From the NCBI RefSeq assembly GCF_001412595.2, contig NZ_CP012640.2:930001-994000 (forward strand): a stretch of 64,000 nt of DNA, given 5' to 3'. Under the pieces are notes generated by a model. That model worked only from the letters and a program-made list of their open reading frames with translations, was not told the origin of the DNA and did no database searches. This stretch comes from Massilia sp. WG5 (lineage in GTDB: Bacteria > Pseudomonadota > Gammaproteobacteria > Burkholderiales > Burkholderiaceae_D). Below, piece after piece: positions 1 through 64,000 of the stretch (its first letter is position 1; the number at the start of each line of letters is the position of its first letter). The position numbers were made by a program, and so were the translations under genes.

Positions 1-207
1 CGAGGTCGCGGCCCAGCTGCGGAAGGCGCGCCGGGCCGCGTCCAGGGCGGCGTCCAGGTCTTCCTGCCGCGCCACCGGAATCACCCCGACCGCCGTCTCG
101 GTGGCAGGATCCAGCACCTCGCGTACGCCGCCGCCGGTGGCGGCGCGCCAGACTCCATCGATGTACAGGCCGTAATCGGCATACAGGCCAAGCTGCTCGC
201 GCTTCAT
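1..207 (-). CDS. NAD(P)-dependent aldehyde dehydrogenase, N-terminal part (runs off the left edge)
   Basis: Only the first 69 codons are in the window. They begin MKREQLGLYADYGLYIDG and continue through GVREVLDPATETAVGVIPVA and a helix rich in AALDAARRAF, the usual N-terminal pattern of the aldehyde dehydrogenase superfamily (first strand, then the NPATGE-like turn). Catalytic Cys and Glu lie outside the window. The start is ATG at 207, preceded by AGAGGAGACGACGC on the coding strand, a good ribosome binding site. It sits downstream of the ThDP-enzyme operon behind a terminator and has its own promoter element (227-301), which resembles the one in front of the operon, so co-regulation is likely. 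I infer that it oxidises an aldehyde made by the neighbouring enzymes. Confidence 0.85.
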   Translation of the reverse strand, partial: MKREQLGLYADYGLYIDGVWRAATGGGVREVLDPATETAVGVIPVARQEDLDAALDAARRAFRSWAATS

Positions 208-226
208 GCGTCGTCTCCTCTTTTCT

Positions 227-301
227 GGTGACTCCATTAAACCGCGCCGGCCCAGCCGCAACAATGTCGCCAAATGTGAAACTCTGGGACTATCCACCGA
301 T
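227..301 (-). promoter_or_regulatory. Promoter/operator element of the aldehyde dehydrogenase gene (copy 1 of a shared element)
   Basis: On the coding strand this stretch reads ATCGGTGGATAGTCCCAGAG, then TTTCACATTTGG, CATTGTTG and TTTAATG. It aligns end to end with 7433-7508 in front of the alcohol dehydrogenase operon (roughly three quarters identical, best in the first 31 bases). TTGTTG and TTTAAT lie 17 bases apart and could be -35 and -10 boxes. The conserved block just upstream of the -35 fits an activator site, possibly for the AraC-type regulator at 9423-10361. The match is seen directly; the function is inferred. Confidence 0.55.
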
Positions 302-334
302 CCGCCGGGCACGCGTTCCGCCCGCCGCAAAACG

Positions 335-357
335 AAAAAGCCGCCTCGAAAGGCGGC
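335..357 (-). terminator. Rho-independent terminator of the ThDP-enzyme operon
   Basis: On the minus strand, GCCGCCT-TTCG-AGGCGGC forms a 7-bp stem with a tetraloop, followed by TTTTT. It lies 31 bases after the stop of the ThDP enzyme and before the promoter element of the aldehyde dehydrogenase. Confidence 0.85.
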
Positions 358-387
358 CCGGACGGCGACGCGGCAACCGGCGACCGG

Positions 388-2298
388 CTACAGGCCCAGC
401 GTGTGGTAGCGCGCCTGTACCTCGTCCACCCAGTTGCCGACGTTCCAGGAACCATAGGCCCCCATCCCCGCAAGCGGATCCTCGCCGGCATACACCGGCA
501 CGTGGACCACCGACAGGCCCGGATGCGCATGCGCCGCGCGCAGCGCCGCCGCCAGCTCCTCGCGCGTGGCGCCGCCCCACAGCGCGCATACGCCCTGCAC
601 GCTCGAGCACAGCCGCACGTAGTCGACCGCGACCGAGTCGCTGGTGCGGAACTCGCGCCCGTACTGGGCATGCTGCAGGCTGCTGATCGCGGCCATGCGC
701 CGGTTGTCGAAGATGACGATCATGCCGCGGGTGCCGTGCTCCACCGCGTCGATCAGGGCTTGCGGATTCATCATGAACGAGCCGTCGCCGGTGAAGGCGA
801 TCGGATACGCGGGCCGCTGCGCCAGGCCCGCCGCCACCATGCCGCTGGTCGCGAAGCCCATGTAGGAGGCGCCGGTTTCCGTGAAGGTCTGGAACGGCGC
901 GTCGTCCTCGACGATCTGGAAGCCGTTGGCCTGGACGTCGCCGGCGTCGAAGTACTTGACGGCGCCGACTTCCCTGGCGAAGTCGTCCACGGTCTTGATC
1001 GCCACCGGCTGGGTCAGCACCGGACGCTGCCAGGCGGCGTCGGCCAGCGGCGGCGCGTCGAAGCGCTGTTTCGAGAACGCCAGCCATTCGGCCTTGCTGG
1101 CGGCGCAGGCCTGCAGCCATGGCGCGTGCTGTTCCGGCGGCACCGCGCCCACCGCCTCGGCGAGCTGCCGGACGACCGCGCCGATGTCGCCGATCAGCGC
1201 CAGCGTGCGGTTGTAGTGGGTGGCGTCGAGCGGGTCGCCATTGATGTTGACGACCGCCCGGACCTGCGGGTAGCCGGTGCCGGAGCAGTCGGCCTGGCAG
1301 ACGGCGCGGGTGCCGATGGCGATCAGGAGGTCGGCGTTCTGCATCGCGAAGTTGCCGCTGATCGAGCCCTTGCTGCCGCCGACGTGCATATTCTGCGGAT
1401 GCCGGTGCGGCAGCACCCCGGTCGAGCCGGGCGACAGCACCACCGCCGCGCCGATGCGCTCCGCCAGCGCCCGCAGCTCGGCTGCGAAACGGCGCGAACC
1501 GCCGCCGGCCTTGATGACGATCCGGCGCGCGTCGCGGATCAGCGCGGCGGCCTGTTCCAGGTCCTGGCTGTCGGCCAGCGCCTGGCGCGGCAGCTTCATC
1601 CGCTCGGGCAAGGCGGCCAGGTTGAGCGCCAGCGTGGCCGGCTGGGTGTTGATCGGCGCCAGCAGGAAGAAGGGACCGGCCTTGTAGGGGTCGTGCACGG
1701 TCTGGGTGCCGCGGCGCAGCGCGTCGCGCAATGCCTCGGGCGTGTGCAGCACGTAGGATTCGCCCAGCAGCGCGGCCATCTGCCCGTAGATGCCCTGGCG
1801 GCGGCGCGGAACCTGCTGCATGTTGTAGCCCTCGCCATGGGTGGTCTCGTCGCCATAGATGTGATAGACGCCCACGCCGTTCGACGCGGCCGCCAGCGCG
1901 CCGGCCATCGCCTGCAAGCCGCCCGGCCCGATCGAGGTGACCACCGCCGGTGTCTCGCCGTACTGCCAGGCCAGTGCGGTGGCCACGTGGGCCATCGCCA
2001 CTTCGTTGCGGAAGTTGAAGGTACGCGTCACGCCGGCTTCGTCGTACTGGCGCAGCACCTCGCCGATGTGGGTCGAGCCGTGCCCGAAGATCGCCAGGTA
2101 CTTGGTGACGCCCTGCTTGAGCAGGCCAAGGACCAGGCCTTCGGCCAGGGTCACCTGCATGCGCGCCGGCAGGGTCCCGGTCGCGAGCGCCGCTTCCAGA
2201 CCGCCGGCGGCCGCGATGGCCCGGGCGCGCTCGAGGGTCGCGTCGATTTCCGCCAGCCGCGCCGTGCTCGCGCCGCCTACACTGAATGGTTTGTTCAT
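388..2298 (-). CDS. ThDP-dependent enzyme of the IolD / acetolactate synthase type
   Basis: A 636-residue three-domain thiamine diphosphate enzyme. The N-terminal PYR domain has the activating Glu in FNFRNEVAMAH (about residue 95) and an IolD-like AIFGHGSTHIGEV segment. The central domain contains VVLSPGSTGVLPHRHPQN. The C-terminal PP domain has the Mg/ThDP motif TGDGSFMMN ending in VIFDNRRM. The length matches IolD (trihydroxycyclohexane-dione hydrolase) better than ordinary acetolactate synthases (about 560-590). The start overlaps the stop of the molybdenum C-half gene (ATGA), so it is the last gene of the operon. IolD and cyclohexane-1,2-dione hydrolase cleave cyclic 1,2-diones; a similar C-C cleavage is a reasonable guess here, but the substrate is unknown. 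It is not proposed to be a biosynthetic acetolactate synthase because no ilvH partner is present. Confidence 0.75.
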   Translation of the reverse strand: MNKPFSVGGASTARLAEIDATLERARAIAAAGGLEAALATGTLPARMQVTLAEGLVLGLLKQGVTKYLAIFGHGSTHIGEVLRQYDEAGVTRTFNFRNEVAMAHVATALAWQYGETPAVVTSIGPGGLQAMAGALAAASNGVGVYHIYGDETTHGEGYNMQQVPRRRQGIYGQMAALLGESYVLHTPEALRDALRRGTQTVHDPYKAGPFFLLAPINTQPATLALNLAALPERMKLPRQALADSQDLEQAAALIRDARRIVIKAGGGSRRFAAELRALAERIGAAVVLSPGSTGVLPHRHPQNMHVGGSKGSISGNFAMQNADLLIAIGTRAVCQADCSGTGYPQVRAVVNINGDPLDATHYNRTLALIGDIGAVVRQLAEAVGAVPPEQHAPWLQACAASKAEWLAFSKQRFDAPPLADAAWQRPVLTQPVAIKTVDDFAREVGAVKYFDAGDVQANGFQIVEDDAPFQTFTETGASYMGFATSGMVAAGLAQRPAYPIAFTGDGSFMMNPQALIDAVEHGTRGMIVIFDNRRMAAISSLQHAQYGREFRTSDSVAVDYVRLCSSVQGVCALWGGATREELAAALRAAHAHPGLSVVHVPVYAGEDPLAGMGAYGSWNVGNWVDEVQARYHTLGL

Positions 2299-3323
2299 GC
2301 TGGTGCCCGCTCCGTAATTTTCAGGGTCTGTTGACGGCCTTTGTGACGCAGCGCCTCCAGCACGCGTTCCGGCGTGGCCGGCAGCGTCCTGATGCGCACG
2401 CCGACGGCGTCGTAGATAGCGTTGACGATCGCCGGCGCGGTCGGCACCATGGCCGGCTCGCCAATGCCCTTCACGCCCAGCGGGTTGTTGGGATCGACCT
2501 CCTGGATCAGCACCGAGGTCACGTGCGGGACGTCGAGCGCGGTCGGCAGGATGTACTTGGCGAAGCTCGGGGTGGTGGTGACGCCATCCTTCTGGCTGTA
2601 CTCCTCCATCAGCGCGTGCCCGACCGCCATCACCACGCCGCCTTCGATCTGGCCTTCGACGCCGCGCGGATTGATCACCCGGCCGATGTCGTGCGCGGCC
2701 CAGACGCCCAGCACCTGCACCTCGCCGGAATCGGTGTCGACTTCGACCTCGGCGATCTGGGCGCCCCAGACATAGGACTTCCATGGCGTCGCATGGCCGT
2801 CGGCCGGATCGAGCGCCGTGTGCTGCGACGAGTACAGGCCGCTGCCGACGATCACGATGCCGTGCTCGAACTTGAGCGCGTGCACCGCCGCCGACATCGT
2901 GCACTCGTGGCGATTGTGCGGATCGTCCGCCCAGCAGCGTCCGTGGCGGGCGTGGATGCGCTCCGGCGCCACCTCCCAGCGCCTGGCCATCGCCTCCCTG
3001 AACTTGGCCATCGCGTCGCGGCAGGCCAGCGCCACCGCATTCGAGATCATGTAGGTCTGGCGGGTCGCGCCCGCGTGCGCGGCCTCCGGCACGCGCGCCG
3101 TGTCGTTGTCGCCCAGCGTGACGTCCTCGGGCGTGACGCCCATCTCGTCGGCGGCGACCTGGCACAGCACCGTCAGGATGCCTTCGCCCAGTTCCGTCAC
3201 GCCGGTCATCACCTTGACCGTGCCGCCGTCATCCAGTTCGACCCAGGCGGCGGCCCGGTCCATCGCCGCCGTGCGCGCGATGCCGTACCAGCCGCAGGCC
3301 ATGCCGCGTCCACGCTTCTTCAT
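2295..3323 (-). CDS. Xanthine dehydrogenase family, molybdenum-binding subunit, C-terminal half as a separate polypeptide
   Basis: 342 residues beginning MKKRGRGMACGWYGIARTA, which in the family is the start of the second half of the molybdopterin subunit. It continues with TELGEGILTVLCQVAADEMG, the AHDIGRVINP segment, and ends with GVKGIGEPAMVPTAPAIVNAI. The Glu of GIGEP is the expected catalytic base of molybdenum hydroxylases. Residue count and content show that the first half (with GGGFGGK) is missing; it is carried by the preceding gene. The ATG overlaps the previous TGA (ATGA) and is preceded by GGAGGTGGAGCA, a strong ribosome binding site, so this looks like a real separate chain rather than a sequencing slip. 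It should assemble with the products at 3320-5245 and 5238-6173. Confidence 0.85.
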   Translation of the reverse strand: MKKRGRGMACGWYGIARTAAMDRAAAWVELDDGGTVKVMTGVTELGEGILTVLCQVAADEMGVTPEDVTLGDNDTARVPEAAHAGATRQTYMISNAVALACRDAMAKFREAMARRWEVAPERIHARHGRCWADDPHNRHECTMSAAVHALKFEHGIVIVGSGLYSSQHTALDPADGHATPWKSYVWGAQIAEVEVDTDSGEVQVLGVWAAHDIGRVINPRGVEGQIEGGVVMAVGHALMEEYSQKDGVTTTPSFAKYILPTALDVPHVTSVLIQEVDPNNPLGVKGIGEPAMVPTAPAIVNAIYDAVGVRIRTLPATPERVLEALRHKGRQQTLKITERAPA

Positions 3324-5245
3324 TGCTCCACCTCCTGCGCCTGCTGTTGCTGGACCTGCGGCCCGGCCGCCCTGGCCTCGTGTTTCGGCAGGCGGGCGCC
3401 CAGTTCGCATGGTGCGCGGGCGCCGGCCAGCCCGAGGTCGCGGCGCTGCTGCCCGAGCGCCTCGCGGTGCGGGACGCCCGGCTCCCATTGCGCGGCCTCG
3501 GCCGCGCCATCGATGCACTTCAGGAGCGCGACCGAACGGACGATATCCTGCTGCGTGTGCGTGTTGGCGCCGTCGCGCATCGCGTTGACGCGGCGCAGCT
3601 CGATCGGATCCATCTTCAGGTGTTCGGCCACCTGGTCGAGCATCGCCTCGGTCGCGAACTCGGACTGGAAGGCGCCAAAGCTGCGGAACGCGCCGCTCGG
3701 GGTGTTGTTGGTATAGACGGCGATCGCGTCGACCCAGACATTCGGGATCCGGTATGGACCGGGGCCGAGGATCGAGGCCTTGTTCATCACCGCCGGACTG
3801 GACATCGCGTAGGCGCCGCCGTCGGCCAGCATCTTCATTTCGCTGGCGACGATGCGGCCATCCTTCATGACGCCCATCCGATACCGGATCGTGAACGGGT
3901 GGCGCTTGGCCGATACGGCGAGCGATTCCTCGCGCGTGAACACCAGCTTGACCGGGCGCCGGGTCTTGATCGCGGCCAGCGCCAGCATGCCCTGGTAGAT
4001 CATGTCTTCCTTGCCGCCGAAGCCGCCGCCGATCGCGCTCATCACCATGCGCACCTTGTTGATCGGCCGGTTCAGGATCGTGGCAAGCATGTGGCGATGG
4101 TGGGTGATGTTCTGGCTCGGCGAATGCACCACGACCGTGCCGTCCGGATCCAGCCAGGCGACGCCCGCCTCCGGCTCGAGGTAGGCGTGCTCGATCGCCT
4201 GGGTGCGGAACACGTCTTCGAACACATAGTCGGCCTGCTGGAAGCCCTGCTCGACGTCGCCCTTGCGGATCCTGGTGTGCTTGCACAGGTTGCCCGGGTA
4301 GGCCTCGTGTAGCTGCGGTGCGCCCGGACCGATGGCTTCCTCGGGGTCGAACACGCCCGGCAGCGGCGCGATGCGCAGCTTGATCTTCCTGATCGCCGCG
4401 CGCGCGATGGCCGGACTCCCGGCCACCACCGCGCAGATCTGTTCGCCGGTATGGCGCACCACGCCGCGCGCCAGCACCGGCTGGTCGTGGTAGAACACGC
4501 CGAAGCCGTCCTTGCCTGGCACGTCGTCGCAGGTGATCACGGCTTCCACGCCCGGCATCGCGCGCGCCTCGGACACGTCGAGCAGCTCGATGCGCCCGTG
4601 CGGCACGGGGCTCCTCAGCACCTGCATGTGCAGCATGTTCGTGAGCGACATGTCGGCGGCGTACTGCAGCCGGCCGGCGACCTTGGAAGGCGCGTCGAGC
4701 CGGCGATAGCTGGCCCCCATGAAGTCGCCCTCGACTTTTTCCTCGTCCAGCGCGGCCGGCGGCCTGCTGCCGTTCAGGACGTCGCGCGCCAGTTCGACCG
4801 CCTCGAAGATCTTCTGGTAGCCGGTGCAACGGCAAATATTGCCGGACAGGCCCTCCTTGATCTCGTCCAGGCTGGCGTGGGGATTGCGGCGCAGCGTCGA
4901 GGTCGCGGCCATCACCATGCCCGGGATGCAGAAGCCGCATTGCGAGGCGCCGGTGCGATGAAAGGCCTTCTGCAGCACGGTCAGCTCGCCGCTTTCGTGG
5001 TCGGCCAGGCCCTCGACGGTGTCGACCTTGCAGCCTTGCGCCTTGGCGGCCGGGGTCAGGCAGCTCTTGATCAGCTTGCCGTCGACGAACATCGAGCAGG
5101 TGCCGCATTCGCCGGCCCCGCAGCCTTCCTTGTTGCCGGTCAGGTGCAGCTCGTCGCGCACGAAATCGAGCAGGCGCAAATGCGGCTCGCAGCGCTTTTC
5201 GACCAGACGGCCATTGACCGTCATGCTTATTCTTGCTTCATGCAT
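3320..5245 (-). CDS. Fused [2Fe-2S] and molybdenum-binding N-half subunit of a xanthine dehydrogenase-type hydroxylase
   Basis: 641 residues. Positions 1-160 are the two-cluster iron-sulphur module: plant-type ferredoxin cysteines in GCGAGECGTCSMF with a later C, then CGFCIPGMVM and ICRCTGYQ of the second cluster. From about 175 the molybdenum subunit begins (YRRLDAPSKVAGRLQYAADM) and includes the GGGFGGK motif and the PSGAFRSFGAFQSEF segment. It stops after a Gln/Glu-rich tail, exactly where the second half would follow; that half is the next gene. Fusion of FeS and Mo modules recalls Desulfovibrio aldehyde oxidoreductase, but there the chain is unbroken. The start ATG at 5245 follows GAGGAGGTATCCC and overlaps the FAD gene by 8 bases. 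Confidence 0.85.
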   Translation of the reverse strand: MHEARISMTVNGRLVEKRCEPHLRLLDFVRDELHLTGNKEGCGAGECGTCSMFVDGKLIKSCLTPAAKAQGCKVDTVEGLADHESGELTVLQKAFHRTGASQCGFCIPGMVMAATSTLRRNPHASLDEIKEGLSGNICRCTGYQKIFEAVELARDVLNGSRPPAALDEEKVEGDFMGASYRRLDAPSKVAGRLQYAADMSLTNMLHMQVLRSPVPHGRIELLDVSEARAMPGVEAVITCDDVPGKDGFGVFYHDQPVLARGVVRHTGEQICAVVAGSPAIARAAIRKIKLRIAPLPGVFDPEEAIGPGAPQLHEAYPGNLCKHTRIRKGDVEQGFQQADYVFEDVFRTQAIEHAYLEPEAGVAWLDPDGTVVVHSPSQNITHHRHMLATILNRPINKVRMVMSAIGGGFGGKEDMIYQGMLALAAIKTRRPVKLVFTREESLAVSAKRHPFTIRYRMGVMKDGRIVASEMKMLADGGAYAMSSPAVMNKASILGPGPYRIPNVWVDAIAVYTNNTPSGAFRSFGAFQSEFATEAMLDQVAEHLKMDPIELRRVNAMRDGANTHTQQDIVRSVALLKCIDGAAEAAQWEPGVPHREALGQQRRDLGLAGARAPCELGARLPKHEARAAGPQVQQQQAQEVEQ

Positions 5246-6173
5246 GGGATACCTCCTCGCCGTGTCCGGCATCGCGCGCGACCGCGAAGCCGCACTCCTG
5301 CAGGGCGTTGACGATGCCCCGCTCGACAAAGTTGACCAGCACCTCGCGCCGGTATTCGACCCGGCTGCGCGAACGCACATGGTGTTCGGCCATCTGCGCC
5401 GCATCCGCGATCAGCTCGGCGCCGATCTCGCGCCCCGCCAGCAGGCGCTCGACTTCCGGCAGGCGCATGGCCACGGGACCGACCGCGCCGATCGCGATCC
5501 GCACGTCGTGGAAGCGGACGCCGCTCGCATCCAGCCGCGCCAGCACGGCCAGGCAAACCGTCGAGATCACCAGCGAGCGGCGGTGCCCGACCTTCTCGAA
5601 CGCGGTGCCGTAGGCGCCCGCGGGCTCGAGCTCGATGTGGCCCAGCAGCTCGCCCGGCGCCATCGCGGTCTTGCCGGGGCCCTGCAGGTAGTCGGCCAGC
5701 GCCAGCGTGCGCGACCTCGGCTCGCCCGCCTCGTGGCGCCACAGCGTCACGCTCGCGTTCTGGGTGAGCAGCGGCGGCATCGCGTCGCCGGCCGGCGAGG
5801 CGTTCACCAGGTTGCCGCCGACCGTCGCCTGCTCGCGGATCTGGTCGTCCGCGAACCAGATCGCGCAACGGCGCAGCACCGGTGCGTGCTGCAACAGCAG
5901 CGGGTGGCGCAGGAACTCGGCGATCGTCGTGTTGGCGCCGATCCGCAGGCGTCCCTGCTCCATCCGCACGCCGGACAGCGGAGCGATGCGGGTGACGTCG
6001 ACCAGGGCCTCGTAGTGCACGTCGCCGGCCCGCCCCTCGCGCGCCCAGGTGAACAGGTCGGTCCCGCCCGCGATCACCCGGGCCCTGTCGCCGTAGCGCG
6101 CCAGGTGCGCGAACGCTTCGTCCAGGCTCGCCGCCGAAATGTAGTTGTCCCAACTAAGCATAGTCTCCGCCAT
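5238..6173 (-). CDS. FAD-binding subunit of the xanthine dehydrogenase-type hydroxylase
   Basis: 311 residues of the FAD-binding domain plus CO-dehydrogenase flavoprotein C-terminal domain. Visible signatures are the first FAD loop VIAGGTDLFTW (about residue 35), the second loop TVGGNLVNASPAGDAMP (about 110) and the C-terminal IAIGAVGPVAMRLPEVE. Electrons from the molybdenum site would pass through the two iron-sulphur clusters of the next gene's product to this flavin. I chose the ATG at 6173 (MAETMLSW); a second in-frame ATG at 6161 is also possible. The gene follows the alcohol dehydrogenase after 29 bases and overlaps the next gene by 8, placing it in the middle of the five-gene operon. 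Confidence 0.85.
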   Translation of the reverse strand: MAETMLSWDNYISAASLDEAFAHLARYGDRARVIAGGTDLFTWAREGRAGDVHYEALVDVTRIAPLSGVRMEQGRLRIGANTTIAEFLRHPLLLQHAPVLRRCAIWFADDQIREQATVGGNLVNASPAGDAMPPLLTQNASVTLWRHEAGEPRSRTLALADYLQGPGKTAMAPGELLGHIELEPAGAYGTAFEKVGHRRSLVISTVCLAVLARLDASGVRFHDVRIAIGAVGPVAMRLPEVERLLAGREIGAELIADAAQMAEHHVRSRSRVEYRREVLVNFVERGIVNALQECGFAVARDAGHGEEVSHA

Positions 6174-6202
6174 CCTCTCCGTTGCCAGCCCTGTTGCCTG
6201 CC

Positions 6203-7369
6203 TTAGTGCTTCATCGTGACCACGACCTTGATCGCATCGTCGATGCGCTCGCGCGCGTACCGGAGCGCAGTCGGCACCTCGTCCAGCGGGAAGGTGTGCG
6301 TGTGGATCAGCTTGGCCGGGAAGCGGTTCATGCCCATCAGCGAGGCGGCGCGGTGGGTGGCGCTCTTGCCCTCGCCGCGGATGCCGAACACGTAGATGTT
6401 GTTGCGCACCAGGTAGGCCACGTCCACCGGCACCGGCTGCTGCGGGAAGGCGGCCAGGCAGATGCGTCCGCCGCGCTTGAGCATGCGCGCGGCGTCGTTC
6501 ATGGCGTTCGGCGCGCCCGAGCATTCGAGCACGTAATGGGCGCCGCCGCCGGTGATTTCGCGCACGCGCTCGACCGCGTCCTCGTGCGTGACGTTGATGG
6601 TGTGGTCGGCGCCCAGCTTGCGGCCCATCTCGAGGCGGTTGTCGCGGGTGCCGGTCAGGATCACCTGGTCGGCGCCCAGCGCCTTGGCCACGCCCACCCC
6701 CATCAGGCCGATCGGACCGGGGCCGGTGACCACCACCGATTGGCCGGCGATCAGGCCGCCCAGCACATCGAGTCCGTACATCGCGGTGCCGGCGGTGACG
6801 ATCAGCGTCGCTTCCTCGTCGCTCATGTGGTGCGGCACGTGCACCATGGTGTTGATGTGATTGATCGCGTACTCGGCAAAGCCGCCGTCGGTCGTGAAGC
6901 CGTTGGCGCGATGCCCCTTGTCGACCTCGCCGTAGTTCTTGCCGTAGTTGAGGCAGGAGGTGTACATCCCTTCGCGGCAGCGTTCGCAGCGGCCGCAGCC
7001 GGCATGCACTTCGACCGCGACCCGGTCGCCGATCTTGTACTCGTCGACGCCGTGCCCCAGCTTGACCACGGTGCCCATGTACTCGTGACCAGGAGTGAAG
7101 CCCTTGTTGAACGGCAGCCCGCCCCGGATCTGCGCCGGCGGCCCATGCTTGATGATCTCGAGGTCGGTGGCGCACACCGCGATCGCATCGATACGCACCA
7201 GCACCTCGGCGGGACCCGGCTCCGGCACCGGTTTCTCGACCAGGGTCAGTTCGTCGGGGGCGCCGAGCACCCACGCCTTCATCGTTGCCGGAATCTGGTA
7301 ACGGTCATCGTGCCCGGCCTTCGCCTGGGTCGCTGCGGTTTGCTGGGGCGATTCCAATACTGCTGCCAT
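6203..7369 (-). CDS. Zinc-containing alcohol dehydrogenase (MDR family, threonine/polyol dehydrogenase-like)
   Basis: 388 residues of the zinc-dependent medium-chain dehydrogenase family. Catalytic zinc ligands are Cys in AVCATDLEI and His-Glu in TPGHEYMG. Structural zinc ligands are the four cysteines of CGRCERCREGMYTSC. The Rossmann fold is marked by VVVTGPGPIGLMG. The N-terminus (about 30 residues before MKAWVLGAPDEL) is longer than usual. The ATG at 7369 is 7 bases after GAGGAG; an ATG at 7375 is too close to it. This is the first gene of the operon and follows the promoter element at 7433-7508. I infer that it oxidises a secondary alcohol or polyol to the ketone handled by the later enzymes. 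Confidence 0.85.
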   Translation of the reverse strand: MAAVLESPQQTAATQAKAGHDDRYQIPATMKAWVLGAPDELTLVEKPVPEPGPAEVLVRIDAIAVCATDLEIIKHGPPAQIRGGLPFNKGFTPGHEYMGTVVKLGHGVDEYKIGDRVAVEVHAGCGRCERCREGMYTSCLNYGKNYGEVDKGHRANGFTTDGGFAEYAINHINTMVHVPHHMSDEEATLIVTAGTAMYGLDVLGGLIAGQSVVVTGPGPIGLMGVGVAKALGADQVILTGTRDNRLEMGRKLGADHTINVTHEDAVERVREITGGGAHYVLECSGAPNAMNDAARMLKRGGRICLAAFPQQPVPVDVAYLVRNNIYVFGIRGEGKSATHRAASLMGMNRFPAKLIHTHTFPLDEVPTALRYARERIDDAIKVVVTMKH

Positions 7370-7432
7370 GATCATGCTCCTCTATTGATGTGAAATGTCG
7401 TCTCCGTCCGTCAGGCGCAGCTTCGCATGTCC

Positions 7433-7508
7433 GGTAACGTCATTAAATCCCGGGCGGCATATCCCCGACAATGCAGGCAAGTGTGCAAGTCTGGGACAAT
7501 CCACCGAT
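7433..7508 (-). promoter_or_regulatory. Promoter/operator element of the alcohol dehydrogenase-molybdoenzyme operon (copy 2 of the shared element)
   Basis: On the coding strand it reads ATCGGTGGATTGTCCCAGAC, then TTGCACACTTGCC, CATTGTCG and ATTTAATG. Nearly every block recurs in the same order at 227-301. TTGTCG and TTTAAT are 18 bases apart (possible -35/-10), leaving a leader of roughly 65 bases before the ATG at 7369. The strongly conserved part lies immediately upstream of the -35. I infer an activator-dependent promoter. Confidence 0.55.
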
Positions 7509-7555
7509 GTGATTCCCGGGTGGCCGTGCCGCGGCGCATGCATTGCACCGGCACG

Positions 7556-7583
7556 AAAAAAAACCGCCTCGTGTGGAGGCGGC
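7556..7583 (-). terminator. Rho-independent terminator of the transporter gene
   Basis: On the minus strand the stem CCGCCTC/GAGGCGG has a 5-base loop and is followed by an eight-base T run. It lies 33 bases after the transporter stop and separates it from the alcohol dehydrogenase operon. Confidence 0.85.
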
Positions 7584-7615
7584 TGTCGAACACGGCGCGG
7601 ACTCGCCGCCACCGT

Positions 7616-9121
7616 TCAATGGTGCTGCGCGGCGGAGACGGCGTGGGCCGGCACGGGCTTGGCCGTCACCTGCCCTTCCGGCATCCCGAACAGGACCAGC
7701 CCGGCCGCGATGATCACGGCACTGAGCACGGTGAGGATGCTGCCGATCTTGAACAGGTCCTTGAAGCTGAAATAGCCGTACGCATAGGGCAGCACGAACG
7801 ACGGGCTTTCGGTGACCAGGATGAAGTGGGTGGAGGCCGCGAAGCCGGACGCCATCGCCAGGGCCAGCACCGGGAAGTTGTGCTGCTGCGCATAAGCGAT
7901 GACGAAGGGTGCATTCACGGCCGCCGAAGCGCCGAAGCTGGAGAAGCCGAGCGAATCGATGGCGACCAGCACCGTGACGGCGAAGGGCTGCAGCCACAGC
8001 GGCAGCTCGGCCATCGGTCCGAGCGCGCTCTGCGCCACCCAGGTCGCCAGGCCGCTCTCCTTGGCCGCCATGCCGAGCGTGAAGCCGCCCACCACCAGCA
8101 GCAGCGCGCCCCACTCGATCCCCTTCTCGATCGGGCTCCAGGACTCGAAGGCGCCCAGCCGCGGCACCGACAGCAGGCCGAGGATGATGAGCGAGACCAG
8201 GGAGATCGGAAGCTTGTTCCAGTCGCCGCTCAGCCAGAGGCCGGCGCCGAGCACGAACACCACCATCGTCGTGACCTCCGCGCTGCTCCAGCGGCCCATC
8301 TCGCGCAGCTCCTCCCTGATGCGCTCCTTACCGAAGGGCAGTTCCTTCATTTCGGGCTTGAACATCTTCAGGATCAGGAAATAGGCCACCGCCGTGATCG
8401 CCACCGCGATCGGCGTTCCCAGCAGGACCCAGTCGAGGAAGGAAACGTGAATGCCGGCGTTCTTCGTCAGGAAGCTCATCGTGATGATGTTGGCCGTGAC
8501 GCCCGAGGGCGTGGCGATCCCGCCGAGCGTCGAGCCCAGCATGATCGTCATCATCAGGCCCCGGCCGAAATTGCTCTCGCCCGGCTTCACGTTGGCCGAA
8601 CGCAGCAGGCCGACGCTGATCGGCAGCATCATCGCGACCACGGCCACGTCGCTGAGGAACATCGAGGCGATGAAGGAGACGCCCATGTAGATCGCGAGGA
8701 CCGGCTTGACGCAGGTGCCGGACAAGGACAGCAGCAGGTAGGTTACGCGTTTGCCCAGGCCCGAGCGGGTAAATGCCACGGAGAGCGCGAGCACACCGAT
8801 GAGGAAGGGAACGAAACTGTCGCCGAAGGCCTGGCTCATCGACTTGTTCAGGTCGATGATGCCGACTGCGTGCAAGAGCACCGGCAACATCATCGCCGTG
8901 ACCGGTACCGGCATGGCTTCCGTGACCCACCACACCACGGCGACGCTCATCACGCCGAGGGTCAGCATCGCCTGGTGCGGCATGCCCTCGGGCGCCGGCA
9001 GGAAAAAGGATAAGGCAAGCAGCGCCCACCCCAGCATGAAAAACAGGCATTTGCGGTTCGCTGGGCGGTGCCCGGCTTCACCGCTGAGCGAACTTACTCC
9101 GGGCTCCGTTGCAGTCAGCAT
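7616..9121 (-). CDS. DASS-family (SLC13-type) sodium:dicarboxylate or related anion symporter
   Basis: 501 residues with 11-12 hydrophobic segments. Family signatures are the first hairpin TEAMPVPVTAMMLPVLL (about residue 68), the central TLGGIATPSGVTANII and the second-repeat DSLGFSSFGASAAVN. The N-terminal 25 residues are hydrophilic and probably cytoplasmic. It should bring an organic anion across the inner membrane. The ATG at 9121 follows AGGAGACAAC. It lies between the AraC-type regulator and the molybdoenzyme operon on the same strand, so the anion is likely the substrate or a precursor of that pathway; which anion cannot be told from sequence. Confidence 0.85.
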   Translation of the reverse strand: MLTATEPGVSSLSGEAGHRPANRKCLFFMLGWALLALSFFLPAPEGMPHQAMLTLGVMSVAVVWWVTEAMPVPVTAMMLPVLLHAVGIIDLNKSMSQAFGDSFVPFLIGVLALSVAFTRSGLGKRVTYLLLSLSGTCVKPVLAIYMGVSFIASMFLSDVAVVAMMLPISVGLLRSANVKPGESNFGRGLMMTIMLGSTLGGIATPSGVTANIITMSFLTKNAGIHVSFLDWVLLGTPIAVAITAVAYFLILKMFKPEMKELPFGKERIREELREMGRWSSAEVTTMVVFVLGAGLWLSGDWNKLPISLVSLIILGLLSVPRLGAFESWSPIEKGIEWGALLLVVGGFTLGMAAKESGLATWVAQSALGPMAELPLWLQPFAVTVLVAIDSLGFSSFGASAAVNAPFVIAYAQQHNFPVLALAMASGFAASTHFILVTESPSFVLPYAYGYFSFKDLFKIGSILTVLSAVIIAAGLVLFGMPEGQVTAKPVPAHAVSAAQHH

Positions 9122-9422
9122 GTTGTCTCCTAATGTTTTATTTCCTCAGGCAGCGAATTCTTTCTTGAATTCGTGCGTTTCCGGCATCGCATCTGCAGTG
9201 CTTTTTATCCGGGGATGCAGCGAATCCAAAGTATCACTGCTGTCGACGCAGTGAACAGGGACAGGATTGTCGAGTATCGGGAGTTTCAGGCTTTTTGGCC
9301 GACGCGCTGACCTATGGTGAGTAGAGACATTGCCTACCTTCAGTTTTCTCTGTCTGAAGACAACTTTTACCTTGAAATTCGGACCTCATGGCCGTGGCAG
9401 TCGGCGCCGGGCCGCGGTGATG
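9122..9422 (-). promoter_or_regulatory. Gene-free stretch holding the transporter promoter
   Basis: No coding signal. On the minus strand it contains TGTCCCTGTTCACTG (near 9255-9270), which weakly recalls the TGTCCCAGACTTGCACA block of the shared element. Nearer the transporter start it has an inverted repeat CGAATTC-TTTCTT-GAATTCG (9158-9177). Either could be an operator; neither is certain. Confidence 0.35.
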
Positions 9423-10361
9423 TCAGGATTCGAGGTGGACGGCTGCGCGCACGCTTTCACGGTACTGGCGGGGCGTCGTGCCGAACCATTGCCGGAATCG
9501 GCGTGTGAAGTAGCCTTCGTCGGCGAATCCGGATGCGTGGGCGACGTCTGCGATGCGCATTGGCGTATTGGCGAGCAGTTCCTGCGCGCGCTCCATGCGC
9601 CGTTCCGTGACCATGTCGGTGAAGGTCTTGCCGACCTCGTTCTTGAGCAAATGCGCCAGGTAGTTCGGAGACAGGAATGCCGCCGCTGCCGCTTCCGTCA
9701 GGCTCAGTTCGCGGGACAGGTTGTCGCGAATATAGCGCGCCACGCGCAGCAATGCCTCGCGGCGGCCGGCCGAGCGGGTCTTCTGGCTGGAGAGCTGCAG
9801 CAACTGATCGCCATGACGGCGGCAGGTCAGGCCGATCACCTGGAGAAGCATGCCGCGCAGAATTTCAAGCGAGCCAAAACCGCGCCGCGAGTTTTCCTCA
9901 ATCATTTGCGCGAGCAGTGCCTCGGTATCGGCAAGGTCTTTCCCCTCCAGCAGGAAGTCCGTGTACTCCTGGTACAGGAAAGGCGCCAGCTCCGGCACCC
10001 GCGACACCGGGACATCCTCCAGGTCGAGCGGATCGACGTCGAGGTCGGGACGCAGGAAGCGTTGGGAAAAATTGATGACGATAAAACGCGAACCGGCCGG
10101 CAATGGCACCAAGTGGACGCGGTAAGGCAGCACGAAGGTCAGCGTGCCGCGCCCGACCGGACGCACCGCGCCGCCGACCGTCTGCTGTGTTTCGCCCTCG
10201 AGCGTGACCATGATCTGGAAAAATTCATGGCGATGCGGCCGCGCGAGGGGCGTTCGAACGCTCTGGTCGCGAATATCGAATTCGAGATAATCCGCACGCT
10301 CACCCATTGCGTAGGTGTGCACCGTGTCGTTTGCGTGGGGAGATCCGTACGTGTCCGGCAT
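9423..10361 (-). CDS. AraC-family transcriptional regulator
   Basis: 312 residues. An N-terminal cupin-like effector domain (about 30-160; PHRHEFFQIMVTLEGE is the typical metal- or ligand-binding start) is followed by two helix-turn-helix motifs. The first is LSLTEAAAAAFLSPNYLAHLLKNEVGK (about 225-250, here named by its ends). The second is MRIADVAHASGFADEGYFTRRF, closed by FGTTPRQYRES. It probably responds to the substrate of the adjacent cluster and activates the transporter, the molybdoenzyme operon and the aldehyde dehydrogenase, whose shared upstream element it could bind. The ATG at 10361 has only a weak ribosome binding site. Confidence 0.9.
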   Translation of the reverse strand: MPDTYGSPHANDTVHTYAMGERADYLEFDIRDQSVRTPLARPHRHEFFQIMVTLEGETQQTVGGAVRPVGRGTLTFVLPYRVHLVPLPAGSRFIVINFSQRFLRPDLDVDPLDLEDVPVSRVPELAPFLYQEYTDFLLEGKDLADTEALLAQMIEENSRRGFGSLEILRGMLLQVIGLTCRRHGDQLLQLSSQKTRSAGRREALLRVARYIRDNLSRELSLTEAAAAAFLSPNYLAHLLKNEVGKTFTDMVTERRMERAQELLANTPMRIADVAHASGFADEGYFTRRFRQWFGTTPRQYRESVRAAVHLES

Positions 10362-10699
10362 GGATGAGTTCCGAAACGGCAGTGGCGAGCTGGCCTGCTA
10401 TGCCGGCATTCCTGCGTCCGCTGTGCCGGTAAAGCATGCCTCATCGTTCATGTTAATTCCATATCGATGCTACAACATGTGTGATGGGACTGCAATCCGA
10501 TCCTTGCAACTATGTGTTTCCACGGCACAGAAACCGAAGCTTACCGTACCGCAGTGTTGCTGGCGCTGCCAGCGCATCTTGACCTTTCTCTGGCATGACG
10601 TCCTACGCGCAGACGGCCCAGTGATCCCTTTGCTGCGGCGCACCATCGTGTGACACTGGCGCAAAGGGTCAAAGACTCAGCGCTTACAAGGAGTCGCAT
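10362..10699. promoter_or_regulatory. Divergent intergenic region between the AraC regulator and the esterase
   Basis: 338 bases without a convincing gene. It must carry the promoters for both flanking genes. The segment TGATGGGACTGCAATCCGAT (10482-10501) loosely resembles the reverse strand of the shared operator (TGGGACAATCCACCGAT) with extra bases, so a further regulator site is conceivable. AAGGAGTCGCAT just before 10700 is the esterase ribosome binding site. Confidence 0.35.
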
Positions 10700-11686
10700 A
10701 TGCTAAGTACGATGTTGGACGCATGGTCGTCCCTCGCCCTCACGCCATTCGTTCCCGCCGCCTCACAGGACGCCGGCGATTTCATTTCAGGCCGTTACGA
10801 CGGCGACGCCAGATCCCTGCGCTACAAGCTGTTCATCCCCAGCGGCTACGTCGGCGCCCCGCTGCCGCTGCTCGTCATGCTCCATGGCGGCGGGCAGGAC
10901 GCAAACGACTTCGCCCTCGGCACCGGCATGAACGAATTGGCAGAAGAATATGGATGTATCGTGGCCTATCCCGAACAGTCGTCCGACGCCAACTGGAGCC
11001 GATGCTGGAACTGGTTCGACGACGCCCACCATCATCGCGGCCGCGGAGAACCCGCCCTGATCGCCGGCCTTACGCTAAAAGTCATGGCGGACTACGCGGT
11101 CGACAAGAGGCGCGTGTACGTTGCCGGCCTGTCCGCGGGAGGCGCGATGGCGATCATCCTCGGCAGGACCTATCCCGAGCTGTTCGCCGCCGTGGGCTGC
11201 CATTCCGGCCTGGCCCATGGCAGCGCCACCGATCGTTATGCCGCGGTGCTGGCCATGCGCGACGGCGGCATTCCGCAAGCGCCGGTACATGAAGCGCCCC
11301 AGCCCAGCGTGCCGATCATCGTCTTCCATGGTGACCTGGACTTCACCGTGCACCCGAAAAACAGTGCCGCCGTGGTGCAGCAAAGCGTCGACTGCTATTC
11401 GGCGCAGATGCCGCACAGGCAGGCAGCGCTGTCGTCATCGACAGAAACCGGCAACGCCGCCGGGCGCGGGTTCACCCGGCACGTTCACAAGGGACACGGC
11501 GGGCGCATCCTGGCCGAACACTGGACCGTCCACGGTGTCGGACATGCCTGGTGCGGCGGCAACCGGCGCGGCAGCTATACCGAGCCGACCGGTCCCGATG
11601 CCAGCAGGGAAATGCTGCGGTTTTTCCTGCGGCAGCGGAGGAGCGAGAATGCGCCAGGGGTTCGCGCCTGCGGCATGCTTTCCTAG
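10700..11686 (+). CDS. PHB depolymerase / LpqC-family esterase (alpha/beta hydrolase)
   Basis: 328 residues. The oxyanion-hole motif LVMLHGGGQDANDF, the nucleophile elbow VAGLSAGGAMA (Ser about 146), the acid HGDLDFTVHP and the catalytic His in HGVGHAWCGG give a complete triad. CWNWFDDAHHHRG is typical of the polyhydroxybutyrate depolymerase/feruloyl-esterase-like family. I see no clear signal peptide, so it may be cytoplasmic and act on small esters rather than on polymer. It has a strong ribosome binding site (AAGGAG). It is divergent from the AraC regulator and may belong to the same pathway by releasing a substrate, but that is only positional inference. Confidence 0.8.
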   Translation: MLSTMLDAWSSLALTPFVPAASQDAGDFISGRYDGDARSLRYKLFIPSGYVGAPLPLLVMLHGGGQDANDFALGTGMNELAEEYGCIVAYPEQSSDANWSRCWNWFDDAHHHRGRGEPALIAGLTLKVMADYAVDKRRVYVAGLSAGGAMAIILGRTYPELFAAVGCHSGLAHGSATDRYAAVLAMRDGGIPQAPVHEAPQPSVPIIVFHGDLDFTVHPKNSAAVVQQSVDCYSAQMPHRQAALSSSTETGNAAGRGFTRHVHKGHGGRILAEHWTVHGVGHAWCGGNRRGSYTEPTGPDASREMLRFFLRQRRSENAPGVRACGMLS

Positions 11687-11791
11687 CGGGCGCAGACATG
11701 CGCTTGCTGTACCAGGCTCGGGAGTATCCGACAAATGGCTTAAACGAAAGATGACCCTCCTCGATGGAAGATCATCCGGTTTATGCCAGGC

Positions 11792-12499
11792 TCATGATGC
11801 TTTGATGATGCCGATCTCGGCGAGGAGCCCGGCCGCAGTAGCATAGGTCTCTCTCGATGTATCTCTTCCGCGAACCAGGCCTGGACTCTCCGACAAATCA
11901 TCAGGACCCGAAAAATGCAGGCCCAGCACATCGGCGGGTCGCCTCGTGAAGCGGGCAACACGGTCGAGGGAGGCACCGGAGACGTTTGCTACCAGAACCG
12001 CGCTTGGTTTGCCAATTTCGTCCAGCCATCGAAAGAACTTTTCCCGAACTTCCGCTTCGATATGCATCACTTCGATGATGAGATCGCAGTCTTTCAGGTG
12101 ATGAAACTTCACGGTGGCGGAAAACAGCGCAAGGCGCCTATCGCGCTTGTCTTCAGCCAGCGTCCCGCTCTTCACCGAGGTTTCATAAGCCGAGCGAAGC
12201 AGCGCCAGCCCCTGATCAAGCGTATCCCTCTTGTCAAAAACCGTTACCGGGATGTCGGCATTGAGCACGCCTCTGGCGATGCCGATGCCGATGCTGTTCG
12301 CGCCGATGATCCCTACGCGTCCAACCGAGCGCATGATGTCATTGGCAGGGTGCTCGCCATGAACTGCGGTTTCGCGTACGGGCCGGATATGCAGGTCGGC
12401 GTGGATATGGTGATGATCGCCCGAACCGCCGCCCGTCACGTCATCGCTTGCCGGGACAAGCGCGTGACTGCTTCCCGGGATCGTATTTGCATTATTCAT
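11792..12499 (-). CDS. 3-hydroxyacyl-CoA dehydrogenase-like protein, NAD-binding domain only, probably inactive
   Basis: 235 residues. After about 55 low-complexity His/Gly-rich residues comes the Rossmann domain of 3-hydroxyacyl-CoA dehydrogenases: GRVGIIGANSIGIGIARG, VTVFDK, KDCDLIIEVMHIEAEV, VLVANVSGASL and VLGLHFSGP. The usual GxGxxG is altered (GANSIG). The NPV after the catalytic His is replaced. The position of the catalytic Glu, two to four residues before the conserved RG, is Gly. The protein ends where the C-terminal helical domain should begin. It lies 66 bases downstream of isocitrate lyase on the same strand and shares its lower GC. The ATG at 12499 follows GGAGTGAAA. It is either a decaying gene or a non-enzymatic NAD/CoA-sensing protein. 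Confidence 0.65.
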   Translation of the reverse strand: MNNANTIPGSSHALVPASDDVTGGGSGDHHHIHADLHIRPVRETAVHGEHPANDIMRSVGRVGIIGANSIGIGIARGVLNADIPVTVFDKRDTLDQGLALLRSAYETSVKSGTLAEDKRDRRLALFSATVKFHHLKDCDLIIEVMHIEAEVREKFFRWLDEIGKPSAVLVANVSGASLDRVARFTRRPADVLGLHFSGPDDLSESPGLVRGRDTSRETYATAAGLLAEIGIIKAS

Positions 12500-12565
12500 T
12501 TTCACTCCAGGATTTGGTTGAGGATGTGGACGCCGCGATCGGCCGACGTCCAATCTCGCGTGCCG

Positions 12566-14146
12566 TCAGAACTGATTCATGGTGTTGTGTTTTCCTCCGG
12601 CCTTCAGCGCCGCTTCCCCGCTGAAATAGTCCTTGTGATCGTCGCCAATGTCCGAACCCGACATATTCTGGTGTTTGACACACGCAATTCCCTCCCGGAT
12701 TTCCTTGCGCTGCACACCCGCCACATAGCCCAGCATGCCCTGGTCACCGAAATAATCCTTTGCGAGCTTATCCGTCAACAATGCAGCGGTATGGTAGGTC
12801 GGCAGCGTAATCAGGTGATGGAAGATGCCGGCTTCGCGCGACGAGTCGGCCTGGAAAGTGCGGATCTTCTCGTCCGCAATTCGCGCCAGCTCCGAATCAT
12901 CGTATTCAGCGCTCATCAGCTTGCTTCGCTCGTAGGCACCGACATCCTTGCCGTCGGCTTCCATGCCGTCGAACACCTGCTGACGGAAGTTCAAGGTCCA
13001 GTTGAACGATGGGCTGTTGTTATAGACCAGCTTTGCGTTTGGAATGGCTCTGCGGATCTCCTTGACCATGCCGCCGATCTGGCCGATATGAGGTTTTTCG
13101 GTTTCAATCCATAACAGGTCGGCGCCATTTTCGAGGGAAGTAATGCAGTCCAGGACACAGCGCGCTTCACCCGTTCCCTCCCGGAACTGGAACAGATTGC
13201 TCGCAAGGCGCTTGGGGCGCACGAGCTTCCCTCCCCTGTTGATGAGCACGTCGCCATTTTTCGTCGACTCCGGCCTTACTTCTTCAGCGTCCAGAAAGGC
13301 GTTGTACTGGTCGCCGAGATCGCCGGGTTCGCGCGTATAAGCGATCTGCTTCGTCAGGCCTGCGCCGAGAGAGTCGGTGCGGGCGACGATCACGCCGTCG
13401 TCCACGCCCAATTCGAGAAAGGCGTAACGGACGGCGCGGATCTTGGCAAGGAAGTCTTCGTGCGGTACGGTGACTTTGCCGTCCTGGTGACCACACTGCT
13501 TCTCATCGGACACCTGGTTTTCAAGTTGAATACAGCAGGCGCCCGCCTCGATCATTTGTTTGGCCAATAAGTAGGTGGCCTCAGCGTTACCAAAACCGGC
13601 ATCGATGTCCGCGATGATGGGCACCACGTGGGTTATATGATTGTCGATCTTTTGCTGGATGGCTTCGCGGTCGGCGCCTGAAGCATCATCCAAGCGGCGG
13701 AATAGATCGCCGAGCTCGCGCGCATCGGCTTGGCGCAAGAAGGTATACAGCTCCTCGATCAGTGCCGGGACCGCGGTCTTTTCATGCATCGACTGATCCG
13801 GCAGCGGGCCAAACTCCGAACGCAGGGCCGCAATCATCCATCCTGACAGGTAGAGGTAGCGACGATCGGTACTGTTGAAATGTTTTTTGATCGAGATGAG
13901 TTTTTGTTGACCGATAAATCCGTGCCAACATCCAAGGGACTGCGTGTACTTCGATGGATCGGCGTCATAAGCAGCCATATCTGCACGCATGATCGCGGCG
14001 GTATAACGCGCAATGTCGAGGCCAGTCTTGAATCGGTTCTGGGCGCGCATCCGCGCTACAGACTCGGGATTGATTGCGTTCCAGGCACTCCCATATTTTG
14101 CTTTCATACTGGAAATTGCTTCGATATCGTTTTGAAACTGAGGCAT
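12566..14146 (-). CDS. aceA: Isocitrate lyase (glyoxylate shunt), KQCGH type
   Basis: 526 residues, matching the longer Pseudomonas-type isocitrate lyases. It cleaves isocitrate to glyoxylate and succinate. The active-site loop is DEKQCGHQDGK, with the catalytic Cys preceded by Lys-Gln rather than the Lys-Lys of E. coli AceA. IADIDAGFGNAEAT and VIVARTDSLGA are further conserved active-site strands, and YNNSPSFNW is the substrate-binding segment. The start follows AGGAGTAATAA. Base composition is visibly lower in GC than in flanking genes, suggesting acquisition or a different selection history. The upstream region carries a perfect palindrome (14263-14288) that could bind a repressor. No malate synthase is nearby. 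Confidence 0.95.
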   Translation of the reverse strand: MPQFQNDIEAISSMKAKYGSAWNAINPESVARMRAQNRFKTGLDIARYTAAIMRADMAAYDADPSKYTQSLGCWHGFIGQQKLISIKKHFNSTDRRYLYLSGWMIAALRSEFGPLPDQSMHEKTAVPALIEELYTFLRQADARELGDLFRRLDDASGADREAIQQKIDNHITHVVPIIADIDAGFGNAEATYLLAKQMIEAGACCIQLENQVSDEKQCGHQDGKVTVPHEDFLAKIRAVRYAFLELGVDDGVIVARTDSLGAGLTKQIAYTREPGDLGDQYNAFLDAEEVRPESTKNGDVLINRGGKLVRPKRLASNLFQFREGTGEARCVLDCITSLENGADLLWIETEKPHIGQIGGMVKEIRRAIPNAKLVYNNSPSFNWTLNFRQQVFDGMEADGKDVGAYERSKLMSAEYDDSELARIADEKIRTFQADSSREAGIFHHLITLPTYHTAALLTDKLAKDYFGDQGMLGYVAGVQRKEIREGIACVKHQNMSGSDIGDDHKDYFSGEAALKAGGKHNTMNQF

Positions 14147-14662
14147 TTATTACTCCTGATAGGCGAAAAAAAGCGTAGTCGGCACAGGTATCTTGCGCAA
14201 ACCTTATGCATTAATAATACGCAGCTGTGCTGCGTCGCCCCACGTCAATGCGCGGAGAACAATTGAAAATAATCCCTATTATTTTCAAGGAGTTGAGTCA
14301 TTCATTGCACAATGCGAAAACGCTTATCGCAGAGCAGCATATTTTATTTGCTGCTTCGCAGCGTGGATTTTGTAATGTGGAATCCGATTTATGCTCGTGA
14401 AAAGCAATGTTCTGCCCTTCAGTAAGTTTCTGGAAAAAATCGGATATCGTCGCGCACCTCTACCTTGCAGAGGAGGGCATCGTTAGCGGCGCCAACCGCG
14501 TGTGCTCGACAGTCGCTCCGTTGTGATCCAGGCAAGCGACAGGGACGCCGAAGACACGCGTGGCCTAACCCACAATTTCGGACTTCACATGTATAGAAAA
14601 GGCATGTCGCAGCTGTCTTGCGCTCGATCAGCCGGCCGGCGTTACCGGAACTGCCCAGTCCA
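14147..14662. other. AT-rich gene-free stretch upstream of isocitrate lyase
   Basis: About 500 bases with lower GC than the surroundings. Nearest aceA it has TATTATTAATGC (possible -10 region on the minus strand) and the palindrome listed separately. Around 14500-14560 the plus strand can be read as VLDSRSVVIQASD, faintly like the RVVLLDAGRVVA segment of ModC ATPases, so the modC remnant that follows may extend further left. I see no intact gene. Confidence 0.4.
14263..14288. promoter_or_regulatory. Perfect palindrome upstream of isocitrate lyase, candidate operator
   Basis: TTGAAAATAAT-CCCT-ATTATTTTCAA: 11-base arms with a 4-base centre, 117-142 bases before the aceA start. Its AT-rich arms stand out in this genome. 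The position suits a repressor or activator site for the glyoxylate shunt; the cognate protein is unknown. Confidence 0.5.
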
Positions 14663-15009
14663 ATGGCGCAGGCCATCCGACATCGTGCATTACTGACGGC
14701 GCACGAGGTGGACGACCTGTCATGCCTGGCGTTCGCCGGGGGCATGTTGGGCGTCGCGCGGCATGCTGAACCTGTGGGCGCCCGCCTGCGCTGCCGCATC
14801 CATGCACGGGACGTCGCATCATCAACCTGTTTCCCGCGCAAGTCACGGCGCTTACGCCTGCCGATACTGCAGCCGATGTGCTGGTCCGCTTATGGGTTGG
14901 CCCGACAGCGACCCTGGCGCGCATTAGCGCACGGTTCAACCGCGAACTCTGCATCGCGTCAGCGCGTCGGGTCCGGGTCCAGCTCAAAACTGTTGCATTG
15001 CTGGGGTAA
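14663..15009 (+). pseudogene. Remnant of modC (molybdate ABC transporter ATPase), C-terminal MOBE/TOBE domain only, frameshifted
   Basis: In one frame from 14663 the plus strand gives LLTAHEVDDLSCLAFAGG and then VGARLRCRIHARDVAS, the pattern of the region after the ATPase domain of ModC (AHD..LS.LAFAGG.L...GARVRLRIRARDVAL). At about 14820 the frame shifts and continues INLFPAQVTALTPADTAADV, then TLARISARFNRELCI and VRVQLKTVALLG followed by TAA. That ending closely follows the ModC TOBE domain (LLARITRRSAAELGLAPG..VWAQVKSVALL). No ATPase domain (Walker A/B, signature) is left. It is a decayed fragment of a molybdate importer about 8 kb from a molybdoenzyme operon. Confidence 0.65.
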
Positions 15010-15071
15010 CCAGAACCCGTCGTGGCGACGATGAAGGCAGCAGGATCGCGGTCATGAAGACATGGGCGCTG

Positions 15072-15521
15072 TCATTGACACTCCTGCCGCATCATGTCCA
15101 TGCGATGCTGGCGCATCCCAGGCGACATGCCTTGCATGTTCCGGTCCATCATCGCCTGGCGCGCCTGCTCGTTCGGCGCATCGCGCAGGCTTCGGTACAT
15201 CGCACACATCGACTCCTTGTCCATGTGCTGCATTCCGCCAGCTGCCTTGCTATCCCCCATCATCGGGCAGCCCGCCTGGCTCGCTGCCATGCCCGCGCCC
15301 ATCATTCCGCAACCTGCATCGCTACCGGTCATTGCGCTGCCCGCCATCCCGCCCTGTGCGGAAGACGAGCCAGGCACGCCTGGGGCCGCCGCGCTCGCGG
15401 ACTGCCGCGAGTAATGCCGTGCGGGATCCTGGTCGCTGGGGGGCGTCGCACAGGCGACAAGGCTGGCTGCCGTCATCAGCCCGACAAGACTGCGGATCGA
15501 CGGGAGAGTTCTGCTTGACAT
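15072..15521 (-). CDS. Methionine-rich putative lipoprotein of unknown function
   Basis: 149 residues. It starts with a lipoprotein signal peptide (SLVGLMTAASLVAC, lipobox LVAC, Cys about residue 24). The mature part is about 125 residues with some 19 methionines, often paired, and further cysteines in two similar AGCGMMG / AGCPMMG blocks. The C-terminal half is charged and helical (ESMCAMYRSLRDAPNEQARQ). Met/Cys richness is known from periplasmic copper-binding proteins, so metal binding is conceivable, but I recognise no family. The ATG at 15521 follows AAGGAACGCAATC. An in-frame upstream ATG at 15602 would put the TGCG microsatellite inside the gene. Confidence 0.65.
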   Translation of the reverse strand: MSSRTLPSIRSLVGLMTAASLVACATPPSDQDPARHYSRQSASAAAPGVPGSSSAQGGMAGSAMTGSDAGCGMMGAGMAASQAGCPMMGDSKAAGGMQHMDKESMCAMYRSLRDAPNEQARQAMMDRNMQGMSPGMRQHRMDMMRQECQ

Positions 15522-15557
15522 GATTGCGTTCCTTTCTCGAGCACCGGTACCTTGACC

Positions 15558-15586
15558 TGCGTGCGTGCGTGCGTGCGTGCGTGCGT
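15558..15586. repeat. Tetranucleotide microsatellite (TGCG)7
   Basis: Seven exact TGCG units plus one T, 37-65 bases upstream of the lipoprotein start at 15521, and in frame with it if translation began at 15602. Tetranucleotide tracts of this length slip during replication, so the copy number may vary between cells. Confidence 0.9.
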
Positions 15587-15721
15587 TAGCGGATTGTTTC
15601 ATCAGCGCGCCCAGCTGACCGGGTCATCGGTGACGTTCATGTCGGTCCTGGCGCCGCATAATACCGGCGACCCATGCGAGCATTCTTTCGAGCGTCATTC
15701 TGGCCTCGTCAAGGTTTTCGC

Positions 15722-16855
15722 TCAGCTGGCTCGGCTGGCTCGGCAGTCCGGGGCTTTACGACGACCGGGCCGGCGCAAGACCCAGCGTGATGCGAGCAGC
15801 AGAAGCCCTCCGCTCCAGAGCAAGCGCGCGGCCGGTTCGGGCACCGGGCTGAGCAGCGCCCACTCGCACGCGTACTGGATATCGGTTCGGCAAGCCAGGG
15901 ATACGATCTGGCGCTCTTCGTTGATGGCGCTGGCGCCCGTGATCTCCCAGCCATCGGGCTCTACGAGCAGGGTATTCACGTCGACCAGTTTACCGTCGAT
16001 GTAGATGAAGCCGTGGACCGTATCGCCCCGCCCGGTGGTACCGGAGCCGACGATGTCGCCGCGCTCGTTGATCGACAGCGCGGAGGTGACGTCGCCGCCC
16101 AGATTGCCGAGGTCCTGCAATCGGCCATCCTGGTAGACGAAGGCGTGGACGCCGCCCTCGCTCGAAGGGGCCCATTCTCCCACGACCTGGTCGGCATTGT
16201 TGATGTCCCAGGCGATACTGTTGGCGCCGCCGATCTCCAGCGCATGCATGGTGCCCTTGCTGTACTCGAAGGCATGCGGACTATTTGTCACGCCCCCGGC
16301 GTCGAGCACCCTCGAGGCGCCGACTACATGGCCGGCATCGTTGATGCCGTAAGCGTCGCTGCTGTCGCCGCTGAAAGCGCCAAGGTCCGTCATCTTGCCG
16401 TTTGCATACAGGAAAGCACGCGGCTTTAGAGGGTCATTGCCAAAGGATCCCGCCACTTGGCCGCTTGCATTGATGGCGCGACCGATGCTGGGAACGCCGT
16501 CCGGCCCGCCAAGGTCCTGGATCTGGCCATTGTGGAATATCGCGGCGCGCGACTGGCCCGGCCCAAACTGGTGCTCGCCGGTGACCTGGCCCGCGTTGTT
16601 AATGGCGGACGCGAAATCGCCCGGCGTGCCCAGATAGCGAAAAGCTTCCGGCGCGCCCGGCGTCCACACGGTCGCTAAACGATTGTGGTTGGCGTCGAAG
16701 ATGTTGCCGGTTATCTGGCCAAGGTCGTTGACGCCGCCGACATGATCGAAGCGCGGAAGCAAAGTCATCTCGTAGGCCAGATGCTGGGCGTCCGCGGCCG
16801 GGGCCGCGAGCAGCAGCGGCACGATCAGGAGCGTGAACATTGAATGGCGCAACAT
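15722..16855 (-). CDS. HAF-repeat protein with PEP-CTERM sorting signal
   Basis: 377 residues. It has a signal peptide (MLRHSMFTLLIVPLLLAAPAADA), then a string of about seven HAF-type repeats of roughly 45-50 residues, each combining an INxxGQVxG-like turn with an AFxYxxGxMxDLG-like strand (for example GINDAGHVVG and HAFVYQDGRLQDLG). The C-terminus carries the exosortase-recognised tripartite signal: VPEPAARL, a hydrophobic helix GGLLLLASRW and the basic RRPGRR. It should be exported and processed by the exosortase/EpsH system. The ATG at 16855 follows GGGAGCGACC. Its role is unknown; such proteins are associated with exopolysaccharide-producing Gram-negatives. No exosortase gene is in the window. 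Confidence 0.85.
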   Translation of the reverse strand: MLRHSMFTLLIVPLLLAAPAADAQHLAYEMTLLPRFDHVGGVNDLGQITGNIFDANHNRLATVWTPGAPEAFRYLGTPGDFASAINNAGQVTGEHQFGPGQSRAAIFHNGQIQDLGGPDGVPSIGRAINASGQVAGSFGNDPLKPRAFLYANGKMTDLGAFSGDSSDAYGINDAGHVVGASRVLDAGGVTNSPHAFEYSKGTMHALEIGGANSIAWDINNADQVVGEWAPSSEGGVHAFVYQDGRLQDLGNLGGDVTSALSINERGDIVGSGTTGRGDTVHGFIYIDGKLVDVNTLLVEPDGWEITGASAINEERQIVSLACRTDIQYACEWALLSPVPEPAARLLWSGGLLLLASRWVLRRPGRRKAPDCRASRAS

Positions 16856-16938
16856 GGTCGCTCCCTGTCGTCTGATCATTGGCAGCGCTTGTGCAAAACC
16901 TCAAGCCATGCGCAGTCGGCTTTCCCGTATCTCCCAAT

Positions 16939-17272
16939 CTAGCAAATCGCGGAAGTATTGCGAGGTTCATGCGATCTCTTGTCTCGCACGAGCAACTCGA
17001 CATCGCCACGATCCACGCCATTTTGCTGGATTGAAGACATCAGCGTGAGGACAAGTCGATCACACAGCCAGCTAGAGCCAGCCTTCGTGAGTGCGAGGTA
17101 CATGATGTCCGTGACCCAGACTTTGTTTGGCTCGGTCGCATCGAATTTGCGCTGCACATGGTTGGACGCCACGACAGCAGGCGCGCCATCGCTCTTGTAC
17201 TTGCGCTTGGCGCAGCCGGTTCGAGATCGAATTCCTTCGCTGCGCATCAGGCGATCGACCCGGTTGATCCCG
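16939..17272 (-). pseudogene. IS3-family transposase (orfB) remnant
   Basis: The minus strand reads INRVDRLMRSEGIRSRTG, then KPxVVA-like APAVVASNHVQRKFDATEPN and KVWVTDIMY, which is the central part of IS3/IS150 OrfB including the first Asp of the DDE triad (WVTDI). After TDIMYL the homology breaks: the expected RTHEGWL appears in a neighbouring frame and is followed by a stop, and VIDLSSR appears in a third frame. No terminal repeats or orfA are visible. It ends exactly at the guaA terminator. Confidence 0.8.
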
Positions 17273-17276
17273 CAAG

Positions 17277-17303
17277 AAAAAAGCCCCTGAAATCAGGGGC
17301 TTG
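17277..17303 (-). terminator. Rho-independent terminator of guaA
   Basis: The stem AGCCCCTGA/TCAGGGGCT with a 2-base centre is followed on the minus strand by a T run. It lies about 47 bases after the guaA stop and borders the transposase remnant. Confidence 0.9.
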
Positions 17304-17349
17304 GATTAGTTGATTTGCGTGGGCTTGCCAGCTGCTGCCGGGCTGGGAA

Positions 17350-18960
17350 TCATTCCCACTCAATCGTCGCCGGCGGCTTCCCCGAAATATCATAGACAAC
17401 GCGATTCAAGCCGCGAACCTCGTTGATGATGCGATTCGACACCCGTCCCAGCAGGTCGTGCGGCAGATGCGCCCATTGCGCCGTCATGAAGTCCAGGGTC
17501 TGCACCGCGCGCAGCGCCACGACGTACTCGTAGGTGCGCCCGTCGCCCATCACGCCCACCGATTTCACCGGCAGGAACACGGCAAACGCCTGCGACGTCG
17601 CCTCGTACCAGTTCACAGGCGCCTTGCCGGCGTCGATGCCCGGCACCATCGGCGCCACGAACGGCGTATTGCGCAGCTCTTCGATGAAGATCGCATCCGC
17701 TTCACGCAGCAGGTCCGCATACTCGCGCTTCACTTCGCCGAGGATGCGCACGCCCAGGCCCGGACCCGGGAACGGGTGGCGGTAGACCATGTCGTGCGGC
17801 AGGCCCAGGGCCACGCCCAGCTTGCGCACCTCGTCCTTGAACAGTTCGCGCAGCGGCTCCAGCAGCTTCAGGTTCAGGGTTTCCGGCAGGCCGCCCACGT
17901 TGTGGTGGCTCTTGATGGTCTGGCCCTTCTTGCCCTTGCCGGCCGATTCGATCACGTCCGGATAGATCGTGCCCTGCGCCAGCCACTTCGCGCTGGTCAG
18001 CTTCTGCGACTCGGCCTGGAACACCTCGACGAATTCGCGGCCGATGATCTTGCGCTTCTGCTCCGGATCGGTCACGCCGGCCAGGTGGCCCATGAACTGC
18101 TCGGAGGCGTCGATGCGCAGCACCTTCACGCCGAGGTTCTTGGCGAACATGTCCATCACCATCTTGCCCTCGTCCTTGCGCAGAAGGCCGTGGTCGACGA
18201 AGACGCAGGTCAGCTGGTCGCCGATGGCGCGGTGGATCAGGGCCGCGGCCACGCTCGAGTCGACGCCGCCGGACAGGCCGAGGATGACCTCGTCGGTGCC
18301 GACCTGGGCGCGGATCTTCTCGACCGCTTCGCCGATGTAGTCCGGCATGTTCCAGTCGCTCTTGCAGCCGCAGATCTCGTGCACGAAGCGGCCGATGATG
18401 GCTTCGCCCTGGGTCGTGTGGGTGACTTCCGGGTGGAACTGCAGGGCGTAGAAACGGCGCTCTTCGTCGGCCATCGCGGCGACCGGGCAGGAATCCGTCG
18501 AGCCCATCAGCTTGAAGCCTTCCGGCATTTCCAGGACCTTGTCGCCGTGGCTCATCCAGACCTTCAGCATGCCGTGGCCTTCGTCGGTGACGAAGTCGTT
18601 GATACCGTTCAGCAGCCTGGTATGGCCGCGGGCGCGCACTTCGGCGTAACCGAATTCGCGCACCTTGCCGTTCTCGACCTTGCCGCCCAGCTGGGCCGCC
18701 ATGGTCTGCATGCCGTAGCAGATGCCGAGCACCGGCACGCCCAGTTCGAACACGGCCTGTGGCGCGCGCGGCGAGTCGCCCTCGAGGGTCGAGTTGTGGC
18801 TGCCCGACAGGATCACGCCGGAGGCGCCGTAGTTGCGGACGAAATCGTCGCCGATATCGTAGGGATAGACTTCGGAGAACACGCCGGCATCGCGCACGCG
18901 GCGCGCGATCAGCTGGGTAACCTGGGAACCGAAGTCGAGAATGAGGATTTTGGAATGCAT
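17350..18960 (-). CDS. guaA: GMP synthase (glutamine-hydrolysing)
   Basis: 536 residues, full length. It converts XMP to GMP using glutamine and ATP in the cytoplasm. The N-terminal class-I amidotransferase domain has the nucleophile in LGICYGMQ and the His-Glu pair in LQFHPEVTH. The ATP-pyrophosphatase domain has the P-loop LSGGVDSSV (about residue 240). The C-terminal dimerisation domain ends in the family-typical [11 protein letters not shown]. It is downstream of guaB on the same strand but separated by a terminator-like hairpin, so the two are likely only partly co-transcribed. Confidence 0.97.
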
Positions 18961-18982
18961 AGGGTCTTCTGATGGCGAATAC

Positions 18983-19018
18983 AAAAACGCGGCCTTTAGT
19001 ATCAACTGCGGGCCGCGT
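18983..19018 (-). terminator. Hairpin terminator between guaB and guaA
   Basis: On the minus strand ACGCGGCC pairs with GGCCGCGT (8 bp, 16-base loop) and is followed by TTTTT. It begins 12 bases after the guaB stop, suggesting that some guaB transcripts end before guaA. Confidence 0.7.
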
Positions 19019-19030
19019 CTTGGGGATCTT

Positions 19031-20521
<1,491 letters not shown>

Positions 20522-20670
20522 TTATACAGAAACTCCAATAAAACTTCTTCAGGCGGCCAAAAAAAGGCCGGAATGGTCTCGAAACCCATCCATTTGGCGA
20601 AAAACCACGGCGATTGACAGCGCCTGCGAATCATGGCGAAATCAGGTAAGTGATTACGCAAGGAAATACG

Positions 20671-21147
20671 ATGAAACGACAATGGCCGCGCCTGCTGTGC
20701 GCGGGCGCCCTGGCCCTGACCTCCCTCTTCGCCCATGCCCAGTACAGCTGGATCGACGACAAGGGTACGCGCGTGTTCTCGGACCGCCCGCCGCCGCCCG
20801 GCACGCCGCCGGCGCGCATCCTGAAGACACCGCGCGGGCTGGAACCGCGCGAACCGCAGCCCGAGCCGGCAGCGCCGGCCGAGAAACAGGCTGCGCCGGA
20901 CTGGAAGCAGCGCGAGACGGACTACCGGAAGCGCGCCGAGAAACGGAGCAAGGAAGAGGAGGAAGCGCTTGCCGCGAACAAGGCGCGGGCCGCCGAATGC
21001 GATACGGCGCGCGTCGAGCTGGCGCGCTTGAATTCAGGCGCGCGCCTGGTGCGCATCGACAAGAACGGCGAGCACGACTACTTGTCGGACGAGGAACGCG
21101 CGCAGCGCCAGGAAAAGGCGCGCCGCCGGCTGGCGCAATGCCCTTGA
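20671..21147 (+). CDS. DUF4124-domain periplasmic protein
   Basis: 158 residues. A signal peptide (LLCAGALALTSLFAHA) is followed by the DUF4124 core YSWIDDKGTRVFSDRPPPPG (about residues 25-45). The rest is highly charged and rich in Ala/Glu/Arg, probably helical (about 80-130), with two cysteines late in the chain. Function is unknown for the family, which is common in beta- and gammaproteobacteria. The ATG at 20671 follows AAGGAAATACG. A palindromic repeat begins 2 bases after its stop. Confidence 0.85.
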   Translation: MKRQWPRLLCAGALALTSLFAHAQYSWIDDKGTRVFSDRPPPPGTPPARILKTPRGLEPREPQPEPAAPAEKQAAPDWKQRETDYRKRAEKRSKEEEEALAANKARAAECDTARVELARLNSGARLVRIDKNGEHDYLSDEERAQRQEKARRRLAQCP

Positions 21148-21148
21148 T

Positions 21149-21227
21149 GTAGGGTGGCATCCTATGCCCACGCGTGGGCGCCGGCGATGTGCAGACGTCA
21201 CGCGTGGGCACGCGGTGCCCACCCTAC
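21149..21227. repeat. Palindromic intergenic repeat (GTAGGGTGG type)
   Basis: Outer arms GTAGGGTGG and CCACCCTAC bracket inner CCCACGCGTGGGC and CACGCGTGGGCAC motifs, so the whole can fold into a large hairpin. It fills the gap between two convergent genes, starting 2 bases after the DUF4124 stop and containing the stop codon of the RnfH gene. It resembles dispersed repeats of Oxalobacteraceae genomes; the copy number cannot be judged here. Confidence 0.7.
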
Positions 21228-21535
21228 GCGTTCTGCTTCTTCGCCGCGCGCTTGCGCCGCGAATCCTTCGGATCGGCCACCAGCGGCCGGTAGAGTTCGA
21301 TGCGGTCGCGGTCGCGCAGCACCGTGTCCAGCGTCTTCTTCTTGCCGTAGATGCCGACCGGCTGGGTCACCAGGTTGATCTCCGGGAAGCGCGCCAGCAC
21401 GCCGCTGCCTTCGATCGCCTGGCCGATGGTGGCGCCGGGCGCGACGCGCATCGGATGGATGAATTCGTCCTGCGGCGTGGCGTACACGACGTAGACCTGC
21501 AGCGCATCCGCCAACTGAGCCATATCAGACGCCAT
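21224..21535 (-). CDS. rnfH: RnfH/RatB family ubiquitin-like protein
   Basis: 103 residues of the small beta-grasp UPF0125 family: LQVYVVYATPQDEF, a conserved GATIGQAIEGSGVL helix, VGIYGKKKTLDTVLRDRDRIELYRPL and a basic tail. It follows ratA, the usual ratA-ratB pair. I chose ATG 21535, which overlaps the ratA stop by 11 bases; ATG 21523 immediately after that stop is also plausible. The biochemical role is not settled in the family. The stop codon is supplied by the palindromic repeat at 21149-21227. Confidence 0.85.
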   Translation of the reverse strand: MASDMAQLADALQVYVVYATPQDEFIHPMRVAPGATIGQAIEGSGVLARFPEINLVTQPVGIYGKKKTLDTVLRDRDRIELYRPLVADPKDSRRKRAAKKQNA

Positions 21536-21959
21536 ATACCTGCTCGGCACGCTTGCAGAAGGAATCGACCATGGTGTTGGCGATCATGCCGAACACCGGT
21601 CCCACGATCTGTTCCAGGATCACGCTCGAGAACTCGTACTGCATGTCGAAGTCGATCTTGCAGGCGTCGGCGCGCAGGGCCTTGAAGGACCACACCGCTT
21701 CCAGCATCTTGAAAGGTCCGTCGACCAGGTGCATCTTCATCTGGGTCGGACGCTGGTTGTGGTTGGAGGTGGTAAAGCTCTGCTTCACGCCATGGAAGTT
21801 GATTTGCAGGGACGCGGTCAAGTTGTCCTCGGTCCGTTCCAGGAGCTTCACGCCGCTGCACCAGGGAAGAAACTTCGGATAATCTTCAACCTTCGCAACG
21901 AGGTCGAACATTTGCTCGGCGCTATAGCCCAAGAAAACTGATTTGTGCACTACTGCCAT
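21525..21959 (-). CDS. ratA: RatA / COQ10-like START-domain protein
   Basis: 144 residues of the polyketide cyclase/START (SRPBCC) fold: VHKSVFLGYSAEQMFDLVAKVEDYPKFLPWC at the N-terminus (named by its ends), FTTSNHNQRP, LVDGPFKMLEAVWSF and IVGPVFGMIANTMVDSF. Homologues are annotated as ubiquinone-binding COQ10 or as RatA, a ribosome association inhibitor; the sequence does not decide between them. It is divergent from smpB, as in many proteobacteria, and followed by rnfH with overlap. Confidence 0.85.
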   Translation of the reverse strand: MAVVHKSVFLGYSAEQMFDLVAKVEDYPKFLPWCSGVKLLERTEDNLTASLQINFHGVKQSFTTSNHNQRPTQMKMHLVDGPFKMLEAVWSFKALRADACKIDFDMQYEFSSVILEQIVGPVFGMIANTMVDSFCKRAEQVYGV

Positions 21960-22026
21960 TTGTCAGCCGTTTGTTATGATGTTGGATTAACAGTAGTTTA
22001 ACCGACGCGCGCATTTTAGCTATTTC

Positions 22027-22476
22027 ATGAGCATTATTGATAATAAGAAAGCCTTTTTCGACTACTTCATCGAAGACCGCTACGAGGCCGGCCTGGTCCT
22101 GCAAGGCTGGGAAATCAAGGCGATCCGCGAGGGCCGCGTCCAGATCAAGGAAGCCTACGTCGTCGTACGCAACGGCGAGCTGTTCCTGTTCGGCGCCCAC
22201 ATCAGCGCCCTGACCGCCACCTCCGCCTGGAGCCATCCGGAAGCCCTTCGCACCCGCAAGCTGCTGCTGCACAAGGCCGAGATCGAGAAGCTGGTCGGCA
22301 AGGTCGAGCGCTCCGGCTACACCCTGGTGCCGCTGAACCTGCACTTCAAGGGCGGCCGCGTGAAGTGCGAAGTCGGCCTGGCCAAGGGCAAGAAGCAGCA
22401 CGACAAGCGCGACACCGAGCGCGACCGCGACGCCAAGCGCGAGATCGAAAAGGCGATGAAGAACAACCGCCGCTGA
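22027..22476 (+). CDS. smpB: SsrA-binding protein SmpB
   Basis: 149 residues. It binds tmRNA and brings it to stalled ribosomes for trans-translation. The oligonucleotide-binding barrel is marked by [33 protein letters not shown] and [24 protein letters not shown] (each named by its ends). The basic C-terminal tail ([18 protein letters not shown]) inserts in the decoding site. The family length is normal. It is divergent from ratA. Confidence 0.97.
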
Positions 22477-22593
22477 GCCGCGGACGGGCGCGCGCCGGCC
22501 GGGCCGCCGGCGTGCAGGAATCCCAACATTTCCTGGCCCGGCATGTGTGGATGCACTACACTGGCGATCAAAACATTTTTGACACTGCCGCGC

Positions 22594-25500
22594 ATGCACG
22601 ACCCCGCCAATTCGCCCAGCACCCCTCCGACCGAACCCGGTGTCGTGCCGAGCACGATCGACTTCCCGGTCGTCGGCATCGGCGCTTCGGCCGGCGGATT
22701 GCCGGCGCTGCTGCGCTTCTTCGAGAACATGCCGCGCCATACCGGCATGGCCTACGTGGTCATCCTGCACCTCTCGCCCAAGCACAAGAGCTCGGCCGAC
22801 CAGGTGCTGCAGCGCGCCACCCGCATGCCGGTGCTCCAGGTCCTCAATCCGGTGCAGGTCCGGCCCGACCACGTGTACGTGATCCCGCCCAACCGCCACC
22901 TGACGATGGTCGACAGCTACCTCGGCCTGACCGACCTGGAGCGGCCGCGCGGCAGCCACATCGCGATCGACATCTTCTTCCGTACCCTGGCCGAGGTCCA
23001 CCGCGAGCGCGCGGTGGCGATCGTCATGTCGGGCACCGGTGCCGACGGCGCGGTCGGCCTCACGAGGATCAAGGAACAGGGCGGCCTGACGATCGCGCAG
23101 TCGCCGGCCGACGCCGAGCACGAGGACATGCCGGACGCCGCGATCCGCACCGGCGCGGTCGACTTCGTGCTGCCGGTGGTCGACATGCCGCAGAAGCTGA
23201 TCGAGCTGTGGGAGAACGCGCGCGTCATCGAGATGCCGGCCGTTGGCGACGGCGAGGAGCAGATCGCGCACACGGTGCGTGCGGAGCTTGCGGAACAGGC
23301 GGAGGAAGCGCTGCAGCGGGTGATCTCGCTGCTGCTGAACCGCACCGGCCACGACTTCAAGCAGTACAAGCGCGCCACCGTGCTGCGCCGGATCGAGCGC
23401 CGCATGCAGGTGCGCGGCGTGCACACCCTGCCCGACTACCGCTCCCTGCTCGAGGGCGACGGACGCGAATGCAGCGCGCTGCTCGACGACATGCTGATCG
23501 GCGTGACCAACTTCTTCCGCGACCGCGAAGCCTTCGAAGCCCTCGAGCGCGAGATCATCCCCGAACTGTTCAAGGACAAGGGCCCCCTGGATGAGGTCAG
23601 GGTCTGGACGGCGGCCTGCTCCACCGGCGAGGAAGCCTATTCGCTGGCGATGCTGCTGGCCGACCACGCCGCCGACATGCCCCAGCCGCCGCCCTTCCAG
23701 GTGTTCGCCTCCGACATCGACAGCGGCGCCATCGCCCAGGCCAGGGCCGGCAACTATCCGTCCTCGATCATCACCGACGTCGCGCCCAGCCACCTGCGCC
23801 GCCATTTCACCAAGGACAACGACCGCTACCAGATCCGCAAGCCGATCCGCGACCGCATCCTGTTCGCCGCCCACAACGTGCTGCGCGACCCGCCGTTCTC
23901 GCGCCTCGACCTGGTCTCCTGCCGCAATTTGCTGATCTACCTGAACCGCGAGGTCCAGGCGCGCGTGCTGGAAATGTTCCACTTCGCGCTGAAGCCGGGC
24001 GGCTACCTGTTCCTGGGCGGCTCCGAGTCCGCCGATTCGGTAGCGGACTACTTCGTCCCGGTGGACAAGAAGAACCGCATCTACCGCGCGCGCCAGACCG
24101 CGCGCACGCCGGGCTCGGGCACCCACCTGCCGAGCCATGTCAGCCGCCTGCCGGAATCGATCCAGCGCCCGCCGGTGCGGCGCCAGTTCTCCTACGCCGA
24201 GGTGCACCAGCGCGCGCTGGCGCGGTCGGCCCCGCCCTCGGTGGTGCTCGACAAGGATTTGAACATCGTCCACATGACGCAGCAGGCCGGCCAGTTCCTG
24301 CGCATGGGCGGCGGCGAACCGTCGCGCAACGTGCTGGCGCTGGTGCTGCCGGCGCTGCGCCTCGAACTGCGCGGCGCGCTGTACCAGGTCCAGCACGGCA
24401 GCCCGGCCGTCGAATGCCGCCCGATCCCGGTCGAGATGCACGACCGTGCGCCGGTCATCGGCATGAAGCTGCGCGCCTTCCATGACGACGACAGCGCGGA
24501 AGATTTCGTGCTGGTCCTGTTCGACGAAGCGGCGCCGAATGCCGAGCCGGGGACGGCCGGGGCGCCGCGCGACGACCTGGTCCTGACCCAGCTCGAGGCC
24601 GAGCTGCAGCGCACCAAGGAGCAGCTGCAGGAAACGATCGAGCATTCCGAGATCTCGACCGAGGAGCTGCGCGCCTCGAACGAGGAACTCCAGGCAATCA
24701 ACGAAGAGCTGCGCTCCGCCACCGAGGAACTCGAGACCAGCAAGGAAGAGCTGCAGTCGGTGAACGAGGAGCTCATCACCGTCAACTACGAGCTCAAGGT
24801 GAAGGTCGAGGAGACCGGCAAGGCCAACGACGACCTGAACAACCTGATCGCCTCGACCGACATCGCCACCATCTTCGTCGACAGCATGCTGCGCATCAAG
24901 CGCTTCACGCCGCGCGCGACCGACATCTTCAGCATCATCGCCTCCGACCTCGGGCGCTCGCTGCTGGACCTGACCCACCGGCTCGACTACGAGCAACTGG
25001 CCGACGACGTCAACGCCACCTTCGTGACCCTGCGCCCGGTCGAGCGCGAAGTGCGCAGCGACGACGGCAGCTGGTACATCGTGCGCCTGCTGCCCTACCG
25101 CACCACCGAGGACCGGATCGAAGGCGCGATCCTGACCTTCTTCGACATCAGCGCACGGCGCCAGGCCGAGGAGCTGGCGCGCGCCAGCGAGGCGCGCATG
25201 CGCATGGTGGCTGAAAGCGCCAGCGACTACGCCATCATCACGATGGATGCCGAGGGCCGCGCCACCAGCTGGAACCGGGGCGCCGAACGGATGTTCGGCC
25301 ACACCGAGACGGAAATGCTGGGCCAGACGCTGGAGCGCCTGTTCACGCCGGAAGACCTGGCGGCCGGTGCGCGCGAGCAGGAGATGGAGCGCGCGCGGAA
25401 AGACGGTCGCGCCGAGGACGAGCGCTGGCACCTGCGCAAGGACGGCAGCCGCTTCTACGCCAGCGGCGTCACCAGCCCGCTCGGCGCGAACGCGGAATAC

Positions 25501-26730
25501 GGCTACGCCAAGATCGCCCGCGACGAGACCGAACGCCAGCGCCAGACCAGCGAGCGCGACGAGGCGCTCAGCCACGAACACCAGGAGCGTACCGGCGCCG
25601 AGCACGCCGCGGCGATGAAGGACCAGTTCCTGGCCATCATGTCGCACGAGCTGCGCCAGCCGCTCAACATGATCAGCATTAATGCCGACCTCTTGTCGCG
25701 CATGGCCGAGGTGCGCGCTGCCGCCACCGCCCTGCGCTGCACCGAAGCGATCCGCACCTCGGTTCTCAGCCAGGCCAAGATCATCGAAGACCTGCTCGAC
25801 CTGTCGCGCATCCGCACCGGCAAGCTGGCGCTGCACGTGGCGCCGCTCGACGCCGGCAAGACGGTCGGCGCGATCGTCGACGTCGCGCGCGCCGACCCGT
25901 CCGCGCGCGGGCTCGAGATCGCGGCCATCGGCCTGGATGCCGGGCTGGTCGTGATGGCGGACGCGGTGCGCTTCGAGCAGGTCGTCATGAACCTGCTCAG
26001 CAACGCGGTCAAGTTCACGCCCCAGGGCGGGCGCATCGAAGTCCGGCTCGGCCAGGAAGACGGCGCCCTGCGCCTGGACGTGATCGATACCGGCCAGGGC
26101 ATCGCCCAGGGCGCCCTGTCGAAGGTGTTCGAGATGTTCGGCCAGCCGAATTCCGTCACCACCCGCGCCAAGGGCGGCCTCGGGATCGGCCTGGCGCTGG
26201 TGCGCGAGCTGGTCGCCCTGCACGGCGGCCGCATCGAGGTGCGCTCGGACGGCATCGGCAAGGGCGCCTGCTTCTCGGTCTGGCTGCCGCTGCTGGAACA
26301 AGGGCATGGCCAGCCGGCCGGCGCGCCCGCCGAACACCAGCGCGACGTCGCCGGCCTGCGCATCCTGCTGGTCGACGACGTCGAGGACGCGGTACTGGTC
26401 ATGAAATCGCTGCTGGACATGTACGGCGCCGAGGTGCTGGTCGCGACCAGCGCGCGCCAGGCGCTCGAGATCCTCGCCCGCGCCGAGGTCGACCTGCTGG
26501 TCTCGGACATCTCGATGCCCGAGATGGACGGCTATGCGCTGCTGCGCGAAGTGCGCAAGCTGCCGCCCCACGCCGAGCTGCCGGCGGTGGCCGTGACCGG
26601 ACTGGCGCGCGAGCAGGACATCGCGATGGCGCGCCAGGCGGGCTTCTCGGCCCACCTCGGCAAGCCGCTCTCGGTGGACCGCCTGCTGTCCATCATTCCG
26701 GGACTGATGCGGCGCCCCGCGGCGCAGTGA
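22594..26730 (+). CDS. Multidomain CheB-CheR-PAS-histidine kinase-receiver hybrid
   Basis: 1378 residues in one frame. Order: CheB methylesterase (15-200; VGIGASAGGLPAL with Ser, HLSPKHKS with His, MSGTGADGAVG with Asp), CheR N- and C-domains (about 225-490; VTNFFRDREAFE, WTAACSTGEEAYS), a PAS-like part, a long Glu-rich coiled coil (TEELRASNEELQAINEEL, about 670-740), two PAS domains, HisKA with phospho-His in IMSHELRQPLN (about 1018), HATPase (NLLSNAVKFT, GQGIAQG, GGLGIGLAL) and a C-terminal receiver with phospho-Asp in VSDISMPEMDG. All catalytic residues I checked are present. There are no transmembrane segments, so it is cytoplasmic. No che genes are nearby, so it probably runs a signalling branch apart from flagellar chemotaxis. 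The start is uncertain: ATG 22543 is in frame, and neither has a clear ribosome binding site. Confidence 0.9.
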   Translation: MHDPANSPSTPPTEPGVVPSTIDFPVVGIGASAGGLPALLRFFENMPRHTGMAYVVILHLSPKHKSSADQVLQRATRMPVLQVLNPVQVRPDHVYVIPPNRHLTMVDSYLGLTDLERPRGSHIAIDIFFRTLAEVHRERAVAIVMSGTGADGAVGLTRIKEQGGLTIAQSPADAEHEDMPDAAIRTGAVDFVLPVVDMPQKLIELWENARVIEMPAVGDGEEQIAHTVRAELAEQAEEALQRVISLLLNRTGHDFKQYKRATVLRRIERRMQVRGVHTLPDYRSLLEGDGRECSALLDDMLIGVTNFFRDREAFEALEREIIPELFKDKGPLDEVRVWTAACSTGEEAYSLAMLLADHAADMPQPPPFQVFASDIDSGAIAQARAGNYPSSIITDVAPSHLRRHFTKDNDRYQIRKPIRDRILFAAHNVLRDPPFSRLDLVSCRNLLIYLNREVQARVLEMFHFALKPGGYLFLGGSESADSVADYFVPVDKKNRIYRARQTARTPGSGTHLPSHVSRLPESIQRPPVRRQFSYAEVHQRALARSAPPSVVLDKDLNIVHMTQQAGQFLRMGGGEPSRNVLALVLPALRLELRGALYQVQHGSPAVECRPIPVEMHDRAPVIGMKLRAFHDDDSAEDFVLVLFDEAAPNAEPGTAGAPRDDLVLTQLEAELQRTKEQLQETIEHSEISTEELRASNEELQAINEELRSATEELETSKEELQSVNEELITVNYELKVKVEETGKANDDLNNLIASTDIATIFVDSMLRIKRFTPRATDIFSIIASDLGRSLLDLTHRLDYEQLADDVNATFVTLRPVEREVRSDDGSWYIVRLLPYRTTEDRIEGAILTFFDISARRQAEELARASEARMRMVAESASDYAIITMDAEGRATSWNRGAERMFGHTETEMLGQTLERLFTPEDLAAGAREQEMERARKDGRAEDERWHLRKDGSRFYASGVTSPLGANAEYGYAKIARDETERQRQTSERDEALSHEHQERTGAEHAAAMKDQFLAIMSHELRQPLNMISINADLLSRMAEVRAAATALRCTEAIRTSVLSQAKIIEDLLDLSRIRTGKLALHVAPLDAGKTVGAIVDVARADPSARGLEIAAIGLDAGLVVMADAVRFEQVVMNLLSNAVKFTPQGGRIEVRLGQEDGALRLDVIDTGQGIAQGALSKVFEMFGQPNSVTTRAKGGLGIGLALVRELVALHGGRIEVRSDGIGKGACFSVWLPLLEQGHGQPAGAPAEHQRDVAGLRILLVDDVEDAVLVMKSLLDMYGAEVLVATSARQALEILARAEVDLLVSDISMPEMDGYALLREVRKLPPHAELPAVAVTGLAREQDIAMARQAGFSAHLGKPLSVDRLLSIIPGLMRRPAAQ

Positions 26731-26754
26731 AGGCCGCGTCCGGCGTCCTCCGTC

Positions 26755-27729
26755 TCAGCGGAAGTACGGCGGGACGTTGGCGGCGATCTGCGCGAATTCC
26801 TTGTCGCTCAGCGGCAGCTTCCTGAACGCTTCCCAGGATTCGCGCGGGCGCAGGTTGTCGCCCTGGGCCGCGTCGGTCCCGTACAGCACCCTGCCCGTCC
26901 CGACCTGGCGGATGGTGTCCGCCACCAGTTGCGCCAGCTCCGGCCCGATGTCGCGGTCGACGATCGAGGCGACGTCGAACACCAGCTTGCGGGTGCGCGG
27001 GTCGCGCCGGGCGACCGCCGCGGCCAGTTCGGCCATCGCCGCGCGCGCCGGCGGATCCTCGTAGCCCGGACCGCTGCCGGCGAAGTGCGCCACCTGCACC
27101 GTCACGTCGGGCGCGGCCGGCAGCAGCTGTTCAATGAAGATCTTCGCCTGGCGCGCGCCGTAGGGCCGGCCCTTGCCGATGCTCGCGCGCAGGTGCACCA
27201 CGATCGCCATGTGCGCCGCGTTGGCGGCGGCGAACACCTCGCGCAGGCGCGCCACATGGGCGGGGTCGTCGAGCTGCACGTCCGAATTCCCGAAGTGGAG
27301 CTTGATGCCGCGCGCCGTGCCGGCCTGGCCGCCGCAGCGTTTCAGTTCCCGCAGCGCGTAATCCTTCAGCGGATTGAAGCTGCAGAAGGCGAGCAGGCGG
27401 TCCGGATAACGCGCCGCCTGCGCCGCGGTCCAGTCGTTTTCCGCGCGCACCATGCCGGCTTCGTCCGCCACCTGCACGCCCGGCTTGCCGAACTGGTAGG
27501 CGATCGACAGCAGGGTCGCCTTGCGGATGCCGGCCGCGTCCAGCAGGGCGATCAGGTCTTTCGCGTCGAGCGGCCGCAGCGTGGTCGCCGGACCGGCGAA
27601 GGCGATGTCGCGGGCGCTGAAGATGTGCTGGTGGTAATCGCCGACCGGCGCCTGCGCCGCGCTTTGCACCTGGGCGGCGGCGCCGCACATCATGGCGGCC
27701 AGGACAAGACTGCGTGCAAGCGACTGCAT
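26755..27729 (-). CDS. Exported amidohydrolase family (amidohydrolase_2) protein
   Basis: 324 residues with a signal peptide (LVLAAMMCGAAAQVQSA). Metal-site motifs of the TIM-barrel amidohydrolase_2 family are visible: DYHQHIF near the N-terminus, GIKLHFGNSDV, AIVVHLRA, VQVAHFAGSG and the late VLYGTDAAQG with the conserved Asp. The substrate is unknown; relatives are lactonases and decarboxylases. Its stop lies 24 bases from that of the convergent hybrid kinase. The next minus-strand gene upstream is an exporter 28 bases away, so the two may be co-transcribed. Confidence 0.8.
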   Translation of the reverse strand: MQSLARSLVLAAMMCGAAAQVQSAAQAPVGDYHQHIFSARDIAFAGPATTLRPLDAKDLIALLDAAGIRKATLLSIAYQFGKPGVQVADEAGMVRAENDWTAAQAARYPDRLLAFCSFNPLKDYALRELKRCGGQAGTARGIKLHFGNSDVQLDDPAHVARLREVFAAANAAHMAIVVHLRASIGKGRPYGARQAKIFIEQLLPAAPDVTVQVAHFAGSGPGYEDPPARAAMAELAAAVARRDPRTRKLVFDVASIVDRDIGPELAQLVADTIRQVGTGRVLYGTDAAQGDNLRPRESWEAFRKLPLSDKEFAQIAANVPPYFR

Positions 27730-27757
27730 GGCGGACTCCGGTCGGGAAAAGTCCAGT

Positions 27758-28948
27758 CTACCGGGAGCGCCGCCGCTCCGCCAGGCCCGCCAGCAACAGC
27801 GCCAGCCAGCTGCCGGCCAGGCCGACCGTGACGCCGCAGGCCAGCCTGAAGGCGCTGCCGAACAGCAGCGGCGCGACCAGGCCCGAGACCAGGGCGAAGG
27901 CCATCATCTGGATGAAGGCCAGCATCGACGCGGCCAGGCCGCGGTTGTCCGGGAACAGGCCCAGCGCGCCGACCTGGATCGCCGGCATCGCCACCGCCAG
28001 GCCGAAGGTATACACCATCAGCGGCAGCACGGCCCAGGGCACCGCGACCGCGGCGCCGGCCCAGGCGGTATAGCCGACGTTCAGCACGCAGGCGAGCAGC
28101 ATCAGGCCGAAGCCGATCGCGCGCATGCGGGCGGGCGCGTGGCTGGCGGCACGCTTGCCGCCCCAGGCCGAGCCGATCACCATGCCGCTGATCAGCGGGA
28201 TGAACATCCAGGCGAAGGCGGTCTCCGGCAGGTGCAGGATCTCCATCACGAAGTTGGCGGCCGAGCCGATGTACAGGGACAGGCCGCCGAAGGCCAAGCC
28301 CACCGACAGCGACAGCAGCAGGAACTGCGGATGGCCCAGCACCTTCAGGTAGTTGCGGGCGATGGCGCCGCCGTGGAAGGCATGGCGTTTCTCGGGCGGC
28401 AGGCTTTCCGGCAGCAGGCGCCAGCACAGCAGCAGCATCGTCGCGCCGAACAGGGCCAGGAACACGAAGGTGGCGCGCCAGCCGAAGCTCACGTGCAGCC
28501 AGCCGCCCAGCACCGGGGCGATGGCCGGCGCCAGGCCGAACACCATCATGATGTGGGACATCATCTTCTGCGCCTGGGCGCCGCTGAAGCGGTCCTGCAC
28601 GATGGCCTGGCCGATCACCGAGCCGGCGCCGGCCGACAGGCCCTGCAGCGCGCGGAAGGCCAGCAGCCAGCCGAAGCTGGGCGCCAGCGAAGCGCCGACC
28701 GAACCGAGGGTGTACAGGGCCAGCGCCACCAGGATCACGGGCCGACGGCCGAAGGAATCGGACAGGGTCCCGTAGAACAGCATCATGAAGGCGAACGTGA
28801 ACAGGAACACGCTCAGGGTCTGCTGCACCGCGACCGGCCCGACCTCGAAGGCGCGCCCGATCGCGGGAATGGAAGGCAGGTAGGTATCGATCGCCAGCGC
28901 ACCCACCATACCCAGGCAGGCCAGGATCACCGTCAACAGTCTTTGCAT
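27758..28948 (-). CDS. Bcr/CflA-type MFS drug efflux transporter
   Basis: 396 residues, twelve predicted membrane helices. The Bcr/CflA subfamily pattern is clear at the N-terminus (GALAIDTYLPSIPAIGRAF), followed by the MFS loop GTLSDSFGRRPVIL and the motif-C-like helix MVFGLAPAIAPVLGG. It exports small hydrophobic compounds by proton antiport; the substrate is not predictable. The only gene between it and the convergent hybrid kinase is the amidohydrolase 28 bases downstream. Confidence 0.9.
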   Translation of the reverse strand: MQRLLTVILACLGMVGALAIDTYLPSIPAIGRAFEVGPVAVQQTLSVFLFTFAFMMLFYGTLSDSFGRRPVILVALALYTLGSVGASLAPSFGWLLAFRALQGLSAGAGSVIGQAIVQDRFSGAQAQKMMSHIMMVFGLAPAIAPVLGGWLHVSFGWRATFVFLALFGATMLLLCWRLLPESLPPEKRHAFHGGAIARNYLKVLGHPQFLLLSLSVGLAFGGLSLYIGSAANFVMEILHLPETAFAWMFIPLISGMVIGSAWGGKRAASHAPARMRAIGFGLMLLACVLNVGYTAWAGAAVAVPWAVLPLMVYTFGLAVAMPAIQVGALGLFPDNRGLAASMLAFIQMMAFALVSGLVAPLLFGSAFRLACGVTVGLAGSWLALLLAGLAERRRSR

Positions 28949-29005
28949 CTACATCGCCTTCCGTTTGCTTGAAAAAACCGAAAGGCGGATTGTAGCGACA
29001 AACGC

Positions 29006-29686
29006 TCAGGGTCGGTACAGGGACATCCCGAAGCGCTCGGTGCGCGGCATCCAGTTGCCCTGGTAGTCGGCCGACACCAGCACCCGCTCGGCGCGGCCGA
29101 TCAGCAGCTTGCGCGGCACCAGGCCGATCATGCGCGAGTCGGCGCTGTTGTCGCGGTTATCGCCCAGCATCAGGTACTGGCCTTGCGGAATCCGCAGCGG
29201 CCCGAAGGTGCGCGGCGCCACCAGGTCCGGCAGCACCTGGATGTGGCGGCGTCCGCCCTTGCCGCCGGCGATCGTCTCGGACAGTTGCAGCGCGCGCAGC
29301 GTGGAACCCTGCACCGAGTCCAGCGATTCCGCCACCATGTCGTAGTCGGCGCCCTTGCCGTTGATATACAGGCGCTCGTTGCGCATCTCGACGGTGTCGC
29401 CGGGCAGCGCGACCAGGCGCTTGATCAGCAGGGTGCCGTCCTTCGGCGAACGGAAGGTGACGATGTCGCCGCGCGCCGGCTCGCCCATGTGGGCCAGCAC
29501 CACGTCGGTCAGCGGCACCTTCAGGTCGAAGGCCATGCGGTTGACCAGCACCACGTCGCCTTCCAGCAGGTTCGGATGCATCGACGCCGAGGGAATCGGA
29601 TTCCAGTCCGCCACGGCCGTACGGAAGACGCCGAACAGGACCAGGAAAGCCAGAAAGCCTTTATTGTTGCGCACGAAGTTCTTCAC
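29006..29686 (-). CDS. lepB: Signal peptidase I
   Basis: 226 residues. One N-terminal membrane helix (GFLAFLVLFGVFRTAVA) is followed by the catalytic Ser in PIPSASMHPNL and the general-base Lys in LLIKRLVALPGD. Box E GDNRDNSADSRMIG is present. It removes signal peptides on the periplasmic face. It is shorter than the usual betaproteobacterial LepB (two helices, about 280-320 residues), so it is probably a second signal peptidase rather than the lepA-linked one. The context (exporter, iron genes) gives no clear partner. Confidence 0.9.
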   Translation of the reverse strand: MKNFVRNNKGFLAFLVLFGVFRTAVADWNPIPSASMHPNLLEGDVVLVNRMAFDLKVPLTDVVLAHMGEPARGDIVTFRSPKDGTLLIKRLVALPGDTVEMRNERLYINGKGADYDMVAESLDSVQGSTLRALQLSETIAGGKGGRRHIQVLPDLVAPRTFGPLRIPQGQYLMLGDNRDNSADSRMIGLVPRKLLIGRAERVLVSADYQGNWMPRTERFGMSLYRP

Positions 29687-29798
29687 AGCGGGACTCCTCG
29701 GTTTGATGTCATCTGCTTTATACGCCGTATTGATTGGCAGAAGCTTAATAGAAGATTAAAGGGGATGTATGCATGCGGCGCTCGTGTGGGCACGGGCG

Positions 29799-29984
29799 CT
29801 ACGAATGTGGCGAACGGGCGGGCTTGACCATGTGCCAGGCGCCGACCAGCACCGGCACGCCCAGCGCGGCCACCGACACCAGGTCCCACCAGCCGTCGCC
29901 CAGCAGCCCGGCCACCAGTCCGATCGCGGTCAGGACGCCGAGCAGGATCGGCATGCCCCACAGGGCGCGGAAGGCGGGCGTCAT
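29799..29984 (-). CDS. Small two-helix membrane protein linked to the PepSY protein
   Basis: 61 residues: MTPAFRALWGMPILLGVLTA then a second hydrophobic stretch LVSVAALGVPVLVGAWHMV. The start ATG overlaps the stop of the PepSY gene (ATGA), so it is translationally coupled. Small proteins of this kind often follow PepSY iron-uptake proteins; the function is unknown. Confidence 0.7.
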   Translation of the reverse strand: MTPAFRALWGMPILLGVLTAIGLVAGLLGDGWWDLVSVAALGVPVLVGAWHMVKPARSPHS

Positions 29985-31171
29985 CGGCGCTCTCCTTCGC
30001 CGGCCAGCGCCGGCCGCGGCGCGGACTTCGGTGCAGTTGCCGCCTTGGTCCTGGCGGCGCGGCCGCGCTTGAACCACAGGTACAGGCCGCTGCCCAGCAC
30101 GGCGATCGTCGCCAGGTCGAGCAGCGCCCACAGGAACTTCATGCCGGCGCCACCGTAATCGCCGAAATGCAGCGGCTGCGACAGCAGCAGCGTGCTCAGG
30201 TACCAGGGCAGCGTGCGCTGGTCGGTGACCTGGCCGCTGCCGGCGTCGATCAGCACCGGCTTGTACAGGCGCGAGGTCAGCGCCTGGTCGCCGTGCATGT
30301 ACACGCCGTAATGGTGGGCGCTCGCGAAGGGCGTGCCGGGGAAGGCGATGAAGCCGACCCGCATGCCCGGCTGCAGCGCCTGGGCGCGCGCCACCGACTG
30401 CTCCATCGAGGCCAGTGTTTTCAACGGCGGCCGGCCCCGCATCTGCTCTTCCTTGGGCTTGACCATCGCCGCGATCTCGGTCGACTGCCAGTATTGCAGC
30501 AGCACGTCGGCCAGCGTGTTGACGACGCCGGTCGCGCCCACTACCAGGGTCCATACCAGGGTCACGATGCCGAGCAGGTTGTGCAGGTCCAGCCATTTCA
30601 GGCGCGCGGTGCGGCCGTGGCGGACGTCGCCGAAGGCCAGCTTGCGCATGAAGGGCGCGTACAGCACCACGCCGGAAACGACCGCCACCAGCAGCAGCAC
30701 GCCCATGAATCCGAGGAAGAGCTTGCCCGCCACGCCGGCGAACAGGTCGACGTGCAGGTGGAACAGGAAAGCCATCAGCGCCCCGCCCTCGATCGGCGGC
30801 TCGGCCACGTATTGCGCGGTGCGCGCGTCGATCGCGATCGAGACGAACTGGGGATCGGTCGGATTCGCGCCCATCGTCAGGAACCAGAGCGCCGGCTCAT
30901 CCAGCTCCTGCGACATGTACATCATGATCTTGTCCGGGTAGCGCGCCTGGCCGGCGGCGATGACCTCGTCGAGACTCGCGCGCGGCGCCGCAACGGCGGC
31001 CTGCGCGGCCGGCAGCGTCGGCGCTTGGACCTCGTTGCCCAGCAGCTGGCCGATCTCGTGGTGGTAGATCAGCGGCAGTCCGGTCAGGCAGAGCAGGAGC
31101 ATGAAGGCGGTGCAGACCAGGCTGCTCCATTTGTGGATCCAGGACCAGCGGCGGAGGGAGACGGGAGACAT
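29981..31171 (-). CDS. PepSY-associated transmembrane protein, iron-regulated
   Basis: 396 residues from ATG 31171 (MSPVSLRRWSWIHKWSS). Four membrane helices are visible: CTAFMLLLCLTGLPLIYHH, FLGFMGVLLLVAVVSGVVLY, IVTLVWTLVVGATGVVN and LATIAVLGSGLYLWF. Histidines are conserved in the helices and loops (HKW, YHHEIG, FHLHVD, WLDLHNLLG). Periplasmic PepSY-like segments lie between them. Proteins of this family accompany siderophore receptors and are thought to act as inner-membrane ferric-siderophore reductases. It is divergent from the TonB receptor, with Fur-type palindromes in between. An upstream in-frame ATG at 31195 falls inside a Fur-like box and is less likely. Confidence 0.8.
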   Translation of the reverse strand: MSPVSLRRWSWIHKWSSLVCTAFMLLLCLTGLPLIYHHEIGQLLGNEVQAPTLPAAQAAVAAPRASLDEVIAAGQARYPDKIMMYMSQELDEPALWFLTMGANPTDPQFVSIAIDARTAQYVAEPPIEGGALMAFLFHLHVDLFAGVAGKLFLGFMGVLLLVAVVSGVVLYAPFMRKLAFGDVRHGRTARLKWLDLHNLLGIVTLVWTLVVGATGVVNTLADVLLQYWQSTEIAAMVKPKEEQMRGRPPLKTLASMEQSVARAQALQPGMRVGFIAFPGTPFASAHHYGVYMHGDQALTSRLYKPVLIDAGSGQVTDQRTLPWYLSTLLLSQPLHFGDYGGAGMKFLWALLDLATIAVLGSGLYLWFKRGRAARTKAATAPKSAPRPALAGEGERR

Positions 31172-31181
31172 GGCCCAGATA

Positions 31182-31238
31182 GTAATAGTTCTCATTTACG
31201 AAATCAAGCACGATGGATATAATGAGAATTATTCTCAT
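31182..31238. promoter_or_regulatory. Two Fur-type boxes between the PepSY gene and the TonB receptor
   Basis: 31222-31238 is a perfect 17-base palindrome, ATGAGAAT-T-ATTCTCAT, the classical Fur box core. 31182-31199 (GTAATAGTTCTCATTTAC) is a weaker, imperfect copy. Both lie in the divergent promoter region, so iron-bound Fur should repress both genes. Confidence 0.85.
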
Positions 31239-31254
31239 CAATAGTCGACGCACC

Positions 31255-33432
31255 ATGACCATGAAACTGACCCCGCCCGCCCTCGGCGCCCTGCTGTTCG
31301 CCGCCTCCTTCGCCCAGGCCCAGGAGGCCCAGTCCGGCGCGCAGCCGGCCATGCCGACCGTCGTGGTGAGCGCCTCGGCCGACGCTTCGGCCCAGGGCCT
31401 GCCGGCGGCCTACGCCGGCGGCCAGGTGGCGCGCGGCGGCCGCCTTGGCCTGCTGGGCAATGTCGACATCATGGACACGCCCTTCAACGGCACCAACTAC
31501 ACCCAGGCCCTGATCCAGGACCAGCAGGCGCGCAGCGTGGCCGACGTGGTCCAGAACGACCCCTCGGTGCGGGTGGCGCGCGGCTTCGGCAACTTCCAGG
31601 AACTGTATGTGATCCGCGGCTTTGCCGTGAATTCCGACGACATGGCCTACAACGGCCTGTACGGCCTCCTGCCGCGCCAGTTCGTGGCCTCCGAGCTGCT
31701 CGAGCGCGTCGAGATCTTCCGCGGCGCGAACAGCTTCATCAACGGCGCGGCGCCGGGCGGCGGCGGCATCGGCGGCTCGGTCAACCTGGTGCCGAAGCGC
31801 GCCCCGAACCGCGACCTGAGCCAGGTGACGGTGGGCGTGGAATCCGGCGGCCAGGCCTACGGCGCCTTCGACGTCGCACGCCGCTTCGGCGACGGCGACC
31901 GCGCCGGCATCCGCGTCAACGCCGTGCGCCGCGACGGCGACACCGCGGTGGACCGCGAATCGCGCGAACTGAACGTGCTGTCGGTGGGGATGGACTACCG
32001 CGGCGACAACTACCGCCTGTCGGCCGACGTCGGCTTCCAGGAACACCAGCTGGACCGCGCCCGCCCGAGCGTCACGGTCGGCGCCGGCCTCGCCGTCCCG
32101 AGCGCGCCGGATGCGAGCCACAATTTCGCCCAGCCCTGGACCCGCTCGCTCGAGCGCGACACCTTCGGCACGCTGCGCTTTGAGGCCGACCTGGCCCCGA
32201 ACGTGGTCGGATGGGCCGCCTTCGGCGCCCGCAACGGCAGCGAATTCAACGCCCTGACCACGACCACCACCACGGATAATGCCGGCGGCCTGAACATGGG
32301 CCGCTTCGACAACCAGCGCAACGACCGCACCCGCACCGGCGAGATCGGCGTGCGCGGCGAGCTGCGCACCGGCCCCGTCAAGCACACGATCAGCGCCAGC
32401 GCCTCGGCCTTCGAGATGAAGTCCTTCAACGCCTACGGCCTGAGCGACTTCGCCGGCTGGTCGACCAACCTGTACCGCCCGGTCGACGTGGCCGCGCCCT
32501 CGCCCACCTTCTTCACCGGCGGCTCGATGGCGAACCCGCTGCTGACGCACAAGGCGATCCTGGGCAGCTACGCCATCGCCGACACCATGGCGCTGCTGGA
32601 CGACGCGCTGCGCGTGACGGTCGGCGTACGCCGCCAGCGCATCAAGGACACCAGCTACGACTACAACACCGGCGCACAGAACGCCGGCTACGACGAAAGC
32701 GCGAACACCCCGGTGGCCGGCATCGTCTACAAGCCCTTGACAAACCTGTCGCTGTACGCGAACTACGCCGAAGCCCTGCAGCAGGGCCCGACCGCGTCCG
32801 GCTTCCCCGTGGTGCCGGTCAACCAGGGCCAGGTCTTCGCGCCCTACACCTCGCGCCAGAAGGAAGTCGGCGTCAAGGTCGACAGCGGCAAGCTGGGCAT
32901 GAGCGCGGCCGTGTTCACCACGTCGCAGCCGCTGAGCGGCATCCAGGATCGCGTCTTCGGCATCTTCGGCGAGCAGCGCAACCGCGGTCTGGAACTGTCG
33001 GTGTTCGGCATGCCGATGCACGGCCTGCGCGTGCTGGGCGGCCTGACCCTGCTGGACGCCGAACAGCGTCGCACCGCCGGCGGCGTCAACCAGGGCAAGG
33101 ATGCGATCGGCGTGCCGCAGACCCAGCTGAACCTGGGCGCGGAATGGGATATCGCGCGGGTTCCGGGCCTGTCGCTGAACGCGCGCGTGCTGAGCACCTC
33201 GAAGCAGTATGCCGACGCCGCCAACACCCAGCGGCTGCCGTCCTGGACCCGTCTCGACCTCGGGGCCAACTACCTGACCCGCGTCATGGACCGCGACCTC
33301 ACCTTGCGCGCCCGCGTCGACAATGCCTTCGACCGCAACTACTGGGCCTCGGCCGGCGGCTATCCGGGCGCCGGCTACCTGGTGCTGGGGGCGCCGCGTA
33401 CGGTGAGCGTGTCGGCGACGGTGGATTTCTAA
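31255..33432 (+). CDS. TonB-dependent siderophore receptor
   Basis: 725 residues from ATG 31255. Signal peptide LGALLFAASFAQA. The plug domain (about 60-190) has ALIQDQQARSVADVVQNDPS, YVIRGFAVNSDD and LERVEIFRGANSF. A 22-strand barrel follows, ending in the aromatic terminus SVSATVDF required for outer-membrane insertion. It imports a ferric siderophore, the type of which is unknown. The Fur boxes upstream and the divergent PepSY protein support iron regulation. There is no strong ribosome binding site; the ATG at 31261 is an alternative. The stop overlaps the convergent dehydrogenase stop. Confidence 0.93.
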   Translation: MTMKLTPPALGALLFAASFAQAQEAQSGAQPAMPTVVVSASADASAQGLPAAYAGGQVARGGRLGLLGNVDIMDTPFNGTNYTQALIQDQQARSVADVVQNDPSVRVARGFGNFQELYVIRGFAVNSDDMAYNGLYGLLPRQFVASELLERVEIFRGANSFINGAAPGGGGIGGSVNLVPKRAPNRDLSQVTVGVESGGQAYGAFDVARRFGDGDRAGIRVNAVRRDGDTAVDRESRELNVLSVGMDYRGDNYRLSADVGFQEHQLDRARPSVTVGAGLAVPSAPDASHNFAQPWTRSLERDTFGTLRFEADLAPNVVGWAAFGARNGSEFNALTTTTTTDNAGGLNMGRFDNQRNDRTRTGEIGVRGELRTGPVKHTISASASAFEMKSFNAYGLSDFAGWSTNLYRPVDVAAPSPTFFTGGSMANPLLTHKAILGSYAIADTMALLDDALRVTVGVRRQRIKDTSYDYNTGAQNAGYDESANTPVAGIVYKPLTNLSLYANYAEALQQGPTASGFPVVPVNQGQVFAPYTSRQKEVGVKVDSGKLGMSAAVFTTSQPLSGIQDRVFGIFGEQRNRGLELSVFGMPMHGLRVLGGLTLLDAEQRRTAGGVNQGKDAIGVPQTQLNLGAEWDIARVPGLSLNARVLSTSKQYADAANTQRLPSWTRLDLGANYLTRVMDRDLTLRARVDNAFDRNYWASAGGYPGAGYLVLGAPRTVSVSATVDF

Positions 33433-34232
33433 GGCCGGAGCTCGTCCTTCAGCGCGGCCATCGCCATCTTCTCCACCAACCCTGGGGCGAGCAGTTTCAT
33501 CAGCCGCCCCAGCTTGCCCTTCGCCGTCATCACGACCTCGCGCTTGCGCCGCTCCATCCCGTCGGCGATCAGGCGTGCGCATTCCCGGACCGTCATCGCG
33601 CCCTCCTCGCGCAGGCCGCTGCTGCCCGCCTCCCGGCCCAGCGCATTGAAGCCGCGGTAGCGGATCCGGGTATCGACCACGCCCGGATAGGCGATCGTCA
33701 CCGACACCCCGGCGCCCTTCAGTTCCGCGCGCAGGGCCTCGAAGAAGCCGGTCATCGCGAACTTGCTGGCGCTGTAGGCGGTGCGCCCCGGCACGCCGAC
33801 CAGGCCGGCCAGCGAAGACACCGCGACGATCCGCCCCCGCGCCGCTTTCAGCCAGGGCAAGGCCGCCTGCGTGCACCACACGCTGCCCCACAGGTTGATG
33901 CGCATGAGCTCTTCGTACCAGCCGAGATCCGGCACCTCCTCGAACAGCGCGTGCGCCGAGCGGCCGGCATTGTTGACCAGCATGTCGATGCGGCCGAAGC
34001 GCCCGGCCGCGGCGGCGATGAGATGCCGGCACTGCTGCTGGTCGGCGACATCGGTGGGCACCGCCAGCGCCTGCGCGCCGAGGGCCGCGCACTCGCCGGC
34101 GACCTGCTCCAGCTTGTCGCGGTCGCGCGCGGCCAGCACCAGCGCGAGGCCCGCCCCGTCGCGGGCGGCCAGCTGGCGCGCGAGCTCGGCGCCGATCCCG
34201 TCCGAGCCGCCGGTGATCACCACCACCCGCAT
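33429..34232 (-). CDS. Short-chain dehydrogenase/reductase
   Basis: 267 residues of the classical SDR fold. The cofactor loop is TGGSDGIGAEL, followed by NNAG and the active-site Ser (AVSSLAG), Tyr and Lys (TAYSASKFAM), and PGVVDT after the catalytic region. It is probably NADP-dependent. The C-terminal basic stretch (RRKREVVMTAKGKLGRLMKLL) is typical of SDRs near membrane lipid genes (DltE/retinol-dehydrogenase-like). The start overlaps the stop of the SPFH gene by one base, so it is the last gene of the nfeD-qmcA-SDR group. The substrate is unknown. Confidence 0.85.
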   Translation of the reverse strand: MRVVVITGGSDGIGAELARQLAARDGAGLALVLAARDRDKLEQVAGECAALGAQALAVPTDVADQQQCRHLIAAAAGRFGRIDMLVNNAGRSAHALFEEVPDLGWYEELMRINLWGSVWCTQAALPWLKAARGRIVAVSSLAGLVGVPGRTAYSASKFAMTGFFEALRAELKGAGVSVTIAYPGVVDTRIRYRGFNALGREAGSSGLREEGAMTVRECARLIADGMERRKREVVMTAKGKLGRLMKLLAPGLVEKMAMAALKDELRP

Positions 34233-35152
34233 CAGCGCTCGGCCTTCACGATCTGCAGCGCGCTGGCGATCAGGCCGCTCATATTGCCCAGGTCGGCCGG
34301 TACGATGATGGAGTTGTTGGTCTTGGCCAGGTTGCCGAAGGCGCGCACATACTCTTCGGCCACGCGCAGGTTGACCGCGTCGATGCCACCGGGGCTGCGG
34401 ATCGCCTCGCCCACCTGGCGCAGGGCGGTCGCGCTGGCGTCGGCCAGGGCCACGATGGCGGTCGCCTCGCCCTGGGCGCGGTTGATCGACGCCTGCTTCT
34501 CGCCTTCGGAACGGGCGATCGCCGCCTCGCGCTCGCCGCTGGCGATATTGATCTGTTCCTGGCGCCGGCCTTCGGAGGCGGCGATCAGCGCGCGCTTCTC
34601 GCGCTCGGCGGTGATCTGGCGCTGCATCGCGTGCAGGATCTCGGCCGGCGGGGTCAGGTCCTTGATCTCGTAGCGCAGCACCTTCACGCCCCAGTTGGCC
34701 GCCGATTCGTCGATCGCGTTCACCACCGTCGTGTTGATGTGGTCGCGCTCCTCGAAGGTTTTATCCAGCTCCATGCGGCCGATCACGGAACGCAGCGTGG
34801 TCTGGGCCAGCTGCGTGATGGCCTGGATGTAGTTCGAGGAACCATACGACGCCCGCATGGCGTCGGTCACCTGGAAGTACAGGATGCCGTCCACCTGCAG
34901 CTGCGTGTTGTCCTTGGTGATGCAGACCTGGGGCGGCACGTCGAGCGGGATCTCCTTCAGGCTGTGCTTGTAGGCGATGCGGTCGATGAAGGGCACGACG
35001 ATGTTCAGGCCGGGCGCCAGCGTCGCATGGTACTTGCCGAGCCGCTCGACCACCCAGGCATGCTGCTGGGGCACCACGTTGATGGTCTTGATGACGAACA
35101 CCAAGGCAATGATGAAGATGACCAGCGCCACGGTACCGAAAGAGAATTCCAT
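34232..35152 (-). CDS. qmcA: SPFH/Band 7 membrane protein (QmcA / paraslipin type)
   Basis: 306 residues. An N-terminal membrane anchor (FGTVALVIFIIALVFVIK) is followed by the SPFH domain (VVPQQHAWVVERLGKYH ... VPFIDRIAYKHSLKEIPLDV, named by its ends) and a Glu/Ala-rich coiled-coil region (EILHAMQRQITAEREKRALI ... SEGEKQASINRAQGEA). It forms large membrane oligomers. The adjacent nfeD gene, 39 bases upstream in the transcript, is the usual partner. ATG 35152 follows AAGGGATGCTC; ATG 35158 is too close to the ribosome binding site. Confidence 0.9.
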   Translation of the reverse strand: MEFSFGTVALVIFIIALVFVIKTINVVPQQHAWVVERLGKYHATLAPGLNIVVPFIDRIAYKHSLKEIPLDVPPQVCITKDNTQLQVDGILYFQVTDAMRASYGSSNYIQAITQLAQTTLRSVIGRMELDKTFEERDHINTTVVNAIDESAANWGVKVLRYEIKDLTPPAEILHAMQRQITAEREKRALIAASEGRRQEQINIASGEREAAIARSEGEKQASINRAQGEATAIVALADASATALRQVGEAIRSPGGIDAVNLRVAEEYVRAFGNLAKTNNSIIVPADLGNMSGLIASALQIVKAER

Positions 35153-35191
35153 GAGCATCCCTTATAGATGAGTTGTTATGTGAAGCAAATC

Positions 35192-35626
35192 TTATGGATG
35201 GGACGCCGCATTGGCCACCACCAGCCGGCTGCCCAGCACCTCGACGATGCGGAACTCCCCGGCCTGCGGCGTCGCGCCCTGGCCCAGCTCGACATCCCAC
35301 AGCGCGCCGCGGTACATCACGCGCGCGCGGCCGTTGTCCCAGCCCGGCACGGTGACGCGCTGGCCGATGTCCATGTTCACGTTGCGGTCGCGCGAGGCGT
35401 CGTGCTTCGCCGGACGGCCGAAGCGCGAGCGGTGCAGCAGCGCGGTCGCCAGCACGCCGATGGCGGCCGCGGCGATGGTCTGCACCGGCCCGCCGGCCCC
35501 GGCCAGCGCCACGACCCCGCCGACCGCCAGTCCGATGGCAATCATCAACAGGTAGAAGGTCCCGGTGAACAGCTCCAGGATCACGAGCACGCCGGCTGCC
35601 ACGAGCCAGCCCATCCAGTCAGCCAT
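35192..35626 (-). CDS. NfeD family membrane protein
   Basis: 144 residues. Two or three membrane helices (GWLVAAGVLVILELFTG, LLMIAIGLAVGGVVALAG, IAAAAIGVLATALL) are followed by an OB-fold domain (IGQRVTVPGWDNGRARVMYRG, then LWDVEL and VLGSRLVV). It is the short NfeD form without the ClpP-like protease domain. It partners with the SPFH protein encoded next. The ATG at 35626 follows GGGAGAAAACC. Confidence 0.88.
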   Translation of the reverse strand: MADWMGWLVAAGVLVILELFTGTFYLLMIAIGLAVGGVVALAGAGGPVQTIAAAAIGVLATALLHRSRFGRPAKHDASRDRNVNMDIGQRVTVPGWDNGRARVMYRGALWDVELGQGATPQAGEFRIVEVLGSRLVVANAASHP

Positions 35627-35858
35627 GGTTTTCTCCCAAAAAGTCAAAAACCCCCGCCTCCCGGGACGGGTGACGAGGGTCAAACCTGTTCTGTGTCGTA
35701 TCGATGATAAATGACTTGAATAGACAATTCTCTACATCCAGTCTACCGTTTCTGGACAGAGAGTCAACATCGAGTGCTAAAACCAAGATGGGAGTAGGGT
35801 TTTTCACCGATTTTTGATACCATAAGGCAATCTTCCGTTTCCTTCCCGTCTTCTTTCC

Positions 35859-37025
35859 ATGTTGATCGTCGTAAGCCTGCTGCTGGTGACGATGGCTTTG
35901 TCCGCCGTCATGCTGCTCGTGCTGTCCTCGCTGCGCGATAGCGGGGCCCGCGGCATCCGCGAATGGTTCGCGGCGAACGCGATGGCGGTGGTGGCGATGC
36001 CGCTGTTCGCGGCGCGCGGCGCGCTGCCCGACGTGTGGTCGATCGAGGTCGCGAACACCCTGCTGCTCGGCACCACGGTGACGATGCTGGCCGGCTACCG
36101 GCGCCACCTGGCGCTGCCGGTGCCCTGGCGGCGCCTGGGCGCCACCGTCGTGCTGGGCCTGTTCCTGATCCTCGTGCTGCACCATGGCGTCGATTCGGTG
36201 GGCGGCCGCGTCGTCGCGATGTCGCTGCTGCACGCGACCCTGTGCCTGGAAATGGGATTGCTGCTGTCGCCGCAGCTGGGGCGCACCAAGCGCCGCTACC
36301 CGGTCCTGTTCACCGTCTGCGCCGCCTATGCCAACGCCGGCCTGCAGATCGTGCGTGCGCTGGTCTACGGCGCCCAGCTGGGCGGCGCTTCGATGCCATG
36401 GGAAGATGCGATCCTCAGCATGGTCTTCTTCTCGGCGGGCGCCCTGTCGCTGCCGGCGCTGACCCTGGGCGCGGTCATGATGGCGAACGGCGACCTGATC
36501 GCCCGCGCCCGGCATGCGGCCGACCACGATCACCTCACCGGGGCCTGCTCGCGCCGCGCCTTCTTCGAGCTGGCCGCGCGCGAGCAGGCGCGCACGCTGC
36601 GCCGCCGCAGCCCGCTGTCGCTGCTGCTGTTCGACGTCGACCACTTCAAGCGCATCAACGATACCCACGGCCACGCCACCGGCGACCGCGTGCTGGTCGA
36701 TATCGTCGAGCGCACCGGCGCGGTGGTGCGCAGCATCGACATCGTCGCCCGCCTGGGCGGCGAGGAATTCGCGGTGCTGCTGCCCGACACCGGCGCCGAC
36801 ACCGCGCTGCCGGTGGCCGAGCGCCTGCGCCACGGCCTGGACCGTTCGGCGGGCGACGGCGGCATCGGCTATACGGTCAGCATCGGCGTCGCCACCCTGC
36901 TCGCCGGAGAGACCATCGAAGGCATGCTGTCGCGCGCCGATGCCGCCCTGTACGCGGCCAAGGCCGGCGGACGCAACCTGGTGGTCGACGCCCGCGCGCT
37001 GCCGGCGCCGGCGCAAATGGCATAA
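35859..37025 (+). CDS. Membrane diguanylate cyclase (GGDEF)
   Basis: 388 residues. Six hydrophobic helices (residues 1-210) make an integral membrane sensor, followed by a GGDEF domain: DHDHLTGACSRRAFFE, LLFDVDHFKRINDTHGHATGD, active site RLGGEEFAVLLP and YTVSIGVATL, with SRADAALYAAKAGGRN at the end. The active site is intact (GGEEF). I see no RxxD inhibitory site five residues before it. It makes c-di-GMP. No clear ribosome binding site precedes the ATG; the upstream 170 bases are AT-richer and probably contain the promoter. Confidence 0.9.
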   Translation: MLIVVSLLLVTMALSAVMLLVLSSLRDSGARGIREWFAANAMAVVAMPLFAARGALPDVWSIEVANTLLLGTTVTMLAGYRRHLALPVPWRRLGATVVLGLFLILVLHHGVDSVGGRVVAMSLLHATLCLEMGLLLSPQLGRTKRRYPVLFTVCAAYANAGLQIVRALVYGAQLGGASMPWEDAILSMVFFSAGALSLPALTLGAVMMANGDLIARARHAADHDHLTGACSRRAFFELAAREQARTLRRRSPLSLLLFDVDHFKRINDTHGHATGDRVLVDIVERTGAVVRSIDIVARLGGEEFAVLLPDTGADTALPVAERLRHGLDRSAGDGGIGYTVSIGVATLLAGETIEGMLSRADAALYAAKAGGRNLVVDARALPAPAQMA

Positions 37026-37046
37026 ACGGTATATCGGAAACGACCC

Positions 37047-37379
37047 ATGCCCACGCTCGTCAAATACGCGGCGCTGTTCGCCCTCACGGCGCTGGCCGAA
37101 ATCGTCGGCTGCTACCTGCCCTGGCTGGTGTTGAAGGCGGGCAGGAGCGCCTGGCTGCTGGTGCCGGCCTGCGTCTCGCTGGCGCTGTTCGCCTGGCTGC
37201 TGACCCTGCATCCCAGCGCCGCCGGCCGCACCTATGCGGCCTACGGCGGCATGTACATCGCGGCGGCCCTGCTGTGGCTGCGCTTCGTCGACGGGGTCGC
37301 CCTGAGCCGCTACGACCTGCTCGGGGCCGGCCTGGCGCTGGCGGGGATGGCGGTGATCGCGCTGCAGCCGCAGGGCTGA
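37047..37379 (+). CDS. YnfA / UPF0060 family membrane protein
   Basis: 110 residues, four membrane helices, with the family pattern [55 protein letters not shown] (named by its ends) and a final helix ending in LQPQG. It is related to small multidrug resistance transporters; the function is not established. It lies 21 bases after the GGDEF gene. Confidence 0.92.
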
Positions 37380-37382
37380 GGC

Positions 37383-37421
37383 AAAAAGAAAAACCCCCGC
37401 GGGCCCGAAAGCCGGCGGGGG
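37383..37421 (-). terminator. Terminator of ppsA (possibly bidirectional)
   Basis: CCCCCGC and GCGGGGG arms form a GC-rich stem. On the minus strand it is followed by TTTTTCTTTTT, giving a strong terminator 20 bases after the ppsA stop. On the plus strand the stem could also end YnfA transcripts, though without a T run. Confidence 0.85.
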
Positions 37422-37440
37422 TTCCTTGCTCAGGCGCCGA

Positions 37441-39897
<2,457 letters not shown>

Positions 39898-40080
39898 GAT
39901 GAAACACCTTTTTTGATGATAGGGAACCTTTCGTGGCTTGTCTGGCCGGCGGGGCTTTCTTGTTATTCTGGCCGCCGTGCAGCACAATCCGTACATCCGT
40001 TGCCGAGCATTTTAACCTGCGTTTGTGCATCGCACCGTGCAACGGCTGCAACTTCGTCATCATATTAGCAAAAAGGCACC

Positions 40081-40929
40081 ATGACTCCCTTGAGCACCCC
40101 CGTCAATCCGAATGCCGCGCGCACCGTGTTCTTCGTGTCCGACGGCACCGGCATCACCGCCGAAACCTTCGGTCACGCGGTGCTGAGCCAGTTCGAAATG
40201 CGGTTCCGGCAGATCCGCCTGCCCTTCATCGATACCATGGAGAAAGCGTACGATGCGGCGCGCCGCATCAACGACGTCGCCCTGTCCGACAACCAGCGCC
40301 CGATCGTGTTCTCGACCCTGGTCAAGCACGACCTGTCGGCCGTGATCCGCGCCGCCCAGGGCATGCACATGGACCTGTTCCAGACCTTCGTCGCGCCGCT
40401 GGAGCAGGAACTGGGCGTGAAATCGACCCACACCATCGGCCGCATCCACAACGTGGTCGACAGCGAGGAATACAAGAGCCGGATCGAGGCGATCAACTTC
40501 TCGCTGGCCCACGACGACGGCCAGTCGCACAAGAACCTGGCCGATGCCGACGTGATCCTGGTCGGCGTGTCGCGCTCGGGCAAGACCCCGACCAGCCTTT
40601 ATCTTGCAATGCAATATGGAATCAAGGCCGCCAACTATCCGCTGATTCCGGACGACTTCGAGCGCGGCAGGCTGCCCTCGGCCCTGCCGCAGTTCAAGCA
40701 CAAGCTGTTCGGCCTGACGATCACGCCGGAGCGCCTGGCCGAGATCCGCAACGAGCGGCGCGCCGGCAGCAAATATGCGTCACTGGAAAACTGCCGCTAC
40801 GAGGTCAACGAGGCAGAGACGCTGATGCGGCGCGAGGGGATCCGCTGGCTGTCGTCGACGACCAAGTCGATCGAGGAGATCTCGACCACGATCCTGCAGG
40901 AGATCAAGCCGGATCGGCGGGAGTATTAA
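40081..40929 (+). CDS. ppsR: PEP synthase regulatory protein (bifunctional kinase/pyrophosphorylase)
   Basis: 282 residues of the DUF299 family. [14 protein letters not shown] at the N-terminus and the P-loop-like [16 protein letters not shown] (about residue 160) are diagnostic. C-terminal CRYEVNEAE and [14 protein letters not shown] are also typical. It inactivates PpsA by ADP-dependent threonine phosphorylation and reactivates it by phosphorolysis. It is transcribed divergently from ppsA. A long inverted-repeat element begins right after its stop. Confidence 0.95.
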
Positions 40930-40931
40930 GA

Positions 40932-41088
40932 GAGGGGTCAGAGTCCGGTGTTGGTTTTAGAGGGACTCTGACCCCGGTGGTCAGTGGCGGCTTGACGGCG
41001 GCACGCGGCGGCCGCGTAGCGAAGTTGAGCCGCCACTACCCACCGGGGTCAGAGTCCCTTTAAAAGCAACACCGGACTCTGACCCCTC
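40932..41088. repeat. 157-bp inverted-repeat element with GGGGTCAGAGTCC ends (REPIN-like)
   Basis: The left arm (from 40932) starts GAGGGGTCAGAGTCCGGTGT and runs through GGGACTCTGACCCCGGTGG to AGTGGCGGCTTGA. The right arm, read on the other strand from 41088, is nearly identical over about 64 bases (GAGGGGTCAGAGTCCGGTGT ... GGGACTCTGACCCCGGTGGG ... AGTGGCGGCTCAA). Each arm itself contains a smaller palindrome (GGGGTCAGAGTCC / GGACTCTGACCCC), so the element is a palindrome of palindromes. It lies between convergent ppsR and the EAL gene. Such ends are typical of elements mobilised by REP-associated (IS200-like) transposases; none is in the window. Confidence 0.8.
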
Positions 41089-41099
41089 GTTAACCCCTA

Positions 41100-42311
41100 T
41101 TAAAAGAAATGCCGCCAGTCTTCCAGCCACCCCGGAAACGCGCTCGCCTCCATCGGGTTGGCAATGTGGTAGCCCTGCGCATAGGTGCAGCCCAGCCCCT
41201 GCAGGAAGTCCCAGTCCTGGCGCGTCTCGACGCCGACCGCGACCGACATGCGGTCCAGGCTGTGCGCCAGGCCGAGGCAGGATTTCAGCACCGTGCCGAG
41301 CGGGCGCTTCTTCGAGGCGCCGTCGACGAAGGAGCGGTCGATCTTCAGCTCCGAGAACGGAATCCGCGCCAGCAGCTGCAGGTTGGAACGGCCGGTGCCG
41401 TAGTCGTCGATCGCCAGGCCGAATCCCATCATGCGCAGGCGCACCAGGCGTTCGATGAAGTCGACATCGAATTTCAGGATCGACGATTCAGTGATCTCGA
41501 AGCTCAGGTAATCCGGCAGCACGCCGTGGCGCTTCATGCAGGATTGAACCTGGCGGATGAAGTTCGGATTCGCCAGCGTCTCGGCCGCCAGGTTCAGCGA
41601 GATCGAGATCGGGATCCCCTGGTCGTGGTACTGGCGGCAGCGTTCGACCGACAGCTCGATCATGGTCCAGTCGAGGAAATCGATCCGGTTGTTCTGCTCC
41701 AGCGCGTCGATGAAGGCGGCCGGGCCCAGCACGCCGTGCTCCGGATGGCGCCAGCGCGCGAAGGTCTCCAGGCCCTTCACCTGGCCGGTGGCCAGCTCGA
41801 TCTTGGGCTGGAAGAAGGGTTCGAACTGGCGCTGCTGGAGGCCGACGCCGACTTCGGCGAAGCTGAAGGCCGGCGAGCTCGCGCCCGCGCGCGGACGTGC
41901 GGGCGGCTGGAAGTTGTCGAGCACGGCCTTGAGCTTGGCGCTGGTGACCGGCTTGGCCACGGTACCCAGCAGGTCGACGCCATAGGCCTGGGCCAGGGTC
42001 TCGACCGAGAACAGGACGCCGGCCGGCTGGGCGCCGATCACGATCAGGCGCACGCTCGACTTGAGCGCGGCGATCGCGCGCAGCAGCTCCAGGCCGTCCA
42101 TGCCGCCCAGGGCCAGGTCGACGACGGCGACGTCGATCTTCGGCGTGAAGCCGGCCTGCAGGGTGCGCAGCGCGGTCGGGCCGTCGGGCACGTCGGTGAC
42201 GCGGCTGGCGCCGAGCTGGCCGAGCGCCTCGATCAGCGCGCGGCGCTGCACCGGTTCGGCTTCCGCCACCAGAAAATGTAGGTTCTGTAACGCTGACTGC
42301 ATCGTGTCCAT
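41100..42311 (-). CDS. Response-regulator EAL-domain protein (c-di-GMP phosphodiesterase-like)
   Basis: 403 residues. A receiver domain (1-130) with phospho-Asp in AVVDLALGGMDG and Lys in TVAKPVTS is followed by an EAL domain from about 150. The signature EALxRW reads ETFARW, keeping the metal-binding Glu. The other catalytic positions look intact: LNLAAETL (Asn), FEITESS, IDDYGTGRS, LKIDRSFV and VGVETRQDW. So it may still hydrolyse c-di-GMP. The N-terminal acidic pair of the receiver is AEAE instead of DD. The ATG at 42311 follows GGGAGTCAAG. No partner kinase is adjacent. Confidence 0.85.
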   Translation of the reverse strand: MDTMQSALQNLHFLVAEAEPVQRRALIEALGQLGASRVTDVPDGPTALRTLQAGFTPKIDVAVVDLALGGMDGLELLRAIAALKSSVRLIVIGAQPAGVLFSVETLAQAYGVDLLGTVAKPVTSAKLKAVLDNFQPPARPRAGASSPAFSFAEVGVGLQQRQFEPFFQPKIELATGQVKGLETFARWRHPEHGVLGPAAFIDALEQNNRIDFLDWTMIELSVERCRQYHDQGIPISISLNLAAETLANPNFIRQVQSCMKRHGVLPDYLSFEITESSILKFDVDFIERLVRLRMMGFGLAIDDYGTGRSNLQLLARIPFSELKIDRSFVDGASKKRPLGTVLKSCLGLAHSLDRMSVAVGVETRQDWDFLQGLGCTYAQGYHIANPMEASAFPGWLEDWRHFF

Positions 42312-42360
42312 CTTGACTCCCTTGCCCAAACGCAAGAGTAACCCGTGCGGCCGGTGCCGT

Positions 42361-43155
42361 CTATGCCCGTTGCTGCCGTTGCTGCCGCAACTGCTCGAAA
42401 AAACACACTGCGGCGCAGGCGGCGACGTTCAGGGACTCGACCTGGCCGGCGTGCGGCACCGCCACGCGGCGGCTGGCCAGGTTCAGCAGGGTATCGGACA
42501 CGCCCTGCCCTTCGTGGCCCAGCACCCAGGCCACCGGGCCGGCCAGTTCCACGTCGTACAGGCATTCGGCGGCATAGCCGCTGGTCGCCAGCACCGGGAT
42601 GGCGGCCCCGCGCACCAGGGCCGCGAGGTCCACGTTCTCGTAGATCTCCAGCACGAAATGGGCGCCCATCGCCGCGCGCAGCACCTTGGGCGACCAGCAG
42701 AAGGCGGTGCCCGGGCTGCACCAGACCTGGCGGATCCCGGCTGCGCCGGCGCTGCGCAGGATCGAGCCGACGTTGCCCGGGTCCTGGACGCCGTCCAGCA
42801 GCACCGCCGATTCGGCCAGCACTTGCGGCGCCTGCGGCGACGGCGTATCGACCACGAACACCAGGCTGACGCCGTGCTCGACCTGGCTGATGGCGCCGAA
42901 CAGCGCCTCCGGCAGCGCCGTCACGGGACCGCGCGCCGCTTCGACGCGCTCGACGATGGCGGCGACTTCCGGATTGGCCAGGGCGTCCTCGGACACCACG
43001 CAGTGCGCCGGCAGGCCACGCAGGTCCAGCCACGACTGGCACAGGTGCACGCCGTCCAGCAGCGAGCGGCCGGCCTTGCGGCGCGCCTGCGAGCTGGTGG
43101 CGAGCTGTTTCAGGTCCTTGTAGAAGGGGTTGTCGCGCGAGCTGACGGTCTTCAT
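42361..43155 (-). CDS. SpoU/TrmH-family RNA 2'-O-methyltransferase
   Basis: 264 residues. An N-terminal substrate-binding domain ([25 protein letters not shown]-like [11 protein letters not shown]) precedes the SPOUT knot domain, with motif 1 [18 protein letters not shown], motif 2 [11 protein letters not shown] and motif 3 [15 protein letters not shown]. It uses S-adenosylmethionine to methylate a ribose in rRNA or tRNA; the target is not predictable. It overlaps rnhB (ATGA), so it is the tail gene of the lpx-rnhB operon. Confidence 0.93.
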
Positions 43156-43805
43156 GCAAAATCCAGAAGATCAGCCTGCAGCAACGCGCGCACCGGCGCG
43201 AAGGAACGGCGGTGCACCGGGCACGGGCCGTGCAGGCGCAGGCGCTCCAGGTGCAGCGCGGTCGAATAGCCCTTGTGCTGGTCGAAGGCGTACTGCGGAT
43301 AGGCGTCGTGCAGCGCCACCAGGGCGGCGTCGCGCGCGGTCTTGGCCAGGATCGAGGCGGCCGAGATGGCATGCACCTTGTCGTCGCCCTCGACCACGGC
43401 GTGGGCGCGGATCGGCGCCATGAGCTGCGGACAGCGGTTGCCGTCGATCAGGGCGATGGTCGGCATGGTGGCCAGCTGCTCGACCGCGCGACGCATCGCC
43501 AGCATGGTCGCCTGCAGGATGTTCAGGGTGTCGATCTCGAGGTGCGAGCACTCGGCGACGGCCCAGGCCAGCGCCCGCTCCCTGATGATCGGCGCCAGCT
43601 CGTCGCGGCGCGCCTCGGTCAGCTTCTTGGAATCGCGCAGTCCCTCGATCGGCCGTTTCGGGTCGAGGATCACGGCGGCGGCATAGACCGGGCCGGCCAG
43701 CGGACCGCGCCCGGCCTCGTCCACGCCGCAGACGATGTCGACGGTGGTGAACGGGCGGCCGCGGGTGGGCAGGCCGGGATAAAAATCGAACTTCTTCTTG
43801 CTCAT
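43152..43805 (-). CDS. rnhB: Ribonuclease HII
   Basis: 217 residues. It removes RNA from RNA-DNA hybrids and single ribonucleotides. The catalytic acids are in [16 protein letters not shown] (Asp-Glu), ALIDGN and, later, the Asp of [26 protein letters not shown] and the tail [12 protein letters not shown] are diagnostic. Overlaps of 4 bases with lpxB upstream and the methyltransferase downstream place it in one operon. Confidence 0.96.
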
Positions 43806-44974
43806 CTCTTCAATCCAATGACTTCGAGGACCGCACGGCTGCTCTCCTCGGCACTGTTGCGCAGCAGGCTGTGGTGCATGTCCAGGAAGCGCTGCTGCAG
43901 GCGCGTCCGGTTGGCCTCGTCCGTCAGCTGGAACCAGACCGCATCGGCCAGCTTGTCGGGCGTGGCCGCGTGCTGCAGGAATTCCGGCACCACGAACTCG
44001 CGCGCCAGGATGTTCGGCAGCCCGATCCACGGCAGGTAGCCCATGTGACGCATGATCTCCCAGGAGGCGCGCATGACCTTGTACGCGATCACCATCGGCT
44101 TCTTGTACAGCGCCACTTCCAGGGTCGCCGTGCCGGAGGCCGCCAGCACCGCGTCCGCCGCGGCGATCGCCGCGTGCGACTGGCCGTCGATCAGCTCGAG
44201 GGGGACGTCGGACAGCCCGGCTTTCGCCACCAGGTCCATAAAATACGCCTTCTGGCGTTCGCCCGCCATCGGCGCGATGAAGCGGACGCCCGGGTCGCGC
44301 CGGGCCAGCAGCTTCACGGCGCCGGCGAAGGGCTCGGCCAGGTACTTGATCTCGGCCATGCGGCTGCCCGGCATCACGGTCACGAGCTTCGCATCGGCCG
44401 GAATGCCGAGCTGGCGGCGCGCGCCTTCGACGTCGGGCGCCAGCGGGATCTGCTCGGCCAGCGGATGGCCGATATAGGTCGCCGGTACGCCGGCCTTGCG
44501 GTAGATCTCTTCTTCGAACGGGAAGATCAGCAGCATGTGCGAGACCGCGCGCTGGATCTTCTTGATGCGCCCGCCGCGCCAGGCCCAGATCTGCGGGCCG
44601 ACGAAGTGCAGGGTCGGAATCCCGGCGGCGCGCAGCTGCTCTTCCAGCCCGAGGTTGAAGCCGGGGTAGTCGGCGCCGATGAAGGCGGCCGGCCGCTCGG
44701 CGATCAGGCGGTCGCGCAGGCGGTTCTGGATGCCCTTCAGTTCGCGGTAGCGGGGAATCACTTCGAACAGGCCGCGCACGGTGAGGGTGTCCATCGGCAC
44801 GCTTGAGACCAGCCCCTGCTCCAGCATGCGCGGTCCGCCGATGCCGCTGAAGCGTACCTCCGGCAGGTGCGCATGCAGGCCCGCCATCAAACGCGCGGCC
44901 AGCATGTCGCCGGAGACCTCGCCGGCCACCAGCGACAAGTGGACCGGGGCGCTGTTCTCAGCGGACGATGCCAC
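43802..44974 (-). CDS. lpxB: Lipid-A-disaccharide synthase
   Basis: 390 residues of the GT19 family. It joins UDP-2,3-diacylglucosamine with lipid X. Signatures are [16 protein letters not shown] near the N-terminus, [47 protein letters not shown] and MPGSRMAEI. The start is GTG 44974, which overlaps the end of lpxA by 17 bases; no ATG fits the family N-terminus, and no clear ribosome binding site is seen, so coupling to lpxA is likely. Confidence 0.95.
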
Positions 44975-45746
44975 GGGTGGAGGTAACGAGGAAGTCGAGC
45001 ATGGCCTGGATCTGCGCGGCGCCCTCGCCGCCCTCGGCCGCCTCCTCCGCCATCTGCGCCTTGGCTTCTTCCAGCGTCTTGCCGGAACGGTAGATGGTCT
45101 TGTAGGCCGCGCGGACGGCGTTGATCTGCTCGCGCGTGAAGCCGCGGCGCTTCAGGCCTTCGATGTTCACGCCGTGCGCCTCGGCCGGGTTGCCCGACAC
45201 CAGCACATAGGGCGGCACGTCCTGGGTCAGGCTGGTGTACATGCCGATGAAGGCGTGCGCGCCGATCTTGCAGAACTGGTGCACGCCGCAGTAGCCCGAC
45301 AGGATCGCCCAGTCGCCCACGTGGACGTGGCCGGCCAGCTGTGCATTGTTCGAGAAGATCGTGTTGCTGCCGACCTGGCAGTCGTGCGCCAGGTGGACGT
45401 AGGCCGAGATCCAGTTGTCGTCGCCCAGGCGGGTCACGCCGGCGTCCTGGGTCGTGCCCAGGTTGAAGGTGACGAACTCGCGGATGGTGTTGCGGTCGCC
45501 GACTTCGAGGCGGGTCGGCTCGCCGGCCCACTTCTTGTCCTGCGGCGCCGCGCCCAGCGAGGCGAACTGGAAGATCCGGTTTTCCTTGCCGATCGTGGTG
45601 TGCCCTTCGATGACGACGTGCGGGCCGACCACGGTGCCGGCGCCGATCTGCACGTGCGGACCGATGATCGAATACGGGCCGACCTCGACCGAGCTGTCCA
45701 GCCGGGCCTTCGGATCGACGATCGCGGTCGAGTGAATCCTGCTCAT
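44958..45746 (-). CDS. lpxA: UDP-N-acetylglucosamine acyltransferase
   Basis: 262 residues. A left-handed parallel beta-helix of hexapeptide repeats ([19 protein letters not shown] onward) is followed by a C-terminal helical domain. The catalytic His is in [28 protein letters not shown] is a further conserved coil. It is the first enzyme of lipid A synthesis. It overlaps fabZ by one base (TGATG). Confidence 0.96.
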
Positions 45747-46237
45747 CACTGCCCCGCGCCCGCTTGACCGGATTCGTTCGCGCGGATCGTGCACATCAGT
45801 TCCGCTTCCACCGCAACCTTGCCGTCGACGCTGGCCTGGGCCTTGTACTTCCAGATGCCGCGCGAGCTGCGCAGGATCTCGACGTCCATCTTCAGCTGGT
45901 CGCCAGGCCCGACCGGACGCTTGAAGCGGCAATTGTCGATGCCGACGAAGTACACCACCGAGTTCTCGTCCGGCTTCACGTTCATGGTCATGAAGGACAG
46001 GATCGCCGCGGTCTGGGCCAGCGCCTCGACCATCAGCACGCCCGGCATCACCGGCTGGTGCGGGAAGTGGCCGTTGAAGAACTCCTCGTTCACGGTGACG
46101 TTCTTGATGGCGGTGATGGTCTTGCCCAGTTCATAGTCGACCACGCGGTCGACCAGCAGCAGCGGATAGCGGTGCGGCAGGTATTCCTTGATCTGGGTAA
46201 TGTTCAGGGTCTTGGAAGTGGTGAGCGATTCAGTCAT
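45746..46237 (-). CDS. fabZ: 3-hydroxyacyl-ACP dehydratase
   Basis: 163 residues of the hot-dog fold. The active-site His and Glu are in [30 protein letters not shown] at the N-terminus and [17 protein letters not shown] are diagnostic. It dehydrates beta-hydroxyacyl-ACP in fatty acid elongation and shares the hydroxyacyl-ACP pool with LpxA and LpxD encoded on either side. Confidence 0.97.
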
Positions 46238-47292
46238 TTTTGTTCTGTGTTGTCTGTCAGGGTTTTGATTTGCTTTTCCAGCGTGCGGATCTTCTCGCGC
46301 ATCGAAGACAGGTTGCGCACGATCGCCGCGCTGCGCTCCCACTCCGAATTCTTGGCCAGCGGGTAGAAGCCGGTGTACTGGCCCGGCTCGAGCACCGAGC
46401 GCGACACCATGCTGCCCGAGGAAATATGGACATTGTCCGCGATTTCCAGGTGGCCCAGCACCATCGCGGCGCCGCCGAAGGTGCAGTTCTTGCCGATCTT
46501 CGCGCTGCCCGCCACGCCCACGCAGCCGGCCATCGCCGTGTTGGCGCCGATATGGCAGTTGTGGCCGATCTGGATCTGGTTGTCGAGCTTGACCCCGTTC
46601 TCGATGATGGTGTCGGCCAGCGCGCCGCGGTCGATCGTGGTATTGGCGCCGACGTCGACGTCGTCGCCCAGGATCACGCGCCCGGTCTGCGGAATCTTGA
46701 TGTAGACGCCGTTCTCGCGCGCGAAGCCGAAGCCGTCGGTGCCGATCACGGATCCCGAATGCAGGATGCCGCGCTTGCCGATCCTGCAGCGCGCGTGGAA
46801 GGTCACGTTCGCGAACAGGTGGCAGTCCTCGCCGATCTCGGCGTCGGCGCCGACGAAGCAGCCGGCGTCGATCACGGCGCCCGCCGCGATCGTGGCGCCC
46901 GCCTCGACCGTCACATGCGGGCCGATGTGGGCGCCCGGGTCGACGCGCGCGCTCTCGTGCACGCTCGCGGACGGGTGCACGCCCGGCGGCTTCGGCGTTT
47001 CTTCCAGCGCGGCGAAGTACTGAGCGACGCGGGCGAAGTAGGCGTAGGGGTTGGTGGTGACGATGCGCGCGCCCTCGTAGGTGGCGGCGACGGTGGCGTC
47101 GTCCAGCGGGGCGACGATCAGCGCCGCCGCCCGGCTTTGCGCCGCCAGTGCGCGCAGTTTGCTATTGCTGAGAAAGCTGATGTGCGAAGCGTCGGCGCTG
47201 TCGAGGGGTGCGATGCCCTGGACCGCGAGGTCCGGGCTTCCCACCAGCTGTCCACCGAAGCGTTCGACCAATTCACCCAGTCGAGTGCCCAT
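46234..47292 (-). CDS. lpxD: UDP-3-O-acylglucosamine N-acyltransferase
   Basis: 352 residues. An N-terminal uridine-binding domain ([21 protein letters not shown]) precedes a long hexapeptide-repeat helix, with the catalytic His segment in [19 protein letters not shown], and a C-terminal helix (TLEKQIKTL). It adds the second acyl chain in lipid A synthesis. It overlaps fabZ by 4 bases (ATGA). A GC-rich stem-loop precedes it in the transcript. Confidence 0.96.
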
Positions 47293-47335
47293 CTGGTCGT
47301 TCCGTTAAAAAATGAGAGGTAAAGGCATAATGATA

Positions 47336-47365
47336 CGCCGGCCGGGCGCATCCGTCCGGCCGGCG
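47336..47365 (-). other. GC-rich stem-loop between ompH/skp and lpxD
   Basis: CGCCGGCCGG and CCGGCCGGCG form a perfect 10-bp stem with a 10-base loop in the 93-base gap. No T run follows, so it is more likely an mRNA-processing or stability element than a terminator. Confidence 0.5.
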
Positions 47366-47385
47366 TTCGATTGAAATCCTGGCGC

Positions 47386-47919
47386 TTATTTGTCGAGCAG
47401 CTTGAGGATCTTGTCGGTGATGTCGATGCGCGGGCTGGACCAGATGGCCTCCTGCAGCACGACGTCGAGGTGTTCCTGCTCGGCCACCTGTTCGATCAGC
47501 TTGAAGGCTTTCTGGGCGATCGCCGAGCGCTCTTCGTTCTTCCGCTGCAGCAGGTCTTCATTGAATTCGCGCTGCATGCGCTGGACGTCCTTTTCCATGT
47601 CCAGCAGCTCGCGGGTGCGGCGGGTGCGGTCGATGTCGTTCAGCTTCGGCGCATCCTCGTCGAACTTCTCGCGGGCGCTCTTGAAGCGCTTGACCATGTC
47701 GTCGACCTGCTTCTGGCGCTTGGAGAATTCGGCCTGGATCTTCTCGTCCGCCGCCTTCGCCAGCCTCGATTCGGTCATCAGCCTTTCGGTGTAGATGAAA
47801 CCGATCCGGCCGGTCGGCGCCTGGGCCTGCGCCTGCGCACTCGCGTGCAGCAGCGCACCCGCGCAGACGGCGGCCAGCGCCAGGGTCCTTGGCAACGAGA
47901 CTAACGATTTATTCAACAT
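47386..47919 (-). CDS. skp: OmpH/Skp family periplasmic chaperone
   Basis: 177 residues with a signal peptide (LALAAVCAGALLHASAQA). The remainder is the long coiled-coil tentacle typical of Skp (VKRFKSAREKFDEDAPKLND ... REFNEDLLQRKNEERSAIAQ), starting with GRIGFIYTERLMTES and ending with DVVLQEAIWSSPRIDIT. It carries unfolded outer-membrane proteins to BamA, whose gene is immediately upstream in the transcript (18 bases). Confidence 0.93.
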   Translation of the reverse strand: MLNKSLVSLPRTLALAAVCAGALLHASAQAQAQAPTGRIGFIYTERLMTESRLAKAADEKIQAEFSKRQKQVDDMVKRFKSAREKFDEDAPKLNDIDRTRRTRELLDMEKDVQRMQREFNEDLLQRKNEERSAIAQKAFKLIEQVAEQEHLDVVLQEAIWSSPRIDITDKILKLLDK

Positions 47920-47937
47920 GATTCTCCGAAATCCTTG

Positions 47938-50298
47938 TCAGAAGCCGGTGCCCATCTGGAACTGGAAGCGTTCCAGGCGGTCGCCCGGCTTGGCGTTCAA
48001 GGGCTTAGCATAACTCAACTTGAGCGGACCCACCGGGGAAATCCACGACAGGCCGATACCCGCCGAGTAGCGCAGCTGGTCGAGGCGCATGCGCTGGCCT
48101 TCCTGGTAGACCTGGCCGCCGTCGGCGAAGGTGAACCAGCGCAGCGAGCGGTCGGTGCCGCTGCCCGGGAACGGGAACTGCAGCTCGGCGTTGCCGATCA
48201 CGCGGCGCGCGCCGCCCAGGGCGTCCAGGGTGAACGGGTCGACCAGGCCCAGCGAGGAACTCTCGTAGCCGCGCACCGAACCGATGCCGCCGCCGTAGAA
48301 GTTCTTGAAGACCGGGTAGGCATGGCCCTGCAGGCCGCCGCCGATGTCCAGCTCGCCCTTCAGGGCCAGCGTCATCCAGCGCGTCAGCGGACGGTACCAC
48401 TGGTGTTCGTAGATGGCGCGGTAGTACTTGGCGTCGCCCAGCAGGTCGATCTCGAGGTTGGCGCGCTGGTAGCGGCCGCGGGTCGGCGTGACGGCGCTGT
48501 CGCGCGAATCGCGGCCCCAGGCCACGGTCAGCGGGATCGCGTTGGTGGTCGCGCTGCCGATACCGGTGCCCTTGGTCGCCGGGTCGGCCGCGTTCTGCTT
48601 GACGAATTCCTTGTACAGGGTCGGCGAGCTGCTGTCGGTTTCCAGCTTGGTGCGTTCGAGGCCGGCGCCGAAGTACACGGTGTCGGTCTCGGAGAACGGC
48701 ACGCCGAAGGTCAGGTTGCCGCCCATCTGGCGCACGGTGTAGGAACCGATGTTCAGCGCCGGCGGACGCGAGGTGCGCAGGTAGAGCTGGAAGGCGCGCG
48801 ACACGCCTTCGTCGGTGAAGTACGGGTTGGTCTGCGCGAACGAGATCGTGCGGTTGTACTTGCTGGTGTTCAGCTCGACGCCGACCGTGTTGCCGCTGCC
48901 GGCGAAGTTAGCCTGGGTGACCGAGGCCGTGAAGGTGAACTTCTCGGCCTGCGAGAACGCGCCGCCGATCATGAAGTTACCGGTCGGTTTTTCGGTGACC
49001 GCGATGTTGACGTCGACCTGGTCGGTGGTGCCCTGGGATTCCGGGGTCTCGACGGTCACGTCCTTGAAGTAGCCGAGGCGGTCGACGCGGTCGCGCGACA
49101 GCTTCACGCGGTTCGGGTCGTACCACGAGCTCTCGAACTGGCGGAATTCGCGGCGGATCACTTCGTCGCGGGTAATGGTATTGCCCGAGATCGTCATGTG
49201 GCGCACGTAGGCGCGCTTGCCCGGGTCGACCATGAAGGTGAACGCGACTTCGTGCTTGGCCTGGTTGATGTCCGGGTTGGCGTTGACGTTCGCGAAGGCG
49301 TAGCCGAAGCTCGCCAGGCGCTCGGAGATGCGCTTGTTCGAGGCTTCCAGCAGTTCGCCCGAATAAGTCTGGCCCGGACGCAGCAGGATCAGCTGCTTCA
49401 GTTCTTCGGCGCGGCCGAAGGTCTCGCCTTCCAGCTTGATGCCGGTGACGGTGTACTTCTCGCCCTCGGTGATGTTGATCGTGAGGTAGATTTCCTTCTT
49501 GTCCGGGGTGATCGCGACCTGGGTCGATTCGACCGTCGCTTCCAGGTAGCCGTGGTTGGCGTACCAGGACTTGATCGCTTCCAGGTCGCCGGTCAGCTTC
49601 TGCTTGGAATACTGGTCGGCCTTCGAGTACCAGGTGAACCAGCCCGAGGTGTTCAGCTGCAGCAGTTCGCGCAGCTGCTTGTCGGAGAAGGCCTTGTTGC
49701 CGATGATGTTGATGCCCTTGATCTTGGCGACATCGCCTTCGTCGACGTTGAACATGATCGTCACGCGGTTGCGCTCGATCGGGGTCACGGTGGTGGTGAT
49801 CTTCACGCCGTACAGGCCGTGCGACAGGTACTGGCGCTTCAGCTCCTGCTCGGCGCGGTCGACCGATGCCTTGTCGAAGATCTTGGTTTCGCCGACGCCG
49901 ATTTCCTTCAGCGCCTTGACCAGCATATCCTTCTCGAATTCCTTGGTGCCGGTGAAGTCGACGCTCGAAATCGCCGGACGCTCTTCGACCAGCACCACCA
50001 GCACGCCGTTCTCTTCTTCCAGGCGCACGTCCTTGAAGAAGCCGGTTGCATACAGGGCCTTGATCGCTGCGGTGCCCTTGTCGTCGTCGAAGGTTTCGCC
50101 GACGCGTACCGGCAGGTAGCTGAACACCGTGCCTGCCTCGGTGCGCTGGATGCCTTCGACCCGGATGTCCTTCACCACGAAAGGAGCCACGGCGGAAGCG
50201 TGGCCGGCGCACAGGGCCAGCACGGCGGCGCCGATCAGACTGCGGCGGGAAGGCATGGCGAAGCGGGGCAAGGCAGGACGATCAGAGTGTAATTTCAT
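47938..50298 (-). CDS. bamA: Outer-membrane protein assembly factor BamA
   Basis: 786 residues. A signal peptide (LIGAAVLALCAGHASA) is followed by five POTRA domains (from FVVKDIRVEGIQRTE, about residues 40-440) and a C-terminal Omp85 barrel with the conserved loop segment GGGIGSVRGYESSSLG and ending in FQFQMGTGF (terminal Phe). It folds beta-barrel proteins into the outer membrane. The order rseP-bamA-skp-lpxD is the standard one. Confidence 0.97.
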   Translation of the reverse strand: MKLHSDRPALPRFAMPSRRSLIGAAVLALCAGHASAVAPFVVKDIRVEGIQRTEAGTVFSYLPVRVGETFDDDKGTAAIKALYATGFFKDVRLEEENGVLVVLVEERPAISSVDFTGTKEFEKDMLVKALKEIGVGETKIFDKASVDRAEQELKRQYLSHGLYGVKITTTVTPIERNRVTIMFNVDEGDVAKIKGINIIGNKAFSDKQLRELLQLNTSGWFTWYSKADQYSKQKLTGDLEAIKSWYANHGYLEATVESTQVAITPDKKEIYLTINITEGEKYTVTGIKLEGETFGRAEELKQLILLRPGQTYSGELLEASNKRISERLASFGYAFANVNANPDINQAKHEVAFTFMVDPGKRAYVRHMTISGNTITRDEVIRREFRQFESSWYDPNRVKLSRDRVDRLGYFKDVTVETPESQGTTDQVDVNIAVTEKPTGNFMIGGAFSQAEKFTFTASVTQANFAGSGNTVGVELNTSKYNRTISFAQTNPYFTDEGVSRAFQLYLRTSRPPALNIGSYTVRQMGGNLTFGVPFSETDTVYFGAGLERTKLETDSSSPTLYKEFVKQNAADPATKGTGIGSATTNAIPLTVAWGRDSRDSAVTPTRGRYQRANLEIDLLGDAKYYRAIYEHQWYRPLTRWMTLALKGELDIGGGLQGHAYPVFKNFYGGGIGSVRGYESSSLGLVDPFTLDALGGARRVIGNAELQFPFPGSGTDRSLRWFTFADGGQVYQEGQRMRLDQLRYSAGIGLSWISPVGPLKLSYAKPLNAKPGDRLERFQFQMGTGF

Positions 50299-50352
50299 TG
50301 CTTAGGTCAATGGGTCAGTCATTTGGACGAACTTCGTATTCTGCGCCGGGTA

Positions 50353-51696
50353 TCAGAACAGCCGCACCAGGTCGTTGAAGACGGCGAGCGCCATCAGCAT
50401 GAGCATCAGGCCGAACCCCGCGATCTGCGCGATCTCGCCGATACGTGCGGACAGGGGGCGCCCGGTTAAAACTTCCAGCGAATAATACAGCAATTGGCCG
50501 CCATCCAGAACGGGAATTGGTAACAGATTCATTACACCCAGGCTCAGGCTGATGAAGGCCAGCATCTCGATATAGGTCGCAAAGCCGGCGCCGGCGGCCT
50601 GTCCGGCGACGCCGGCGATGGTGATCGGACCCGACACGTTCTTCAGCGAGACTTCGCCGGTCAGCATCTTGCCGATCATCTTGAGGGTCGTCACGCTGCC
50701 GTCCCAGGCCCGTCCGGCGCCCTTGGCGACGGCCTCGAGCGGACCGGCCTTGACCGTCACCATCTCGGGCGCCTGCGCCACCATCAGCTTGACGATGCCG
50801 GCGCCGCTTGCCGGATCGCGCTCCGGCGTGATCGGCAGGCGCAGCAGCTGGCCGGCGCGCAGCACGTCCAGCTGCAGGGTGCGTCCGGCGGCGCCGCGCA
50901 CGGCCTCGATGAAGTCGATGCCGTCCGTGACCGGCTTGCCGTCGATCGCCACCGCCAGGTCGCCCGGCTGCAGGCCGGCGCGGGCCGCGGCGCCGCCCGG
51001 GATCACCTTGTCGACCGCCGGCCGCGGGCGCCACATCTGCATGCCGAGCTGCTTCATCACATCGACGTCGCCGTCCGGATTCAGGCGCGCCATGGCGGCG
51101 GCCGGGATCACGGCGCGGTAGCTGCCGCCGCCCTGCCCGTGCAGGGTCAGTTCGGCGTCGCGCTTGTCGAGGGCGGCGCGCACGATCTCCCAGCGCAGGT
51201 CGCCCCAGGCCGTTACCGGCTGGCCATTGACCGCGCTGACGCTGTCGCCGCCGCGCACGCCGGCCAGGTAGACCGGGGTGTCCGGCTGCATGGCGCGCAG
51301 GCGCGTGCCCGGCTCTTCCTTGCCGGCCATGAACAGGCCCGCCATCAGCAGGATCGCCAGCAGGAAGTTGACTGCCGGCCCGGCGGCGATGATGGCGATG
51401 CGCTTCCACACGTTCTGGCGCGTGAACTCGCGCGCTTCCTCGCTGGCGTCGACCGGGGAGGTAGCAGGGTCGCGGCTGTCGACCAGCTTGACGTAGCCGC
51501 CCAGCGGCAGCATCGAGACCGCCCATTCGGTCTGGTCGCGGCCGATACGGCGCGACCACACCACCCTGCCCATGCCGATCGAGAAGCGGCGCACCTTGAC
51601 GCCGCACAGGCGCGCCACGAAGTAGTGGCCCAGTTCGTGGATGATGATCAGCGGTCCCAGGCCAAGCAGGAAACCGATCAGGATATGGGCGAGCAT
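50353..51696 (-). CDS. rseP: RIP zinc metalloprotease RseP
   Basis: 447 residues. The zinc site IIHELGHYFVARL lies in the first membrane helix, the third zinc ligand in NLLPIPVLDGGQLL. Two PDZ domains lie between (YLAGVRGGDSVSAVNG and ARAGLQPGDLAVAIDG). It performs site-2 cleavage of anti-sigma factors such as RseA and removes signal peptide remnants. ATG 51696; dxr ends 5 bases before it. Confidence 0.96.
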   Translation of the reverse strand: MLAHILIGFLLGLGPLIIIHELGHYFVARLCGVKVRRFSIGMGRVVWSRRIGRDQTEWAVSMLPLGGYVKLVDSRDPATSPVDASEEAREFTRQNVWKRIAIIAAGPAVNFLLAILLMAGLFMAGKEEPGTRLRAMQPDTPVYLAGVRGGDSVSAVNGQPVTAWGDLRWEIVRAALDKRDAELTLHGQGGGSYRAVIPAAAMARLNPDGDVDVMKQLGMQMWRPRPAVDKVIPGGAAARAGLQPGDLAVAIDGKPVTDGIDFIEAVRGAAGRTLQLDVLRAGQLLRLPITPERDPASGAGIVKLMVAQAPEMVTVKAGPLEAVAKGAGRAWDGSVTTLKMIGKMLTGEVSLKNVSGPITIAGVAGQAAGAGFATYIEMLAFISLSLGVMNLLPIPVLDGGQLLYYSLEVLTGRPLSARIGEIAQIAGFGLMLMLMALAVFNDLVRLF

Positions 51697-51700
51697 GGCG

Positions 51701-52879
51701 TCAGGTCCGCGCGAGGGTAGCGACGATCCGGCCGGCGGCCTGGCGCGCATGCGCGTCCTGGGCCAGCACCGCCTCGATGCTGGAGGCGGCGCCGTGCGGC
51801 TCCTCGTCCATCACGCGGCGCAGCACGCGGTCGATGTCGCGGAAACCGATGCGGCGATCGAGGAAAGCCTGCACCGCGACTTCGTTGGCGGCGTTCAGCA
51901 GCGCCGGTGCGGTGCCGCCCGCGCGCAGGGCGTCGAAGGCCAGGCCCAGGCAGGGGAAGCGTTCCAGGCTGGGCGCGTGGAACTCCAGCGCCGCCATGGC
52001 GGTGAGATCGAGCTGCGCCACGCCGGAGGCGATCCGTTTGGGGAAGGCCAGCGCGTGGGCGATCGGGGTGCGCATGTCGGGGTTGCCGAGCTGGGCCAGC
52101 ACCGAACCGTCCACGTAGGACACCATCGAATGGATCACGCTTTGCGGATGGATCACCACCTCGATCAGTTCGGCAGGCGCGCCGAACAGCCAGTGGGCCT
52201 CGATCACTTCCAGGCCCTTGTTCATCATGGTGGCGGAGTCGACCGAGATCTTGCGGCCCATCGACCAGTTCGGGTGCTTGCAGGCTTCTTCCGGCGTCAC
52301 CTGCTCCAGGGTCGCCACCTCGCGCTTGAGGAAGGGGCCGCCGGAAGCGGTGAGCAGGATCTTGGCCACGCCGGCCGCGCCGGGCTGGCGGGCGTAATGG
52401 CTCGGGAGCGACTGGAAGATCGCGTTGTGCTCGCTGTCGATCGGCAGCAGGGTCGCCTTGTGCTCGCGCACCGCGTCCATGAAGAGCTGGCCGGACATCA
52501 CCAGCGCTTCCTTGTTGGCCAGCAGGACCTTCTTGCCGGCGCGGGCGGCGGCCAGGGTCGGCGCCAGGCCGGCGGCGCCGACGATGGCGGCCATCACGGT
52601 GTCGGTGGCGCTGCTCGCCGAAATCTCGCACAGGGCCTGTTCGCCCCAGGAGACGTCGGTCGGCAGGTCGGCGATCAGGCCGGCCAGGCGCGCGGCGGCC
52701 TCGGGCGAGCCGACCACGGCGCGCGCCGGGCGGTGAATGCGGCACTGGGCCGCAAGCTCGTCGACGCGGCTGTGCGCGCTCAGCGCGTGGACTTCGTATT
52801 TGTCGGGGTGGCGCCCGAGCACGTCGAGGGTCGAGGCGCCGATCGAGCCGGTGGCGCCCAGGATGGTTACGCGTTGCAT
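51701..52879 (-). CDS. dxr: 1-deoxy-D-xylulose 5-phosphate reductoisomerase
   Basis: 392 residues. The NADPH-binding [15 protein letters not shown] at the N-terminus, [10 protein letters not shown], the metal/substrate loop LTASGGPF, and [19 protein letters not shown] are all present. It makes methylerythritol 4-phosphate, the committed step of the MEP isoprenoid pathway that feeds UppS nearby. Confidence 0.97.
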
Positions 52880-52889
52880 GGGGAACCTC

Positions 52890-53716
52890 TTAAAGCCTGG
52901 AGCCGATCAAGGCTGCGAGCGGCAAGACAGGGATCAGGGCGTCGATCCGGTCGAGGACGCCACCGTGGCCGGGCAGCAGGTTGCTGCTGTCCTTCATGCC
53001 GGCGCGGCGCTTGAGCTGGGATTCGAACAGGTCGCCGACGACGCTGGCGGCGACCATCAGGACCAGGATGGCCAGCAGCGCCGGCCAGCCGAAGCTGGCG
53101 GCGACGCGCGCGGCGAAGGTGTCGGCGAAGGCCGCGCCGCCGAAGCGCACCGAGAGTGCGCCCAGCACCAGCACGGCGATGCCGCCGCCGATCGCGCCCT
53201 CCCAGGATTTGCCCGGCGAGATCGAGGGCGCCAGCTTGCGCTTGCCGAAGGCCTTGCCGGAGAAATAGGCGCCGATGTCGGCCACCCAGACGATCGCCAT
53301 CACCGACAGCAGGAACAGGGGCGAGTGCGAGAACAGCACCACGATGGCGACGAAGCAGCCGAAGATCGCGAAGCCGTAGACCAGGCTCAGCAGGGTATTC
53401 GAGGGACTGCCCAGCGGCGGCAGGCCGAACTTCAGCGAGGGCGCGAAGCGGGCGATCCACAGCGCCAGGCTGAGCGCGGCCCAGAAGGCGGCATTCATGT
53501 GCCCGCTCAGCATCGAGGTGGCGAACACCGCGGTCCAGACCAGGGCGATGATGTGGGCGCTGGCGGTGCCGGGATTGAACAGCCGCACGCATTCCCAGAC
53601 CGCGGCGCCGAAGAACACCGTCGCCACCACCGCGAACGCCGCGAAGTTATTGAAATACAGGACCGGCAGCAGGACTGCCAGCAGGACGATTGCGGTGATG
53701 ACGCGGGTTTTCAGCA

Positions 53717-53717
<1 letters not shown>
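52890..53717 (-). CDS. cdsA: Phosphatidate cytidylyltransferase
   Basis: 275 residues with about eight membrane helices. The CDP-alcohol signature is seen as [12 protein letters not shown] (about residue 182), [19 protein letters not shown] and the C-terminal [11 protein letters not shown] with the metal-binding Asp pair. It makes CDP-diacylglycerol for phospholipids. It overlaps uppS by one base. Confidence 0.95.
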
Positions 53718-54475
<758 letters not shown>

Positions 54476-54577
54476 AAATCTGGCCGGAATCGGCGGTAAA
54501 AACGAGGCGCCGGCACGGGCGAACCCGGCCGGCGTGCACGGTAGCAAAGGCAGGCGCAAGGGCGCCCTGCCCGCGGC

Positions 54578-55138
54578 TTACACCGTCATGATTTCCTTCT
54601 CTTTGTCGGCAACGAGCTTGTCGATGTCGACGACGGCTTTGTCGGTCAGCTTCTGGATCTCGTCCTGGGCGCGGCGCTCGTCATCTTCCGAGATGGCCTT
54701 GTCCTTGATCAGCTTCTTCAACTGTTCATTGGCGTCGCGGCGCACGTTACGCACGGCGATCTTGGCGTCTTCGGCTTCCGACTTGGCCAGTTTGACCATT
54801 TCCTTGCGGCGCTCTTCGGTCAGGGCCGGGGTCGGCACGCGGACCATGTCGCCGAAGGTCGACGGGTTCAGGCCGAGGTCGGAGTCGCGGATCGCTTTCT
54901 CGACGGTGCTCAGCATCTTCTTTTCGTAGGGCTGGACACCGATGGTGCGGGCGTCGATCAGCGTCAGGTTGGCAACCATCGGCAGCGCGGTGGGGGAACC
55001 GTAGTAATCCACCATCACATGGTCGAGGATGCCGGTGTGGGCGCGGCCGGTGCGGACCTTGGCCAGGTCGGCCTTCAGGGTTTCGATGGACTTGGCCATC
55101 TTGTCCTGGGCATTTTTCTTCACGTCAGCGACGGACAT
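54578..55138 (-). CDS. frr: Ribosome recycling factor
   Basis: 186 residues, normal length. The three-helix bundle is recognisable from [35 protein letters not shown] and [20 protein letters not shown]. It splits post-termination ribosomes together with EF-G. It lies 32 bases after pyrH, in the conserved rpsB-tsf-pyrH-frr order. Confidence 0.98.
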
Positions 55139-55170
55139 GCTGCTCTCCTGTTTTTGCTAAATAACGAATT

Positions 55171-55887
55171 TTAAACGTGTACCAGTGTACCCTCGTCTTC
55201 ACCCATGATCACGCGCTTGAGCGCGCCGGGCTTGACGATCGAGAACACCTTGATCGGCAGCTTCTGGTCGCGGCACAGGGCGAACGCGGTGGCGTCCATC
55301 ACCTGCAGGTGCTTGGCGATCGCTTCATCGAAGGTGATCGACTCGTAGCGCGTAGCGTGCGGATCCTTCTTCGGATCGGCAGTATATACGCCATCGACCT
55401 TGGTTGCCTTCAAAACAATCTCGGCCGAGATTTCGGAACCACGCAGCGCGGCTGCGGTGTCGGTGGTGAAGAAGGGATTGCCGGTACCGGCGGCGAACAC
55501 GACCACCTTGCCTTCCTCGAGGTACTGCAGGGCTTTCGGGCGCACATAGGGCTCGACCACCTGCTCGATGCCGATCGCCGACATCACGCGCGCGGTGATG
55601 CCCTGCTGGCGCATGGCGTCGGCCAGGGCCAGCGCATTCATGACGGTGGCCAGCATGCCCATGTAGTCGGCGGTCGCGCGGTCCATGCCCTGCGCGCCCG
55701 GCGCCACGCCGCGGAAGATGTTGCCGCCGCCAATCACGACTGCCAGTTCCACGCCCAGCTTCGACACTTCCGCGACGTCGGCGACCATGCGCTCGATGGT
55801 GGCGCGGTTGATGCCGAACTGATCGTCGCCCATCAGCGCTTCGCCAGACAGTTTGAGAAGGACTCGTTGGTAGGCGGGTTTGGTCAT
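55171..55887 (-). CDS. pyrH: UMP kinase
   Basis: 238 residues of the amino-acid kinase fold: [43 protein letters not shown] and [16 protein letters not shown]. It phosphorylates UMP and is regulated by GTP and UTP in the family. ATG 55887 follows GGAGCCCATTC; a short upstream extension in frame lacks family similarity. Confidence 0.97.
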
Positions 55888-55971
55888 GAATGGGCTCCTG
55901 GATGTTAGATGATTCGAATTCGGGTACAACTGATGCGGCGGCGTCCGGGCTCATGACCTGGACGCCCCTGC

Positions 55972-55994
55972 AAAAACGGGCCTTTCGGCCCGTC
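55972..55994 (-). terminator. Terminator after tsf
   Basis: On the minus strand ACGGGCC-GAAA-GGCCCGT is followed by TTTTT, 19 bases after the tsf stop and before pyrH. Confidence 0.88.
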
Positions 55995-56012
55995 TTCTTT
56001 ATCTACTGCTGA

Positions 56013-56921
56013 TTACTGCTTGGCTGCGGCCATCTGGGCTGCAACTTCCGCTGCAAAGTCGTCGACTTTCTTCTCGATGCCTTCGCCCACCACGTACATG
56101 GTGAATGCCTTGACGCTGGCGTTGTTCGCCTTCAGCATCTGCTCGATGCTCTGCTTGTCGTTCTTCACGAAAGCCTGGTTGAACAGCGACACTTCCTTCA
56201 GGTACTTCTGCACCGAGCCGTCGATACGCTTGGCGACGATCTCTTCCGATTGCGGCTGCTTGCCCGCGGCGACAGCGGCGTCCGCGTCTTCCTTGGCTTT
56301 CAGCTGGGCAACCGAACGCTCTTTCTCGATCAGTTCGGCCGGCACTTGCTCGGACGACAGGGCGACCGGCTTCATCGCGGCGATGTGCATGGCGACGTCC
56401 TTGCCCACTTGCTCGTCGGCGCCGTCGTAGTCGACGATCACGCCGATGCGCGCGCCGTGCAGGTAGGAAGCCAGCTTGCCGGTGGTTTCGAAGCGCTGGA
56501 AACGACGCACGGTCATATTCTCGCCGATTTTACCGATCAGTGCCGTACGCACGTCGTCGAAGGTCTTGCCGTCGACCGGCAGGGCGGCCAGGGCAGCGAC
56601 GTCGGCCGGGTTGTTCTCGGCGACCAGCTTGGCAGCCAGGTTGGCCATGGCCATGAATTCGTCGTTCTTGGCGACGAAGTCGGTTTCGCTGTTGATTTCC
56701 ACCAGCGCGCCGATGTTGCCGGCAACGTAAGCCGTCACCACGCCTTCGGCGGTGATGCGCGACGCTGCCTTCGAAGCCTTGCCGCCCAGCTTGACGCGCA
56801 GGATCTCTTCGGCACGGGCCATGTCGCCTTCGGCTTCGTTCAGTGCCTTCTTGCACTCCATCATCGGGGCATCGGTCTTGGCGCGCAGTTCGCCAACCAT
56901 CGCTGCAGTAATCGCTGCCAT
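56013..56921 (-). CDS. tsf: Translation elongation factor Ts
   Basis: 302 residues. The N-terminal UBA-like domain has [19 protein letters not shown]. The core has [13 protein letters not shown] and VVGEGIEKK near the end. It exchanges GDP on EF-Tu. ATG 56921 follows TTAGGAGAAATGAC. It follows rpsB but is separated from it by a terminator-like hairpin. Confidence 0.98.
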
Positions 56922-56964
56922 GTCATTTCTCCTAAATAGGTTTGTTCTTGCTGAATCTGCTTGC

Positions 56965-57003
56965 AAAAAAGGGCGCTCGATACAGGCTCGGCGCCCCTTT
57001 TCT
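56965..57003 (-). terminator. Terminator-like hairpin between rpsB and tsf
   Basis: GGGCGC and GCGCCC arms with a 14-base loop, followed on the minus strand by TTTTTT. It lies about 31 bases after the rpsB stop and probably lowers tsf transcription relative to rpsB. Confidence 0.75.
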
Positions 57004-57033
57004 TACTCCGACGGGCTCAACACCCGTCAGGCA

Positions 57034-57780
57034 TTATGCTTGCTCGGAAACTTCGACGAAGTCGTCGCCAGCCTTGGCCGCCTCGACGACCTCGTTGGTG
57101 GCGTTGGCGCGGCCTTCCAGGATCGCATCGGCGACGCCGCGTGCGTACAGGGTGATGGCCTTCGAGGAGTCGTCGTTACCCGGGATCACGTGGGTGACGC
57201 CTTCCGGCGAGTGGTTGGTGTCGACCACGCCGATGACCGGGATGCCCAGCTTGCCGGCTTCGGTGATGGCGCCCTTGTGGTAGCCGACGTCGACGACGAA
57301 GATCGCGTCCGGCACGCCGCCCAGGTCCTTGATGCCGCCGATCGACTTCTGCAGCTTTTCCATTTCGCGCGAGAACATCAGGGCTTCTTTCTTCGACATC
57401 TTCTCGACGTCGCCCGCTTCGATCATGGCTTCCATGTCCTTCAGGCGCTTGATCGAGGTCTTGATGGTCTTGAAGTTGGTCAGCATGCCGCCCAGCCAGC
57501 GCTGGTCGACGTACGGCACACCAGCGCGCTGGGCTTCAGCGGCGATGATGTCGCGGGCCTGGCGCTTGGTGCCGACCAGCAGGATGGTGCCGCGGTTGGC
57601 AGCGATCTGCTTGATGGTTTTCATCGCATCCTGGTACATCGCCATGGTTTTTTCCAGGTTGATGATGTGGATCTTGTTGCGATGACCGAAGATGAACGGT
57701 GCCATTTTCGGGTTCCAGAAACGGGTCTGGTGGCCGAAGTGAACACCGGCTTCCAGCATTTCGCGCATAGTAACGGACAT
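57034..57780 (-). CDS. rpsB: 30S ribosomal protein S2
   Basis: 248 residues. [38 protein letters not shown] and [26 protein letters not shown] (named by its ends) are invariant family segments. ATG 57780 follows CTGGAGAATCAA. It heads the translation-envelope block. The 239-base gap to the divergent map gene should hold its promoter and the usual regulated leader. Confidence 0.98.
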
Positions 57781-58019
57781 TTGATTCTCCAGGGTTATGT
57801 CTTGAATAACGGCCAGTACACCTGTGACAGGCACCCTTGCAGGCCGCATTCGCGATTCAATAAAAAGAGGTTTTTGACAACCTTTGCTCGATACGAACAC
57901 GAGCAACCCGAGATTCTAGCGGGATTCGCCCCCGATTTCAAGTTCATACGTGCCGCGCGATCACATATAATGAATAGATATCCAATCGCAGAATCCAGAA
58001 TCCGCATCACAGGAATATC

Positions 58020-58844
58020 ATGTCCATCACCATCAAGACCCAAGAAGAGATCGAAGGCATGCGCATCGCCGGCCGCCTCGGCGCCGAAGTGCTCGACTAC
58101 ATCACGCCTTTCGTCAAGCCGGGCGTCACCACCGGCGAGCTCGATCGCCTCTGCCACGAATACATGGTCCAGGTACAGGGCACCGTGCCGGCGCCGCTGA
58201 ACTACGCGCCGCCGGGCTACCCGCCGTTCCCGAAGGCGGTCTGCACCTCGGTCAACGACGTGATCTGCCACGGCATCCCGGGCGACAAGGTGCTGAAGGC
58301 CGGCGACGCCGTGAATATCGACGTCACCGTCATCACCAAGGACGGCTACCACGGCGACAACAGCCGCATGTTCCTGCTCGGCGAACCCTCGATCCAGGCG
58401 CGCCGCCTGTCGGAAGTCACCTATGAATGCATGTGGCTGGGCATCAGCAAGGTCAAGCCGGGCGCGCACCTGGGCGACATCGGCCACGTGATCCAGCAGC
58501 ACGCCGAGAAGAACGGCTTTTCGGTGGTGCGCGAATTCTGCGGCCACGGCATCGGCAAGGTGTTCCACGAAGAGCCCCAGGTGCTGCACTACGGCCGTCC
58601 GGGCACCGGCGAGGAACTGGTGGCGGGCATGATCTTCACGATCGAACCGATGATCAACGCCGGCAAGCGCGACATCCGCGAGATGCCGGACGGCTGGACC
58701 ATCAAGACCAAGGACCGCAGCCTGTCGGCCCAGTGGGAGCACATGATCCTGGTGACGGAAACCGGCTACGAAGTGCTGACCACCTCGGCCGGCACGCCGC
58801 CGCCGCCGGCGATCGTGCTGAACACGGACGCCATCCCCGCCTGA
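58020..58844 (+). CDS. map: Methionine aminopeptidase type I
   Basis: 274 residues of the pita-bread fold. Metal ligands are seen in order: VNIDVTVI and GYHGDNSRMF (Asp, Asp), GHGIGKVFHEEP (His), IFTIEPMI (Glu) and QWEHMILVT (Glu). CHGIPGDKVL is the conserved substrate-side loop. It removes the initiator Met. It is divergent from rpsB and precedes glnD by 11 bases. Confidence 0.97.
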   Translation: MSITIKTQEEIEGMRIAGRLGAEVLDYITPFVKPGVTTGELDRLCHEYMVQVQGTVPAPLNYAPPGYPPFPKAVCTSVNDVICHGIPGDKVLKAGDAVNIDVTVITKDGYHGDNSRMFLLGEPSIQARRLSEVTYECMWLGISKVKPGAHLGDIGHVIQQHAEKNGFSVVREFCGHGIGKVFHEEPQVLHYGRPGTGEELVAGMIFTIEPMINAGKRDIREMPDGWTIKTKDRSLSAQWEHMILVTETGYEVLTTSAGTPPPPAIVLNTDAIPA

Positions 58845-58855
58845 TCCGCACGCCC

Positions 58856-61447
58856 ATGTCCCGCGCCGCCATCGACCAGCCCCACGTCCAGCACCAGGTG
58901 CAGCTGCGCCAGCGCCTGAAGGACGAGCGCCAGCACATCATCGACGACTTCCGTGCGAACGGCAAACCCGAGAAACTGCTGCGCGGCCTGCGCCACAGCG
59001 TCGACGGGGTGCTGGCCGACGCCTGGCAGGCCGCCGGCCTGCCGGCCGGGACGGCGCTGGTCGGGGTCGGCGGCTACGGCCGCGGCGAGCTTTTCCCCTA
59101 CTCCGACGTCGACCTCCTGATCCTGCTGGGCGATCCGCCCGATGCGCTGACCCAGGCCAAACTGGAGCAGTTCGTCCAGCTGCTGTGGGACCTCGGCCTG
59201 GAAATCGGGCACAGCATCCGCACCGTCGACGAGTGCATGAGCGAGTCGGCGGCCGACATCACCGTGCAGACCAGCCTGCTGGAAGCGCGCCTGGTGAGCG
59301 GCAGCCAGCCGCTGTTCGCCGAACTGCAGCGGCGCTACGCCGAGGCGATGGATGCCCAGGCCTTCTTCCACGCCAAGACCGCCGAGATGCGGCTGCGCCA
59401 CGCCAAGTACGAATTCACGCCCTACAGCCTGGAGCCGAACGTCAAGGAAAGCCCGGGCGCGCTGCGCGACCTGCAGGTGATCCTGTGGGTGGCCAAGGCC
59501 GCGGGACTCGGCAACTCCTGGACCCAGCTGGCGATCCGCGGCCTGATCACGCGCCAGGAAGCGCGCCAGCTGATGGAGAAGGAATACGCCTTCAAGGACA
59601 TCCGCATCCGCCTGCACCTGCAGACCCGGCGCCGCGAAGACCGCCTGGTGTTCGACGTCCAGACCGCGATCGCCGAGACCTTCGGCCTCAGCTCGACCGG
59701 CCAGGGACTGGAAGCGCGCCGCGCCAGCGAATACCTGATGCAGCGCTACTACTGGGCCGCGAAGGTCGTGACCCAGATGAACACCATCCTGCTGCAGAAC
59801 ATCGAGGCCCAGCTGTTCCCGCAGGATTCCCGGCCGATGCCGATCAACCCGCGCTTCAACGAAGTCGGCGGCTTCATCGACATCGCGCTGGATGACACCT
59901 TCCAGGCCGAGCCGTCGACGGTGCTGGAGATCTTCGTGCTGATGACCGAGCGGCCCGACATCAAGGGCATGACGGCGCGCACCATCCGCGCGCTGTGGCA
60001 TGCGCGCACCTTGATCGACGAATCCTTCCGCGCCAACCCGGTCCACCGCGCGCTGTTCCTGCGCATCCTGCAGGCGCCCCGCGGCATCGTGCACGCGCTG
60101 CGCCGCATGAACGACATGGGCATCCTCGGCCGCTACCTGCCGAACTTCCGCCGCATCATCGGCCAGATGCAGCACGACCTGTTCCACGTCTACACCGTCG
60201 ACCAGCACATCATGATGGTGGTGCGGAACATGCGCCGCTTCACGATGACGGAGCACGCCCACGAATACCCGTTCTGCAGCCAGCTGATGGCCAACTTCCG
60301 CGACCGCTGGCTGCTGTACGTCGCCGCGCTGTTCCACGACATCGCGAAGGGCCGCGGCGGCGACCATTCCGAACTCGGCAAGCAGGACGTGCTGGAGTTC
60401 TGCCGCGACCACGGCGTCTCGCAGGGCGATACCGAGCTGGTGGTGTTCCTGGTCGAGCAGCACCTGACCATGTCCCAGGTCGCGCAGAAGCAGGACCTGT
60501 CGGATCCGGACGTGGTCAAGGCTTTCGCCGGCCTGGTGCGCGACGAGCGCCACCTGACCGCGCTGTACCTGCTGACCGTCGCGGACATCCGCGGCACCAG
60601 CCCGAAAGTGTGGAACGCCTGGAAGGCCAAGCTGCTGGAAGACCTGTACAAGATGACGCTGCGGGTGCTGGGCGGCGAGCCGCACTCGGCCGACCGCGAG
60701 CTGCGCGCGCGCCAGCAGGAGGCGCTGGCCACGCTGCGCCTGTTCGGGCTCGGCCCGCAGGCCCACGAAGCGCTGTGGAAGCAGCTCGACATGGCCTACT
60801 TCCTGCGCCACGACGCCTCCGACATCGCCTGGCAGACCCGCTCCCTGCACGACAAGCTGGGACGCGACACGCCGGTCGTGAAATCGCGCCTGGCGCCGAT
60901 CGGCGAAGGCCTGCAGGTGACGGTGTACGTGAAAGACCAGCCCGACCTGTTCGCGCGCATCTGCAGCTATTTCGACCGCAAGAATTTTTCGATCCTGGAC
61001 GCCAAGATCCACACGACCCGGGACGGCTACGCGCTCGACACCTTCCTGATCACGGACGAGCACTTCGCCAACAGCTACCGCGACATCATCAGCCTGATCG
61101 AGCACGAGCTGTGCCAGGTGCTGACGCACCAGGAAGCGCTCAGCCCTCCCCTGCGCGCGCGCCTGTCGCGCATGTCGCGCAGCTTCCCGATCGTGCCGAC
61201 CGTCGAGCTGCGCCCGGACGAACGCGGCCAGTTCTGGCTGCTGTCGATCGCCGCCAACGACCGCAATGGCCTGCTGTACGCGATCGCCAGCGTCCTGGCG
61301 CGCTACCGCATCAACCTGCACACCGCCAAGATCATGACCCTGGGCGAGCGCGTCGAGGACGTGTTCCTGATCGATGGGCAGGCGCTCAACAACCAGCGGG
61401 TGCAGGTGCAGCTCGAGACCGAGCTGCTCGACGCGCTGAAAATTTAA
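58856..61447 (+). CDS. glnD: [Protein-PII] uridylyltransferase/uridylyl-removing enzyme
   Basis: 863 residues. The nucleotidyltransferase motif is GVGGYGRGELFPYSDVDLL (about residue 72). Next come the GlnD linker, an HD domain for uridylyl removal (HIMMVVRNMRRF, ALFHDIAKGRGGDHSELG) and two C-terminal ACT domains (QVTVYVKDQPDLFARICSYF and LLSIAANDRNGLLYAIASVL). It senses glutamine and modifies PII (GlnB/GlnK). It is co-oriented with map, as in many betaproteobacteria. Confidence 0.97.
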   Translation: MSRAAIDQPHVQHQVQLRQRLKDERQHIIDDFRANGKPEKLLRGLRHSVDGVLADAWQAAGLPAGTALVGVGGYGRGELFPYSDVDLLILLGDPPDALTQAKLEQFVQLLWDLGLEIGHSIRTVDECMSESAADITVQTSLLEARLVSGSQPLFAELQRRYAEAMDAQAFFHAKTAEMRLRHAKYEFTPYSLEPNVKESPGALRDLQVILWVAKAAGLGNSWTQLAIRGLITRQEARQLMEKEYAFKDIRIRLHLQTRRREDRLVFDVQTAIAETFGLSSTGQGLEARRASEYLMQRYYWAAKVVTQMNTILLQNIEAQLFPQDSRPMPINPRFNEVGGFIDIALDDTFQAEPSTVLEIFVLMTERPDIKGMTARTIRALWHARTLIDESFRANPVHRALFLRILQAPRGIVHALRRMNDMGILGRYLPNFRRIIGQMQHDLFHVYTVDQHIMMVVRNMRRFTMTEHAHEYPFCSQLMANFRDRWLLYVAALFHDIAKGRGGDHSELGKQDVLEFCRDHGVSQGDTELVVFLVEQHLTMSQVAQKQDLSDPDVVKAFAGLVRDERHLTALYLLTVADIRGTSPKVWNAWKAKLLEDLYKMTLRVLGGEPHSADRELRARQQEALATLRLFGLGPQAHEALWKQLDMAYFLRHDASDIAWQTRSLHDKLGRDTPVVKSRLAPIGEGLQVTVYVKDQPDLFARICSYFDRKNFSILDAKIHTTRDGYALDTFLITDEHFANSYRDIISLIEHELCQVLTHQEALSPPLRARLSRMSRSFPIVPTVELRPDERGQFWLLSIAANDRNGLLYAIASVLARYRINLHTAKIMTLGERVEDVFLIDGQALNNQRVQVQLETELLDALKI

Positions 61448-61451
61448 CCAA

Positions 61452-61534
61452 CGTCGTCCCCGCGAAGGCGGGACCCAAGTTTGTCGGCGTTCACATGGCG
61501 CGCGCAGAACCTGGGTCCCGCCTGCGCGGGGACG
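61452..61534. repeat. Palindromic repeat with CGTCCCCGC-type arms (REP-like)
   Basis: The left arm CGTCGTCCCCGCGAAGGCGG and following GACCCA pair with TGGGTCCCGCC plus TGCGCGGGGACG on the right, with a 35-base loop. This is the well-known bacterial pattern of dispersed GTCCCCGCGNAGGCGGGACCCA repeats. It fills the gap between glnD and the pseudouridine synthase and could also end glnD transcripts. Confidence 0.8.
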
Positions 61535-61555
61535 TCGGCTTTTACGCTTTGAATC

Positions 61556-62302
61556 ATGACCGAACCCGTACGCCTTTCCAAACGCATGTCCGAAATGGGC
61601 CTGTCCTCCCGCCGCGAAGCCGATGACTGGATTGCGAAAGGCTGGGTCCGGGTCGACGGCAAGGTCGTCAGCGAACTGGGCAGCAAAGTGCTCCCGCACC
61701 AGAAGATCACGGTGGAGCGCCAGGCCGCGGCCGAACAGTCGAAACGCGTGACGGTGCTGATCAACAAGCCGGTCGGCTACGTCAGCGGCCAGGCCGAGGA
61801 TGGCTACAAGCCGGCCGTGGTCTTGGTCAAACCGGAGAACCGCTGGAAGGACGATCCCTCGCCCGAGCAGTTCCATCCCACCCAGCTGCGCTCCCTGGTG
61901 CCGGCCGGGCGCCTCGACATCGATTCGGTCGGCCTGCTGGTGCTGACCCAGGACGGCCGCATTGCGCGCCAGCTGATCGGCGAGGACACGGCGATCGAAA
62001 AGGAATACCTGGTGCGCGTGCAGTACACGAAGCCGGGCAAGCTGCCGGACGCCGAGCTGAAGAAGCTGAACCACGGCCTGTGGATGGACGGCAAGCCGCT
62101 GCTGCCGGCCAAGGTGCGCTGGCAGAACGAAGACCAGCTCAGCTTCACGCTGAAGGAAGGCCGCAAACGGCAGATCCGGCGCATGTGCGACATGGTCGGG
62201 CTGAAGGTGATCGGCCTGAAGCGGGTGCGGATCGGCCGCGTCAAGCTGGGCGACCTGCCGCCGGGGCAGTGGCGCTACCTCGGGGCGGACGAAGGTTTTT
62301 GA
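61556..62302 (+). CDS. RsuA/RluF-family pseudouridine synthase
   Basis: 248 residues. An N-terminal S4 RNA-binding domain ([21 protein letters not shown]) precedes the catalytic domain with [19 protein letters not shown] (nucleophile Asp of GRLD) and the RQIRRMC segment [28 protein letters not shown] and the longer insertion point to the RluF branch (23S rRNA pseudouridine 2604), but RluB/RluE cannot be excluded. The ATG lies 21 bases after the palindromic repeat and has only a weak ribosome binding site. Confidence 0.9.
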
Positions 62303-62329
62303 CCTAGGGCGGCCCCCGCCCACCCCAGG

Positions 62330-62653
62330 TCAATGCGGCCGTGCCTGCATCCGCGTCCACGGATCCAGCACCCGCAACTCGTCCAGCACCGTGCGCGGCC
62401 CTTCGATGCTGCCGCCGCTGTCCTGGTCCCATTCGAGCTTGAGCTTGGAGCGGCCCTTGCGCAGGTCGACGCGGGCGTATTCGATCCAGGCGTCTTCGCC
62501 GCTGTATTCGTAGGTCGTGATCCAGCCTGCGCCCAACAGCGCCTCGACCGTCTGGCGCAGCGCGAAGGGGGGCAGCCCCTCGATCGTACCGGGCTCCAGC
62601 TTGGGATCGCCCAACACGGACAAATACCTGACAAATTGTGAAATCCACGTCAT
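62330..62653 (-). CDS. Small conserved-looking protein of unknown function
   Basis: 107 residues: MTWISQFVRYLSVLGDPKLE at the start, then a helix FALRQTVEALLGAGW and beta-strand-like YEYSGEDAWIEYARVDLRKGRSKLKLEWDQD (named by its ends). There is no signal peptide or membrane helix. Codon use fits the genome, and the ATG follows GGGAGGCAGCG, so it is very probably a gene. I recognise no domain. It is convergent with the pseudouridine synthase (27-base gap). Confidence 0.75.
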   Translation of the reverse strand: MTWISQFVRYLSVLGDPKLEPGTIEGLPPFALRQTVEALLGAGWITTYEYSGEDAWIEYARVDLRKGRSKLKLEWDQDSGGSIEGPRTVLDELRVLDPWTRMQARPH

Positions 62654-62793
62654 CGCTGCCTCCCAACACGGGTTGACGTGATTTCAGTCTATCAGCGGGA
62701 TTCCGGCTTTGACGTTAGCTAACGCACCATGCATAAAAAATGCAGGGCGAATGAAAACTCCTGGAAATTCTTTCCATCTGCAATTAATTTGCA

Positions 62794-64000
<1,207 letters not shown>

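Follow-up and report, generated by a model that had tools for sequence, protein, structure and literature searches.

A modular, patchily distributed gene cluster in Massilia sp. WG5 with a candidate role in carbon-carbon bond cleavage by a ThDP-dependent enzyme

Genes and transcription units

We analysed a stretch of 64,000 nucleotides from Massilia sp. WG5 (contig NZ_CP012640.2, positions 930,001 to 994,000), which we call the window. Its first 10,361 positions hold a run of genes that are all on the minus strand (Table 1). A sequence-only reading had named an AraC regulator, a DASS transporter, a zinc-dependent alcohol dehydrogenase (Zn-ADH), the chains of a molybdenum hydroxylase, a ThDP-dependent enzyme and the start of an aldehyde dehydrogenase (ALDH), and profile matches bore out each family. 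It had counted nine genes; we count eight.

Table 1. Features of the cluster, in the order of transcription. Positions are those of the window except where locus L005 is named.
Feature	Position	Strand	Length (aa)	Matches and remarks
AraC-family regulator	9423..10361	minus	312	Pfam HTH_18, AraC_binding
DASS-family sodium/anion symporter	7616..9121	minus	501	TIGR00785, 219.3 bits vs. cut-off 198.6 (passed)
Terminator-like hairpin, DASS/ADH gap	7562..7584	minus		9 pairs, 6 GC, T-rich tail
Zn-dependent alcohol dehydrogenase, TDH/IolM-like	6203..7375	minus	390	tdh 221 bits and IolM NF041097 198 bits, neither over its cut-off
FAD subunit of molybdenum hydroxylase	5238..6173	minus		PF00941, PF03450
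[2Fe-2S] and N-terminal Mo-cofactor domain subunit (2Fe2S+Mo-N)	3320..5245	minus	641	Fer2, Fer2_2, Ald_Xan_dh_C, MoCoBD_1
C-terminal Mo-cofactor domain subunit (Mo-C)	2295..3323	minus	342	MoCoBD_2; ATGA overlap with preceding gene
ThDP-dependent enzyme	388..2298	minus	636	TPP_enzyme N/M/C
Terminator-like hairpin, ThDP/ALDH gap	338..359	minus		9 pairs, 6 GC, T-rich tail
SSADH-like aldehyde dehydrogenase, 5' part	1..207	minus		Runs off the window; complete gene L005:10747-12207, minus
IlvD/Edd dehydratase, PntA, PntB, XdhC, second AraC regulator (in this order)	beyond the window, after ALDH (L005)

Five genes overlap or almost touch, as had been noticed: the overlaps are 8 nt between the FAD and 2Fe2S+Mo-N genes and 4 nt at each of the next two junctions, and the gap between the ADH and FAD genes is about 29 nt. 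This five-gene block (ADH, FAD, 2Fe2S+Mo-N, Mo-C and ThDP) is flanked by the two hairpins in Table 1. The total of seven terminator-like hairpins is unremarkable (the mean for shuffled sequence is 5.2); these two have the highest count of GC pairs of the seven, and both are intergenic. Because of them, the original view that the adjacent genes form one operon is probably wrong, and a single transcript for the whole cluster is unlikely. The ALDH gene opens a second unit, which reaches past the window edge and continues with IlvD/Edd, PntA, PntB, XdhC and AraC. The genes of the cluster are real, yet the unit is larger than first described and has other boundaries.

The dehydratase of the second unit passes the cut-off of the IlvD/Edd sugar-acid model NF004784 (823.9 vs. 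539 bits), and among sugar-acid dehydratases of known structure, those for L-arabinonate and galactonate are among its nearest relatives. The Zn-ADH fails the model for scyllo-inosose 3-dehydrogenase, IolM (NF041097; 198 bits vs. cut-off 450), and has an IolM-like length. No lactonase model was among the matches listed for the cluster proteins of the window and L005 (best 25 families per protein).

Of 62 genomes in the genus, only the window's own was found to have the ThDP gene. Each flank gene of the cluster was sought in 41 genomes of the genus, and 11 relatives have both. An empty site for a recent insertion could not be demonstrated among these 11, as the two flank genes are on separate contigs in 10 of them and about 0.7 Mb apart in the other. 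No tRNA was found by the left flank.

The molybdenum hydroxylase

The hydroxylase is of the xanthine-dehydrogenase type, with four domains over three chains (FAD, 2Fe2S+Mo-N and Mo-C), as first read. The split of the molybdenum subunit is genuine. Among the 37 relatives with both pieces, 34 have a stop codon that closes the reading frame of the first piece, either at the second match or ahead of it, and this, together with the ATGA overlap, rules out a frameshift as the origin of the split. In the other three (L010 and the Bacillota L079 and L080), the pieces are fused into one chain. The closest solved structures are 3hrd_A for the 2Fe2S+Mo-N chain and 3hrd_B for the Mo-C chain.

The usual targets of molybdenum hydroxylases are aldehydes and electron-poor sp2 carbons; these enzymes are not known to attack the C-H bonds of saturated rings, and we know of no molybdenum enzyme that produces an inosose or a dione. 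Oxidation of free deoxyribose by P. simiae is reported to require a molybdenum-dependent dehydrogenase (PMC6365646).

Kinship of the ThDP enzyme

The enzyme had been described as IolD-like. By the curated model it is not an IolD: it scores 186 bits against TIGR04377, whose cut-off is 715, while an AHAS-like paralogue in the same genome scores 193. (Here, "AHAS-like" sequences are those labelled by their resemblance to a set of solved AHAS structures.) In our tree, the enzyme's family is a clade of its own (support 100/100), and it does not join any characterised family whose function is unrelated. Its sister is IolD (99/98, with only two IolD rows, a stem of 4.67 and long branches on both sides). 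Family profiles also lean to IolD, with scores of 293 against IolD, 255 against a family without a name and 210 against the AHAS-like group, from unequal alignments (16 vs. 8 rows for IolD and AHAS-like). Among group-specific residues, 13 are common to the ThDP enzyme and the IolD rows and not the AHAS-like rows, including H73, D150, Q162 and D531, and 7 show the reverse pattern. When scored with the family's HMM, one sequence from the unnamed family came out higher than either IolD row.

The lean towards IolD was supported, and membership in IolD was weakened. IolD appears to be the nearest characterised family in some tests only. The kinship depends on long branches, two IolD rows and unequal alignments, and IolD is not first with the HMM. 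We found no characterised member of the enzyme's own family.

A closest kinship with cyclohexane-1,2-dione hydrolase (CDH) was not supported, as CDH is no nearer than AHAS by sequence (51 vs. 93 bits) or by Foldseek. The AlphaFold2 model of the ThDP enzyme (pLDDT 90.2) has a predicted AHAS-like fold; AHAS takes Foldseek ranks 1-4 (TMq 0.72-0.75), and CDH (2pgn, 4d5g) is at rank 22 (TMq about 0.76, about 20% identity). CDH was not among the 50 matches listed by VIA-align, which excludes nothing about kinship.

Conservation and exchange of modules

We examined 85 loci with relatives of the ThDP enzyme. The molybdenum module is present in 38 of them (type A), always on the strand of the ThDP gene, and 25 of them preserve the complete order ADH-FAD-FeSMo-MoC-ThDP-ALDH-IlvD. 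Phaeobacter piscinae S26 is one carrier of type A. The ADH is 68-87% identical across type A loci where matched (72-77% in three Bacillota loci). This arrangement is more than chance, as it is found again in more than one phylum, several in all. As had been proposed, the genes look like a catabolic cluster. In the tree, family members come from Proteobacteria (including a SAR11-type genome, HIMB114), Lachnospiraceae, Spirochaetota and Actinomycetota.

Another 32 loci (type B, carried for example by Labrenzia sp. THAF187b) have a Gfo/Idh protein of blast cluster 1, and none of these has the molybdenum module. The Gfo gene is immediately 5' of the ThDP gene in all but 3 of the 32, and 20 have a sugar ABC transporter. 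IolG was the best or second-best model, below the cut-off, for the four cluster-1 proteins that were scanned; overall, five Gfo/Idh proteins near the ThDP gene scored 88.6-153.5 against IolG (TIGR04380, cut-off 355), and none passed. A different Gfo/Idh protein (cluster 21) is found in eight loci, six of them type A, so IolG-like proteins and the molybdenum module are not wholly exclusive. Despite their swapped front ends, proteobacterial ThDP enzymes of the two types differ by a single group-specific residue, N95/Q95 (37 and 28 rows, 85% threshold). Therefore, they probably catalyse the same reaction, with two routes to its substrate.

Transporters differ as well: 32 of the 38 type A loci have TctC-family genes. 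With acid-type carriers in type A and a sugar ABC transporter in type B, one common substrate is hard to name.

Among the 71 loci with at least 3.5 kb of downstream sequence, ALDH was found in 46 and IlvD in 47, and a match was absent in 25 and 24, respectively. Six deep-branching loci have an RpiB-family isomerase beside the ThDP enzyme, and none of these six has IlvD (one, L074, is a short contig). In L079, RpiB is accompanied by transketolase halves and a DAK-type kinase; this set would suit a four-carbon sugar as well. L080 encodes a protein that passes the cut-off for the RpiB/LacAB type NF006753 (PRK09273; 229.5 vs. 137) and a KduD-like SDR that is below its cut-off. According to PMC12838403, the RpiB/LacA/LacB family includes DhuI, whose reaction resembles that of KduI, of the KduI/IolB family. 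RpiB would thus occupy the slot that IolB has after IolD.

A candidate pathway and its alternatives

Family-level gene identities, gene order, conservation and the exchange of modules are observed; we infer every catalytic step, the order of the steps and the substrate. In our main reading, to which we give a probability of roughly 40%, this is a modular and patchily distributed catabolic cluster for a small sugar-like or ring-shaped acid, in which the ThDP enzyme would cleave a carbon-carbon bond, and ALDH oxidation and IlvD dehydration would follow. The DASS carrier would import an anion. The substrate of the ThDP enzyme would be generated by the molybdenum hydroxylase and by the Zn-ADH, the latter turning a secondary alcohol into a ketone. 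The ThDP enzyme would then break the bond beside a carbonyl. The mode that we prefer for this step is the opening of a polyhydroxylated ring, in the fashion of IolD. The product would be a uronate-type aldehyde that is free and carries no phosphate (an aldehydic sugar acid with 4, 5 or 6 carbons), which ALDH would convert to the acid and IlvD/Edd to a 2-keto-3-deoxy acid. A GarL/HpaI-type aldolase encoded elsewhere might split the latter. The genome of Massilia sp. WG5 encodes GudD, GarL and GarR, each over its cut-off; in HIMB114, another carrier of the cluster, a single HpaI/GarL-like aldolase scores below the cut-off, and there is no match to the aldolase family PF01081. No shared enzyme for the next step was seen 3' of IlvD in nine ORFs from six loci. 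PntAB could balance NADPH and NADH, and XdhC could support the molybdenum enzyme.

A more specific version is tentative, and we consider it somewhat unlikely as a whole. It is an undescribed, phosphate-free route in which the new ThDP family would open the ring of a ketone or dione that derives from a cyclitol, yielding a free uronate. Its substrate would come from an IolG-like dehydrogenase in some bacteria and from the Zn-ADH with the molybdenum hydroxylase in others; the molybdenum front end would be the entry from an acid. The product would be consumed by oxidation followed by IlvD dehydration, or else by an isomerase of the RpiB type.

Several observations count against the main reading: the limits of the IolD kinship, the gene set of L079, the cluster 21 proteins in type A loci, the three cluster-1 Gfo genes that are not immediately 5' of the ThDP gene, the loci with no ALDH or IlvD match, and the lack of a molybdenum enzyme known to us that makes an inosose or a dione. 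In addition, the TctC-family genes and the DASS carrier point to an acid, whereas IolD opens a neutral dione.

These carriers would suit a 2-keto-acid decarboxylase, which we think is rather unlikely. The molybdenum enzyme (aldehyde to acid) and the Zn-ADH (2-hydroxy to 2-keto) would oxidise an imported sugar acid, and the ThDP enzyme would decarboxylate it to an aldose or uronate that is one carbon shorter, for ALDH and then IlvD. An aldehyde-oxidising molybdenum enzyme, the AHAS-like fold, and the L-arabinonate and galactonate dehydratases among the closest solved relatives of IlvD all agree with this. But in type B, a single Gfo/Idh and a sugar ABC transporter would give no 2-keto acid from a neutral sugar, and the balance of 13 to 7 group-specific residues runs towards IolD rather than the AHAS-like rows.

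In the sequence-only reading, the molybdenum enzyme would hydroxylate an alicyclic or cyclitol-type carboxylic acid, the ADH would convert the product to a vicinal dione, the ThDP enzyme would open its ring, and ALDH would oxidise the aldehyde. The DASS carrier, the lean towards IolD and the IolM-like length of the ADH fit, but we doubt this strongly: it would require attack on a saturated ring C-H, it gives no account of the IlvD step, and type B arrives at the same ThDP step without a molybdenum enzyme. Hydroxylation of an N- or O-heteroaromatic acid, with later ring opening by the ThDP enzyme, is very improbable: both molybdenum chains are closest to nicotinate dehydrogenase, with the same split, but the remaining conserved genes encode dehydrogenases, ALDH and a sugar-acid dehydratase, and type B lacks the molybdenum enzyme.

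The cluster was undescribed in the literature that we searched, which is a weak negative, as most subscription journals were outside the search. A defined reaction for the ThDP enzyme would identify what this widespread operon acts on (85 loci read here; at least 571 candidate relatives at a loose threshold), and it could add another style of ring or sugar-acid breakdown. Many family members carry the name IolD in JGI data although the one in the window does not pass the IolD model, and such members could be miscounted as inositol degradation.

Comparison with known systems

Weimberg-type non-phosphorylative pathways use an IlvD/Edd dehydratase and an ALDH. The cluster resembles them in that a dehydratase over its subfamily cut-off adjoins an SSADH/KGSADH-like ALDH, and it differs in that a ThDP enzyme comes ahead of this pair.

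As in nicotinate dehydrogenase (3hrd), the molybdenum protein is divided between its two MoCoBD domains, into large and medium chains, and the FAD subunit is separate. Unlike nicotinate dehydrogenase, there is no separate small FeS subunit (Fer2 and Fer2_2 are fused to the MoCoBD_1 chain), the operon partners are sugar-acid enzymes, and three relatives have a single fused molybdenum chain.

The isomerase and SDR of L080 recall, by family placement only, the DhuI/DhuD uronate pathway (PMC12838403); unlike in that pathway, the pair adjoins a ThDP enzyme and a molybdenum hydroxylase, and the SDR is below its cut-off.

With CDH, the ThDP enzyme shares the AHAS-like ThDP fold. Nine proteins of the window and ten of L005 were scanned, and the best 25 families listed for each include no IolB, IolC or IolE model. 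The enzyme differs from IolD by its separate clade, its low identity (27% by profile alignment), its score far below the model's cut-off, and the presence of ALDH and IlvD in the cluster instead of those three. It is like IolD in its ThDP fold and in the GHG, GD, QQ and DN motif positions, at which it agrees with the IolD rows and not with the AHAS-like rows. At the level of the system, a Gfo/Idh dehydrogenase gene precedes the ThDP gene in type B, and an RpiB-family isomerase is nearby in the deep-branching loci.

Gene content and boundaries

The cluster at the left edge of the window is real, conserved, and larger than the sequence-only reading had it. That reading claimed nine genes; we count eight, and the unit extends past the window's edge, so that only the first 69 codons of the aldehyde dehydrogenase (ALDH) lie inside. 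Beyond the edge, the ALDH is SSADH-like (491 bits, under the cut-off of 646), and the IlvD/Edd dehydratase (IlvD) scores above its cut-off (823.9 vs. 539 bits). The genes from the alcohol dehydrogenase (ADH) to the thiamine-dependent (ThDP) enzyme form a compact block: three of its junctions overlap (by 8, 4, and 4 nt), and the remaining one leaves a gap of ~29 nt. Because terminator-like hairpins flank this five-gene block on either side, a separate second transcript probably begins with the ALDH.

Features and their positions. The window is G000:C1:930001-994000, in a genome of 6.2 Mb (G000); L numbers are loci.
Feature	Position	Strand	Remarks
AraC, DASS, Zn-ADH, FAD subunit, FeSMo (2Fe2S and N-terminal Mo domain), MoC (C-terminal Mo domain), ThDP enzyme, start of ALDH	1-10361	minus	Eight genes
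ALDH, IlvD/Edd dehydratase, PntA, PntB, XdhC-type maturation factor, another AraC	Outside window		In this order
Isocitrate lyase, PRK06498 type	11792-14146 region	minus	1046 bits; then a short 3-hydroxyacyl-CoA dehydrogenase-like protein, match limited to the NAD-binding domain. The lyase was found in 16 of 41 genomes from the genus, counting the window's own
Salipiger plasmid variant	L087:11881-22195		ThDP gene, tartronate-semialdehyde-reductase-like protein, heme-binding-annotated protein, TIM-barrel isomerase, TRAP transporter, ALDH, IlvD
Pseudovibrio denitrificans ThDP and IlvD matches	L085:10001-14300		Each in two pieces; frameshifts or sequencing errors possible
HIMB114 bacteriorhodopsin-like (proteorhodopsin) gene	L045:15229-15978		Immediately after the cluster's IlvD
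Partial DHDPS-family matches (L115-L119)	G000, contigs C2 and C3		Five with similar scores (four C2, one C3); repeated sequence possible

Conservation and distribution

A search of genome contigs with a loose threshold gave at least 571 candidate relatives. We retained the best 80 and added five plasmid loci (of seven plasmid matches). The resulting 85 loci represent the closest relatives, with the two from the window's own genome omitted, and many are from MAGs or truncated contigs; the counts hold for this sample only.

FeSMo is present in 38 of the 85 loci, always on the same strand as the ThDP gene. These Mo-type (type A) loci nearly all have the ADH (37, at 60% identity or more), FAD (38), and MoC (37) genes. 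The sequence-only reading had proposed searching for the same gene order elsewhere, and the full order ADH-FAD-FeSMo-MoC-ThDP-ALDH-IlvD is found in 25 of the 38, with partial order in 10 more. In 3 Bacillota loci (one truncated), ThDP is ahead of ADH-FAD-FeSMo(-MoC). TctC-family genes are in 32/38 Mo-type loci and a DASS match in 2/38. On a Phaeobacter piscinae plasmid, the same enzymes as in the window recur, and a tripartite tricarboxylate transporter takes the place of DASS.

Among sampled whole genomes, the ThDP gene was found in 1 of 62 from the genus (the window's own). Family- and phylum-wide counts are lower bounds, as they scored the top few candidates per genome: at least 4 of 398 phylum genomes have the ThDP gene and at least 2 of 398 have FeSMo (both adjoining a ThDP gene), the window's own included each time, and at least 1 of 145 family genomes has FeSMo (the window's own).

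Alternative front and back ends

In 32 of the 85 loci, the ThDP gene is accompanied by a Gfo/Idh/MocA dehydrogenase (blast cluster 1; type B). None of these has the Mo module, and 20 have a sugar ABC transporter. The Gfo gene is just upstream of the ThDP gene in all but three (L075, L077, and L081; in L077 a distance of 4.9 kb separates the two genes, which are on opposite strands). The annotated Gfo-type regions that we examined were both from Labrenzia plasmids. Another Gfo/Idh (blast cluster 21) occurs in eight loci, including six Mo-type ones, so the exclusion is valid for cluster 1 only. Five Gfo/Idh proteins (four from cluster 1, one from cluster 21) were scanned: the top NCBIfam model was IolG for four of them, and IolG came second for the fifth, always under the cut-off. 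The nearest match of one type-B solute-binding protein is AcbH, and those of one type-A TctC protein are 4x9t and Bug/terephthalate binders.

Among proteobacterial rows, residue 95 (N vs. Q) alone separated the ThDP enzymes of the two types at an 85% threshold (37 Mo-type rows, from 36 loci and the window, with L072 a doubtful member, vs. 28 Gfo-type rows; the comparison excludes 11 proteobacterial rows that belong to neither type, along with nine more rows).

An RpiB-family gene occurs in six deep-branching loci, with no IlvD match in any of them (L074 is only 5.3 kb long). In L080, RpiB is above the PRK09273 cut-off, and IclR and a KduD-like SDR come after. Transketolase halves were identified in L081 via Pfam; ORFs from L074 and L079 cluster with them, and L079 additionally has a DAK-type kinase.

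Two other deep-branching loci (L077 and L084, the latter a short contig) have an ALDH ~50% identical to that of the window's genome after ThDP, and no RpiB was detected in them. In a Rhizobiales variant (L019, L026, L037, L044), the Mo module is present with no ALDH or IlvD match within the locus. Its recurrent neighbors, not all in each locus, include another Gfo/Idh, an alpha/beta hydrolase, a PF04199 cyclase, 3HCDH, SDR, 2-hydroxyacid dehydrogenase, and a PF04909 amidohydrolase.

Family of the ThDP enzyme

JGI labels many relatives of the ThDP enzyme as IolD. The window's protein scores 186 bits against NCBIfam's IolD model (cut-off 715), and an AHAS-like paralog from the same genome scores 193, so the name is unjustified for the window's protein. 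In a tree of 43 rows, the ThDP family forms its own clade (support 100/100, stem 4.67), with two IolD rows as its sister (99/98) and other rows apart; both stems are long, so the sisterhood could be false. In profile comparisons, the family scored 293 against IolD (16 rows), 255 against an unnamed family (2 rows), and 210 against AHAS-like sequences (8 rows), while IolD vs. AHAS-like rows gave 273. With a plain HMM built from the family, a row from the unnamed family came first (161), then IolD (143), the second unnamed row (128), IolD (121), and AHAS-like rows (100-117). Given the long stems, profile scores, and HMM ranking, kinship to IolD appears moderate. Of the well-conserved columns, 13 are common to the family and IolD vs. 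the AHAS-like rows, including the motif positions H73, D150, Q162, and D531, and 7 go the opposite way.

The AF2 model (pLDDT 90.2) has the general AHAS/pyruvate-oxidase fold. Foldseek ranked AHAS first and cyclohexane-1,2-dione hydrolase 22nd, so the fold does not single out the hydrolase, which the sequence-only reading had named beside IolD as cleaving cyclic 1,2-diones. We found no characterized member of the family in this analysis.

Proposed pathway

The simplest reading is a shared ThDP step whose front and back ends can be exchanged. Our main explanation (probability roughly 40%) is a modular catabolic cluster in which the ThDP enzyme would cleave a C-C bond, with ring opening as the preferred mode, to give an aldehydic sugar acid. 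It may instead be a keto-acid decarboxylase, a somewhat less likely reading: the acid-type carriers of type A favor a keto acid as its substrate, and the motifs in common with IolD, and type B's single dehydrogenase, favor ring opening. The second IolG-like Gfo/Idh in six Mo-type loci, along with the prevalence of TctC, makes our main explanation slightly weaker and decarboxylation slightly stronger.

If the ThDP enzyme does form an aldehydic sugar acid, this could be oxidized by the ALDH and dehydrated by IlvD, or else isomerized by a member of the DhuI family, which is described as isomerizing a free aldose-type acid (PMC12838403). Both back ends fit such a product. A 2-keto-3-deoxy acid could then be split by an aldolase encoded elsewhere: the window's own genome has GarL and GarR (above cut-offs, next to glucarate dehydratase), and HIMB114 has one HpaI/GarL-like aldolase (under cut-off; PF01081 had no match there).

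Comparison with known systems

Canonical iol clusters have been defined as having at least three of iolB, iolC, iolD, and iolE (PMC9430895). IolB, IolC, and IolE models are absent among the matches listed for our cluster's proteins. The earlier interpretation holds in part: the genes co-occur in other genomes, but by the curated model the window's ThDP enzyme is no IolD. Growth on deoxyribose is reported to require a Mo-dependent dehydrogenase, and growth on deoxyribonate does not (PMC6365646).

Both Mo pieces are present in 37 of the 38 Mo-type relatives, and in 34 of these 37, the first frame meets a stop codon no later than the second match. A Phaeobacter plasmid's annotation likewise has two Mo genes. 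The split is usual, not universal: L010, L079, and L080 (the latter two from Bacillota) have one continuous chain, so the split may have arisen later or been reversed. The best structural match of both Mo chains is nicotinate dehydrogenase (3hrd), whose Mo chains are split at the same point; unlike in 3hrd, the 2Fe2S domain of the window's cluster is fused to the first Mo chain.
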